A stretch of DNA of 37,760 nt from the IMG/VR virus record IMGVR_UViG_3300019776_000630, positions 1-37,760 of that record, one strand, 5' to 3'. The position numbers and the translations under genes were made by a program. Below the pieces are notes generated by a model. That model worked only from the letters and a program-made list of their open reading frames with translations. It ran no database searches and was not told the DNA's origin. This document shows, one piece after another, positions 1-37,760 of this stretch (positions are counted from its first letter, which is position 1; each line of letters begins with the position of its first letter). The DNA comes from a virus.

Positions 1-230
1 ATTTTAATGTTGCTCCCAACTTAAAAAATTATACTATGCAATATACTACAACTACTAAAAAACGCCCAACTAGCGGACAACCAAGGAAAATAGACAAATT
101 AAAACGTGTTTATATTTCTTTCCGTGTTTCTCAGATCGAATCTATGGGTGGCGAAAAACAGGTACAAAACTTTCTTAAATCTGTCGTAGAATTATTTTCA
201 AAAACCAATCAAACTAAATTCAATGGCTAA
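1..230 (+). CDS. C-terminal part of a small unknown protein that continues from the right edge
   Basis: From base 3 the frame is open without a stop to the TAA at 228-230. An internal ATG lies at 36. If the window is circular, the last base plus bases 1-2 make GAT, and this frame continues the gene that starts at 37619, giving one protein of about 123 residues. The part here is basic and Thr/Lys-rich near the join, then mixed. I do not recognise a family. There is no promoter or clear ribosome site before the ATG at 36, which favours the joined reading. Starting at 36 instead gives a 64-residue protein. The stop overlaps the ATG of the next gene, so the two are probably translated together. 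Confidence 0.6.
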   Translation, partial: FNVAPNLKNYTMQYTTTTKKRPTSGQPRKIDKLKRVYISFRVSQIESMGGEKQVQNFLKSVVELFSKTNQTKFNG

Positions 231-420
231 AAAGAACAAAAACGATCCTATGGTTCAGTTGTTTTTCACGATTCGATCCAGTGAATTAGGTTTTAATTCC
301 AGAATTGAAATTCCAAAAGAAACACTAAAGCAAATTCAAAATGGCTGCGAAAAAACAACAAAGCGAATCGCTAGAAAGAATAGATTGCAAGAAATGCACC
401 TACCACTACAATCCGAGTAG
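223..420 (+). CDS. Small unknown protein, 65 aa
   Basis: The ATG overlaps the stop of the preceding gene (ATGGCTAA), a common coupling pattern in phage operons. The product is highly charged, Lys/Arg-rich at both ends, with no recognisable domain. Its last 80 bases overlap the next small gene in another frame. Either the overlap is real or only the first part of this frame is constrained. No function is assigned. Confidence 0.5.
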   Translation: MAKKNKNDPMVQLFFTIRSSELGFNSRIEIPKETLKQIQNGCEKTTKRIARKNRLQEMHLPLQSE

Positions 421-508
421 CGGTATTTTTAAGTGTTTAGCTGAAAATAGGCTTAGAGGAGTTCCCGATAAGTTGATTTTATGTTCAAATTTTAAACTAA
501 AAAAATGA
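341..508 (+). CDS. Small Cys-containing unknown protein, 55 aa
   Basis: This short frame starts with ATG in the same AAATGGCT context as its upstream neighbour. Its TGA overlaps the ATG of the next gene (AAAAATGA), which supports translation. The product has a CxxC pair at residues 16 and 19 and two more Cys near 38 and 52, a spacing compatible with binding one zinc ion. The family is unknown. It overlaps the upstream gene by 80 bases. Confidence 0.5.
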   Translation: MAAKKQQSESLERIDCKKCTYHYNPSSGIFKCLAENRLRGVPDKLILCSNFKLKK

Positions 509-966
509 GAAAAGAAGATTGCAAAGTAGACATGAAGGTTGTGCCTTTTCAGAAGACTGTAGGAGATTTTTCATTTGATCAATTCAAGGAGCGATGCAGT
601 GATCTATTTTTGACTGTAAAAAAAATTATGAATACAGGATGCATTGAGCTTTCTGGTGGATGGCAATTTCACCCAACAGACCTAAACCCATACATAGAAC
701 CAGCTTCGACTGAAGATGAAATCAAAAAGCTAAAAGCAGAACTAGCCGAGCGTGACGAAAGGATCAAGGCTTTGGAAGAAACGAACGCAAAGATCGAAAA
801 AAGATTCAATGATGTTGCTGAAGACAATACTAAAAATTATACTTTATGTGTTAGTCTTAAAAATCAACTTCGATTATCAAAGCAAGAAAACGAGCAAAGG
901 CAGTCAAGGATTGATGCACTTGAAAGTACAATCACAATTTTACTCGAAAGATTATGCAAGGATTAA
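505..966 (+). CDS. Unknown protein with C-terminal coiled coil, 153 aa
   Basis: The first ~70 residues look globular. From about residue 73 to the end the sequence is a long charged heptad-like helix (EIKKLKAELAERDERIKALE and onward), so the protein probably oligomerises through a coiled coil. The start overlaps the stop of the preceding small gene by 4 bases, and its end overlaps the MazG-like gene by 13 bases. I do not recognise the N-terminal domain. Confidence 0.7.
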   Translation: MRKEDCKVDMKVVPFQKTVGDFSFDQFKERCSDLFLTVKKIMNTGCIELSGGWQFHPTDLNPYIEPASTEDEIKKLKAELAERDERIKALEETNAKIEKRFNDVAEDNTKNYTLCVSLKNQLRLSKQENEQRQSRIDALESTITILLERLCKD

Positions 967-1331
967 ACCAGTTTTGCGCAGATATTCACGATGCGAACGT
1001 AGATAAGGGATTTTACGAAATAGATCCTAGCATAGACAGGTTATTGATGCTTATAGTTGGCGAGGTTTCTGAGGCGCACGAGGCTCTAAGAAAAGGATTG
1101 ACTGCAAGATTGGATATTTTTGAAACATACTTCAAAGATCATTTCAATAGTGCGCAATACGAAGAGCTTTTCAAGGATACAATAAAAGACACATTCGAAG
1201 ACGAAATTGCAGATACCATCATCCGACTATTTGATCTTTGCGGATTCAAAGGCATCGATATTGAAAAACATATCGAATTAAAACTCAAGTACAACAAGAA
1301 ACGTCCACATAAACACGGTAAAAACTTTTAA
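954..1331 (+). CDS. MazG-like nucleotide pyrophosphohydrolase
   Basis: This is a 125-residue all-alpha protein with the MazG-type metal-binding pattern: E37-V-S-E40 with E43 on one helix and E84-I-A-D87 on a later one. The family hydrolyses nucleoside triphosphates to monophosphate and pyrophosphate. In phages it may sanitise dNTP pools or lower alarmone levels. The length fits single-domain phage members. It sits just before the SSB-like gene, which agrees with a role in nucleotide and DNA metabolism. The substrate cannot be told from sequence. Confidence 0.8.
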   Translation: MQGLNQFCADIHDANVDKGFYEIDPSIDRLLMLIVGEVSEAHEALRKGLTARLDIFETYFKDHFNSAQYEELFKDTIKDTFEDEIADTIIRLFDLCGFKGIDIEKHIELKLKYNKKRPHKHGKNF

Positions 1332-1334
1332 ATT

Positions 1335-1691
1335 ATGAGCTTAAAGCTTCAAGGCACAATAAAAGAAATTCAGCAAGAGCAAGTCGTTGGTGTTGATTTC
1401 AGAAAAAGACTTTTTGTAATTTCGGTTCAAGATGGGAATTACTCAAACGATACCGCTTTCGAGTTTCACAAAGACAAAACTGGGATACTCGATCAGTATT
1501 CAATAGGTCAGTTAGTTGATGTTGATTTCAATGCTCGCTCAAAAGAATACAAAGGCAATTGGTTCACAAATCTTGTAGCTTGGAAAATAGCACTGGTAGG
1601 ATGGCAGCAAGCACAACAACCGCAATCATCGCAGCCAAAACCAGCACAAGCACCAGTACAAAAAGAAGACGATGATCAATTGCCATTCTAA
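1335..1691 (+). CDS. Single-stranded DNA-binding protein, DUF3127-like
   Basis: The 118-residue product has an N-terminal beta-rich OB-like domain (residues 1-90), a Gln/Pro-rich linker, and an acidic tip ending DDDQLPF. That tip closely resembles the SSB C-terminal tail that recruits replication and repair enzymes. The family matches DUF3127, common in Bacteroidetes. It probably coats ssDNA during phage replication and RecT-mediated recombination. It lies 3 bases after the MazG-like gene in the same operon. Confidence 0.85.
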   Translation: MSLKLQGTIKEIQQEQVVGVDFRKRLFVISVQDGNYSNDTAFEFHKDKTGILDQYSIGQLVDVDFNARSKEYKGNWFTNLVAWKIALVGWQQAQQPQSSQPKPAQAPVQKEDDDQLPF

Positions 1692-1695
1692 AATT

Positions 1696-1779
1696 ATGCC
1701 ATTTAAAAAATGGATTTTTTATTTTTCAATCGCCTCCTTAATCGGAGGTTTAATAATACTTTGGATATGTCAGATTTAG
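1696..1779 (+). CDS. Tiny membrane peptide, 27 aa
   Basis: ATG at 1696 encodes a peptide with a two-Lys N-terminus followed by one hydrophobic segment that fills most of the chain (about residues 6-25). It starts 4 bases after the SSB-like gene and overlaps the next tiny membrane gene by 13 bases in another frame. The overlapping pair recalls small phage membrane proteins, but no function can be given. Confidence 0.45.
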   Translation: MPFKKWIFYFSIASLIGGLIILWICQI

Positions 1780-1874
1780 AAAGAGACTTGAGCCGTATTT
1801 TTTGGCTTTGTATTTTTGGTGGATTGGTCGGATTGGCTATCATCTCTTTTTATTTATTGAACGAATTAAAATAG
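1767..1874 (+). CDS. Tiny membrane peptide, 35 aa
   Basis: ATG at 1767 opens a frame with a charged N-terminus (SDLERDLSR), one strong transmembrane segment (about residues 11-31) and a short charged tail. It begins inside the previous 27-residue membrane gene. The pair could be a small holin-like or membrane-anchoring unit, but that is only a guess from size and hydrophobicity. Confidence 0.5.
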   Translation: MSDLERDLSRIFWLCIFGGLVGLAIISFYLLNELK

Positions 1875-2052
1875 CAATTATGAAATCGCTTTTTAAATTA
1901 AAATTTAATACATCAATGTCTTTTATATCCATTTACTCAAATCAGTAAATAACTTTTGGTATATTTTGGGGCGTAAATTACAGTAGGAGACAGTATATTG
2001 GTATTGAATTTATTTGCTGGACAATTCAAATTTTCATTAAAACTAAAAACAA
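1875..2052 (+). other. Intergenic leader before the DUF4494 gene
   Basis: This 178-base AT-rich stretch has no convincing coding frame. It holds promoter-like fragments (a TATATTTTGG near 1960 and a TTATTTGC near 2010), but none has the full TTTG plus 19-20 nt plus TAnnTTTG arrangement seen elsewhere. It ends in an A-rich leader typical of Bacteroidetes translation starts. Confidence 0.4.
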
Positions 2053-2499
2053 ATGTCAAACTGGAACGAAGTAAAAGTAAAGTATCATAAGCTGGATCAA
2101 GCTAGTGGTAAAGTAAAGAAAGTAACAGATTCATTTCTTGTCGATGCCGTGTCGTTCACCAATGCAGAAGCGATCATAACTAAAGAGATCGAGCAGTACG
2201 TTCGCGATGAGTTCAAGGTGATGTCGATCACTCAGACAAAGTACACTGATGTTTTAGAATTCAGTGATTCAGAAAATTGGTTCAAATGCAAAGTGACTTA
2301 CACTGATATTGATCAGAAATCAGGCAAAGAAAAGAAGTTCACTAACTTGATGCTAGTATCCGCAAACAATGCAGATGAGGCGTACAAAAGGCTTGAAGAT
2401 AATCTAGGGAATTGGATTGTGCCTTTTGATATTCCAAGTGTTTCACTTACGAAAATTATTGAAGTTATAACTTACAAACCAAAAGAAACAGAAAACTAA
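2053..2499 (+). CDS. DUF4494 family protein with internal duplication
   Basis: The 148-residue protein matches the DUF4494 pattern found in Bacteroidetes genomes and phages. It is made of two related halves. One starts at W4-N-E-V-K-V-K-Y and has the motif DQASGKVKKVT. The second starts at W76-F-K-C-K-V-T-Y and has DQKSGKEKKFT. Each is followed by a SFTNAEA- or ANNADEA-like helix. The function of the family is unknown. A terminator-like hairpin follows directly. Confidence 0.8.
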   Translation: MSNWNEVKVKYHKLDQASGKVKKVTDSFLVDAVSFTNAEAIITKEIEQYVRDEFKVMSITQTKYTDVLEFSDSENWFKCKVTYTDIDQKSGKEKKFTNLMLVSANNADEAYKRLEDNLGNWIVPFDIPSVSLTKIIEVITYKPKETEN

Positions 2500-2505
2500 A
2501 AAGAC

Positions 2506-2564
2506 GATCCAAGGCGCAATGCTTAGTCTTTGGGTTTTTGCCAACCTTGGAATCTTTTTATTTT
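2506..2564 (+). terminator. Terminator-like hairpin after DUF4494
   Basis: CCAAGG at 2509-2514 pairs with CCTTGG at 2545-2550. GAT (2506-2508) and ATC (2552-2554) extend the stem across one bulged A. A T-rich run (CTTTTTATTTT) follows. The loop is long at 30 nt and contains a second possible pairing (AAGAC 2501-2505 with GTCTT 2526-2530). It may be a terminator or part of the structured RNA that follows. Confidence 0.45.
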
Positions 2565-2565
2565 G

Positions 2566-2591
2566 CCCTGCCCTAACAAGGCGGGGTTTTT
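2566..2591 (+). terminator. Strong intrinsic terminator
   Basis: CCCTGCC (2566-2572) pairs with GGCGGGG (2580-2586), giving seven GC-rich pairs including one G-T. The loop is seven bases and TTTTT follows at 2587-2591. It would end transcription from the early operon before the structured element and the terminase operon. Confidence 0.7.
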
Positions 2592-2595
2592 GGGT

Positions 2596-2718
2596 GGGAC
2601 GAAGAACAAGACGTGCTATTGCGGGGTAGAGGAACAGGACAATCTTCGACATTATAAGCACCAGTTGGTTTTTGCCTGTTGTGTACCGGCTGGCATTGAA
2701 AGCAATAGTCTTCGTCCC
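2596..2718 (+). ncRNA. Candidate structured RNA with a four-way junction
   Basis: A perfect 10-bp outer stem (GGGACGAAGA 2596-2605 with TCTTCGTCCC 2709-2718) encloses three arms. Arm one is GTGCT 2613-2617 with AGCAC 2657-2661. Arm two is CAGTTGG 2662-2668 with CCGGCTG 2686-2692, including two G-T pairs. Arm three is ATTG 2695-2698 with CAAT 2703-2706 and loop AAAG. Together they form a four-way junction. The GC content is far above the surrounding DNA and there is no credible gene. TCTTCG at 2643-2648 could compete for the outer strand, so a switch is possible. I do not recognise a known RNA family. Its place just before the terminase operon is notable. Confidence 0.5.
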
Positions 2719-2742
2719 TTAAACTAATTAATATTTAAACAA

Positions 2743-2808
2743 ATGAAAACAAGTGATTTCAGGATTGGTAATTTCGCAAATACAAAACAAGATTTGGAAC
2801 TAAAGTAA
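2743..2808 (+). pseudogene. Possible remnant of a RIGN-type small phage protein
   Basis: An A-rich leader and ATG open a 21-residue frame beginning MKTSDFRIGNF. That beginning resembles the start of a common family of small Bacteroidetes phage proteins (consensus like LRIGNxV), but the frame stops after 21 codons. It may be a degraded gene or a chance match. The -33 box of the next promoter lies within it. Confidence 0.25.
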
Positions 2809-2824
2809 GTTTGAAGTATATTTG
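2793..2824 (+). promoter_or_regulatory. Bacteroidetes-type promoter for the terminase operon
   Basis: TTTG (2793-2796), a 20-base spacer, then TATATTTG (2817-2824) followed by C match the Bacteroidetes primary sigma consensus exactly. Transcription should begin near 2831, just ahead of the ATG at 2839. Confidence 0.8.
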
Positions 2825-2838
2825 CAAAAACTAAGGAA

Positions 2839-2988
2839 ATGAGTAACGAAGCAAACATTCAAGATTTAAACCAACAAGAAAGGAATTTGCTATACGAGTT
2901 CTTTATGTGGTTTCGTGAAAATGGCCAAAAGTACCAAGGACTATCGATTGAAGGAATGATCGAAATTTACTTAAGTCAAAAAAAATAA
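2839..2988 (+). CDS. Small unknown protein, 49 aa
   Basis: This is the first gene behind the promoter at 2793. Its ATG follows an AAGGAA purine stretch and its TAA lies 2 bases before the small terminase ATG. The product is mixed helical and charged, with an aromatic segment (LLYEFFMWFREN) near residues 18-29. The position is right for a small packaging accessory protein, but no family is recognised. Confidence 0.65.
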   Translation: MSNEANIQDLNQQERNLLYEFFMWFRENGQKYQGLSIEGMIEIYLSQKK

Positions 2989-2990
2989 CA

Positions 2991-3467
2991 ATGTCAAAAT
3001 ACACCCCCGAGTTAGTTGAAACCCTGTGTGAGAATATCGCACAGGGCTTTACTATTTTGGAGGCTTGTGAATCGGTTGGTATAAGTGAAAGAACTTTTTA
3101 CAATTGGATAGAAGATGAAAAAAAAATTCAGTTTTTGCAGTCATTTAAAAAAGCAGAACAGGATAAACTGAAATTGCTTAAAGATAGGCGCAAGGAAAAG
3201 GCATTGAAAGGGATAAATTGCTTGCTAGAGCCATTTACTTATGACGAGGTTACTGTTATCGAGAAAGAAACAGAAATGGGCTTTACAAGGGAAACAAAGA
3301 CGGTAACTAAAACAATACTTCCAAACGTTACGGCTTTGATTTTCGCTATGTCTAATGATATGCCAGATCAGTTTAAAAGGGCTGATAAAGAAGTGACAGA
3401 AGAAGTTAAGGATGAAAAGAAAGTGATCAATATCGGGTTCAAGAAAACAAAGCAAAATGAATTGTGA
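2991..3467 (+). CDS. terS: Terminase small subunit
   Basis: The 158-residue protein has an N-terminal helix-turn-helix (about residues 8-38, ACESVGISERTFYNWIEDE) of the homeodomain-like type used by small terminases to bind phage DNA. A long helical region and a basic C-terminus follow. It overlaps the large terminase gene by 11 bases, the classic arrangement. It should select the packaging start and regulate the motor. Confidence 0.8.
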   Translation: MSKYTPELVETLCENIAQGFTILEACESVGISERTFYNWIEDEKKIQFLQSFKKAEQDKLKLLKDRRKEKALKGINCLLEPFTYDEVTVIEKETEMGFTRETKTVTKTILPNVTALIFAMSNDMPDQFKRADKEVTEEVKDEKKVINIGFKKTKQNEL

Positions 3468-4722
3468 TGACATTACATTGAATGAGAAGTTTGCTATACT
3501 TTTTGATATTCCGAAACAAGTCAGGTATATAATCTGTTCAGGAGGCAGGAATAGCTCAAAGTCATGGACTTTTACTTTATGGTTGGCTATTATGATGTAC
3601 AAGTATTGTAGAAATATTTTCTTCTCAAGGTATACAATGACCAGTGCAAGAAAATCAATCATTCCTGAATTCATCAAGAAACTTTCATTACTCAGTATAG
3701 AAGACGAATATAAAATCAATAAAAATACTGTAGAATCTAAAAGGCAAAAAGGAGGCTATCCTGAATCAAGGATAGACTTCACTGGATTGAAGGCATCCAG
3801 TGGGACTCAGACTGCGAATCTGAAGGGCATGAGCGATTATTCAATATGTGTAGTTGATGAGGCAGAAGAGTTGCGAGACGAAAAGCTTTTTGATGATCTT
3901 GACTTTTCAATTAGACATGAAGAGCATCAGGATTTGATTTGCGTGATTAGAAATCCTACTGATAAAAATCATTTCATAGATAAAAAGTTCTTTTCTGATC
4001 GTGGGGTTTCTTATGATTTTAATGGAGTTAAGGACGATACCATCTACATCCATTCAACATATCTCGATAACATCGACAATATCAAGCCTGTATACTTGGC
4101 TCAAATAATGAAGATGAAAGAAAAGAACAGAGAAAAGTACATTCACGTTTTCGGCGGGAAACCAAGGGAAACAATGGAAGGCATCATATTCACAAATTGG
4201 AAATATGCTGATGAGCAAGACCTAAAAGACAGGTCGATTCATAAAGGCATATTCTCACTTGACTTTGGGTTTGATCACTTTGATGCTTTGATGTATGTTG
4301 TGAACGACAAGAAAAGGCTTAAGACATATTGGGAGGAAAAACTATATCAGAAAGGACTAAAAACAAGAGAACTCGCGGCATTATTAAAACCAATCGTTGG
4401 GAATAATATAGTTGTCTGTGATTGTGCTAACCCAAGAACAATAGACGATCTTTGCGAATATGGAATCAAGGCCATTCCAGTAGTTAAGGGAATTGTTTTA
4501 AATGAAATTGAAACACTAAAAGACGATTGGAATATCATTGTTTGCGGGGAATCACCAAATCTTGTTGACAACCTGAACAAGTATAGAACGAAGAAAGGGG
4601 TTATCGTAAAAGAAGATGATGATGCCATAGATTCAGCACGATACGGATGGAAAACACTTGAGGACGTAGCTGTGACTAAAGTAAAACCTGTAAAAATAAT
4701 GGGAATTGGGAGAGCAAGATAA
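3457..4722 (+). CDS. terL: Terminase large subunit (PBSX/XtmB-like)
   Basis: This 421-residue packaging motor has an ATPase domain with a Walker A-like loop GGRNSSKS (residues 29-36) and a Walker B at ICVVDEAEE (130-138, acidic pair D134/E135). The nuclease domain has RNase H-like acidic residues at D269 (SLDFGFD), D322 (VCDCANP) and D388-D392 (DDDAID). The length and order fit the PBSX family. It translocates DNA into the prohead and cuts it. The start overlaps the small subunit, and the end overlaps the next gene by 17 bases. Confidence 0.92.
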   Translation: MNCDDITLNEKFAILFDIPKQVRYIICSGGRNSSKSWTFTLWLAIMMYKYCRNIFFSRYTMTSARKSIIPEFIKKLSLLSIEDEYKINKNTVESKRQKGGYPESRIDFTGLKASSGTQTANLKGMSDYSICVVDEAEELRDEKLFDDLDFSIRHEEHQDLICVIRNPTDKNHFIDKKFFSDRGVSYDFNGVKDDTIYIHSTYLDNIDNIKPVYLAQIMKMKEKNREKYIHVFGGKPRETMEGIIFTNWKYADEQDLKDRSIHKGIFSLDFGFDHFDALMYVVNDKKRLKTYWEEKLYQKGLKTRELAALLKPIVGNNIVVCDCANPRTIDDLCEYGIKAIPVVKGIVLNEIETLKDDWNIIVCGESPNLVDNLNKYRTKKGVIVKEDDDAIDSARYGWKTLEDVAVTKVKPVKIMGIGRAR

Positions 4723-5260
4723 CATAAATATAAGCCTGAAGGAATTCGTTGAGGATAATCGAGTTGATATAATGGTTATTCTCGAAAATTCAGATATGTG
4801 CAAAACCATGTCCGATCCATTCGATGTTGGCTCTCTCAGACAGAGAAAGTTTGGAGAAATGAAAACATTAATCCAGAAATACGAAAAAGGGCTTACATTT
4901 GTGGAATTGATTCAAGAATATTACAGGCTTTCATTTACTCCATTCGATTTTTCCATAGGAGTAATAGAAGCGATGCTAATCAAGAACTGGATGATAGGAG
5001 AAGTATCATCAATGATCGATCTTGAATCGAAATTGTACGGAGAAATAAAAACAGAATATATTCAAGCGGGAGTTCAAATGTTTTCAGTCCTTGGAGTATA
5101 TCAACAACTCCGTGATCTTGCAGGACACGATGTCACCAAGATAGACGCGATTGAAAATACGACATACGAACTTTGCTACCTTGAGCTGCTTGCGAGAAAA
5201 CTTGACAATCAATTTGAAACAAATTTAAACGAAATTTACAAATCAAAATCAAATGAGTGA
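4706..5260 (+). CDS. Unknown structural-cluster protein, possible tail assembly factor, 184 aa
   Basis: The product is mostly helical. It contains a segment (about residues 60-100, LTFVELIQEYYRLSFTPFDF) that reads like a small folded helical domain. It lies between the large terminase and neck candidates, and overlaps both neighbours. The position could suit a connector or a tape-measure chaperone, but I see no diagnostic motif. Confidence 0.7.
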   Translation: MGEQDNINISLKEFVEDNRVDIMVILENSDMCKTMSDPFDVGSLRQRKFGEMKTLIQKYEKGLTFVELIQEYYRLSFTPFDFSIGVIEAMLIKNWMIGEVSSMIDLESKLYGEIKTEYIQAGVQMFSVLGVYQQLRDLAGHDVTKIDAIENTTYELCYLELLARKLDNQFETNLNEIYKSKSNE

Positions 5261-5720
5261 TTTCACGCCTACAATAACCGATAGATCAAATCTGATCGGA
5301 GCTATAAGAGAACTTTGCTTATTTGATGGAAGTGTTTCGTTTGAAGGCGATGCATTCTTTCAGAATTACGAGGCAGGACTTATTGCTTATGAAGTTGACC
5401 AATTCATTATTTCATTCTTTCTCAAGTGTTCTCCTAAGTTTTCACCCAATAGACCATTGGTGGAGAAGTTTGTATACACTGGAGAATTCAGTATAGGAAG
5501 GAAATGCGAACCGACATCAGTCTCAAACTTGGATGAAACATTCAGGCATAAGTATGACCTTAGACTTAAGGAGTGTTTTGATTACCTTGTTTCTTTCCTT
5601 GGACGAATGACTTGCGCATACGGAATGAGCATAGTTGACTGCCAGTGTGATTATTCATTGAATCGATTTGATGAGAATATTGATTTCATCGTTTCTAACG
5701 TAACCATAGAATGGGAATAA
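5253..5720 (+). CDS. Unknown tail/neck protein, 155 aa
   Basis: This mixed alpha/beta protein overlaps the previous gene by 8 bases and the next by 10. It ends in a beta-strand pattern (IDFIVSNVTIEW) resembling the C-terminal strand of tail terminator or completion proteins. Its place just before an HK97 gp10-like gene fits that, but the assignment rests mainly on position. Confidence 0.65.
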   Translation: MSDFTPTITDRSNLIGAIRELCLFDGSVSFEGDAFFQNYEAGLIAYEVDQFIISFFLKCSPKFSPNRPLVEKFVYTGEFSIGRKCEPTSVSNLDETFRHKYDLRLKECFDYLVSFLGRMTCAYGMSIVDCQCDYSLNRFDENIDFIVSNVTIEWE

Positions 5721-6184
5721 GCGACAGGATAAGAGAGAAATTAGAGATCGGTGGAATATACATAGCCAAAGACTTGAAGAGCAGACTTAGGAATATATCT
5801 GATACTGGAAGACAATCCGATTCAATAGATTCGAATGTAACTCCGAATGGGTCGATAGAGATCACTGGATTATTCTATACTTACTTCACGAACTATGGCA
5901 GGGGACCAACGAAAACAAAAATAGCGGGATCAAAAACACTATACCAGATCATGCAGGAGTATGGTCGAAGAAAAGGAATCCCAGAAAAACGAATAAAGAC
6001 ATTTGCATATTTCGCCGCAAAGAAAATCCATGAGCAAGGCATAAAAGTCCCAAACTGGAGAAATCCTGGGAAACAAGTAGAGGCAAGTATAAATTCAAAT
6101 ATCCAGAACATACTTAATGATGTAGCTGGCGATCTTTCAAGAGAAGTAATCACCGAAATATTTCCAAACGAATGGCAACGATAA
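5711..6184 (+). CDS. HK97 gp10-like neck / head-tail joining protein
   Basis: This 157-residue basic protein has the pattern FYTYFTNYGRGPTK near residues 55-68. That resembles the YxxYxExGxGP signature of HK97 gp10-like neck and tail-completion proteins. N-terminal helices and a long C-terminal helix surround it. It overlaps its neighbours and lies in the terminase-tail cluster. It probably helps join the tail to the head. Confidence 0.6.
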   Translation: MGISDRIREKLEIGGIYIAKDLKSRLRNISDTGRQSDSIDSNVTPNGSIEITGLFYTYFTNYGRGPTKTKIAGSKTLYQIMQEYGRRKGIPEKRIKTFAYFAAKKIHEQGIKVPNWRNPGKQVEASINSNIQNILNDVAGDLSREVITEIFPNEWQR

Positions 6185-7266
6185 TAAACAACGTAGTAGA
6201 TGCAACAGCCATTGGGTCAAGCGACACGATTGCGTTGTTCAGCCCTATAATCGAGAAATTCAACATTCAGTATACTGGAGATGCTCCAAGCTATGTTAAT
6301 ATCTATTATCGTTTTTTCGATCAGAACAATTCAGAGAAGATAATCGCGCTGAGAGCTAATCCATTGACGATTAACGGATATTCAGCTACACCGATCTATA
6401 AGTATTTCTATGTTGACGTATCCATTTTGAAGGGATTCTGTATTGCTATCCCATCATTCAAATACATGGATTGGAATAGAACAACTATGGGGATATCAGT
6501 CCAGAGATATTGGAAGGATGCGGATAATAACCAATATAACCTATACTACCAACTATACATTCCATCATCAAGGCAATACGGCCAATCGGAGAAAGTAGAA
6601 ACATTCAAGAATGATCAGCAAGTGATATATGCGTTTGATGGTGATACTGTGCCGGTATCATTCAATGCTCCATACCTATGCTGCGTAGGAAATGGATTTG
6701 TAAAAATAAATGGAGTAACCCAAACATTCAGTTCTCCTCCATTTGATACGAACAATATTTCATTCACTTCTATTGTTGCTTCACTCGGAAATACTTCGAT
6801 TGAAGTGAAGCGTAAGAATAATGGCTCATTCCAATCGACATACACAACATATATCAAGCTTGTAGTGATGCCGAAATGCAAGAACGATTACAAGGTTTGG
6901 TTTGTTGATTCACTTGGTATGACAAGGTATTGGAGGTTCTACAATTATGCGAAATCAAATTACACTACCAAAAACTTAGGCTATACCAATGAATTCACTG
7001 AATCGCTTCAATATGGACAACCGTTTCGATCACTCGGAAATACAACGACAAAACAGATCGTGCTGAGTGCTGGGAATGTGGATATCGATGTTGCCGAAAT
7101 ACTATCTGACATCAATAAGAACGAAATGGTATGGATGGAAGAGGGTGGCATTAAGATTCCAATGAAGGTTAAATCTTCGAATATCCAAATATTGAATGGT
7201 AAAAACTCAAATATGCCTTATGTACTAACGCTTGAGTATCCAGAAATAAACACTTATAAATTATGA
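6172..7266 (+). CDS. Probable distal tail protein
   Basis: This 364-residue beta-rich protein has no catalytic motif. Its C-terminal part (about 235-360) includes the text YKVWFVDSLGMTRYWRFYNY followed by a beta domain with the conserved feel of tail-tip proteins of Bacteroidetes phages. It is followed directly by a 600-residue tail-tip candidate and the tape measure gene. It overlaps the previous gene by 13 bases and the next by 4. Confidence 0.6.
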   Translation: MATIINNVVDATAIGSSDTIALFSPIIEKFNIQYTGDAPSYVNIYYRFFDQNNSEKIIALRANPLTINGYSATPIYKYFYVDVSILKGFCIAIPSFKYMDWNRTTMGISVQRYWKDADNNQYNLYYQLYIPSSRQYGQSEKVETFKNDQQVIYAFDGDTVPVSFNAPYLCCVGNGFVKINGVTQTFSSPPFDTNNISFTSIVASLGNTSIEVKRKNNGSFQSTYTTYIKLVVMPKCKNDYKVWFVDSLGMTRYWRFYNYAKSNYTTKNLGYTNEFTESLQYGQPFRSLGNTTTKQIVLSAGNVDIDVAEILSDINKNEMVWMEEGGIKIPMKVKSSNIQILNGKNSNMPYVLTLEYPEINTYKL

Positions 7267-9065
7267 GAAGGCTAATTGTTTCTGGGATTACATTGGACAT
7301 TGACGAAAAAACGGCCATCGGACTTGACGCCCAAAGTTACGATATAAAAGACCCCAGCAAAAGAAGGGTAACTGTATCGAATTCGTTCTCGATACCCATT
7401 ACAGATAAGAATATGGGTGCTATAGGATACTTCGGAAACGTATCATCTAACTACGATACCGTATATAATGATCTGTTTTGCACTTATGAAGTCCAAGGTG
7501 TAAGGCTCATAGATAATGGGAAGATAATGGTAGAAGAAGTATCGGACAGGATATCAATGAAGATATTTGATCGAAAAACGATATGGGATAAGCTGAAGGA
7601 TCATAAAATAACTGACAACTTCGATGCAATGATAATGTATCTTAGGCAGTCTGCATGCATATGGACAGGACCACAAGAATATGGGAAGACATTTTCAGAT
7701 ATGCTTGGCATTCACTCGGATTCATCGAAAGATATATTCATCCCAATGTTTTGGGGTATGGATTCTGAAAATGAAACACCTGTACAAATAGTATTTAATT
7801 CTGTCGATGGTCATTCAGCTAGATTCGCCATGAAGTATAAGCGATTCTTCATGTATCTGAATATGGCATTTGCAACAACAGGATATAGTTTTGTACTTGA
7901 TGATGGGATATTCACAGATACAGTCTCTTCTCAGTTATCGTTTCGTATTCCTCAATTATCTTATGCCGGCGAATTAGCCACCAATCCAAATATATTCTCA
8001 GGTACAGTTATAGGAGAGAATACCGGAGGAGACTTCTATCTCGAGACAACAGAACAACATTCGACACCACCAATAGTAGGGGGCAGAATCAAGAGTGCTA
8101 CTATAAAGTATAGAGGGATGGGATATATTGATGTTAGAACCAACTACGATGGAACACAGGTTGATTTTGGCCATAACCAATGTAACCCAGACCCAACAGT
8201 ATGGACTGAAGTAGACATAACTAGACAAGTTATATGCTCTGATTTCTACATCAAGATATATTGCCATGATTTATTTCATCCCGGCACACTAGAGTTTTCG
8301 ATATCGGTGACTATGCAGAGTGTTGATCATCTGGTATTTCAAAATAGTGAAGATTATGCTAAGACAAAAGTAAAAGGACTTAAGGATATTACAGCCTATG
8401 ACATCGTAATGACGTTTATGAATCACTTCAATATCATCAAGGAAGAAAGTGATAAGAAAATCCTTATGCGAAGATTTGACGATATTAATAATGCTGATTC
8501 AGTAGATTGGTCGGATGGATGGATAGGAACACCAAAGCAATCTCCATTGATTCAAGACATAAAGCAATTCAATTACATCAAATATAAAAACGTAGCTGAT
8601 GGACTTGATTCAAGGATGGGAGGGATAACCATATCTTGTTTGAATAAAAACATACCAATTGAAGGTGATTTATTCGAAATTAATGGCTGTTTCCCAAAAG
8701 TAAAGCTTAATTGCTTAGATTTTTCAGATGAAAAGACAATCGAAGGATTAGTAACGATAATTCCAACAACTACGTTTAAAGGGGTAAACGTATACGATTA
8801 TACCACTGCTCATCAGTCTCAGCTGAATGTTTGCGCGAATTATTCTCTCGTGAATGAATATGTCACTTATGCGAGAATGATAAATAAGCCTTTGGTTGTT
8901 AATTGGAAGCGGAATCTAAGCCTTTACGACTACTTTACATTTTCATTTTATCGAAAATATTTCATAAAGCAGCTAGGTGGATACTTTTTCGTAAATAAGA
9001 TAAGCGGATACAATCCAGAAAATAGTACAGGAGGTACAGATATTGAACTCATAAAAATAGTATAA
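7263..9065 (+). CDS. Probable tail-tip / tail-associated protein
   Basis: This 600-residue protein begins with a small beta domain (LIVSGITLDIDEKTAIGLD). A segment follows that is often seen at the start of Bacteroidetes phage baseplate or tail-tip proteins (RRVTVSNSFSIPITDKNMG, about residues 34-52). The remainder is beta-rich. It sits between the distal tail candidate and the tape measure gene, overlapping each by 1-4 bases. It likely forms the tail tip hub. No peptidase or lysozyme motif is visible. Confidence 0.65.
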   Translation: MRRLIVSGITLDIDEKTAIGLDAQSYDIKDPSKRRVTVSNSFSIPITDKNMGAIGYFGNVSSNYDTVYNDLFCTYEVQGVRLIDNGKIMVEEVSDRISMKIFDRKTIWDKLKDHKITDNFDAMIMYLRQSACIWTGPQEYGKTFSDMLGIHSDSSKDIFIPMFWGMDSENETPVQIVFNSVDGHSARFAMKYKRFFMYLNMAFATTGYSFVLDDGIFTDTVSSQLSFRIPQLSYAGELATNPNIFSGTVIGENTGGDFYLETTEQHSTPPIVGGRIKSATIKYRGMGYIDVRTNYDGTQVDFGHNQCNPDPTVWTEVDITRQVICSDFYIKIYCHDLFHPGTLEFSISVTMQSVDHLVFQNSEDYAKTKVKGLKDITAYDIVMTFMNHFNIIKEESDKKILMRRFDDINNADSVDWSDGWIGTPKQSPLIQDIKQFNYIKYKNVADGLDSRMGGITISCLNKNIPIEGDLFEINGCFPKVKLNCLDFSDEKTIEGLVTIIPTTTFKGVNVYDYTTAHQSQLNVCANYSLVNEYVTYARMINKPLVVNWKRNLSLYDYFTFSFYRKYFIKQLGGYFFVNKISGYNPENSTGGTDIELIKIV

Positions 9066-11614
9066 TGGCAGAAAACAAAATAGTGACATTGGCTGAAATT
9101 CAGTTCAATGTAGAGAGTGCAAAGCAGCAAGCAGAACAATTAGTGGTTTCAATTGCCAACCTTAGAAAAGAGAGAACTGCTCTCGATAAGACAGACGAAA
9201 CTGCAGCAAAAAGAGTTGTAGAAATAGATGCCGACTTAAAGTCATTGACATCCACCTACAAAACACTTACAAATACAATCATAGCTGTAAATGATGCCAG
9301 AAACAACGAGAAAATAACAATCGATTCTATAGAGAAGGCGAATAGAGGGATGCAAGCTGCTCAAAAGCTTGAAAATCTAGCAACTGCTGAAGGTGTGCAG
9401 CGATCAAATGAATTAAATGCAGCTATCAATAAAAATACTCAAATAATAAAGGAGAATTCAAGCGAAGCAAAGCAACAAGCCTTAAATGTAGGTAATTATG
9501 GAAAGAAATTTGATGCACTCGGAAATTCAATCACTCAGATAACACGTGAAGCCCCAGCATTTGCCAATAGCTTGAACACTGGATTTATGGCTATTTCCAA
9601 TAATATTCCTGCATTGTCTGATGCAATCGGAGGACTTATTGAGAAGAACAAGCAACTTAAGGCAGAAGGACAGCCAGCAAAGAGTATTTTATCACAAGTA
9701 GCATCATCATTCCTGTCTTGGAATACTGCTATAAGCGTAGGAGTTACGCTATTGACTATTTATGGGGGAACTTTCTTCAAATGGTTGACCACACTAGGTG
9801 CTGCTCCAAAAGCGTTAAATGCAGCTCAAGTAGCGCATGATAACTACAGGGACGCCATGACTGCAAGTAGAAAGGATTCTGAAAAGGATATTGTTCACTT
9901 GAAATTGATGTATGAAGCAACACAAAACACATCAAAAAGCATAGAATCTAGGACTGCTGCTGTCAAAGAGATGCAGAAAGAGTATCCATCATATTTCAAG
10001 AATATGACAGCAGAGCAAATAATGCTTGGTGGCGCACAGAAGCAATATGAAGAACTCACTCAGGCGATCTTGAACAATGCTAAAGCAAAGGCATTAGAGC
10101 AGAAAATATACGAAAATGAGAGTAAGAAGATCGATCTTGAAACAAAACAATCTACACAACTCGCATACTACGAAAAATTAGGCAAGGATATCACAGCGGG
10201 ATACGAAAAACTAAAGAATTCAGTAGTACCATCCGATGTGCGCGATGCTTTCTTAGTTGCTATAAAAAAACAAGAAGGCGTTAGGGATCAATACAAAAAA
10301 GACTTACTTAAAACGGCCGATGAAATTAAAACAATCACAGATGTGAATAAAAAACTGGCTGATAAGGTAGATACTAAAACCTACATCGCAAAGGAAGAGC
10401 CAGATAAAAAAGTCAAAGAAACTCCACTTCCAAGGACGGAGGCATACTTACGCGAACTGTACAAAACTCAAGAAGACTTGCTTGATAAATCACTCGAAAA
10501 GGAACAGGTTAAGATAGAAAACAACTATAAGGAAACCAAAGCCAGAATCGAGAAGATGGAGAAAGAGGATACTAAACGAAAAATACTCACAACAGAGGGG
10601 AGAGCTGCGGCAGAAGAGGCAATTTCAAATTTAGGATTAGTCAAAGAAAAAAAACTAAGACAAGCTAATGCGGCTGATGAGGTAGTAGCTCTTTCCGAAA
10701 GTCTTGAGAGATATAAGACTGTATCTGATGCTAAATTGAAGAAAGATCAGCTAGATACTCCTAGAACTGTAGCCGAAAGAGAGCAAAGGTTGCTCCATAT
10801 TTTTGCACTAGAAAGGAATATAGACGAAAAGCGCGTTCAGTCTGGTGAAATATCACAAGCCGAGGCCAACAAAAGGCATGAAGCTGCAATGTTCAAATTC
10901 AATTCCACTATAATGGATATGAATATTGCATTTGAGGAACAGGAACGCAAGCGAAAAATAGACGTTGAAAAAACAGACTACGATAACAAACTTTCAGTTC
11001 TTAAAGAATACCAATCCGAGCATACTAGACTGAGGATAGAACATCTCGAAGAACAAAAACAGATCGAGATCGCTGCTGCCAATAAAATAGGGGCAGATGT
11101 TACTTTGATTGAAGAGAAATATTCGAAAGCCAAAAAGAATATATACGCTTCAGAGTGGGCTGCAAAGCTTGGATTTGCAAAAGAATTTCAACAGGCTGCA
11201 ACTGGAATCGCTTCCGAAGGAACAATAATGGCCAAAGTAGTAGCAGGGACAGGAATTGTAATAGATACTATTCAAGGCTCAATGAAAGCTTGGGCAGGAC
11301 ACGCAGAGAATCCAATACTCGCTGGAGCATTGGTTGCTCTAAATATAGCCCAAGGTGTTTCTGCCTTAAGTAAACTGGCATCAGTAAACACAGATGTGAC
11401 AAGCAAAAGCGTAAAATCGAGTGGGCTATCTGGAGGTCAAAACTCAATGTCCATGTACCAAGGATCACAAGCACAAATTGGTAACGGAATAGTTCAGCGA
11501 TCAGTATCAGGTATGCAAGAGATTGCCCCAGTTCAAACTACTGCAATAGTAATTGATCAAGTGACTGCGGCACAGCAAAAGCAGACACAAAGCGACTTTA
11601 TAAGCATATCGTAA
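9065..11614 (+). CDS. Tail tape measure protein
   Basis: The 849-residue product starts with a long coiled-coil region (about 1-140). A Gly/Ser/Ala-rich and hydrophobic stretch follows (about 180-240, including WNTAISVGVTLLTIYGGTFF), then extended helical coiled coil to about 690, and a Gly/Ala-rich C-terminal part. This is the standard composition of a siphovirus tape measure. By length it would specify a tail of roughly 130 nm at about 0.15 nm per residue. The start overlaps the previous stop (TAATG). Confidence 0.85.
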   Translation: MAENKIVTLAEIQFNVESAKQQAEQLVVSIANLRKERTALDKTDETAAKRVVEIDADLKSLTSTYKTLTNTIIAVNDARNNEKITIDSIEKANRGMQAAQKLENLATAEGVQRSNELNAAINKNTQIIKENSSEAKQQALNVGNYGKKFDALGNSITQITREAPAFANSLNTGFMAISNNIPALSDAIGGLIEKNKQLKAEGQPAKSILSQVASSFLSWNTAISVGVTLLTIYGGTFFKWLTTLGAAPKALNAAQVAHDNYRDAMTASRKDSEKDIVHLKLMYEATQNTSKSIESRTAAVKEMQKEYPSYFKNMTAEQIMLGGAQKQYEELTQAILNNAKAKALEQKIYENESKKIDLETKQSTQLAYYEKLGKDITAGYEKLKNSVVPSDVRDAFLVAIKKQEGVRDQYKKDLLKTADEIKTITDVNKKLADKVDTKTYIAKEEPDKKVKETPLPRTEAYLRELYKTQEDLLDKSLEKEQVKIENNYKETKARIEKMEKEDTKRKILTTEGRAAAEEAISNLGLVKEKKLRQANAADEVVALSESLERYKTVSDAKLKKDQLDTPRTVAEREQRLLHIFALERNIDEKRVQSGEISQAEANKRHEAAMFKFNSTIMDMNIAFEEQERKRKIDVEKTDYDNKLSVLKEYQSEHTRLRIEHLEEQKQIEIAAANKIGADVTLIEEKYSKAKKNIYASEWAAKLGFAKEFQQAATGIASEGTIMAKVVAGTGIVIDTIQGSMKAWAGHAENPILAGALVALNIAQGVSALSKLASVNTDVTSKSVKSSGLSGGQNSMSMYQGSQAQIGNGIVQRSVSGMQEIAPVQTTAIVIDQVTAAQQKQTQSDFISIS

Positions 11615-11634
11615 AATATTTTCATCAAATATTT
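11614..11634 (+). terminator. Weak AT hairpin at the end of the tail operon
   Basis: AAATATTT (11614-11621) can pair with AAATATTT (11627-11634) around a 5-base loop, followed by GTTTTT. It overlaps the -33 box of the head promoter, so termination and initiation could interfere. Confidence 0.35.
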
Positions 11635-11663
11635 GTTTTTACTACGAACTCGTTATATATTTG
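11632..11663 (+). promoter_or_regulatory. Strong promoter for the head operon
   Basis: TTTG (11632-11635), a 20-base spacer, then TATATTTG (11656-11663) followed by C is an exact Bacteroidetes promoter. It lets the protease and capsid genes be made in larger amounts than the upstream tail genes. Confidence 0.82.
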
Positions 11664-11687
11664 CACAATAACTAACGTTTTCGTAAT

Positions 11688-12674
11688 ATGAAGGTACTCA
11701 TTGTCGGAGAATACGGCAAAGACATCAAATCAAATGTATTTCAGCTAATTCGCGATGGTGACGAATTGATGATTGATTCATGCGGAGGCACACTGAAGGA
11801 TGGGAAAGCATCTTTCGATTCGCTTGTTGGATCAGATATTTCTGGGACTGTGTATGGTGCTTGCTACAGTTCTGCAACACTATCACTTATGGCTTGCAGA
11901 AAAAGATTTGGTACTCCAAACTCTAGTTACTTGATTCATTTTCCAGTTGGTAGATTCGAAGGTGATGCAGAGGCAATGAAGGCGTATGCGCAAGAGCTAG
12001 AAGCCATCCAATCGTCAGTTGTTGATATTTACGAAAAAAATCTTCTCATCCCTAGAGAGGAAATAATGGCATTGATGTCGGAAAATAAACGAATCGATGC
12101 TGTCGAAGCTAAGAGAATCGGATTAATACAAGAAATTATAAACCTAAACGATATTAAAATGAGTTTTAAAGGAGAATTCGGAAAACTACTGAACGATGTA
12201 AAAATGATATTCTCTGATGTTACTGCGCCAGAAGAGAAAATGAGCATCACGCTTCAAACAACTTGCTCTCAGGAATTGACTTTCGATGTGGATACCCAGC
12301 CAGAGATCATTGTTGGCACTGGCGTAACATTGGCAGGAAAGGCATTCGACGGCGTTTTTGTATGTTGTGATCAAAAATACACTGTTGTCGCTGGCAAAGT
12401 TTCAATGATCGAACCGACAGAAGAAATTGATCAAGCTGCAATGGATTCTATGCAAATGGAATTGAAAGGAGTCATCGAAACAATGACAACATTCAAAACG
12501 AAAGAACAAGAACTCATGCAATCAGTCCAATCGAAAGATCAGGAAATTGCAGCACTTACTGCAAAGGTGACAGAACTGGAGAAAATGAACTTCACAGAGA
12601 AAAAACCAGAAGATGTGCCGGCAAACGAAGATTCAAAACAAGTTATGTGGAAATATAAAAACAAAAACAAATAA
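11688..12674 (+). CDS. ClpP-like prohead protease with C-terminal scaffold-like domain
   Basis: Residues 1-150 match the ClpP/S49-like phage prohead protease fold. The nucleophile region is GACYSSATLSLM with Ser61 as the likely nucleophile, the histidine is H84 in LIHFP, and an acidic candidate is D137 in RIDAVEAKRIGLI. Residues 150-328 are a separate region ending in a long coiled coil (about 245-300), consistent with a built-in scaffold as in lambda C/Nu3. It stands immediately before the major capsid gene and behind a strong promoter. It should shape and mature the prohead. Confidence 0.82.
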   Translation: MKVLIVGEYGKDIKSNVFQLIRDGDELMIDSCGGTLKDGKASFDSLVGSDISGTVYGACYSSATLSLMACRKRFGTPNSSYLIHFPVGRFEGDAEAMKAYAQELEAIQSSVVDIYEKNLLIPREEIMALMSENKRIDAVEAKRIGLIQEIINLNDIKMSFKGEFGKLLNDVKMIFSDVTAPEEKMSITLQTTCSQELTFDVDTQPEIIVGTGVTLAGKAFDGVFVCCDQKYTVVAGKVSMIEPTEEIDQAAMDSMQMELKGVIETMTTFKTKEQELMQSVQSKDQEIAALTAKVTELEKMNFTEKKPEDVPANEDSKQVMWKYKNKNK

Positions 12675-12677
12675 ACC

Positions 12678-13772
12678 ATGGCTGCTGCTATTGATATTAC
12701 TCAGCTAGACTTAAATCCTGCAGATATTCAAAGTATGTCAGAGTGTCTTTATGTCACGCTCCCGACTTTGCCTGAAATCGCTAAAATCTACACCTTCAAA
12801 GGAGGCGTAAAGTCTAAGCAAAAAATAACTGTAAAAACAAATCTGTCGAAAGTAGGTATCAAAGACACGCTTTCAACAAGACCATCTTCAGGCGCAAAAA
12901 TTAAATTGCGTGAAATCATTGTTGACCCGGCTAACGTTGGAGATACAATCGAATTCAACGGTGACGAAATGGATCGTCTTTTTGTTCCTTATTCTGGGAA
13001 TATCACGAAGTATACAAATTACTTCTTCGATAATGGTTCAGCGAACAATGTGGTTGCCAATCTTACGATGGAGTTAGCTGAAGGAATGCTTAGATCGCTT
13101 CACCGTATTGCATGGTGGGGAGATACTGCTGTTGCTGTATCTGATGCTTCTACTGCTGGGCTTGTTTCTGCTGATGACGTGAAGTTCTACGATCTTATCG
13201 ATGGATTCTGGAAACAGATTTTCGCACACGTTGCGTCTTCTGACCCATTACTGAAAATGCCAAGATTCACGATCACAAAGAATACCGCCGCAACAAGAGC
13301 TGGTCAAGCACTGGTAGCTGCTGATTCTATCGCAATTCTTGATGGTGTTATCGATGCTGCTCCTGCAACATTGAGAGCTGATCCAAACAAGGTATTGCTT
13401 GTGACTCACGGCGTATTCGTAGCTTACGAAAGGTACTTGAGAGGTAAGGGAGTGAATTCCGAGGTAAACATCACAATGTATGGCCTACCTTCATTGTCTT
13501 ATGGAACTATACCAATGATCGACATGGGTTCTGTATGGGATGCTCCTACTGCGTTGGAATTTGAGCAAAATAACACTCACGCTGCTGATTGGCTTCCAAA
13601 TCGCGTATTGCTTACGAACCCAGTTGATTTGATTTTGGCTTCATTAGCTTTGAGCGATGCAAAAACAATCGAATCCAACTACGAAAAGAAACTCAGAGAG
13701 TACTGGATTGCTTTCGGCTATACACTTGATGCAAAAATTGGCCGTCCTACTGAAATGGTAGCTGCTTATTGA
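12678..13772 (+). CDS. Major capsid protein, HK97 fold
   Basis: The 364-residue protein lies 3 bases after the protease/scaffold gene and has the alternating helix and strand pattern of HK97-type capsid proteins. It includes a long central helix region and a hydrophobic C-terminal part. Codon choice looks more biased than in neighbours, as expected for the most abundant virion protein. A GC hairpin directly follows the gene. Confidence 0.85.
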   Translation: MAAAIDITQLDLNPADIQSMSECLYVTLPTLPEIAKIYTFKGGVKSKQKITVKTNLSKVGIKDTLSTRPSSGAKIKLREIIVDPANVGDTIEFNGDEMDRLFVPYSGNITKYTNYFFDNGSANNVVANLTMELAEGMLRSLHRIAWWGDTAVAVSDASTAGLVSADDVKFYDLIDGFWKQIFAHVASSDPLLKMPRFTITKNTAATRAGQALVAADSIAILDGVIDAAPATLRADPNKVLLVTHGVFVAYERYLRGKGVNSEVNITMYGLPSLSYGTIPMIDMGSVWDAPTALEFEQNNTHAADWLPNRVLLTNPVDLILASLALSDAKTIESNYEKKLREYWIAFGYTLDAKIGRPTEMVAAY

Positions 13773-13778
13773 TTTATG

Positions 13779-13799
13779 GGGGCGAAAGCCCCTTATTTT
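13779..13799 (+). terminator. Partial terminator/attenuator between capsid and tail tube genes
   Basis: GGGGC (13779-13783), a GAAA tetraloop and GCCCC (13788-13792) form a compact stable hairpin followed by TTATTTT. It probably lets only part of the transcription pass to the next gene, or protects the capsid mRNA 3' end. Confidence 0.6.
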
Positions 13800-13819
13800 G
13801 TAACTTAAAAATAAAAAGT

Positions 13820-14392
13820 ATGTCATGTACTGAGGGGATTACCCAAAATATATCAGGTGGCCCATGTGTAATCATTTCTGGAGGCGTAAAGCAAACCGGC
13901 TGGGCATTCAACAGGGAGGATATCGACTATGACAACTGTGTTGTAGTAGGAAATAAAATCACAACCATTGCTCTTTTCTCTGGTAAAATTGCCTATTCAG
14001 TAGAACAGGTAAAAAAATCATGGGATAATACTGGCTCTCTGGTAGTAAAAGACAACGCTCCAAACAACTACAAGCATAAAGTCATGCTTATCGATCCATC
14101 GAGATCAAGCGCAGGACTTTTAAATGCTGAGAACATGGAGAATATGGTTTTCGTATTCGAAAATGTAGAACAATCTGCTGCTGCCGATGGGACATTTACT
14201 TGTTTCGGATGGAATGCCGGGCTATACAAAACGAAACATGAATCTCAAGCATGGGCGAACAATGGAGCATCATTGATTGAACTTGAAACTCAGGCTGATT
14301 CTGCTGAAAAACATATTCGATACGTAGTTACAATTGGCTCTCCGGCCACAAACGATACAACGAGGGCTGCTCTGAATGGTTTTTTGGACTAG
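13820..14392 (+). CDS. Probable major tail tube protein
   Basis: I chose the ATG at 13820 (AAAAAGTATG, protein MSCTEGITQN) because the frame upstream of it covers the GC hairpin and would need a TTG start. The 190-residue product is beta-rich. The opening, a Cys/Gly-rich segment followed by GGVKQTGWAFNREDIDYDN, resembles structural proteins that follow the capsid in Bacteroidetes phages. The position between two terminators behind the head promoter suits an abundant tail tube subunit. A head decoration protein is the main alternative. Confidence 0.7.
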   Translation: MSCTEGITQNISGGPCVIISGGVKQTGWAFNREDIDYDNCVVVGNKITTIALFSGKIAYSVEQVKKSWDNTGSLVVKDNAPNNYKHKVMLIDPSRSSAGLLNAENMENMVFVFENVEQSAAADGTFTCFGWNAGLYKTKHESQAWANNGASLIELETQADSAEKHIRYVVTIGSPATNDTTRAALNGFLD

Positions 14393-14458
14393 TTGGTAGC
14401 CAGATTTTCACACTGGACATTTCTGTATTGGATGGCCCAGATTATTTAGGATAATATC

Positions 14459-14493
14459 AAGGCCGTTACGCTACCTAACGGCCTTTCTTTTTT
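14459..14493 (+). terminator. Strong terminator of the head operon
   Basis: AAGGCCGTTA (14459-14468) pairs perfectly with TAACGGCCTT (14476-14485) around a 7-base loop, followed by a T-rich run (TTCTTTTTT). It is one of the strongest intrinsic terminators in the window. It separates the capsid/tube unit from the fibre genes. Confidence 0.88.
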
Positions 14494-14504
14494 AAAACAA
14501 GAAA

Positions 14505-16301
14505 ATGACAACAAGAGAACTACTAACATCATTGTGGACTGGCCCCATATCTACAGTAAAACTTTATGCAGTAAACTTAAAGCAATTCCTTTTCTCTGCT
14601 CATATGGAGACTGAGGAAATTACTTTTGCCGACCTTATAGATAAGCGAGATACAAGCGATCTTGTTATTGGCCAAAAATATAAGGTAACTGATCATATTG
14701 AGATAGGTAACGAGGCGATTGTGTTCGAGGCACAATTGATGAATAAGCTAGATGTTTTCGCAAGAGACTTCGCAACTGATAATTTCATAGTTTTCGATTT
14801 CACTCCGTCAGTAGGATTTCCTTATGGAAAGATAAGCAAGATTTGGAATCCATACGACATAAACGCATCAGTGACAACAGTAGGAACAACTGGGAAGTAT
14901 CCGACTATCGAACACGCATGGACTGCTGGAGAAAAAATACTAAAACTGATAAGCGACATAACTTTAAATGAGCCAATAGTATCGCATGATGGATATAATT
15001 GCATAGATTTCAACGGTTTCAGTATTAATATTGGATTCAATTCAATAGATGTTTCTGGTACTGGTGAAAGCAGAATAGAGACAACATGGATAAATCCTAA
15101 GTTGACTTTTGGCAATACTGATTATGCGATAATTGTGAATCCAAATTTGAGTCAATATCAAAAACTGACATTCATAGGTTATGCCGAAATTACAAGCTTG
15201 GCAATAGAATCTAATAAATATTTCATAAAAGCTCCTATTGTAGCTAATGGGGGATTATTTTCATTCGATACAATTAAATTTAATTCTGCTAATGTATCTG
15301 GAGGGCTATTCAATTGCCTTTCAGAAGAAAGAATAATTGGAAACTCTCTAATAATCAAATCAGGTGGAGAAGAAAGTTGTAGGATAGCAATGGCCAATAT
15401 CGATAGTGAGCATAATATAAATATAGACTATATCGAAACAATTGGATCAGGTAGTCAGGAATACCCATTCATAGGTGGATTTGAAATAAATAAGATCAAT
15501 TCAATTGGCCGTATTCTTATTGGATGGTTCGACAATGGACTGACTAAAAAACAAAAAATATCTCAAATATTTGCCCCAAATTCTTATGTTGTGAATCCTG
15601 ATGTATTGAATATGGGTATAGTTGGAGGACTTCTTAATTATGATGGAGCAATATCAAATATTATAAACGAATGTACTATAATAGGGACAAAAGTAGATGA
15701 CAACATAAGAATTGGAAATAACGTTACACTTGATTCTGTTTCTGTTTCAGAATATAAATTTATAGAAAAAATTCTTGGGGGTAATAACAATATAATACAA
15801 AACTGCAACTGCGGAACTGAGCTAATTTATGCCGGCGAGAATAATACAAATACACTTATTAATAATAGAAAATCAAATGGTGATCTTATTCCGAATATAA
15901 TTCCTTCAGATACCCTATTTATAGGTAAACTGAAATGCAATACTATCCCAGAGGCAGATGAGGATGTTATCAGGAAAAAGGATATTGAAGCCACGCATTC
16001 TACATTCAACCTAAATACAGTATCTAATGTTAGTGATATTTCATCTGGAGTAAATTCATTCATGGATATATATACTTTCGGGGAACTTGTCGTGATCACT
16101 GGCCGCATAAAAATAGAAATAGATGGATTGATACAGTGTGCATCTGGAACTGTACCGATACCGACAATAGCAACATGGGCACCAATGGGTGGGAGTATAG
16201 TATCAGGAGAAGTAGTAGTTACCACAGACGGTAGCGTAACATTCCAAGCAAGTAATCATTCAGCACCACATACATTCAACTTTTCATATTTCAAAGCATA
16301 A
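14505..16301 (+). CDS. Receptor-binding / tail fibre protein with beta-helix-like body
   Basis: The 598-residue protein has an N-terminal module (residues 39-114, ITFADL ... GQKYKVTD ... GKISKIW) shared with the next gene. A long beta-rich, Asn/Ile/Gly-rich body follows (about 120-480), typical of a right-handed beta-helix. A C-terminal beta domain completes it (about 500-598). This layout is usual for fibres or spikes that bind surface sugars. No lyase active site is evident. It begins 12 bases after the strong terminator, so it may rely on read-through or a promoter I cannot see. Confidence 0.72.
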   Translation: MTTRELLTSLWTGPISTVKLYAVNLKQFLFSAHMETEEITFADLIDKRDTSDLVIGQKYKVTDHIEIGNEAIVFEAQLMNKLDVFARDFATDNFIVFDFTPSVGFPYGKISKIWNPYDINASVTTVGTTGKYPTIEHAWTAGEKILKLISDITLNEPIVSHDGYNCIDFNGFSINIGFNSIDVSGTGESRIETTWINPKLTFGNTDYAIIVNPNLSQYQKLTFIGYAEITSLAIESNKYFIKAPIVANGGLFSFDTIKFNSANVSGGLFNCLSEERIIGNSLIIKSGGEESCRIAMANIDSEHNINIDYIETIGSGSQEYPFIGGFEINKINSIGRILIGWFDNGLTKKQKISQIFAPNSYVVNPDVLNMGIVGGLLNYDGAISNIINECTIIGTKVDDNIRIGNNVTLDSVSVSEYKFIEKILGGNNNIIQNCNCGTELIYAGENNTNTLINNRKSNGDLIPNIIPSDTLFIGKLKCNTIPEADEDVIRKKDIEATHSTFNLNTVSNVSDISSGVNSFMDIYTFGELVVITGRIKIEIDGLIQCASGTVPIPTIATWAPMGGSIVSGEVVVTTDGSVTFQASNHSAPHTFNFSYFKA

Positions 16302-17218
16302 TGAAAACAAAACAAGAACTTAAGCAGGAATTTCAAGCTGGAATGACTGTCACAGAAGTCAAGATGGCTGATCTCATCGAAAATATGCATGGGAATGAAT
16401 CTGGGATTACTTTCGCTGAACTAATGCAGCTAGAGGCGGATGGTAATCTTATTCCGGGTCAGTCGTATGACGTGACTGATTTCTTTCCAAAATATAAAGC
16501 AAAATACTCACCTGTAGAATATTTCACTGAGACAGTAGCTCGCCCATTGCGATTTTACGCAAAAAAACATAATAAACTATCTATTATTGGGGAAATGATA
16601 GATGAAGATTTTAATTTTGAATTTGACTTCACTACCACATCTATATTTCCTCAAGGAAGGATATTAAAAATATGGGGAAACGGATATGAGGGGACTATAC
16701 TTAACGGTCAAAAAATATACTGGAATGTAAATTACGGCTTTCAATGTGCTATTGCACCTGAGAATTTGTTCGAAAACAATGTTCTAGGAGGAGGTAATTT
16801 ACTTCTAGGCGAGTGTATAAGGATTGACTCTACATCTAAAAATATAAAAGTCGATTATGGATGCTACAATCAGCAGTTCATGGGACGAAATATAAATATA
16901 AAATTAGAGTATGGATGTTTCGACCAAGTATTCGGAGATAGATCAACAGGACAGCATATCGGACAGGGTTGTAGTGGACAGGTTTTCGGATATTATTGTA
17001 TTGGCCAGAAATTTGGCGTAAGTTGTAACGATCAAATATTTGGAGACAATTGCTCATCAGGTTTATTTTCAGATAAAATAAATGGGTTAGATTTTAGGAA
17101 CGCTACTCACATAAATCAAAATAAGACTTGCAATATTTTCCTTGATGAGGATTCTGTGCCTAAACTTTCTTATGTAGATAACTCTGGTAATATACAGGTA
17201 GTTGATCCAGTTAGTTAG
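16301..17218 (+). CDS. Tail fibre-like protein with nine-residue beta-solenoid repeats
   Basis: The 305-residue product shares its N-terminal module (residues 36-125, ITFAEL ... GQSYDVTD ... RILKIW) with the preceding fibre gene. Residues 187-258 form eight tandem nine-residue repeats with pattern (G/Y/S/N)CxxQxFGx. Cys falls at 188, 206, 224, 233, 242 and 251, and Phe or Ile every ninth position from 193 to 256. This predicts a narrow beta-solenoid with stacked Cys, Gln and Phe ladders. A short C-terminal tail follows. The start overlaps the previous stop by 1 base. It is probably a fibre tip or accessory receptor-binding protein. Confidence 0.72.
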   Translation: MKTKQELKQEFQAGMTVTEVKMADLIENMHGNESGITFAELMQLEADGNLIPGQSYDVTDFFPKYKAKYSPVEYFTETVARPLRFYAKKHNKLSIIGEMIDEDFNFEFDFTTTSIFPQGRILKIWGNGYEGTILNGQKIYWNVNYGFQCAIAPENLFENNVLGGGNLLLGECIRIDSTSKNIKVDYGCYNQQFMGRNINIKLEYGCFDQVFGDRSTGQHIGQGCSGQVFGYYCIGQKFGVSCNDQIFGDNCSSGLFSDKINGLDFRNATHINQNKTCNIFLDEDSVPKLSYVDNSGNIQVVDPVS

Positions 17219-17313
17219 ATTTAGTCTAAATAAGAACACGCTTTATACTTAAATCAGAATTAATTAAATATGTGAGTTAATGGATAGCGCAAGTTTATTT
17301 ATACAAATCTAAC
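17214..17313 (+). repeat. Inverted repeat with TGCAA-type half site before the portal gene
   Basis: GTTAGATTT (17214-17222) is perfectly inverted as AAATCTAAC (17305-17313). Just inside the right arm lies a half site on the minus strand (plus strand AGCGCAA 17286-17292 with spacer GTTTATT). It matches the module found before other operons. The rest of 17219-17368 is AT-rich with no gene and no clear promoter. Confidence 0.55.
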
Positions 17314-17368
17314 AATCCTTTAGCTTCTTATGTAAAAATAAGTCATTTCCATATACTAATTAAATAAA

Positions 17369-17581
17369 ATGTCGTTAACTTTGGATCAAAATAGAATTGA
17401 ATTACTGAAAATAGACATAGAATCGATCCTGATTGATGGCATTTTAGTAATTAAATTACTTAAATTTTTCGGAGACGTATATTTAAATGGCCAAAAGCCT
17501 AAAAATGACTGCAATATGTGGCTCAGACAATATCATCTCAGGTTAAAAGCAAAATTTAAAAACGAAATAAATGGGACTTAA
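17369..17581 (+). CDS. Small unknown protein before the portal, 70 aa
   Basis: ATG follows an AT-rich leader. The product has a hydrophobic/amphipathic helix (IDIESILIDGILVIKLLKFF, about residues 15-34) and a basic C-terminal half. Its last 11 bases overlap the portal start, so the two are probably coupled. No family is recognised. Confidence 0.65.
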   Translation: MSLTLDQNRIELLKIDIESILIDGILVIKLLKFFGDVYLNGQKPKNDCNMWLRQYHLRLKAKFKNEINGT

Positions 17582-18848
17582 CGCAATACAACTACAGCCT
17601 TCATTATTAACCAGAGTGAATCTATCGGTTTACTCTGGACTTTGGGATTCATCTCAAGACAGCATTGGAAAACCAAATGAGATTTTGGTATATGGCGAAA
17701 ATAACGAATATCCAGAAGTAATCGATAGGCTGATTTCCAATTCATCTACGGCTAAGTGTGTTCGAGATGTCATGGCTAAGTTTATTCATGGATTGGGTTT
17801 TGAAAACGAGGCTTTAAACGACATAATTACAGGACAAAACCAATTTAATGATGATATAAATCTTGTTGAGTTAGATCGATCTATATCTTCAGATTTGGCA
17901 TCTTATAATGGGTTTTATTGCTTTATTTCAAGGTCGATAAACTTTCAGGTTTCTAAATCTGAAAAAATGAAGTTCGGGGCTATAAGACTAGGTAAGACTG
18001 ATGACAATGGCCGCATATCGTATGCAGTGTTGAGACAGAAAAGGTATCAAAAACTGGACTTTCTTAGAGCTTATTCATTATTTTCAGAAAGTAAAGAGAC
18101 GATTTCTGAAAGGATTGAAAAGTTAAAGGCATCAAAAAAAGCTTATCAAGGTGAGTTTTTCGTTGGGTATTTTGACATGGCCAATATATATCCGATTAGT
18201 CCGTTTCACGCTACTCAATACGACATGGATTCTGAATCTCTGATTTCAGTCCACAGAAACACTGAATTAGCCAATGGCATGAGTCCAAAAACAATAATTA
18301 CAGTAGCTGAAGCAAGTGAGTATGACGAAAGAACAGATAAAGAAGGAAATACAATAAAAACTCCAATCGAAGGAGGCATTGCTGGCGCTGTAAAAGAATT
18401 TGTCGGTACTTCTGGAGCAAAAGTAATGGTTCTATCTACCAAAGTAAATGAAGAAACTGGCAAGATTGATCAAGACGGAAGTTTTATCGCAACAAATATC
18501 GCTTCAAATATTGACAGCGAAACATACGACCAGTGGGAGAAAGCATTCGAGAATCACATTCGCCGACAAGCTTGCAATATGCCAAGCATCCTTTTCGAGT
18601 ATGAAACAGGTAAATTGGGCGGAGGAACAAAAGCAGAAGATATTATGACAGCAATAGAGTTCTACAACAGTCAAGTGAATGACTATCAAGAATTCAAGGC
18701 TAAATGCTATCGTAAAATGTTCAAGAACAGTATCAATGATATCCTTAAATCCGAAGCAGCGAAAAAAGACGGATTTAAAATTAAAAATATAAACTATGAT
18801 TCTTTCATTCGAACAACAACAAGCAATACTTCCAATCAGTCCAAATAA
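17571..18848 (+). CDS. Portal protein
   Basis: The 425-residue product has the character of Bacteroidetes siphovirus portals. An N-terminal alpha/beta region includes YNGFYCFISRS near residue 113. A central alpha/beta segment includes YPISPFHATQYDMD near 207. A long C-terminal helix has HIRRQACNMPSILFEYETGKLGG near residues 325-347, a pattern I associate with this portal type. It would form the dodecameric DNA gate at one capsid vertex. Placement about 14 kb from the terminase and 4 kb after the capsid gene is unusual. Confidence 0.75.
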   Translation: MGLNAIQLQPSLLTRVNLSVYSGLWDSSQDSIGKPNEILVYGENNEYPEVIDRLISNSSTAKCVRDVMAKFIHGLGFENEALNDIITGQNQFNDDINLVELDRSISSDLASYNGFYCFISRSINFQVSKSEKMKFGAIRLGKTDDNGRISYAVLRQKRYQKLDFLRAYSLFSESKETISERIEKLKASKKAYQGEFFVGYFDMANIYPISPFHATQYDMDSESLISVHRNTELANGMSPKTIITVAEASEYDERTDKEGNTIKTPIEGGIAGAVKEFVGTSGAKVMVLSTKVNEETGKIDQDGSFIATNIASNIDSETYDQWEKAFENHIRRQACNMPSILFEYETGKLGGGTKAEDIMTAIEFYNSQVNDYQEFKAKCYRKMFKNSINDILKSEAAKKDGFKIKNINYDSFIRTTTSNTSNQSK

Positions 18849-19335
18849 TCAAAAAAAGTTCCCATCAATCGCCCGTGATGTAGATGAGGGTGAGTTGGTA
18901 GATATGCTTGGGCAGAAATTCAAGCAAACAGTAGATGATCATGTCAATGATGAGGATGGAAAATTCTTTGAGCTACTGAACGGAGGCGTATTGATTGACG
19001 GCACAAAGTTCAAAGGATTGAAATTCATCGTTGCATACCTGAATTATATAAATTACTTGGACAATTCAGACGTGCAGGATACTTTTTCTGGGCAAAGGAC
19101 ACAGAAAATAGAGCAATCTGATCCGCTATCGAAAGGCCGGATTGAGAATCTAAAAGAGCCGAAGAAGAAAGTAGTATTCAATCAATGGGATTTGCTTAAG
19201 CGATTCATAAATGAAAATGAATTAATTTTCATCGATTTCAATACCTCATCAACAAAGAGAGTATACAATCCCAAAGCAACTATAATAAGAAACAAAAGAG
19301 TAATAAATCAAGGATATAAATCAAATAACTGGTAA
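18796..19335 (+). CDS. Probable head-tail connector protein
   Basis: The 179-residue, mainly helical protein starts inside the portal gene (53-base overlap). Its central part (about 70-110, FKGLKFIVAYLNYINYLDNSDV) resembles helical adaptor proteins that follow the portal in Bacteroidetes phages. It likely adds a ring beneath the portal. The assignment rests on position and general pattern. Confidence 0.6.
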   Translation: MILSFEQQQAILPISPNNQKKFPSIARDVDEGELVDMLGQKFKQTVDDHVNDEDGKFFELLNGGVLIDGTKFKGLKFIVAYLNYINYLDNSDVQDTFSGQRTQKIEQSDPLSKGRIENLKEPKKKVVFNQWDLLKRFINENELIFIDFNTSSTKRVYNPKATIIRNKRVINQGYKSNNW

Positions 19336-19339
19336 AAAC

Positions 19340-21325
19340 ATGATACGCAAGCTAGTAAAATTAACAGGTGGCAAGGTAAATGTCCTTGGGGCAGATAATA
19401 AAATCATAACTCAACTTCAATCAGACTTGAGTATCCAGCCTTCAGTAGACGGATTAAGTCTTGTTTTCTATAAAGAAAATGTAGAGAATCCTCAATTAGT
19501 CGCAGAATGGGCTGATCTGAAGAATAATTCAGGAGTTTCACTGGGCTCAACAATAGAGCAGGTAGTCCAAGTTTTAGGCGAAACATATTTTTTTAAGTCT
19601 GGCAGTACAGGTGGCACTGTTACTGCCGATGACGTAACTGCCACAGCCAATCATAGAGTAATCACTACTCAGGAAGGAACGAACATAAACATTCACGGAA
19701 TGACTGAAAAGGTTGCTCCGTTGGATACTGCTGATGAGATTGGGGTCTGGGATTCGCTTACAGGATTTTTAAGAAAAGTCACATTAGCGAGTTTCAAAAC
19801 TGTAATTCTTGGATGGCTTGGAAATTACATGACTTATCAAAGCGCATGGGATCAGGTTACGAATACCCCAACACTCACTGATAATGATATTACGAAAAAA
19901 GGTTTCGTTTATCGATGCTCGAATTCAGCGGTTGATACTGTTCGTTTTGGTAAAACTTGGAATCTTGGGGATCAAGTAATTTTCAATGCTTCTGGAGGAA
20001 TAGAACAGGGCGATAATTCAGATACAAGACGCGATCAAATAGGTTTGGCAACTACTGATTCACCTACTTTCGCAGATGTTATTATTTCTGGATTGGGGAC
20101 AATCTTCACAAGTTCAACGGCTAATTCAGTCAAGCAATCTATTTTGGCGATAGTTACGAAAATTGGGCTACTTTCAGCACAGGCGCAAAGAGTTACTTTT
20201 TCAAATTCTGACTACACCATAACAGCTACGACAGCTACTTTTGTGGCGCAAATTGGAACACTTACTGCTCCTAGAACAGTTACATTACCTGCCGCGAATC
20301 TTTTCAAGGTAGGTGATATATTGACTATATTGGATCAGTCTGGATCATGTTCATCAACAAATACTATTACAGTCCAACGAGCTGGTACTGATACAATAGA
20401 CGGAATAACAAATCAAGTTATCGCAGCTCCTTACGGATGGAGGCGTTTTATTTCGGATGGTGTTTTAACTTGGTCGTATGATGGTGGAGTTTTGAGAAGC
20501 TCTAATAATCTTTCGGAATTGCAAGACAAGGCAGCGTCTAGGGTTAATCTAGGGTTGGGTCCGTCAAGTTCTCCTACTTTTGCCGGTGTGAATACATCTA
20601 CGTTACAGGCTGTAGGATCTGTGTCCGATGCAGATATGTTTATAAATCCGAAAGGGAACGGTCAAATAGTAATAGGTGGAGGTGCGTGGGCATATAACAC
20701 GCAATCATCTGGAAAGGCTAGCCTATTGTTAAATAATGGGAGCAACGACACCCCTAACTTGAAATTCGCGTATGCGAATAACTTAAATTTCGGGATAGAT
20801 TCCGCAGTAACCGGCACTACCTATCTTTCAGGCCAACAGATGAGATTCATTCATAATTCGGATGAAGCTGGAGGAGCGGTAATAGCATCTTTCGACATTA
20901 ACGGAAACGCTGCATTTACAGGGACTGTATACGCGAGAGACAGATTAATTGTGAATGTACCAAATCCAACACAAAAGTTGCAAGCACACGAGTCTACTGC
21001 TGCTACAGCCTGCTATTTTAAGGCATCTAACGCCACGAGTGGGTATTCTTCTGGGAATGGCGTACTTTTCGGAATAGATGCTGGCTTGAACGGAATCGTA
21101 AATAACCAATCCAATGGTTATTTTTCATTTTCAACTAATAATTCAGAATTCATGCGCGTATCAGCATCTGGCATAGTGCAGAAGAAAAATACTAACGGAA
21201 TGAAACTTCAGCAGACCATAGGATCAGACACAGACGGAGATTGGTGGATATGGGCTGACACGACTGGAGTCTATACTCAGAAAAGGGTTTCAGGCGCATG
21301 GGTAACGAAGCAAACTATCTCGTAA
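19340..21325 (+). CDS. Tail fibre protein
   Basis: The 661-residue protein is beta-rich with many Thr/Ser/Gly/Asn. It contains the phage fibre motif NLSELQDKAASRVNLGLG near residues 393-410, followed by SSPTFAGVNTST. This arrangement recurs in tail fibres before the shaft or receptor region. A related SPTFADVIISG segment lies near 240. The C-terminal part (about 420-661) looks like a trimeric fibre body. There is no chaperone signature at the C-terminus. It is the last structural gene and follows the connector by 4 bases. Confidence 0.75.
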   Translation: MIRKLVKLTGGKVNVLGADNKIITQLQSDLSIQPSVDGLSLVFYKENVENPQLVAEWADLKNNSGVSLGSTIEQVVQVLGETYFFKSGSTGGTVTADDVTATANHRVITTQEGTNINIHGMTEKVAPLDTADEIGVWDSLTGFLRKVTLASFKTVILGWLGNYMTYQSAWDQVTNTPTLTDNDITKKGFVYRCSNSAVDTVRFGKTWNLGDQVIFNASGGIEQGDNSDTRRDQIGLATTDSPTFADVIISGLGTIFTSSTANSVKQSILAIVTKIGLLSAQAQRVTFSNSDYTITATTATFVAQIGTLTAPRTVTLPAANLFKVGDILTILDQSGSCSSTNTITVQRAGTDTIDGITNQVIAAPYGWRRFISDGVLTWSYDGGVLRSSNNLSELQDKAASRVNLGLGPSSSPTFAGVNTSTLQAVGSVSDADMFINPKGNGQIVIGGGAWAYNTQSSGKASLLLNNGSNDTPNLKFAYANNLNFGIDSAVTGTTYLSGQQMRFIHNSDEAGGAVIASFDINGNAAFTGTVYARDRLIVNVPNPTQKLQAHESTAATACYFKASNATSGYSSGNGVLFGIDAGLNGIVNNQSNGYFSFSTNNSEFMRVSASGIVQKKNTNGMKLQQTIGSDTDGDWWIWADTTGVYTQKRVSGAWVTKQTIS

Positions 21326-21329
21326 TTTA

Positions 21330-21365
21330 TTTGGCACAAATGTAATCTTGCATTATATTTGTGCC
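21330..21365 (+). promoter_or_regulatory. Promoter overlapped by a perfect dyad
   Basis: TTTG (21330-21333), 20 bases, then TATATTTG (21354-21361) form a full Bacteroidetes promoter. GGCACAAAT (21333-21341) and ATTTGTGCC (21357-21365) form a perfect 9-bp inverted repeat around it, spanning from the -33 box to the -7 box. A dimeric repressor bound there would block both boxes. The dyad could also act as a terminator stem for the fibre gene. Confidence 0.75.
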
Positions 21366-21388
21366 TTAACATTTTTAAAACTAAAAAT

Positions 21389-21598
21389 ATGAAAACAATT
21401 CAAATTTCAATCCTATCCCAAAGCGTAAAAATGAGCTACAAGGTAGCAGAAGATCAGATTCAGAATGAATTACAGGCTTTGCAAAATCGATGCAATGGTT
21501 CTGTGAATATTCCTGTAGTCATCGGACAACCAGACGGATTCACTTCTATTCCAGCATCGTTTTTTCGGGATTTCGAGGTTAAAATCACCGTAAAATAA
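21389..21598 (+). CDS. Small unknown protein, 69 aa
   Basis: I chose the ATG at 21389 behind a typical A-rich leader (AACTAAAAATATG), downstream of the promoter at 21330. The frame further upstream would need a TTG within the promoter. The product has an alternating strand pattern at both ends and a central helix, and looks like a small folded alpha/beta domain. It is the only gene between two regulatory regions. The function is unknown. Confidence 0.65.
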   Translation: MKTIQISILSQSVKMSYKVAEDQIQNELQALQNRCNGSVNIPVVIGQPDGFTSIPASFFRDFEVKITVK

Positions 21599-21609
21599 CC
21601 TAAACTTGC

Positions 21610-21727
21610 TTAAAATAATCTATCTGAGTAATTGCAAACGTCAAAGTAATTCATCGAAACGTAAAGGAGTATTACAATGCAATATAACTTTGCATTATTT
21701 ACAACTATTCAGATAGGTTTATTTTAA
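21610..21727 (+). repeat. Long inverted repeat enclosing a TGCAA palindrome
   Basis: The outer arms are TTAAAATAA-T-CTATCTGA (21610-21627) and TCAGATAG-GT-TTATTTTAA (21709-21727), 17 pairs interrupted by a small bulge. Inside lies AATGCAA (21676-21682), spacer TATAACT, TTGCATT (21690-21696), a perfect palindrome. The right half overlaps the -33 box of a likely promoter. Confidence 0.65.
21689..21721 (+). promoter_or_regulatory. Possible promoter for the membrane coiled-coil gene
   Basis: TTTG (21689-21692) is followed after 21 bases by TAGGTTTA (21714-21721), one base from the usual -7 pattern and one base over the usual spacing. The -33 box lies in the right half of the TGCAA/TTGCA palindrome, so it would be controlled by whatever binds there. 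Confidence 0.4.
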
Positions 21728-21778
21728 AGAGTTAAGCTTAAACTAGATTATTATTTAGACTAATTAAAAATAAAGCAC

Positions 21779-22177
21779 ATGGAATCATTACTCCCTTGGG
21801 TTGGATTAATATCTATTTTAGTAGGTGTTATTTTTACTTTTGCAAAGGTTTTCGCAAAAGTAGATGCGACAGCATCGAAAACAGATGCTATCGAGAAACA
21901 AATAAAAGAAGACCATGACCGTCAACTTATCGAGCAAGGCAAGTGTATTGCGAAAGAAGAGATTGAAAAAAAAAAAAATGAAAACATAAGTAAAATTCCG
22001 ACAATGGAGAGTGAGTTGAAGAGACAAAACCAAGATATTGAATCATTAAACTTGCAGATGGAAAAAGTTAATGCAAAGATTGATATCCGTTTCGATGCTT
22101 TAGAGAAAACTTTCAAAGAAGGTTTTGATCAAATTTTCTCATGGATGTTGAAGCATACGAATGATCACAACAAATAA
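21779..22177 (+). CDS. Membrane-anchored coiled-coil protein, possible holin-like
   Basis: The 132-residue protein has one N-terminal transmembrane segment (about residues 5-27, LLPWVGLISILVGVIFTFAK). A long Lys/Glu-rich helical region with coiled-coil heptads follows to the C-terminus. Single-span membrane proteins of this shape include some holins and spanin-like proteins, and the place after the fibre gene is a usual site for lysis genes. No endolysin is next to it, so the role is uncertain. A run of ten A at 21968-21977 is a possible frameshift or expression-switch point. Confidence 0.65.
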   Translation: MESLLPWVGLISILVGVIFTFAKVFAKVDATASKTDAIEKQIKEDHDRQLIEQGKCIAKEEIEKKKNENISKIPTMESELKRQNQDIESLNLQMEKVNAKIDIRFDALEKTFKEGFDQIFSWMLKHTNDHNK

Positions 22178-22191
22178 ATATTCACCAACCT

Positions 22192-22222
22192 ATTGCATTT
22201 ATTGAAAATGGGTGTATATTTG
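22192..22222 (+). promoter_or_regulatory. Promoter for the tRNA-like noncoding cassette
   Basis: ATTG (22192-22195), a 19-base spacer and TATATTTG (22215-22222) followed by C. The same ATTG/19/TATATTTG form recurs at 37569. Nothing credible is encoded directly downstream, so it most likely drives the noncoding transcript that ends at the terminator near 22592. Confidence 0.65.
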
Positions 22223-22352
22223 CATCGGCAGCAGAGAAAAGGCAACTTCGTGGAGGTCTATATTTATTCCTGCTACCAACACAAAAAAACAAACTGCGTA
22301 CAAGTGGAATAGCGATATTGAAAAATTATATTGGTGAATCCAAAGTGCGGAG

Positions 22353-22432
22353 AGTAGATTATCATAATTGGGAATGATACACCTGAGCATGAGCTATGAG
22401 GGTGTTAAGTTGGTTAGAATCCACATCTACTG
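22353..22432 (+). tRNA. tRNA-like fold 1 with a 17-nt anticodon loop
   Basis: The acceptor stem AGTAGAT (22353-22359) pairs with ATCTACT (22425-22431), seven perfect pairs, then G. TA follows at positions 8-9. The D arm is TCAT/ATGA with loop AATTGGGA, which is canonical. The anticodon stem ACACC (22379-22383) pairs with GGTGT (22401-22405) but encloses 17 bases instead of 7. The T arm is weak (TTGG/CCAC) with loop TTAGAAT. CAA follows the discriminator. It has the shape of a tRNA that cannot decode normally: degraded, intron-like, or a mimic. Confidence 0.4.
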
Positions 22433-22451
22433 CAATTCTTTTCTTGCTTAC

Positions 22452-22523
22452 AGCGGCGTAGAGTGTGGCACTCGATAGACACCATGGCGCTATTGTACGT
22501 TGGTTCGATTCCAGCCGCCGCCA
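22452..22523 (+). tRNA. tRNA-like fold 2 with an 11-nt anticodon loop
   Basis: GCGGCG (22453-22458) pairs with CGCCGC (22516-22521), with an A-C mismatch at the end pair. TA follows, then GAGT/ACTC with an unusually short loop containing GG. GATAG (22474-22478) pairs with CTATT (22490-22494) around an 11-base loop. The T arm GTTGG/CCAGC has the canonical loop TTCGATT. The last base is discriminator A, followed by CA. The acceptor and T halves are tRNA-like, while the D and anticodon arms are not normal. Confidence 0.45.
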
Positions 22524-22559
22524 CAAATTCTTTTCTTGCTTTCCATTTTTTTAGTTTTA

Positions 22560-22592
22560 GCCGTCAATCATTTGTTTGGTTGGCGGTTTTTT
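22560..22592 (+). terminator. Terminator of the noncoding cassette
   Basis: CCGTCAA (22561-22567) pairs with TTGGCGG (22580-22586), including one G-T, around a 12-base loop and followed by TTTTTT. The -33 box of the next promoter lies in the loop, so the two signals are interlocked. Confidence 0.78.
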
Positions 22593-22606
22593 ATTTAGTA
22601 TATTTG
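22575..22606 (+). promoter_or_regulatory. Promoter for the Tad2-like gene
   Basis: TTTG (22575-22578), 20 bases, then TATATTTG (22599-22606) followed by C is an exact match. The ATG lies 30 bases downstream behind an AT-rich leader. Confidence 0.8.
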
Positions 22607-22635
22607 CGTTTTAATTTTAACCTAAATTTATTGAA

Positions 22636-22947
22636 ATGAACTTTGGAGAAGCAATTGAAGCCCTAAAGCAAGGCAAAAGATTACAGCGAACAGGTTGGAA
22701 TGGAACTGGTTTATTTGTTTTCATGCAAGTCCCATCAATCATTGACAAGGAAATTGTCCCTAAAATGCAATCACTCCCTCAATCCGTGAAGGATGAATTC
22801 GAAAGGAGATTCAATGATCCAAACGAGCAAATAAACTCTATTTTCTACAGCAATCAATTAGCCATCGTAAATAAAAGTAACTCTATCAATGGATGGGTAG
22901 CTTCTGTTTATGATAGCATGGCTGAAGATTGGATTATACTTGATTAG
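22636..22947 (+). CDS. tad2: Tad2-like anti-Thoeris protein (DUF2829)
   Basis: The 103-residue protein matches DUF2829: it starts MNFGEAIEALKQGKRLQRTGWNG, continues FVFMQVP, and ends GWVASVYDSMAEDWIILD. Proteins of this family include Tad2, which sequesters cyclic ADP-ribose-type signals made by Thoeris TIR enzymes and so stops the defence; some homologues also bind cyclic dinucleotides. The gene has its own promoter at 22575 and terminator at 22968, as expected of an independently acquired and early expressed counter-defence gene. Which ligand this one binds cannot be told. Confidence 0.85.
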   Translation: MNFGEAIEALKQGKRLQRTGWNGTGLFVFMQVPSIIDKEIVPKMQSLPQSVKDEFERRFNDPNEQINSIFYSNQLAIVNKSNSINGWVASVYDSMAEDWIILD

Positions 22948-22967
22948 CAAAAAAAATAAATATAGAA

Positions 22968-22998
22968 AAGCCTTGGATTAACTTTCAAGGCTTTTTTT
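22968..22998 (+). terminator. Terminator after the Tad2-like gene
   Basis: AAGCCTTG (22968-22975) pairs perfectly with CAAGGCTT (22986-22993) around a 10-base loop, followed by a run of seven T. Confidence 0.88.
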
Positions 22999-23010
22999 AT
23001 GTTTTCACGC

Positions 23011-23040
23011 GGCTAAAATCGACTAAAAACGTCTAAAAAC
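23011..23040 (+). repeat. Three tandem 10-bp iteron-like repeats
   Basis: The units GGCTAAAATC, GACTAAAAAC and GTCTAAAAAC follow each other without gap, consensus GnCTAAAAnC. The 10-bp period places each on the same DNA face. A very AT-rich 110-base stretch follows directly. This combination is seen at replication origins and at cooperative operator arrays. Confidence 0.6.
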
Positions 23041-23129
23041 ACACATATTTAAAAATACTTGCATAAACTACGAATACTAGTATAAATATACAGATATTCA
23101 GCCATTTATTGAATAATATACATTAAAAA

Positions 23130-23167
23130 TATTCAGTAAAATGCAAGATAAATTTGCATAATGAATA
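23130..23167 (+). promoter_or_regulatory. TGCAA/TTGCA palindrome with short flanking arms
   Basis: ATGCAA (23141-23146), spacer GATAAAT and TTGCAT (23154-23159) are a perfect palindrome flanked by TATTCA (23130-23135) and TGAATA (23162-23167). It covers the -33 box of the promoter at 23153. Confidence 0.6.
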
Positions 23168-23184
23168 AAAGTAGTGTATCTTTG
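23153..23184 (+). promoter_or_regulatory. Promoter for the 23.2-26.5 kb accessory operon
   Basis: TTTG (23153-23156), 20 bases, then TATCTTTG (23177-23184). The -7 box is the same as at 36541. The -33 box lies inside the TGCAA/TTGCA palindrome, so it is likely regulated. Confidence 0.78.
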
Positions 23185-23228
23185 AGGTATAGAAACAGAG
23201 AAAATAACAACAATTTAAAACTTAAACC

Positions 23229-23435
23229 ATGGCATCCTCTAAAACAAAACTCACTTGGAATGAATTCAGTAGAGCTAGCAAATGGGCTTGGAGTAAAGAT
23301 GGTTGGAAGCTATCTGACTATGAACATATAGCATATATATTTCTGCTACGAGCAGGGTACTATGGGCGTATTGACAAAATGAAATGCATATCAGATGCAT
23401 ATTCGGAGTACAAGAAAAGTAATTATTACAGATAA
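23229..23435 (+). CDS. Small unknown protein, 68 aa
   Basis: This is the first gene behind the promoter at 23153, with a Bacteroidetes-style A-rich leader. The product is basic and aromatic-rich (several Trp and Tyr), mainly helical. No family is recognised. A small nucleic-acid-binding role is possible from charge but not shown. Confidence 0.7.
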   Translation: MASSKTKLTWNEFSRASKWAWSKDGWKLSDYEHIAYIFLLRAGYYGRIDKMKCISDAYSEYKKSNYYR

Positions 23436-23470
23436 AAAACCGATCCGAAAGGCTCACAAACCTAAACAAA

Positions 23471-23719
23471 ATGGGAACTTTAGCAGCACAAGCATTAGCA
23501 TCTAAAAGCATTATCGCAAAGATCGCAAAAGTATCAGAATCAGTTGGAAGCGGTAGATTCGTTGCAGTTTATTTCGCAGATGGGTCTGATGAAATCGTGG
23601 TTTCTACCATGCAAAAAGGACACCAAACGAAAGGGGTTGATCTCGGAATGGGATCAGAACCTATGACAAGGAAGCAAGTAGTTGAAAAACTTGAATTGGC
23701 AGTTGATTACGGATATTAG
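23471..23719 (+). CDS. Small unknown protein, 82 aa
   Basis: The product starts with an Ala-rich helix. A small beta part follows (RFVAVYFADGSDEIVVSTM, about residues 29-47) and a C-terminal helix (TRKQVVEKLELAVDY). It looks like a folded alpha/beta domain without known relatives. A GCGCG/CGCGC hairpin (23732-23748) follows the stop without a T run. Confidence 0.7.
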   Translation: MGTLAAQALASKSIIAKIAKVSESVGSGRFVAVYFADGSDEIVVSTMQKGHQTKGVDLGMGSEPMTRKQVVEKLELAVDYGY

Positions 23720-23782
23720 AAAAAACCAGGGGCGCGACTGCAACGCGCAAATTTTAAAAACTAAAACTAAATAATAGGAGAA

Positions 23783-23956
23783 ATGAGAACCAAACAAGAT
23801 AGTCGCTATATTGATCCTTGTGAGGCTAAGAGAGAACTATATATATCCCTATTGGAAAAAGAAAATGCGGATTCAAGTACTTGGTTTTACATAGGAATAG
23901 CCGTTGTTGGACTACTCCCATTAGTCTGGATGGTTGCATATAAATTTTTATCCTAA
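23783..23956 (+). CDS. Small single-span membrane protein, 57 aa
   Basis: ATG follows a good ribosome-binding-like AGGAGA. The N-terminal half is charged and soluble. One transmembrane segment follows (about residues 33-53, WFYIGIAVVGLLPLVWMVAY), with a short Lys end. Other frames on both strands are closed here. The function is unknown, but its place in a counter-defence neighbourhood makes it worth testing. Confidence 0.6.
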   Translation: MRTKQDSRYIDPCEAKRELYISLLEKENADSSTWFYIGIAVVGLLPLVWMVAYKFLS

Positions 23957-23969
23957 AACTTATTGAAAC

Positions 23970-24173
23970 ATGAGTACAATAAAATCTGAAAAAGAAGCCT
24001 TACTAAAAGAGGCTATAAATGCAGCCTACGATAAGGATTGCGTTTATTGTTCTGGTTGCTACCATCTATCTGCCTACATTGGTAGAGATTCAGAGTATAA
24101 TTCAAGCATAACACAGGATCTTAATGATGATTCTGTGTCTATTGCAGAGTTCAAAAAACACATAATCGACTAA
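23970..24173 (+). CDS. Small unknown protein, 67 aa
   Basis: The acidic, helical product has a CxxCxxC cluster at residues 24-30 (CVYCSGC), compatible with a metal site but short of a full four-ligand set in the visible sequence. It lies 6 bases before the Csx20-like gene and so is probably co-expressed with it. Confidence 0.65.
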   Translation: MSTIKSEKEALLKEAINAAYDKDCVYCSGCYHLSAYIGRDSEYNSSITQDLNDDSVSIAEFKKHIID

Positions 24174-24179
24174 AAAAAA

Positions 24180-24590
24180 ATGAAAAACAAGCTATTTGTA
24201 TGCATGAGCCACACGCTCAATGAAGATCAGAAAAACGGGTTTATTTACCAGTTCGGAGAGACTGAGTTTATTGACATGAAAGACGTGAATACTGAATTGA
24301 AAGAAAAATGCAGTAACATCCCTGCAATGGCTACGTTGTCGGAATTGAGAAAACTTGCATTTGATGTAGTTGAAATTGCAAGAGAAAACGGATGTACTCA
24401 TTTTTTTCTAACCGGCGAGCCAACGTTGTCATTTTGGGCGAACTCTGAAGCTAACTATGGATTCTACGGAGATTCTATGGTATGCGTTCAGTCTACCACG
24501 GAACGAGTATCACAAGATTCAGTCCAGCCAGATGGTACTGTAATCAAGACTCAAGTATTCAAGCATGTACAATGGAGAGAAATGTTTTAG
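24180..24590 (+). CDS. Csx20-like protein, candidate phage ring nuclease
   Basis: The 136-residue protein resembles the CRISPR-associated Csx20 family in order and spacing: LFVCMSHTLNEDQ near residues 5-17, CSNIPA near 44-49, FFLTGEPTLSFW near 75-86, TTERV near 106-110, and DGTVIKTQVFKHVQWRE near 118-134. Csx20 is a small CARF-like protein of type III CRISPR loci. As I recall, it has been counted among ring nucleases that cleave cyclic oligoadenylate. In a phage, such an enzyme would remove the alarm signal of type III immunity. The catalytic residues are not proven here. It lies in the same short region as the Tad2-like gene. Confidence 0.55.
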   Translation: MKNKLFVCMSHTLNEDQKNGFIYQFGETEFIDMKDVNTELKEKCSNIPAMATLSELRKLAFDVVEIARENGCTHFFLTGEPTLSFWANSEANYGFYGDSMVCVQSTTERVSQDSVQPDGTVIKTQVFKHVQWREMF

Positions 24591-24601
24591 GCATTGCCTC
24601 C

Positions 24602-24645
24602 ACCCTCCAACGGTTCAAGCAGGTTCGATTCCTGCGGAGGGACTA
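24602..24645 (+). ncRNA. tRNA acceptor/T-arm mini-helix
   Basis: CCCTCC (24603-24608) pairs with GGAGGG (24636-24641). The T stem GCAGG (24619-24623) pairs with CCTGC (24631-24635) around the canonical T loop TTCGATT. Only ten bases (AACGGTTCAA) stand where D and anticodon arms should be. ACTA follows the stem. This is the top half of a tRNA without a decoding arm: a remnant, an attachment-site-like tRNA 3' end, or a tRNA mimic. Confidence 0.5.
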
Positions 24646-24689
24646 ATTTTCACTAATTTCCTGAGCATGAATTAAAAGGCTCGAAGAAT

Positions 24690-25640
24690 ATGGAACCATA
24701 TAATACAGAATATTGCAAGAAAAATACAAGCAGGGCTGTAGCTGCATGTATGACATTAAGAACGATACAAACGGGGTCGTTCGAGAACAAATATTCATCG
24801 AGTGAGTCATCGTATAATGTAGATGAAAAGCTGGCGCTAATAGAGGAAATAGGGTATTTTTGCATACCAGTTCCTGAATTATTCGATACATTCGAAGACG
24901 GATTTGGGAAAATACCGTATAGTGTAAAATATGTGCATGTTGCGCAGGATGAAGAAACCGGCATATTGCCTATTTCTGATTTTTCTAAAATAGCCAATAA
25001 TCTTGGTGTCAAGTTTTCATTCGAGGGTAGCTTTGCTAGTTTCGAGAATTCGAATGAATGCCTTCTTACATTCTACGGGAATGAAAATGCAGTATTGATC
25101 CCGTTTGGATCTTCAGCAGTTCTAAGCACGCCTGAAGGAGATTTCAAGGTGAAATTCAACGGAAACAAAGACGCATGGATGACCAAGTGGTATTCAACCA
25201 GATTTTTTACCATAGAGGTTCACGAGAAACCTTCTCGTGAGAATAAGTTTAATGGGATTTATAAAATAAAATTAGCCGACAACTGCCGGCTGACTGAATA
25301 TGCTGCACTAGACCATGTGGGCGAACCACCAATAAAAGAAACACGAAGCACATCCGTTGATATTGAATCAGAATATGAAAAAATAAAACGTCAAGGGTAC
25401 GGAGATCTTTTCGAGATGTTGAAAGACATCAGTGGAGAGTCAAAAAATTCAGCAAAAACTAGATACGCTGAATCGAGTATCGTAAATTGGTGTTTCGTAA
25501 AATGCGAAATCGACCAATCCAAAGATTATGGTATAAAAAAAGACAGTGTTTCACTATATGGATATGGGAATGTAGTGATAACTAATATCGGATGTTGGAT
25601 CCCTAAAAATCACAAGCTAGTATGTAGGAGAAAGATATGA
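24690..25640 (+). CDS. Unknown protein, 316 aa
   Basis: The largest unknown in the accessory region. It has mixed alpha/beta composition. A helical N-terminus is followed by beta-rich text (about 105-210) and a Lys/Glu helical part near 225-260, with Cys scattered and no clear metal motif. There is no signal peptide or membrane segment. It overlaps the next gene by 4 bases and sits just after the tRNA-like mini-helix. I do not recognise it. Confidence 0.7.
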   Translation: MEPYNTEYCKKNTSRAVAACMTLRTIQTGSFENKYSSSESSYNVDEKLALIEEIGYFCIPVPELFDTFEDGFGKIPYSVKYVHVAQDEETGILPISDFSKIANNLGVKFSFEGSFASFENSNECLLTFYGNENAVLIPFGSSAVLSTPEGDFKVKFNGNKDAWMTKWYSTRFFTIEVHEKPSRENKFNGIYKIKLADNCRLTEYAALDHVGEPPIKETRSTSVDIESEYEKIKRQGYGDLFEMLKDISGESKNSAKTRYAESSIVNWCFVKCEIDQSKDYGIKKDSVSLYGYGNVVITNIGCWIPKNHKLVCRRKI

Positions 25641-26071
25641 AAATACAACCGTCCAAAGAACTAGAATCCATCCAAAAACGGCTAAATAAGCCAATTGAAT
25701 GGATTGAAGCAAACATTATCCGAGTACTGATAGAATATGGCGTTATAGAGCTATCAGAAGCATACTACGGCCAAACAATCGGATCGTGTCTTGCGCTTGT
25801 TCCGATTTACGACCCAAAAAAGGCTTTAAAGAAATGCCTTGGACTACTTCCATCGAAAAAACCAAGCCGTAAATTTCTTTACGAGTTTGAAAGCTTGGTT
25901 CTTATCGGTGATGGTGACTGCCCACATTGTGGCGGTGATCTTGAAACAGTGATGACAGGATCAAGTAAGCTATTCGAGGCAGAGACTAGGGAAACACCCG
26001 CAGTCTACGAACATCAACGAGGCGATCTTTGCCTTGTGTGTGGAAATATTTTTAATTTAAAATACGAATGA
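25637..26071 (+). CDS. Zinc-ribbon protein, 144 aa
   Basis: Residues ~95-140 contain two CxxC pairs, CPHCGG and CLVCGN, spaced about 40 residues apart as in a zinc ribbon. The N-terminal part is helical. It overlaps the genes on each side by 4 bases. Zinc ribbons bind nucleic acids or proteins, and no specific role can be assigned. Confidence 0.7.
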   Translation: MKIQPSKELESIQKRLNKPIEWIEANIIRVLIEYGVIELSEAYYGQTIGSCLALVPIYDPKKALKKCLGLLPSKKPSRKFLYEFESLVLIGDGDCPHCGGDLETVMTGSSKLFEAETRETPAVYEHQRGDLCLVCGNIFNLKYE

Positions 26072-26325
26072 GAAAAAAACAAACCAAGCGGAGGAACTTT
26101 GCCAAACTATACTCAGACTATACGGCAAAAGGAGGCAAAATGAGCAAAACAGAAATTGGGAAAATACTTTGGCCGAACGGATCAGCAAGACAACTAGCTG
26201 CGAAATTATTCGAAATGGGAGAAAAGCCAGTAACACTTACCGAAGAGCAGAATCTTTTGCTGATGGGCATTTTCGGGATGTCGGCGAATGAGTTTTACAG
26301 TGAAGAAAACTTTGTAAATTGTTAA
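26068..26325 (+). CDS. Probable small DNA-binding protein (HTH-like), 85 aa
   Basis: The 85-residue basic protein has helix patterns reminiscent of a helix-turn-helix (about residues 25-55, MSKTEIGKILWPNGSARQLAAKLFEMG) followed by a helical C-terminus. It could be a regulator of the neighbouring promoters with TGCAA palindromes, but that link is only by proximity. It overlaps the previous stop by 4 bases. Confidence 0.6.
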   Translation: MRKKQTKRRNFAKLYSDYTAKGGKMSKTEIGKILWPNGSARQLAAKLFEMGEKPVTLTEEQNLLLMGIFGMSANEFYSEENFVNC

Positions 26326-26337
26326 AAAACTTTTAAA

Positions 26338-26559
26338 ATGCCAAAAGTAAAATCAGTAAAATACAATTGGAGACAAGTAGGTTCTGTTCAAGACAGGGAT
26401 GGAGCAGGAGATGATTGGGATAGATATACGGTCGGAGAAAAAAATGTAATTTCAATAACTGAAATTACATTGGATGGATTCAATTATTTAGTCAAATTTC
26501 AAGATGGTTCTGCTTGTAGGATATTTAATCCTAATTTTGTTGAATACTCCAGCATATAG
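26338..26559 (+). CDS. Small unknown protein, 73 aa
   Basis: This is a beta-rich small protein with a final strand pair (YLVKFQDGSACRIFNPNFVEY), SH3-like in feel. It ends the operon that starts at 23229. The family is unknown. Confidence 0.65.
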   Translation: MPKVKSVKYNWRQVGSVQDRDGAGDDWDRYTVGEKNVISITEITLDGFNYLVKFQDGSACRIFNPNFVEYSSI

Positions 26560-26570
26560 GCAAAATCACC

Positions 26571-26610
26571 TAATTTAGACTGATTCTTAACTGAATTAGT
26601 CGTATTTTTA
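26571..26610 (+). promoter_or_regulatory. Dyad before the recombination operon
   Basis: GACTGATTC (26578-26586) and GAATTAGTC (26593-26601) are inverted with one mismatch, and TATTTTTA at 26603-26610 resembles a -7 box. No good -33 box is visible. TTTAGACTGATT (26574-26585) is nearly the same as TTTAGACTAATT at 21754-21765, so this may be a shared operator. Confidence 0.45.
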
Positions 26611-26632
26611 CAGAAACAAAACTAAAAGTAAT

Positions 26633-27646
26633 ATGGGAACAGAAGTAAGAAAATTTGAAGAGATTCTGAGTGATGAATCTATAAAACAGAAATTCATTGA
26701 CATATTAAAGGCTAATGCAAATTCATTTACGGCTAATTTGGCGGTTATAGTAAGCAATAGCGATGCTTTGAGCAAATGCGAGCCAATGAGCATTATCCGG
26801 TGCGCGGTTGAGGCTGCGTCTATGGGATTGCAACTTAGCCCGGGACTTGGACAGGCAGCAATTGTCCCCTATTTCAATAAGGGATCGCAGGTTGCGCAAT
26901 TTCAGATCATGTACAAAGGATTGATTCAACTTTGTATTCGTTCAGGTCAATACGCCACAATTTCGGCTACTGAAATTTACGAAGGTCAATTGGTTTCAGA
27001 GAATCCGCTAACTGGATTCGTTTTTGACTTCACAAAGAAAAGAAGTGAAACGATCATAGGATACGCAGCTTATTTCAAGCTTTTGAATGGATTTGAAAAA
27101 ACAGTTTATGCTACAGTTGAAAAACTAAACGCACACGGGAAAAGATTTTCAAAAACATATCAGAAAAATTATGGCCAATGGGTTGATGATTTTCATGCAA
27201 TGTGCCTAAAAACTATCACAAAGATGTTGCTAGATAAGTGGGGTGCAAAATCAATTGAAATGCAAAAGGCAATCCGATTCGATCAAGCATCAGTATCCGA
27301 GAATGGAGAGCCTGAATATGTTGATGTTGACAATTTGGAAGATGAAAAAAAGAAGTTGCCAGCACCAGAATTGACAATTACAGACAATCAATTCATAGAA
27401 ATGTTGGCAAAACTGCCAAATAAGCCAGTATTAGTGCTTGAAAGATTCAATACCCGCCAACTATCCGAGCAACAAAAAGAGCAGTTAGAAACGGCCGTTT
27501 CATCTCTGATTAAAGAACTAAGCTACGACATTGAAAAGATGCCGTTAATTGATTCGATTTGCGAAAAATACCCAGTTCAGATTGAAATGCTTACAGGTTG
27601 CGGGCTAATGCTTGATGAAAACGGGAAAGTAAAACAAGCATTCTAA
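26633..27646 (+). CDS. recT: RecT-family single-strand annealing recombinase
   Basis: The 337-residue protein has the RecT pattern: an N-terminal helical part with CAVEAASMGLQLSPGLGQAAIVPY (about residues 57-80), IMYKGLIQLCIRSGQY (about 93-108), the strand YAAYFKLLNG and HAMCLKTITKMLLDKWG near 190. Beyond residue ~245 a C-terminal extension of about 90 residues has no obvious RecT counterpart. It anneals ssDNA exposed by the exonuclease encoded next, overlapping by 1 base. Confidence 0.9.
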   Translation: MGTEVRKFEEILSDESIKQKFIDILKANANSFTANLAVIVSNSDALSKCEPMSIIRCAVEAASMGLQLSPGLGQAAIVPYFNKGSQVAQFQIMYKGLIQLCIRSGQYATISATEIYEGQLVSENPLTGFVFDFTKKRSETIIGYAAYFKLLNGFEKTVYATVEKLNAHGKRFSKTYQKNYGQWVDDFHAMCLKTITKMLLDKWGAKSIEMQKAIRFDQASVSENGEPEYVDVDNLEDEKKKLPAPELTITDNQFIEMLAKLPNKPVLVLERFNTRQLSEQQKEQLETAVSSLIKELSYDIEKMPLIDSICEKYPVQIEMLTGCGLMLDENGKVKQAF

Positions 27647-28263
27647 TGGAACAGCGCAGCGAAGAATGGTTCGAATCAAGACGCGGGAAGTTCACAGCGT
27701 CTGAGATTTTCAAGATTTGCAAGCCAAAAGGATTTGGGGATACTGGCATAACTTACGTCAAGGAAAAAGTTGGCGAACATTTCGGATCATTCAAACCCCA
27801 AGCATCAGCAAAATCGTTACAGTGGGGGATTGACAATGAACCGATTGCTAAGGAATATTTCAAATTTAATTATTTTGAAGATATTGAAGAGATCGGATTC
27901 TTAGAACTTGACAATAACTCAGGATGTTCACCAGACGGATTCGTTATCGGAGAAAAAGCAGGGATTGAGATAAAATGTCCAGAAAATCCTGCAAATCATG
28001 TAACACACCTACTTTTGAAAGATCAAAACGATCTTAAAAAAGAATGCGAAAACTACTATTGGCAAATTCAAATGTGCTTATTTGTCACTCAATTTGATTG
28101 TTGGTATTTCATTTCTTTCGATCCGCGCTGCAATGGTGCTGAAAAAATGAAAGTTTTGAAAGTTTTTCCAGAACCCAAAGATCAAGAATTGCTGAGAAAC
28201 AGAATAAAAGAGGCAGTTGAATTGAAAAGAGAAATGATTAAAACTATTAAAACCTCACTGTAA
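27646..28263 (+). CDS. YqaJ/lambda-exonuclease-type nuclease
   Basis: The 205-residue protein has the YqaJ viral recombinase core: RSEEWFESRRGKFTAS at the N-terminus, E65 in WGIDNEPIA, D97 in SPDGF, and the E108-I-K110 motif (IEIKCP). This is the PD-(D/E)xK arrangement of lambda exonuclease relatives. It resects dsDNA 5' ends for RecT. The stop and the next ATG overlap (TAATG). Confidence 0.9.
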   Translation: MEQRSEEWFESRRGKFTASEIFKICKPKGFGDTGITYVKEKVGEHFGSFKPQASAKSLQWGIDNEPIAKEYFKFNYFEDIEEIGFLELDNNSGCSPDGFVIGEKAGIEIKCPENPANHVTHLLLKDQNDLKKECENYYWQIQMCLFVTQFDCWYFISFDPRCNGAEKMKVLKVFPEPKDQELLRNRIKEAVELKREMIKTIKTSL

Positions 28264-28430
28264 TGAAAGTAACCGCGTACAGTTCTGAACATCTCGATGA
28301 GATAGTGGAACAGCTAAAAAAAGACGGATACACTTGCAAAGTGAAATACCCAGAAGAGTATCCATGTGACGTAAGGATCACATTCGATGCTGAAACTGGT
28401 AAAAGAACCATAAAACCAGTATCCGAATGA
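28263..28430 (+). CDS. Small unknown protein, 55 aa
   Basis: The ATG overlaps the exonuclease stop and the TGA overlaps the next ATG (AATGA), so this short frame fits the translational chain. The product is alpha/beta (SSEHLDEIVEQLKKDGYTC, then strands), possibly a small accessory factor of the recombination pair. Confidence 0.65.
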   Translation: MKVTAYSSEHLDEIVEQLKKDGYTCKVKYPEEYPCDVRITFDAETGKRTIKPVSE

Positions 28431-28864
28431 AAACAGTAGAAAATATAAAGCAGTTCAATGATCTGATTGAATCGCGCCGAAAAGAAGATTCCTTATCAGA
28501 TGTGCTTTTCGATTCTACACCAGCCAAGTATCCATGTATGGTATGGTTTCAGCAGGATATTGATTGCACATGGGCCAGGATTGAATATGAGCAAGAAATC
28601 GAAGACTACACGAAAAGGATATTCGAGAACTTCGCAGGAGAAGGGACGTTCTTGAAATCAGAAACATTTTGCGGTGAAGATGGATCGATGCTGATAACTG
28701 CATACATCGGAGGTATTATACCAATCGGGATTCATTTTTTCAATGCAAATCCATGTTTCAATCTGTGTACTATTGAAGGCAGCACTAGTACTGCCATTAA
28801 GATGACATTCACAACCAATAGAAAAAAAATACTAGAATGCAAAAGATTAGGATCGAATTCGTAA
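28427..28864 (+). CDS. Unknown protein, 145 aa
   Basis: A mixed alpha/beta protein with an acidic helix-rich first half and strand-rich second half. No motifs are known. It overlaps the previous gene by 4 bases and the following tiny gene by 28. Confidence 0.7.
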   Translation: MKTVENIKQFNDLIESRRKEDSLSDVLFDSTPAKYPCMVWFQQDIDCTWARIEYEQEIEDYTKRIFENFAGEGTFLKSETFCGEDGSMLITAYIGGIIPIGIHFFNANPCFNLCTIEGSTSTAIKMTFTTNRKKILECKRLGSNS

Positions 28865-28953
28865 ACTCAGGCAGATGGATCAAGATCATGATTCGATTCA
28901 AGGTAACGAACAGGATTGAATTAGTAAAGATTGAAAAAATAAGTTTAAACTAA
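28837..28953 (+). CDS. Tiny basic protein, 38 aa
   Basis: ATG at 28837 inside the previous gene opens a 38-residue frame rich in Lys, Arg and Ile with two amphipathic strands. It fills the gap to the next gene, which begins 15 bases later. The unusual charge makes nucleic acid binding possible. It is at the edge of what can be called a gene. Confidence 0.4.
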   Translation: MQKIRIEFVNSGRWIKIMIRFKVTNRIELVKIEKISLN

Positions 28954-28967
28954 AAAAAAGTAAGAAA

Positions 28968-29360
28968 ATGAAAACAGTAAAAGAGTTTGTGGATTCAATG
29001 GTAAAAGTAGAATTCGTTGAAAGCAGTAATTGCTTTGGGCATTATCCATTTCAGATATTCGTAGAAACGAAAGACGGAGAATTAGAGATAGATGTACTTG
29101 CATTAGGAGGTGATGTCGTTTCTTGTTACAAAACATTTTTCAAACACAAAAGAAGCGATGCAAAACGAATATATTTATCGCTCGACTTTCCATCAGGCGG
29201 AGATATTGATAATGATTTTGTAGCTATTTTTTCATTTGAAAATAATGAATTTAAATTGTACGCAATCCCATACCTACTTAGCGATGGATCATTACTTCCT
29301 GAGATATATGAAAGCGATCAATTGAAAAAAATACTATCTGAATTTAAGAGATTTGATTAG
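28968..29360 (+). CDS. Unknown protein, 130 aa
   Basis: The acidic alpha/beta protein begins MKTVKEFVDSMVKVEFVES and has several beta strands (EIDVLALGGDVV, RIYLSLDF, DFVAIFSFENNEFKLYAI). It looks like a compact folded domain. No family is recognised. Confidence 0.7.
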   Translation: MKTVKEFVDSMVKVEFVESSNCFGHYPFQIFVETKDGELEIDVLALGGDVVSCYKTFFKHKRSDAKRIYLSLDFPSGGDIDNDFVAIFSFENNEFKLYAIPYLLSDGSLLPEIYESDQLKKILSEFKRFD

Positions 29361-29363
29361 TCT

Positions 29364-29591
29364 ATGCCTGATTACACCACCAAAACAGTGAACGTATTCA
29401 TTTGCGTTCACTGCCGTAAAAAACTATTCGTTGAGGGATTTATGAAACGGCACGTAAAATGTTGTTTCAGGAATCCAAATCGAATAGAGCAGACGAAAAG
29501 AAAGTCTAAAACGATTGAAGAGCTAAAGGAGTCAGTAGAACAAGCTAGATCGTATTTGATTGAAGCGATTAACGAAAAAGAACATTACTAG
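29364..29591 (+). CDS. Small zinc-finger protein, 75 aa
   Basis: Residues ~15-33 read CVHC-x(12)-HVKCC. This gives a CxxC pair and a His/Cys pair compatible with a single C2HC zinc finger. A Lys-rich linker and a helical tail follow. It probably binds DNA or another protein. The stop and next ATG are adjacent (TAGATG). Confidence 0.65.
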   Translation: MPDYTTKTVNVFICVHCRKKLFVEGFMKRHVKCCFRNPNRIEQTKRKSKTIEELKESVEQARSYLIEAINEKEHY

Positions 29592-29777
29592 ATGAAAACA
29601 ATCAGAATTAACTTCGCCAAACATCAAAAATTGCCAATTGGCTATCATGTAGAATGGTGGGAATGCGATGAGATGTATCACTTCGTTATCCAATCCGATC
29701 CAGAATACGAAAGCCCTGCTTACTGTTCTCGATGGATGGCTTATAGAGCAGCGAAGTATCACCAATCAGTACCATAG
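29592..29777 (+). CDS. Small unknown protein, 61 aa
   Basis: Rich in Trp, Tyr and His, with strand-strand-helix text. It starts directly after the zinc-finger gene and ends 2 bases before the next ATG. No family is recognised. Confidence 0.65.
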   Translation: MKTIRINFAKHQKLPIGYHVEWWECDEMYHFVIQSDPEYESPAYCSRWMAYRAAKYHQSVP

Positions 29778-29779
29778 AA

Positions 29780-30067
29780 ATGAAAGGCAGAACAAGATTA
29801 AACATCTACACGAATCTAGGATTCGATAAGTGGATGATCAAGCATAGAATCAACCCGCGTTTTTTGATTCATATCGGATTCACTCAAGATGATGAAAGCG
29901 GTCGATTTTCAATAAAACTTTCCGACCAATGCTATTTATCTCTTGACTTTGGCGAATTTTCATTTGAATTCTATATTAAAAAACGGTTCAATTCAGTTCC
30001 TATCACTTTCAATACTCGAAAACAAATCGTAAACTTCATTAAATTTCATCAAAGAAATGAAAACTAA
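29780..30067 (+). CDS. Small unknown protein, 95 aa
   Basis: A basic, beta-rich protein with alternating strands (CYLSLDFGEFSFEFYIKKRF, about residues 52-71) and a C-terminal helix. It overlaps the next gene by 11 bases. Confidence 0.65.
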   Translation: MKGRTRLNIYTNLGFDKWMIKHRINPRFLIHIGFTQDDESGRFSIKLSDQCYLSLDFGEFSFEFYIKKRFNSVPITFNTRKQIVNFIKFHQRNEN

Positions 30068-30410
30068 CCTAGAGAAAGCGAAAGAAAAGATAGTAGAATA
30101 TCTGTACATGGAGCAGGTAGATAATTCCAATATTATCGATTGCCTTGAATTAGCCGCACAACCAGATTTCAGGAACGCAGCCTTAGAACTTCCGAAAGGA
30201 GGCCAAAGATGTTACGTCATGCTTGACGATGGTCAGCAAACTATCGCTGAATACTGGGATAGAGATGCATTGGAATTCACTTGTCGAGACGATGAGGAAG
30301 GCTGGTTTGAATCTACCATAGAATTCGGAGAAAACAAAAGGCTCGAGCGAACCGTACTTTGCTGGATGCCTGTTTTTGAAAGTATCAAATACCCATCAAA
30401 ACAGGCATGA
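30057..30410 (+). CDS. Unknown acidic protein, 117 aa
   Basis: An N-terminal helix is followed by a beta domain with many acidic and aromatic residues (CYVMLDDGQQTIAEYWDRD, about 57-75), ending in CWMPVFESIKYP. The C-terminal pattern resembles small DUF551-like domains (hxGWMPLPEPP-type endings), but the match is weak. It is the last gene before the inverted-repeat region at 30.4 kb. Confidence 0.6.
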   Translation: MKTNLEKAKEKIVEYLYMEQVDNSNIIDCLELAAQPDFRNAALELPKGGQRCYVMLDDGQQTIAEYWDRDALEFTCRDDEEGWFESTIEFGENKRLERTVLCWMPVFESIKYPSKQA

Positions 30411-30428
30411 AGCAACTTAAATTTACAT

Positions 30429-30561
30429 TAACTCATTTAGAATATTCTGCATGATCAGATGGCAATCAGCAATATTTATAAGCAATCCTAATAAAGCATT
30501 ACAATGCAATATAAACTTGCACGATTGACGATTATCCATACATATATTTTTAAATGAGTTA
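30429..30561 (+). repeat. Inverted repeat enclosing a TGCAA-type site
   Basis: TAACTCATTTA (30429-30439) and TAAATGAGTTA (30551-30561) are a perfect 11-bp inverted repeat. Between them lies AATGCAA (30503-30509), spacer TATAAAC and TTGCACG (30517-30523). The remaining parts of 30411-30643 are AT-rich and noncoding. Confidence 0.65.
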
Positions 30562-30581
30562 AAAGAAAAGTAGGATTTTAT

Positions 30582-30612
30582 TTTGAATCATTCTTAATAA
30601 TTTGTATTATTG
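30582..30612 (+). promoter_or_regulatory. Promoter for the secreted protein gene
   Basis: TTTG (30582-30585), a 19-base spacer and TATTATTG (30605-30612) followed by C. It differs from the consensus by one base in the -7 box. An A-rich leader leads to the ATG at 30644. Confidence 0.65.
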
Positions 30613-30643
30613 CATCTTTAATTTAATAACCAAACCCTAAAAA

Positions 30644-31009
30644 ATGAAAGCTCTTATTTCACTTTTCTTGTGTATGCTTTTCCTTTTTGTTGGCATGCCT
30701 AGGATTCGAAGCGCACCGACAATTGAAAAACAAAGCATATCGATAATTAAAAATCAAAACATTCCCGTGGTCGTTCCTATGCTTTCGCCTTGTGCGCCTG
30801 AAAAGCAACAATTTGAAGGAACAAACATTATTTTTGCCGACAAAACATACAGATTGCAGTTTGGCAAAGACAAAACAAACTTCTTTGGATCATCGAGCGG
30901 TGGAATAGGATATAGTTGCAGCTGGCAAACTTCAATTTTATATAAGCAACCCACTAACGAGAAAAAAGATTTTATTTTGCCGTTTGTGCGAAATGTAACT
31001 TTTATTTAG
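30644..31009 (+). CDS. Secreted or periplasmic unknown protein, 121 aa
   Basis: The N-terminus has a lysine, then a hydrophobic core (LISLFLCMLFLFVG) and a likely signal peptidase site after RSA (residue ~24), so the protein should be exported. The mature part is beta-rich with a Cys near residue 50 and another near 88. It has its own promoter and a strong terminator, so it forms a separate unit. Possible roles are superinfection exclusion, envelope modification or lysis, none proven. Confidence 0.7.
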   Translation: MKALISLFLCMLFLFVGMPRIRSAPTIEKQSISIIKNQNIPVVVPMLSPCAPEKQQFEGTNIIFADKTYRLQFGKDKTNFFGSSSGGIGYSCSWQTSILYKQPTNEKKDFILPFVRNVTFI

Positions 31010-31046
31010 TGTATTTGCATGGGTTTTAAAGGTTGAGATTTTTTCG

Positions 31047-31075
31047 CCCCGATTGATTTTTGATCGGGGTTTTTT
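31047..31075 (+). terminator. Terminator after the secreted protein gene
   Basis: CCCCGAT (31047-31053) pairs with ATCGGGG (31063-31069) around a 9-base loop, followed by TTTTTT. A strong intrinsic terminator. Confidence 0.88.
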
Positions 31076-31104
31076 AAAGTAAAGTATTTAACAATTGTAA
31101 ATAA

Positions 31105-31269
31105 ATGGATTCTAAAAAGTACAAAGAGTACACTGCAACAGAATGGGCAAAGCAAATAGGAGTATCTAGGCCAACGGTTTATGCTCATTGCAAAAAAGGA
31201 TTGATAAAATATAAGTTAATCGGGAATCCACAAAGACCAACTTACATTATATTGATACCCATCAAGTAA
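31105..31269 (+). CDS. Excisionase-like helix-turn-helix protein, 54 aa
   Basis: The 54-residue protein has an HTH of the excisionase/HTH_17 type: YTATEWAKQIGVSRPTVYAH near residues 9-28, then a KGLIKYKLIG wing. Such proteins act as small DNA-binding regulators or recombination directionality factors. With no integrase in sight, regulation is the simpler reading. Its leader (TTAACAATTGTAA at 31088-31100) is nearly repeated before the next gene. Confidence 0.7.
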   Translation: MDSKKYKEYTATEWAKQIGVSRPTVYAHCKKGLIKYKLIGNPQRPTYIILIPIK

Positions 31270-31303
31270 TTTTTTTTATTTAAAAACTTAACAACTGTAA
31301 GAA

Positions 31304-31624
31304 ATGGAAGTAAGAGCAAGGAAAATACACAAATGCAATATATGTGGCGGAAATATACAAAAAGGAGAAATATATGAATTCCAAAGCTGGAGGCGTCCTG
31401 CATATTTATATGATGAAGTAGGATACCCGTATCAAATCGGAATATACTACGATAGGCATAGGCAACACATAAGAAATTGTTATCCAGAATTATTATCAGT
31501 TCCTAATCCAAAACAGTATTTATTGCATTGCAGAAAAGGAGACCACAGTCATGTATCTAGTATCTTTTCAGAAGAAGTATATTGCGAATGGTGCGGAATT
31601 GAAATTAAAAATATAAAACAATAA
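31304..31624 (+). CDS. Zinc-binding unknown protein, 106 aa
   Basis: A CxxC pair at the N-terminus (KCNICGGNIQKGEIY, about residues 10-24), a C-terminal CEWCG and internal Cys/His residues suggest one or two zinc sites. The first half resembles small treble-clef-like domains that read as KCxxCxxxIxKGExY. Its leader repeats the 13-base TTAACAAnTGTAA seen before the HTH gene. It abuts the replication protein gene. Confidence 0.65.
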   Translation: MEVRARKIHKCNICGGNIQKGEIYEFQSWRRPAYLYDEVGYPYQIGIYYDRHRQHIRNCYPELLSVPNPKQYLLHCRKGDHSHVSSIFSEEVYCEWCGIEIKNIKQ

Positions 31625-32443
31625 ATGGATTTAGGCCACATAAAAACCCACAGAGAGCTTATGAATAAAGCATTCTACAAAGATTCTGAAAAGGTTCATT
31701 TGTGGCTGCATCTATTATTAAAAGCTAATTGGTCGGAGCGAGAGGAAATGTTCGCAGGTAAACCTATAAAATGCAAAGCGGGTCAATTTACCACTGGACG
31801 GAAACAACTGTCAATCGAAACAGGTATCAACGAAAGTAAGATAGAGAGAATACTAACCTACTTTGAGAAAATCGAACATCAAATTGAACAACAAAAAAGC
31901 TCTGTAAATCGCTTAATATCAATAGTTAACTGGTGTAGATTTCAGCAAAGTGAACAACGAAATGAACAACAAGTGAACAGCGAGCGAACAACAAGTGAAC
32001 AACGAGTGAACACACTTAAAGAAGTTAAAGAAGTTAAAGAAAGTAAAGAACATAAAGAAGTAAAGAATAAAGAAGGTAATGTTCTTTTCGATGTTGAACC
32101 GATCCAAAAGCCTAAAAAAACGCCAAAGCCAAAACCAGAAAAAAAAATATACGGAGAATTTAAAAATGTTTCATTCACAGATTCAGAATATCAAAAGTTG
32201 ATTTTAAAATACACAGAGCAAACAACAAAATCAGCAATTGAAATTTATTCTACTTGGAAAGAATCAAAAGGAGTGAGCAGACTTTCAGATTACAGCGGAA
32301 TACTCGCAAATGATGGATGGCCATTCCAAAGAGCAATTGAGAGAAATAAACCATCAGCATCCGACCAAGCGATAAAGAAACAACAAGGATTAAGCGAGGA
32401 ACAGAAACGAATGTATGAACTTCAAAGGCAACACAGCAAATGA
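31625..32443 (+). CDS. Replication initiation-like protein with winged-helix N-terminus
   Basis: The 272-residue protein has an N-terminal domain like phage replication/DnaD-type proteins (HRELMNKAFYKDSEKVHLWLHLL near 8-32, then GQFTTGRKQLSIETGINESKIERIL, an HTH). A low-complexity Gln/Glu/Lys linker follows (about 105-175, including KEVKEVKESKEHKEVK), then a C-terminal helical domain. It overlaps the DnaB gene by 4 bases. It probably loads helicase or marks the origin. Confidence 0.75.
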   Translation: MDLGHIKTHRELMNKAFYKDSEKVHLWLHLLLKANWSEREEMFAGKPIKCKAGQFTTGRKQLSIETGINESKIERILTYFEKIEHQIEQQKSSVNRLISIVNWCRFQQSEQRNEQQVNSERTTSEQRVNTLKEVKEVKESKEHKEVKNKEGNVLFDVEPIQKPKKTPKPKPEKKIYGEFKNVSFTDSEYQKLILKYTEQTTKSAIEIYSTWKESKGVSRLSDYSGILANDGWPFQRAIERNKPSASDQAIKKQQGLSEEQKRMYELQRQHSK

Positions 32444-33822
32444 GAAAACAACAAACCATAAACTATTCCGACATAATAGGATTAGATGCCCCAAATAGCC
32501 CCGAATTAGAATCAAATCTACTTTGTGGAGTAATCAATCGACCATCTGTATTAAGTGAGCTAGAATCGTTTATTTCGACTGATTGTTTCTATGAAGACTT
32601 CCACAAAACAATTTGGAAGGCAATCGTAAACCTAAACAACGAAGCAAAGCACATAGATATAATCACTGTGCATACTGAGGCGAATAGGCTTGATCCATCA
32701 ATCACCATGTACCAAGTTGCACAAATCACCGCAAAAAACTCATTATTCGAGAAAGAAACGATTGAATTTGCAAAACTAATCAAGGAATACGATCTAAAAA
32801 GAAAAGTACAATTGGCATCAGTGAAAACACTCATGCGCTTAATGACTAATGATGACATTTCGGATATTATGGCTGAATCCGAAAACTCAGCAAGCGACAT
32901 AATGAATTCAACTGTCTCAAATTCAACTACGCTCGAAATTAAAGAAATTATCATAAAGGCTGAACTTGAACTTAAAGATAGAATTGAAAATAAGGGAGCA
33001 ATTGGAATAAAAACAGGGATCACCGGCCTTGATATGATGACTGGCGGATTAAAACCAAATGAACTAATAGTAATCGGAGCGAGACCCGGTATGGGGAAAA
33101 CTGCTGTTTTGCTGAAATTCATAAAAAATGCATCGCAAAATGGATTAAGCACAGCCATTTTTTCGCTCGAAATGGATTCCACTAGGTTAGTGGATCGAAT
33201 GACAATCGCAGAAAGTGGGGTAGATGCCTACAAATTCAGGAATGGATTTCTTGATAATCGTGAAATTGGAGAAGTATTGAAAGCAAATGAACGATTGGCT
33301 ACCATGAAAATGGTTATTGACGATAAGCCAAATCAATCCATCAACTACATCAGAGCAGTTTGCCGAAAACGAAAAAAAACAAAAGGACTTGACTTGATCG
33401 CAATTGACTATTTGCAACTTGTCAGCACAAGTGAATCGAAAAAAGGTAATAGGGAGCAGGAAGTTGCTGAAATATCAAGAGGTTTAAAAATGTTAGCAAA
33501 AGAGCTTAAAATACCAGTAATCCTACTTTGTCAACTGAACCGAGAGGTCGATAAGAGAGCCGACAAAACCCCTATGATGAGCGATCTTCGAGAGTCTGGA
33601 GGCATAGAGCAAGATGCGGATGTAATTATGTTCTTGCTTAATCAATTCAAGTACACTGAATCAGATGAAGACAAAAACAAGCTGGCTATAATACTTGCAA
33701 AGCAAAGAGACGGAGCGATTGGACGCATTGAATGCTGGACGAATGATTCTCTCACGCAAATACGAGATATTCAAGACGGATCACCTGAATATCTTAAAGG
33801 CGATACAAATACCCCATTTTAA
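32440..33822 (+). CDS. dnaB: Replicative DNA helicase, DnaB family
   Basis: The 460-residue protein has the DnaB N-terminal helical domain and a RecA-like motor with Walker A GARPGMGKT (residues 213-221), Walker B LIAIDYLQL (about 319-327, D323), and conserved LCQLNREVDKR and SGGIEQDADVI motifs. It unwinds DNA at the phage fork, with the upstream initiator-like protein as probable partner. Confidence 0.95.
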   Translation: MRKQQTINYSDIIGLDAPNSPELESNLLCGVINRPSVLSELESFISTDCFYEDFHKTIWKAIVNLNNEAKHIDIITVHTEANRLDPSITMYQVAQITAKNSLFEKETIEFAKLIKEYDLKRKVQLASVKTLMRLMTNDDISDIMAESENSASDIMNSTVSNSTTLEIKEIIIKAELELKDRIENKGAIGIKTGITGLDMMTGGLKPNELIVIGARPGMGKTAVLLKFIKNASQNGLSTAIFSLEMDSTRLVDRMTIAESGVDAYKFRNGFLDNREIGEVLKANERLATMKMVIDDKPNQSINYIRAVCRKRKKTKGLDLIAIDYLQLVSTSESKKGNREQEVAEISRGLKMLAKELKIPVILLCQLNREVDKRADKTPMMSDLRESGGIEQDADVIMFLLNQFKYTESDEDKNKLAIILAKQRDGAIGRIECWTNDSLTQIRDIQDGSPEYLKGDTNTPF

Positions 33823-33832
33823 AACTAAAACT

Positions 33833-34000
33833 ATGACGGAAAATAAATTACTGCTAATCATGCAAAGCTTATTAATCGCTCAGAATGAAATTAATAGTTC
33901 ATCGATAGAATTATCTGAGATCCCATTGTCGAATGATTTGGATAAGATAAATTCTGATTTAATGGAAGTCATTCAAAAACTTAAAAAACTAAGAAAGTGA
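33833..34000 (+). CDS. Small unknown protein, 55 aa
   Basis: I chose the ATG at 33833 (after AAAACTAAAACT) because the longer frame lies inside the helicase gene. The product is helical with a Lys-rich C-terminus. The TGA at 33998-34000 overlaps the GTG start of the next gene. Confidence 0.6.
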   Translation: MTENKLLLIMQSLLIAQNEINSSSIELSEIPLSNDLDKINSDLMEVIQKLKKLRK

Positions 34001-34479
34001 AAAAAATAATCATAGCAATCGACCCAGACGTAGATAAAAGCGGGGTGGCTGTTTGGGAGGATGATAATTTAGAGATTTGTTCATGGCGTTTTGGTGATTT
34101 TATTAATTACATTTCAATAGGAATTTGCGATAATTCAGATTTAATTTTTATTGTCGAGTCTGGTTGGTTGAACAAATCAAATTGGCACAAAACCAAAGGA
34201 ATGACAATCGCATCGGTATCAAAGATTGGAGAGAAAATAGGCGCAAATCATCAAGTAGGAAAGTTGATCGTTGAGATTTGCAAATACTACGGAATTGAAA
34301 CCATCGAGCAAAAACCACTCTCAAAGATTTGGGGCAAAGGCAAAGATAAAATCAGCCATGAAGAGCTAAGTTATTTTGTGCCAAACTTACCGAAAAGAAC
34401 AAATCAAGAGGAGCGCGATGCAATTTTGCTACTTTGGAATTATCTGAAAAAACCAATTAAAAAAATGCCTAATAAATGA
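33997..34479 (+). CDS. RuvC-like Holliday junction resolvase
   Basis: The start is GTG within GTGA, coupled to the previous stop. The 160-residue protein has the RNase H-like nuclease pattern: D9 in IIIAIDPDVDKSG, E54 in IFIVESG and D141 in EERDAILLLW. Phages use such resolvases to clear branched DNA before packaging. It overlaps the methyltransferase start by 4 bases. A terminator is not evident. Confidence 0.75.
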   Translation: MKKIIIAIDPDVDKSGVAVWEDDNLEICSWRFGDFINYISIGICDNSDLIFIVESGWLNKSNWHKTKGMTIASVSKIGEKIGANHQVGKLIVEICKYYGIETIEQKPLSKIWGKGKDKISHEELSYFVPNLPKRTNQEERDAILLLWNYLKKPIKKMPNK

Positions 34480-35537
34480 CTAAAGAACACAGATTCCCAT
34501 ACGAATGGACTTTGAAGGATGCAGTTTTTACGAAAGACAAAGGCAAAGTTTTCTCTTGTTTCGCTTGTGGTGGTGGATCGACAATGGGATATAAATTGGC
34601 AGGTTTCGATGTGATTGGCTGCAATGAAATTGATCCAAAAATGATGTCGGCTTACAAAGAAAACCATGATCCGAAATATGCTTTTTTAGAGCCCATCCAA
34701 ACATTTAAACTGCGTGAAGATTTGCCACAAGAATTATACGAGCTTGATATTTTAGACGGATCACCACCATGCAGCAGTTTTTCAATGGCAGGAAATCGTG
34801 ACAAAGATTGGGGCAAAGACAAAATATTTAGAGAGGGCCAGAAAAAACAAGTTTTAGACACGTTATTTTTCGATTTCATTGATTTGGCGAAAAAACTACA
34901 GCCAAAAGTAGTAATAGCAGAAAATGTAAAAGGTTTGCTGATTGGTGATGCGAAAAAATATGTAATTGAAATATACAAGCAATTCGATGAGGCTGGATAT
35001 TATTGCCAACATTTTCTTTTGGATGCTTCGAAAATGGGTGTACCTCAGAAAAGAGAAAGAGTTTTCTTTATTTGCCTTCGAAAAGATTTAGCCGGACAAT
35101 TTCTTTATCAAAAAGATATGTTTACGATTATGCCTAAATTGGGATTGGAATTCAAAGAAAGAATGATTCCATTTTCTGAAATAGAATCATTTAATGAAGA
35201 GCCGTTATTCGATCATCCATCACCTAGTTGTTTCGATGGTTGGAATAGTTGTTTACCTGGTGAATCTCTGTATTCGGATAAGAAATTTGACAGTTACAAA
35301 ATAAATCCTAAAAAAGTATTAGGCACTCTTACGGCATCACCATCCAAGGGAAGATCAGGGCCACTTCATTATTCAGTTTTTCGAATGCTCACAAAATCCG
35401 AAGTATTCAAGGCTTGTACGTTCCCATTGGATTACAAATGCGATGATCCATATTATTTTGGAGGCATGAGCGTTCCCCCAGTAATGATGGCGCAAATAGC
35501 AAGTGAAGTTTACAAACAATGGTTATCAAAAATATGA
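34476..35537 (+). CDS. C5-cytosine DNA methyltransferase
   Basis: The 353-residue protein has the C5 methyltransferase motifs: motif I FACGGGSTMGYKLAGFDVIG (residues 29-48), catalytic C99 in GSPPCSSFS, ENV at 149-151, and QKRERVFFI plus a late GGMSVPP (motif X-like). No cognate restriction enzyme is nearby, so it is probably an orphan that guards phage DNA against host cleavage or marks it. The start overlaps the resolvase stop. Confidence 0.9.
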   Translation: MTKEHRFPYEWTLKDAVFTKDKGKVFSCFACGGGSTMGYKLAGFDVIGCNEIDPKMMSAYKENHDPKYAFLEPIQTFKLREDLPQELYELDILDGSPPCSSFSMAGNRDKDWGKDKIFREGQKKQVLDTLFFDFIDLAKKLQPKVVIAENVKGLLIGDAKKYVIEIYKQFDEAGYYCQHFLLDASKMGVPQKRERVFFICLRKDLAGQFLYQKDMFTIMPKLGLEFKERMIPFSEIESFNEEPLFDHPSPSCFDGWNSCLPGESLYSDKKFDSYKINPKKVLGTLTASPSKGRSGPLHYSVFRMLTKSEVFKACTFPLDYKCDDPYYFGGMSVPPVMMAQIASEVYKQWLSKI

Positions 35538-35541
35538 AAAT

Positions 35542-35748
35542 ATGACTTACAAGGAAGTAAAGAAAAGATTCAATGCAGGAGAGCCGATCATAATTGAAGA
35601 TGTTATCCCTAATTTTTGGGATTTTAATACGGACACCAAAAAAGAAGAAGTGAAATGGAGTCATATCAAAAAACTAAGGCTTGATTTCAAGATAAGAAAA
35701 TTCATAGGAGGTAAAGTTTATTTCATCCAAAAAGAACCAAAAAAATGA
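35542..35748 (+). CDS. Small basic unknown protein, 68 aa
   Basis: I chose the ATG at 35542 because the longer frame starts inside the methyltransferase gene. The product is basic with helical text, strands in the middle (GEPIIIEDVIPNFW) and a Lys-rich end. It overlaps the next gene by 4 bases. No family is recognised. Confidence 0.6.
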   Translation: MTYKEVKKRFNAGEPIIIEDVIPNFWDFNTDTKKEEVKWSHIKKLRLDFKIRKFIGGKVYFIQKEPKK

Positions 35749-36035
35749 TACAGAAAGAAAGAATACAATTGTGCGCCGATTTCATGCAGATTAAAGGCAG
35801 TTTTTCACTCGATGGATTTGTAATCGATGGTAATATGGCCAAAATATACAATCCTGCAAAAGATTGGAATCAGTTAATCCCGATCATGGCTAAATTATTT
35901 TTGATAACTGATATTTCAAGCATTTTCTATCAACTTAAGCTTGATGCGTACAAAAGAATAAAAGAAGATAATATCATAGAGTGCTTCGTATTATGCGTAG
36001 AGGCGATCAGGGAATACAACCGAAAAAATGGATAA
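35745..36035 (+). CDS. Unknown protein, 96 aa
   Basis: The alpha/beta protein carries a pattern (AKIYNPAKDWNQLIPIMAKL, about residues 31-50) like small phage proteins often seen in Bacteroidetes phage genomes (consensus like YNxLIPVxxK). The role is not known. It overlaps both neighbours by 4-8 bases. Confidence 0.65.
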   Translation: MIQKERIQLCADFMQIKGSFSLDGFVIDGNMAKIYNPAKDWNQLIPIMAKLFLITDISSIFYQLKLDAYKRIKEDNIIECFVLCVEAIREYNRKNG

Positions 36036-36417
36036 ACTAAAACAACTTGAGATGTTCTCACTAGGTGAGACGTTTCAAAAAGACAAGCCTACCAAATTGA
36101 CGGCCAAACAAGAAATTCAGTTCAGGGCTGATATCAAAAAGTTTCTTGAACAGATGGGATTTGATTTCAGTGAAGATGATGACGGAGAATATTTTGAGCA
36201 ATTCGTAGGCGCGACCCAGTTTGATTTCTACCAAATTTGCAACGATGAGTTTCTTTTTGGCGGCGAAAGCAACTACTACGACATCCAAGAGCAGGTTATG
36301 GATGGATACGATATTGATATTTCGACTTTTATTCCATTTCGAGAAGCATTAAAAGCAAAACTAATCCAAGAAAACGTTAAATTATGGGAGTTATCGAAGA
36401 CCAAGACCAATTCATAG
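36028..36417 (+). CDS. Unknown acidic protein, 129 aa
   Basis: An acidic protein with a Lys/Gln-rich N-terminus and a central region rich in Asp and Tyr (YFEQFVGATQFDFYQICNDE). It ends a chain that began with the helicase genes. No family is recognised. Confidence 0.6.
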   Translation: MDKLKQLEMFSLGETFQKDKPTKLTAKQEIQFRADIKKFLEQMGFDFSEDDDGEYFEQFVGATQFDFYQICNDEFLFGGESNYYDIQEQVMDGYDIDISTFIPFREALKAKLIQENVKLWELSKTKTNS

Positions 36418-36472
36418 AACTTTGGATTCAGATATTTATGCCTTATTTATCCAGTTCATCGATTTTTATGTG

Positions 36473-36540
36473 GTCTATTTAGAATCATTATAAACTACTT
36501 AAATATGCAAAATAAAGTTGCGTTATGATTCAAAATAGAC
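36473..36540 (+). repeat. Inverted repeat enclosing a TGCAA-type site
   Basis: GTCTATTTAGAATCATTA (36473-36490) is inverted as TTATGATTCAAAATAGAC (36523-36540), 16 of 18 positions. Between lie TATGCAA (36504-36510), spacer AATAAAG and TTGCGTT (36518-36524). Confidence 0.7.
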
Positions 36541-36548
36541 TATCTTTG
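36517..36548 (+). promoter_or_regulatory. Promoter for the 36.6-37.5 kb operon
   Basis: GTTG (36517-36520), a 20-base spacer and TATCTTTG (36541-36548). The layout copies the promoter at 23153: the -33 box sits in the right half of the TGCAA palindrome. The right arm of the inverted repeat lies in the spacer. Confidence 0.7.
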
Positions 36549-36588
36549 TAGAGCAATAAAGCACAAGACAATTTTAATACCCAAAGCC

Positions 36589-37005
36589 ATGAACGGATTC
36601 AGCCAAGACCTAGAAGAGACAACGATGACAACTATGCTTTTCAGAAAAGTATCATCTGAAAATATGTTAAGAGCAGGTGAACTTTGCTTCTCTACTGAGA
36701 AATCATTCACTCTATCTTCTCATGGTGAATTCTGTTTGGTTATTGATTCAGCAGAGTTTACTGGAATGTATGCCGAATGCGATGCTGACGCTGGCAAAAA
36801 CTTCGGATATGATGAGTTTCGTGTTGAGTTTGATCGTGAAGACCTTATCGATGCTATCCACTACATCGTTGTTCCAGAAGATTGGTTTAGCGAAGAAAAT
36901 GAAGAGGCATCAGAATGGATTGAAAACTTGTCTGAATATGGATGGGTTATAAGCCCTGAAAAATTCAAGGCTATCACAAAGATTGAAATCGACTTTAACT
37001 TATGA
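36589..37005 (+). CDS. Unknown acidic protein, 138 aa
   Basis: The first gene behind the promoter at 36517. The sequence is strongly acidic, with mixed helix and strand (about residues 40-55, SHGEFCLVIDSAEFTG) and a Glu/Trp-rich C-terminal half. An inner ATG lies near 36625. Net negative charge and small size are features of DNA-mimic counter-defence proteins, but no family is recognised. It overlaps the next gene by 4 bases. Confidence 0.65.
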   Translation: MNGFSQDLEETTMTTMLFRKVSSENMLRAGELCFSTEKSFTLSSHGEFCLVIDSAEFTGMYAECDADAGKNFGYDEFRVEFDREDLIDAIHYIVVPEDWFSEENEEASEWIENLSEYGWVISPEKFKAITKIEIDFNL

Positions 37006-37268
37006 TAAAATACATCACCAGCACCACAAACCAATACACGCACCGAGTAGATGAAAGTCTGCTTGTTGCGGATTGGGATTCAAGGTTTGAAATAAACCAA
37101 GTCGGCCAATTATTCAGGCTGACGAAAAGATGTTTCAAATCGAAAGTAGGCATTGAATTTTCGTTCTATATTTTCTCCGATCAAGCGCGGAGACTGATAT
37201 GTCGCTTGGGATTGCAAATGACTAAATACGGAGGAGTCCAGAAATGGAGAGAAAAAACAAGTGCATAA
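37002..37268 (+). CDS. Small unknown protein, 88 aa
   Basis: A basic alpha/beta protein with strand-strand text (SRFEINQVGQLFRLTKRCF) and an end rich in Arg/Lys. It overlaps the previous gene by 4 bases and the next by 25. No family is recognised. Confidence 0.6.
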   Translation: MIKYITSTTNQYTHRVDESLLVADWDSRFEINQVGQLFRLTKRCFKSKVGIEFSFYIFSDQARRLICRLGLQMTKYGGVQKWREKTSA

Positions 37269-37558
37269 ATGGCAAATGTACTAGCTCAGAGCGCGGAGCA
37301 AAAGATTGTGATTATCGCGTCACTTTCTCGTCTAATGGCTGTAAAATTGAGCTAAAAGGATGCTGCATGAACAAAGAAGCACAGTTGAACGAAGTTAAGG
37401 ATGAGAAAGACGCGAAGATTGAAGAGCTTAGTAATATAATCGATTTTCAAAGATTTGAAATAGAAAGACTTAGTAAGGCCAATCAAATACTAATGGATAG
37501 GCTCGAAACTAAGGATTCAATCATAGAATTCATTTGGTCGAAAATAAATCAAAAATAA
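37244..37558 (+). CDS. Cys-rich coiled-coil unknown protein, 104 aa
   Basis: The first ~45 residues have six Cys in pairs (CINGKC, DC, GCKIELKGCC). A helical Glu/Lys-rich coiled coil follows to the end. It may bind zinc and dimerise. It starts inside the previous gene. Confidence 0.6.
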   Translation: MERKNKCINGKCTSSERGAKDCDYRVTFSSNGCKIELKGCCMNKEAQLNEVKDEKDAKIEELSNIIDFQRFEIERLSKANQILMDRLETKDSIIEFIWSKINQK

Positions 37559-37568
37559 TTATTATGCC

Positions 37569-37599
37569 ATTGCAAAATAAATATTATTGTTTATATTTG
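37569..37599 (+). promoter_or_regulatory. Promoter for the gene that spans the window ends
   Basis: ATTG (37569-37572), 19 bases, then TATATTTG (37592-37599) followed by C. It has the same form as the promoter at 22192. ATTGCAA at 37569-37575 with spacer AATAAAT resembles the left half of the TGCAA module, so regulation is possible. Confidence 0.7.
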
Positions 37600-37618
37600 C
37601 ATTTTAAAACTAAGAAAA

Positions 37619-37760
37619 ATGAGCGAAGAAAAAATTATTCCATCCGAGATTGCTACTATTGCGAACTCATTGCCAGAGCAAAAAAAGATAGACTTAGTTT
37701 CTATCTTAGGAAAAACATTCACTGAGGCAGCGAAATGGCGCATCCAAGTAGATGCCATTG
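37619..37760 (+). CDS. N-terminal part of a small unknown protein that crosses the window ends
   Basis: ATG at 37619 follows a standard A-rich leader behind the promoter at 37569. The 47 visible residues are helical (SEIATIANSLPEQKKIDLVS near 9-28). The frame stays open to the last base and, if the ends are joined, continues through bases 1-230 with no stop, giving about 123 residues. No family is recognised. Confidence 0.65.
   Translation, partial: MSEEKIIPSEIATIANSLPEQKKIDLVSILGKTFTEAAKWRIQVDAI

Follow-up and report, generated by a model that had tools for sequence, protein, structure and literature searches.

The locus considered here raises the question whether a tailed phage encodes a ring nuclease of the Csx20 family that would act against type III CRISPR immunity. 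The window (the whole stretch of DNA analyzed, an IMG/VR virus record and tailed-phage contig of 37,760 bases) contains an intact, uninterrupted reading frame that runs from an ATG at 24180 to a TAG at 24588-24590 (Table 1). The original prediction described its product as a Csx20-like protein and a candidate anti-type III ring nuclease, on the basis of several motif blocks occurring in the family order.

Assignment to the Csx20 family

The window protein matches the NCBIfam profile NF040559 (CAS_Csx20) over profile positions 1-123 of 124 with E=1.2e-11 and 45.1 bits, and the PADLOC Csx20 model PDLC01384 with E=1.1e-11. As the NF040559 score is below the curated cut-off of 70 bits, which corresponds to equivalog annotation, the protein is named here Csx20-like and not an NCBIfam Csx20 equivalog. 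The same cut-off is also missed by PADLOC-named Csx20 proteins encoded near Cas10 (47-49 bits). To exclude an effect of amino acid composition, the protein and its shuffled versions were scored with our own profile of 17 other Csx20 proteins, from which the window protein had been left out: the real sequence gives 43.9 bits, and none of 20,000 same-residue shuffles exceeds 11.0 bits. Alignment to 16 Csx20 proteins by hhalign covers residues 1-135 with probability 98.1 and E=7.1e-14, and BLASTP comparison with the Csx20 of a Persicobacter plasmid, where the gene belongs to a type III CRISPR locus, shows 29% identity over 134 columns (E=3e-12, referring to this one single pairwise comparison). 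The profile search suggested in the original prediction has thus yielded significant full-length matches in NF040559, PADLOC and hhalign and, judged by these comparisons, the window protein is a full-length divergent homologue of Csx20.

Other families give little. Searches of Pfam and PHROGs with the window protein returned nothing noteworthy; in particular, the Pfam search contained no match to DUF1874 (AcrIII-1/Crn2), and the NCBIfam search no match to Csx15, for which reason membership in the Csx15 family was rejected. Matches to the RlmN N-terminal region and to the protein A 'B domain' in Pfam, NCBIfam and PDB sequences were short, with E from 0.01 to 1.4, and were rejected as chance ones.

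Table 1. Features of the window: the csx20-like gene, its motifs and flanking phage genes
Feature	Position	Strand	Remark
csx20-like gene	24180..24590	+	136 aa; candidate viral cA4 ring nuclease
S10-H11-x-L13-(x3)-Q17, N-terminal motif after strand 1	24207..24230	+	kept from Csx20; S, H, Q in 17/17 other Csx20 proteins
S45-N-I-P48 motif	24312..24323	+	WSNIP in Csx20; W replaced by C44 here
T78-G79-E80-P81-T82 at the Csx20 QGDFG loop	24411..24425	+	changed; only G strictly kept
S105-T-T-E-R109 motif	24492..24506	+	kept
F127-K-H129-V-x-W-R133, C-terminal motif	24558..24578	+	kept
terminase large subunit (TerL)	3457-4722		upstream of csx20-like gene
tape measure	9065-11614		upstream of csx20-like gene
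head maturation protease	11688-12674		upstream of csx20-like gene
portal	17571-18848		upstream of csx20-like gene
RecT	26633-27646		downstream of csx20-like gene
exonuclease	27646-28263		downstream of csx20-like gene
DnaD-like loader	31625-32443		downstream of csx20-like gene
DnaB	32440-33822		downstream of csx20-like gene
Holliday junction resolvase	33997-34479		downstream of csx20-like gene
DNA methyltransferase	34476-35537		downstream of csx20-like gene

Conserved and altered residues

The motif blocks are indeed present in the family order, SH-L-Q / SNIP / G / STT-R / FKH-R, with the QGDFG loop changed. Across 17 Csx20 proteins, 25 columns reach a conservation of 90% or more, and the window protein keeps 14 of them, including Ser10, His11, Gln17, Ser45, Gly79, Thr106, Thr107, Arg109, Phe127, His129 and Arg133; counting Phe85 as a kept column depends on the placing of a 4-residue gap. 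Every Ser, His, Thr and Arg conserved in Csx20 at this level is present. The altered positions are several hydrophobic ones, the QGDFG loop (here TGEPT), a Trp replaced by Cys44, and a Gln replaced by Lys41, the latter two corresponding to Trp40 and Gln37 in the numbering of L010, a canonical Csx20. Conserved residues of Csx20 have been reported to cluster at the modelled AMP site (PMC12409355).

The QGDFG loop is nearly constant across canonical Csx20, and its replacement by TGEPT therefore makes binding without cleavage, or another substrate, conceivable for the window protein. At the same position the nearest relative, Csx20 from the Bacteroidota genome G015, has VGDQT, and the sister clade of canonical Csx20 has MGE[FHM]TF, so the loop is variable within the wider family.

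Predicted fold

The AlphaFold2 model of the window protein, built on 16 sequences, is of moderate confidence (pLDDT 77.6, pTM 0.66; low at 81-100). It is a Rossmann-like alpha/beta sandwich with the order strand-helix-strand-helix-helix-strand-helix, followed by two long C-terminal strands, and the order of elements is identical in the model of L010, which was predicted without the window protein (pLDDT 95.7). The Rossmann-like fold expected in the original prediction is therefore the one modelled, at the confidence given above and with mixed Rossmann-type matches.

Foldseek found no PDB match below E 0.001 for the window model, whose own best structural matches are non-CARF proteins. Its top rows (KaiC and carbamoylase in Foldseek, aspartate racemase and ATP-grasp in VIA-align) were set aside as generic Rossmann-type or spurious, and for this reason the canonical L010 model was used for fold comparison. 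Structural neighbours of the latter are mostly CARF/SAVED proteins, such as SAVED-CHAT 8tl0 (Z 7.7, 3.2 A over 100) and the ring nucleases Sso2081 (8htw; Z 7.2, 3.0 A over 104) and Sis0455 (7z56; Z 6.3, 4.5 A over 106), with further matches to Cam1, Card1, Csm6, Cap4 and Cap5. For the window model, CARF 8y75 (Z 6.5, 3.7 A over 113) and SAVED 8tl0 (Z 7.0, 3.2 A over 105) stand among many unrelated Rossmann-type chains and are not decisive alone; likewise, the absence of Sso2081 among the matches listed for this model says little. The only strong viral structural match, common to both models, is A0A5Q2WBQ4 (128 aa), with E=6.5e-9 for the window model and 8.8e-8 for L010.

Cellular relatives

The tree, which comprises 38 proteins, joins the window protein to the G015 Csx20 (support 98/95) and places the two within the canonical Csx20 clade (support 96/93). 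The branch of the window protein is long, 2.07 changes per column, and thus its exact place in the tree is less certain than the family itself. The G015 protein is also the best relative by sequence (37% identity, E=4.2e-15) and scores 88.9 bits on NF040559, above the cut-off.

Among 395 sampled Bacteroidota genomes, 25 have a match to the Csx20 profile at E <= 0.001, and two of these matches, one being that of G015, exceed the cut-off. Most of the remaining matches form the sister clade, whose proteins start with MLxNLSNHP. Both sister-clade members that were scanned are called Csx20 by PADLOC (PDLC01397), and in 5 of the 7 genomes tested a Cas10-palm match shares the contig with the sister-clade gene, at a distance of approximately 5-10 kb.

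In the region L053:9237-19679, the csx20 gene of G015 lies a few kb from the BREX genes PglZ and BrxL, and is adjoined by a same-strand 217-aa ORF without a known family, whose end overlaps the csx20 frame if the latter is taken in its longer version. The 48-kb contig of this gene contains no Cas10 match; weak Cas10-palm matches are found on other contigs of G015. In genome G041, a 578-aa protein (L042:1216-2949) has a Csx20-like SNHP domain at its C-terminus, apparently fused to a CARF-HEPN effector, so that the effector and a likely ring nuclease would be combined in one chain; PADLOC holds a CARF_HEPN_CSX20 model.

Csx20 in other phages

The suggestion of the original prediction that a phage Csx20 could be undescribed does not hold, as Csx20 has already been counted in 4 of 28,114 phage genomes, in a single sentence and without naming the four in the main text (Hoikkala et al. 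2025, PMC12409355). Five further viral homologues were identified here, in Fusobacterium phages JD-Fnp1, JD-Fnp6 and JD-Fnp7, in MW202458 (a Siphoviridae genome from Manatee Spring) and on the IMG/VR contig L024, and some of them are perhaps among those four. On NF040559 the proteins of JD-Fnp1, JD-Fnp6 and MW202458 score 48, 43 and 30 bits, respectively, and the JD-Fnp7 homologue matches our own Csx20 profile. In the existing records these four Csx20-like proteins (L057, L058, L061, L060) are annotated as hypothetical or not annotated. The L024 protein is an ordinary Csx20 (163 bits), close to Csx20 of Nautiliaceae, on a contig with terminase and endolysin genes.

Viral Csx20 proteins occupy three separate spots in the tree, which, in a small sample with two long branches, suggests repeated transfer of Csx20 between cells and phages. 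None of the viral homologues identified here is close to the window protein in this tree. Searches of IMG/VR with peptide patterns and a combined TTER...FKHVxW DNA pattern gave no close viral relative beyond L024, and tblastn with the window protein against 50,697 phage records returned nothing, the relatives having surfaced only with other Csx20 queries. No experimental study of phage Csx20 was found in the literature searched. The idea of a phage Csx20 is already on record, and the window protein adds a further, divergent example.

Genomic context

The csx20-like gene sits between the structural and replication modules and is flanked by phage genes on both sides (Table 1); it is virus-encoded. 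Since TerL is nearest to those of Bacteroidota phages (the best match, Nonlabens phage P12024L, has 41% identity), the host is likely a member of Bacteroidota. No Cas10 match is present in the whole record, and no CRISPR genes were seen with the csx20-like gene. This is expected for a viral copy, the vicinity of Cas10 being the usual setting of the family and not a property of the protein.

The region at approximately 21.8-26.6 kb contains small ORFs without recognised families. Among 21 loci around RecT relatives, many of them short or distant, none matches the proteins of this region, while RecT itself does match; this pattern fits a variable accessory region. A portal-based search for phage relatives gave none.

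Several other elements are seen around the gene. A 316-aa ORF downstream (24690-25640) has no recognised family. Just past the csx20 stop codon, at 24603-24642, CCCTCC and GGAGGG enclose the T-arm GCAGG TTCGATT CCTGC. The element corresponds to a tRNA reduced to its acceptor and T-arm half, the D-arm and the anticodon arm being absent; its folding energy is -17.1 kcal/mol (z -2.2), and ARAGORN detects no tRNA here. A minimal tRNA-like RNA, a remnant and an attachment site are the alternatives that we propose for it. A second tRNA-like element, at 22453-22526, has the T-arm GTTGG TTCGATT CCAGC and the acceptor-like GCGGCG/CGCCGC; it scores 15.6 bits with the Rfam tmRNA model, far below the threshold of 47, and its folding energy is no better than that of shuffles.

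Proposed function and alternative readings

Csx20 is the commonest stand-alone ring nuclease of type III loci, where it accompanies cA4 effectors; a representative cleaves cA4 in vitro in EDTA, that is, without metal, and also cleaves cA3 at high enzyme concentration, with a preference for cA4, and anti-CRISPR action is known for viral ring nucleases such as AcrIII-1 (PMC12409355). Because of its homology to Csx20, cleavage of cA4 is the most likely activity of the window protein, and we consider it probable that this is a viral ring nuclease of the Csx20 type, its cleavage of cA4 serving to weaken type III CRISPR signalling. The divergent candidate enzyme, encoded by a tailed phage whose host is probably a member of Bacteroidota, would be made during infection, presumably as a CARF-like dimer that binds cA4 (cyclic tetra-adenylate) produced by the host Cas10 and, needing no metal, cuts it to small linear products. 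Effectors that depend on cA4 for activation (Csx1, Can and similar nucleases) would consequently not be switched on, and the phage could go on replicating. An AcrIII-1-like strategy on the Csx20 scaffold would be the best explanation of these observations, and 'candidate' anti-type III ring nuclease, as in the original prediction, appears to be the right wording. A more ambitious version, in which TGEPT is a rebuilt binding loop marking a distinct phage Csx20 subclade that has been adapted to faster action or to further cyclic nucleotides, so that a single phage protein disarms type III CRISPR as well as a CBASS-like system, seems quite unlikely.

Among the alternatives, the window protein could act as a sponge that binds cA4 without cutting it, as has been discussed for Csx15; we regard this as rather unlikely. 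The changed QGDFG loop and the replaced Trp and Gln would agree with a sponge, and so would the reports of good cA4 binding and slow cA4 cleavage by Csx15, and of the frequent occurrence of phage sponges directed at other defences that use cyclic nucleotides (PMC13148439). However, the other conserved polar residues (those listed above except Gly79 and Phe127) are all kept, the Bacteroidota sister clade found near Cas10 likewise departs from QGDFG (MGE-x-T), and type III systems make much cA4, which has been argued to make a sponge less useful (PMC13148439). The same loop change is compatible with a phosphodiesterase or binder whose target is not cA4-type III CRISPR and that acts on cA3, cA6, CBASS or Panoptes signals. 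In line with this are the cA3 cleavage by Csx20 at high enzyme levels (PMC12409355) and the location of the closest cellular relative, that of G015, near BREX genes and on a contig without a Cas10 match; but cA4 is the preferred substrate of the Csx20 examined in the literature (PMC12409355), and G015 does carry weak Cas10-palm matches elsewhere, so that this reading also appears unlikely.

It is very unlikely that the gene is a cellular passenger (moron) that adjusts the type III response of the host itself, for instance by limiting self-toxicity, with no role in counter-defence. Csx20 is mostly a cellular CRISPR accessory (PMC12409355) and the nearest homologue is cellular, but the csx20-like gene has no CRISPR genes alongside, and removal of cA4 would favour the phage regardless. 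Finally, the long branch could indicate a chance match or a decayed gene remnant, which we hold to be extremely improbable: a chance match is refuted by the score far above all shuffles, and the frame is intact, with conserved residues at both ends.

Comparison with known systems

With Csx20 (NF040559; PADLOC PDLC01384/01659/01397) the window protein shares full-length homology, the motif order, the predicted order of structural elements and the length class. It differs in having only 24-37% identity, a score below the NCBIfam cut-off, the QGDFG to TGEPT and W to C replacements, and in its origin from a phage in which no cas genes are recognised. The occurrence of the family in phages and the proposed role are common to the window protein and the phage Csx20 of Hoikkala et al. 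2025 (PMC12409355). Csx15, a CARF-superfamily relative that binds cA4, gives no NCBIfam match to the window protein, and has been reported absent from phages (PMC13148439). The proposed strategy, destruction of cA4 by a virus, would be shared with AcrIII-1/Crn2 (DUF1874), a viral cA4 ring nuclease and anti-CRISPR of a different protein family. The viral SAVED ring nuclease AcrIII-2 and the phage and plasmid ring nuclease Crn4b also belong to different families, and removal of cyclic oligoadenylate is proposed here likewise.

Viral removal of cyclic oligoadenylate is one of the main ways to beat type III CRISPR; AcrIII-1 is its best-studied example, and viral AcrIII-1 has been found to be faster or broader than cellular Crn1. 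The window protein, together with the other viral homologues, provides a concrete set for asking whether viral Csx20 is faster or broader than its cellular counterparts.
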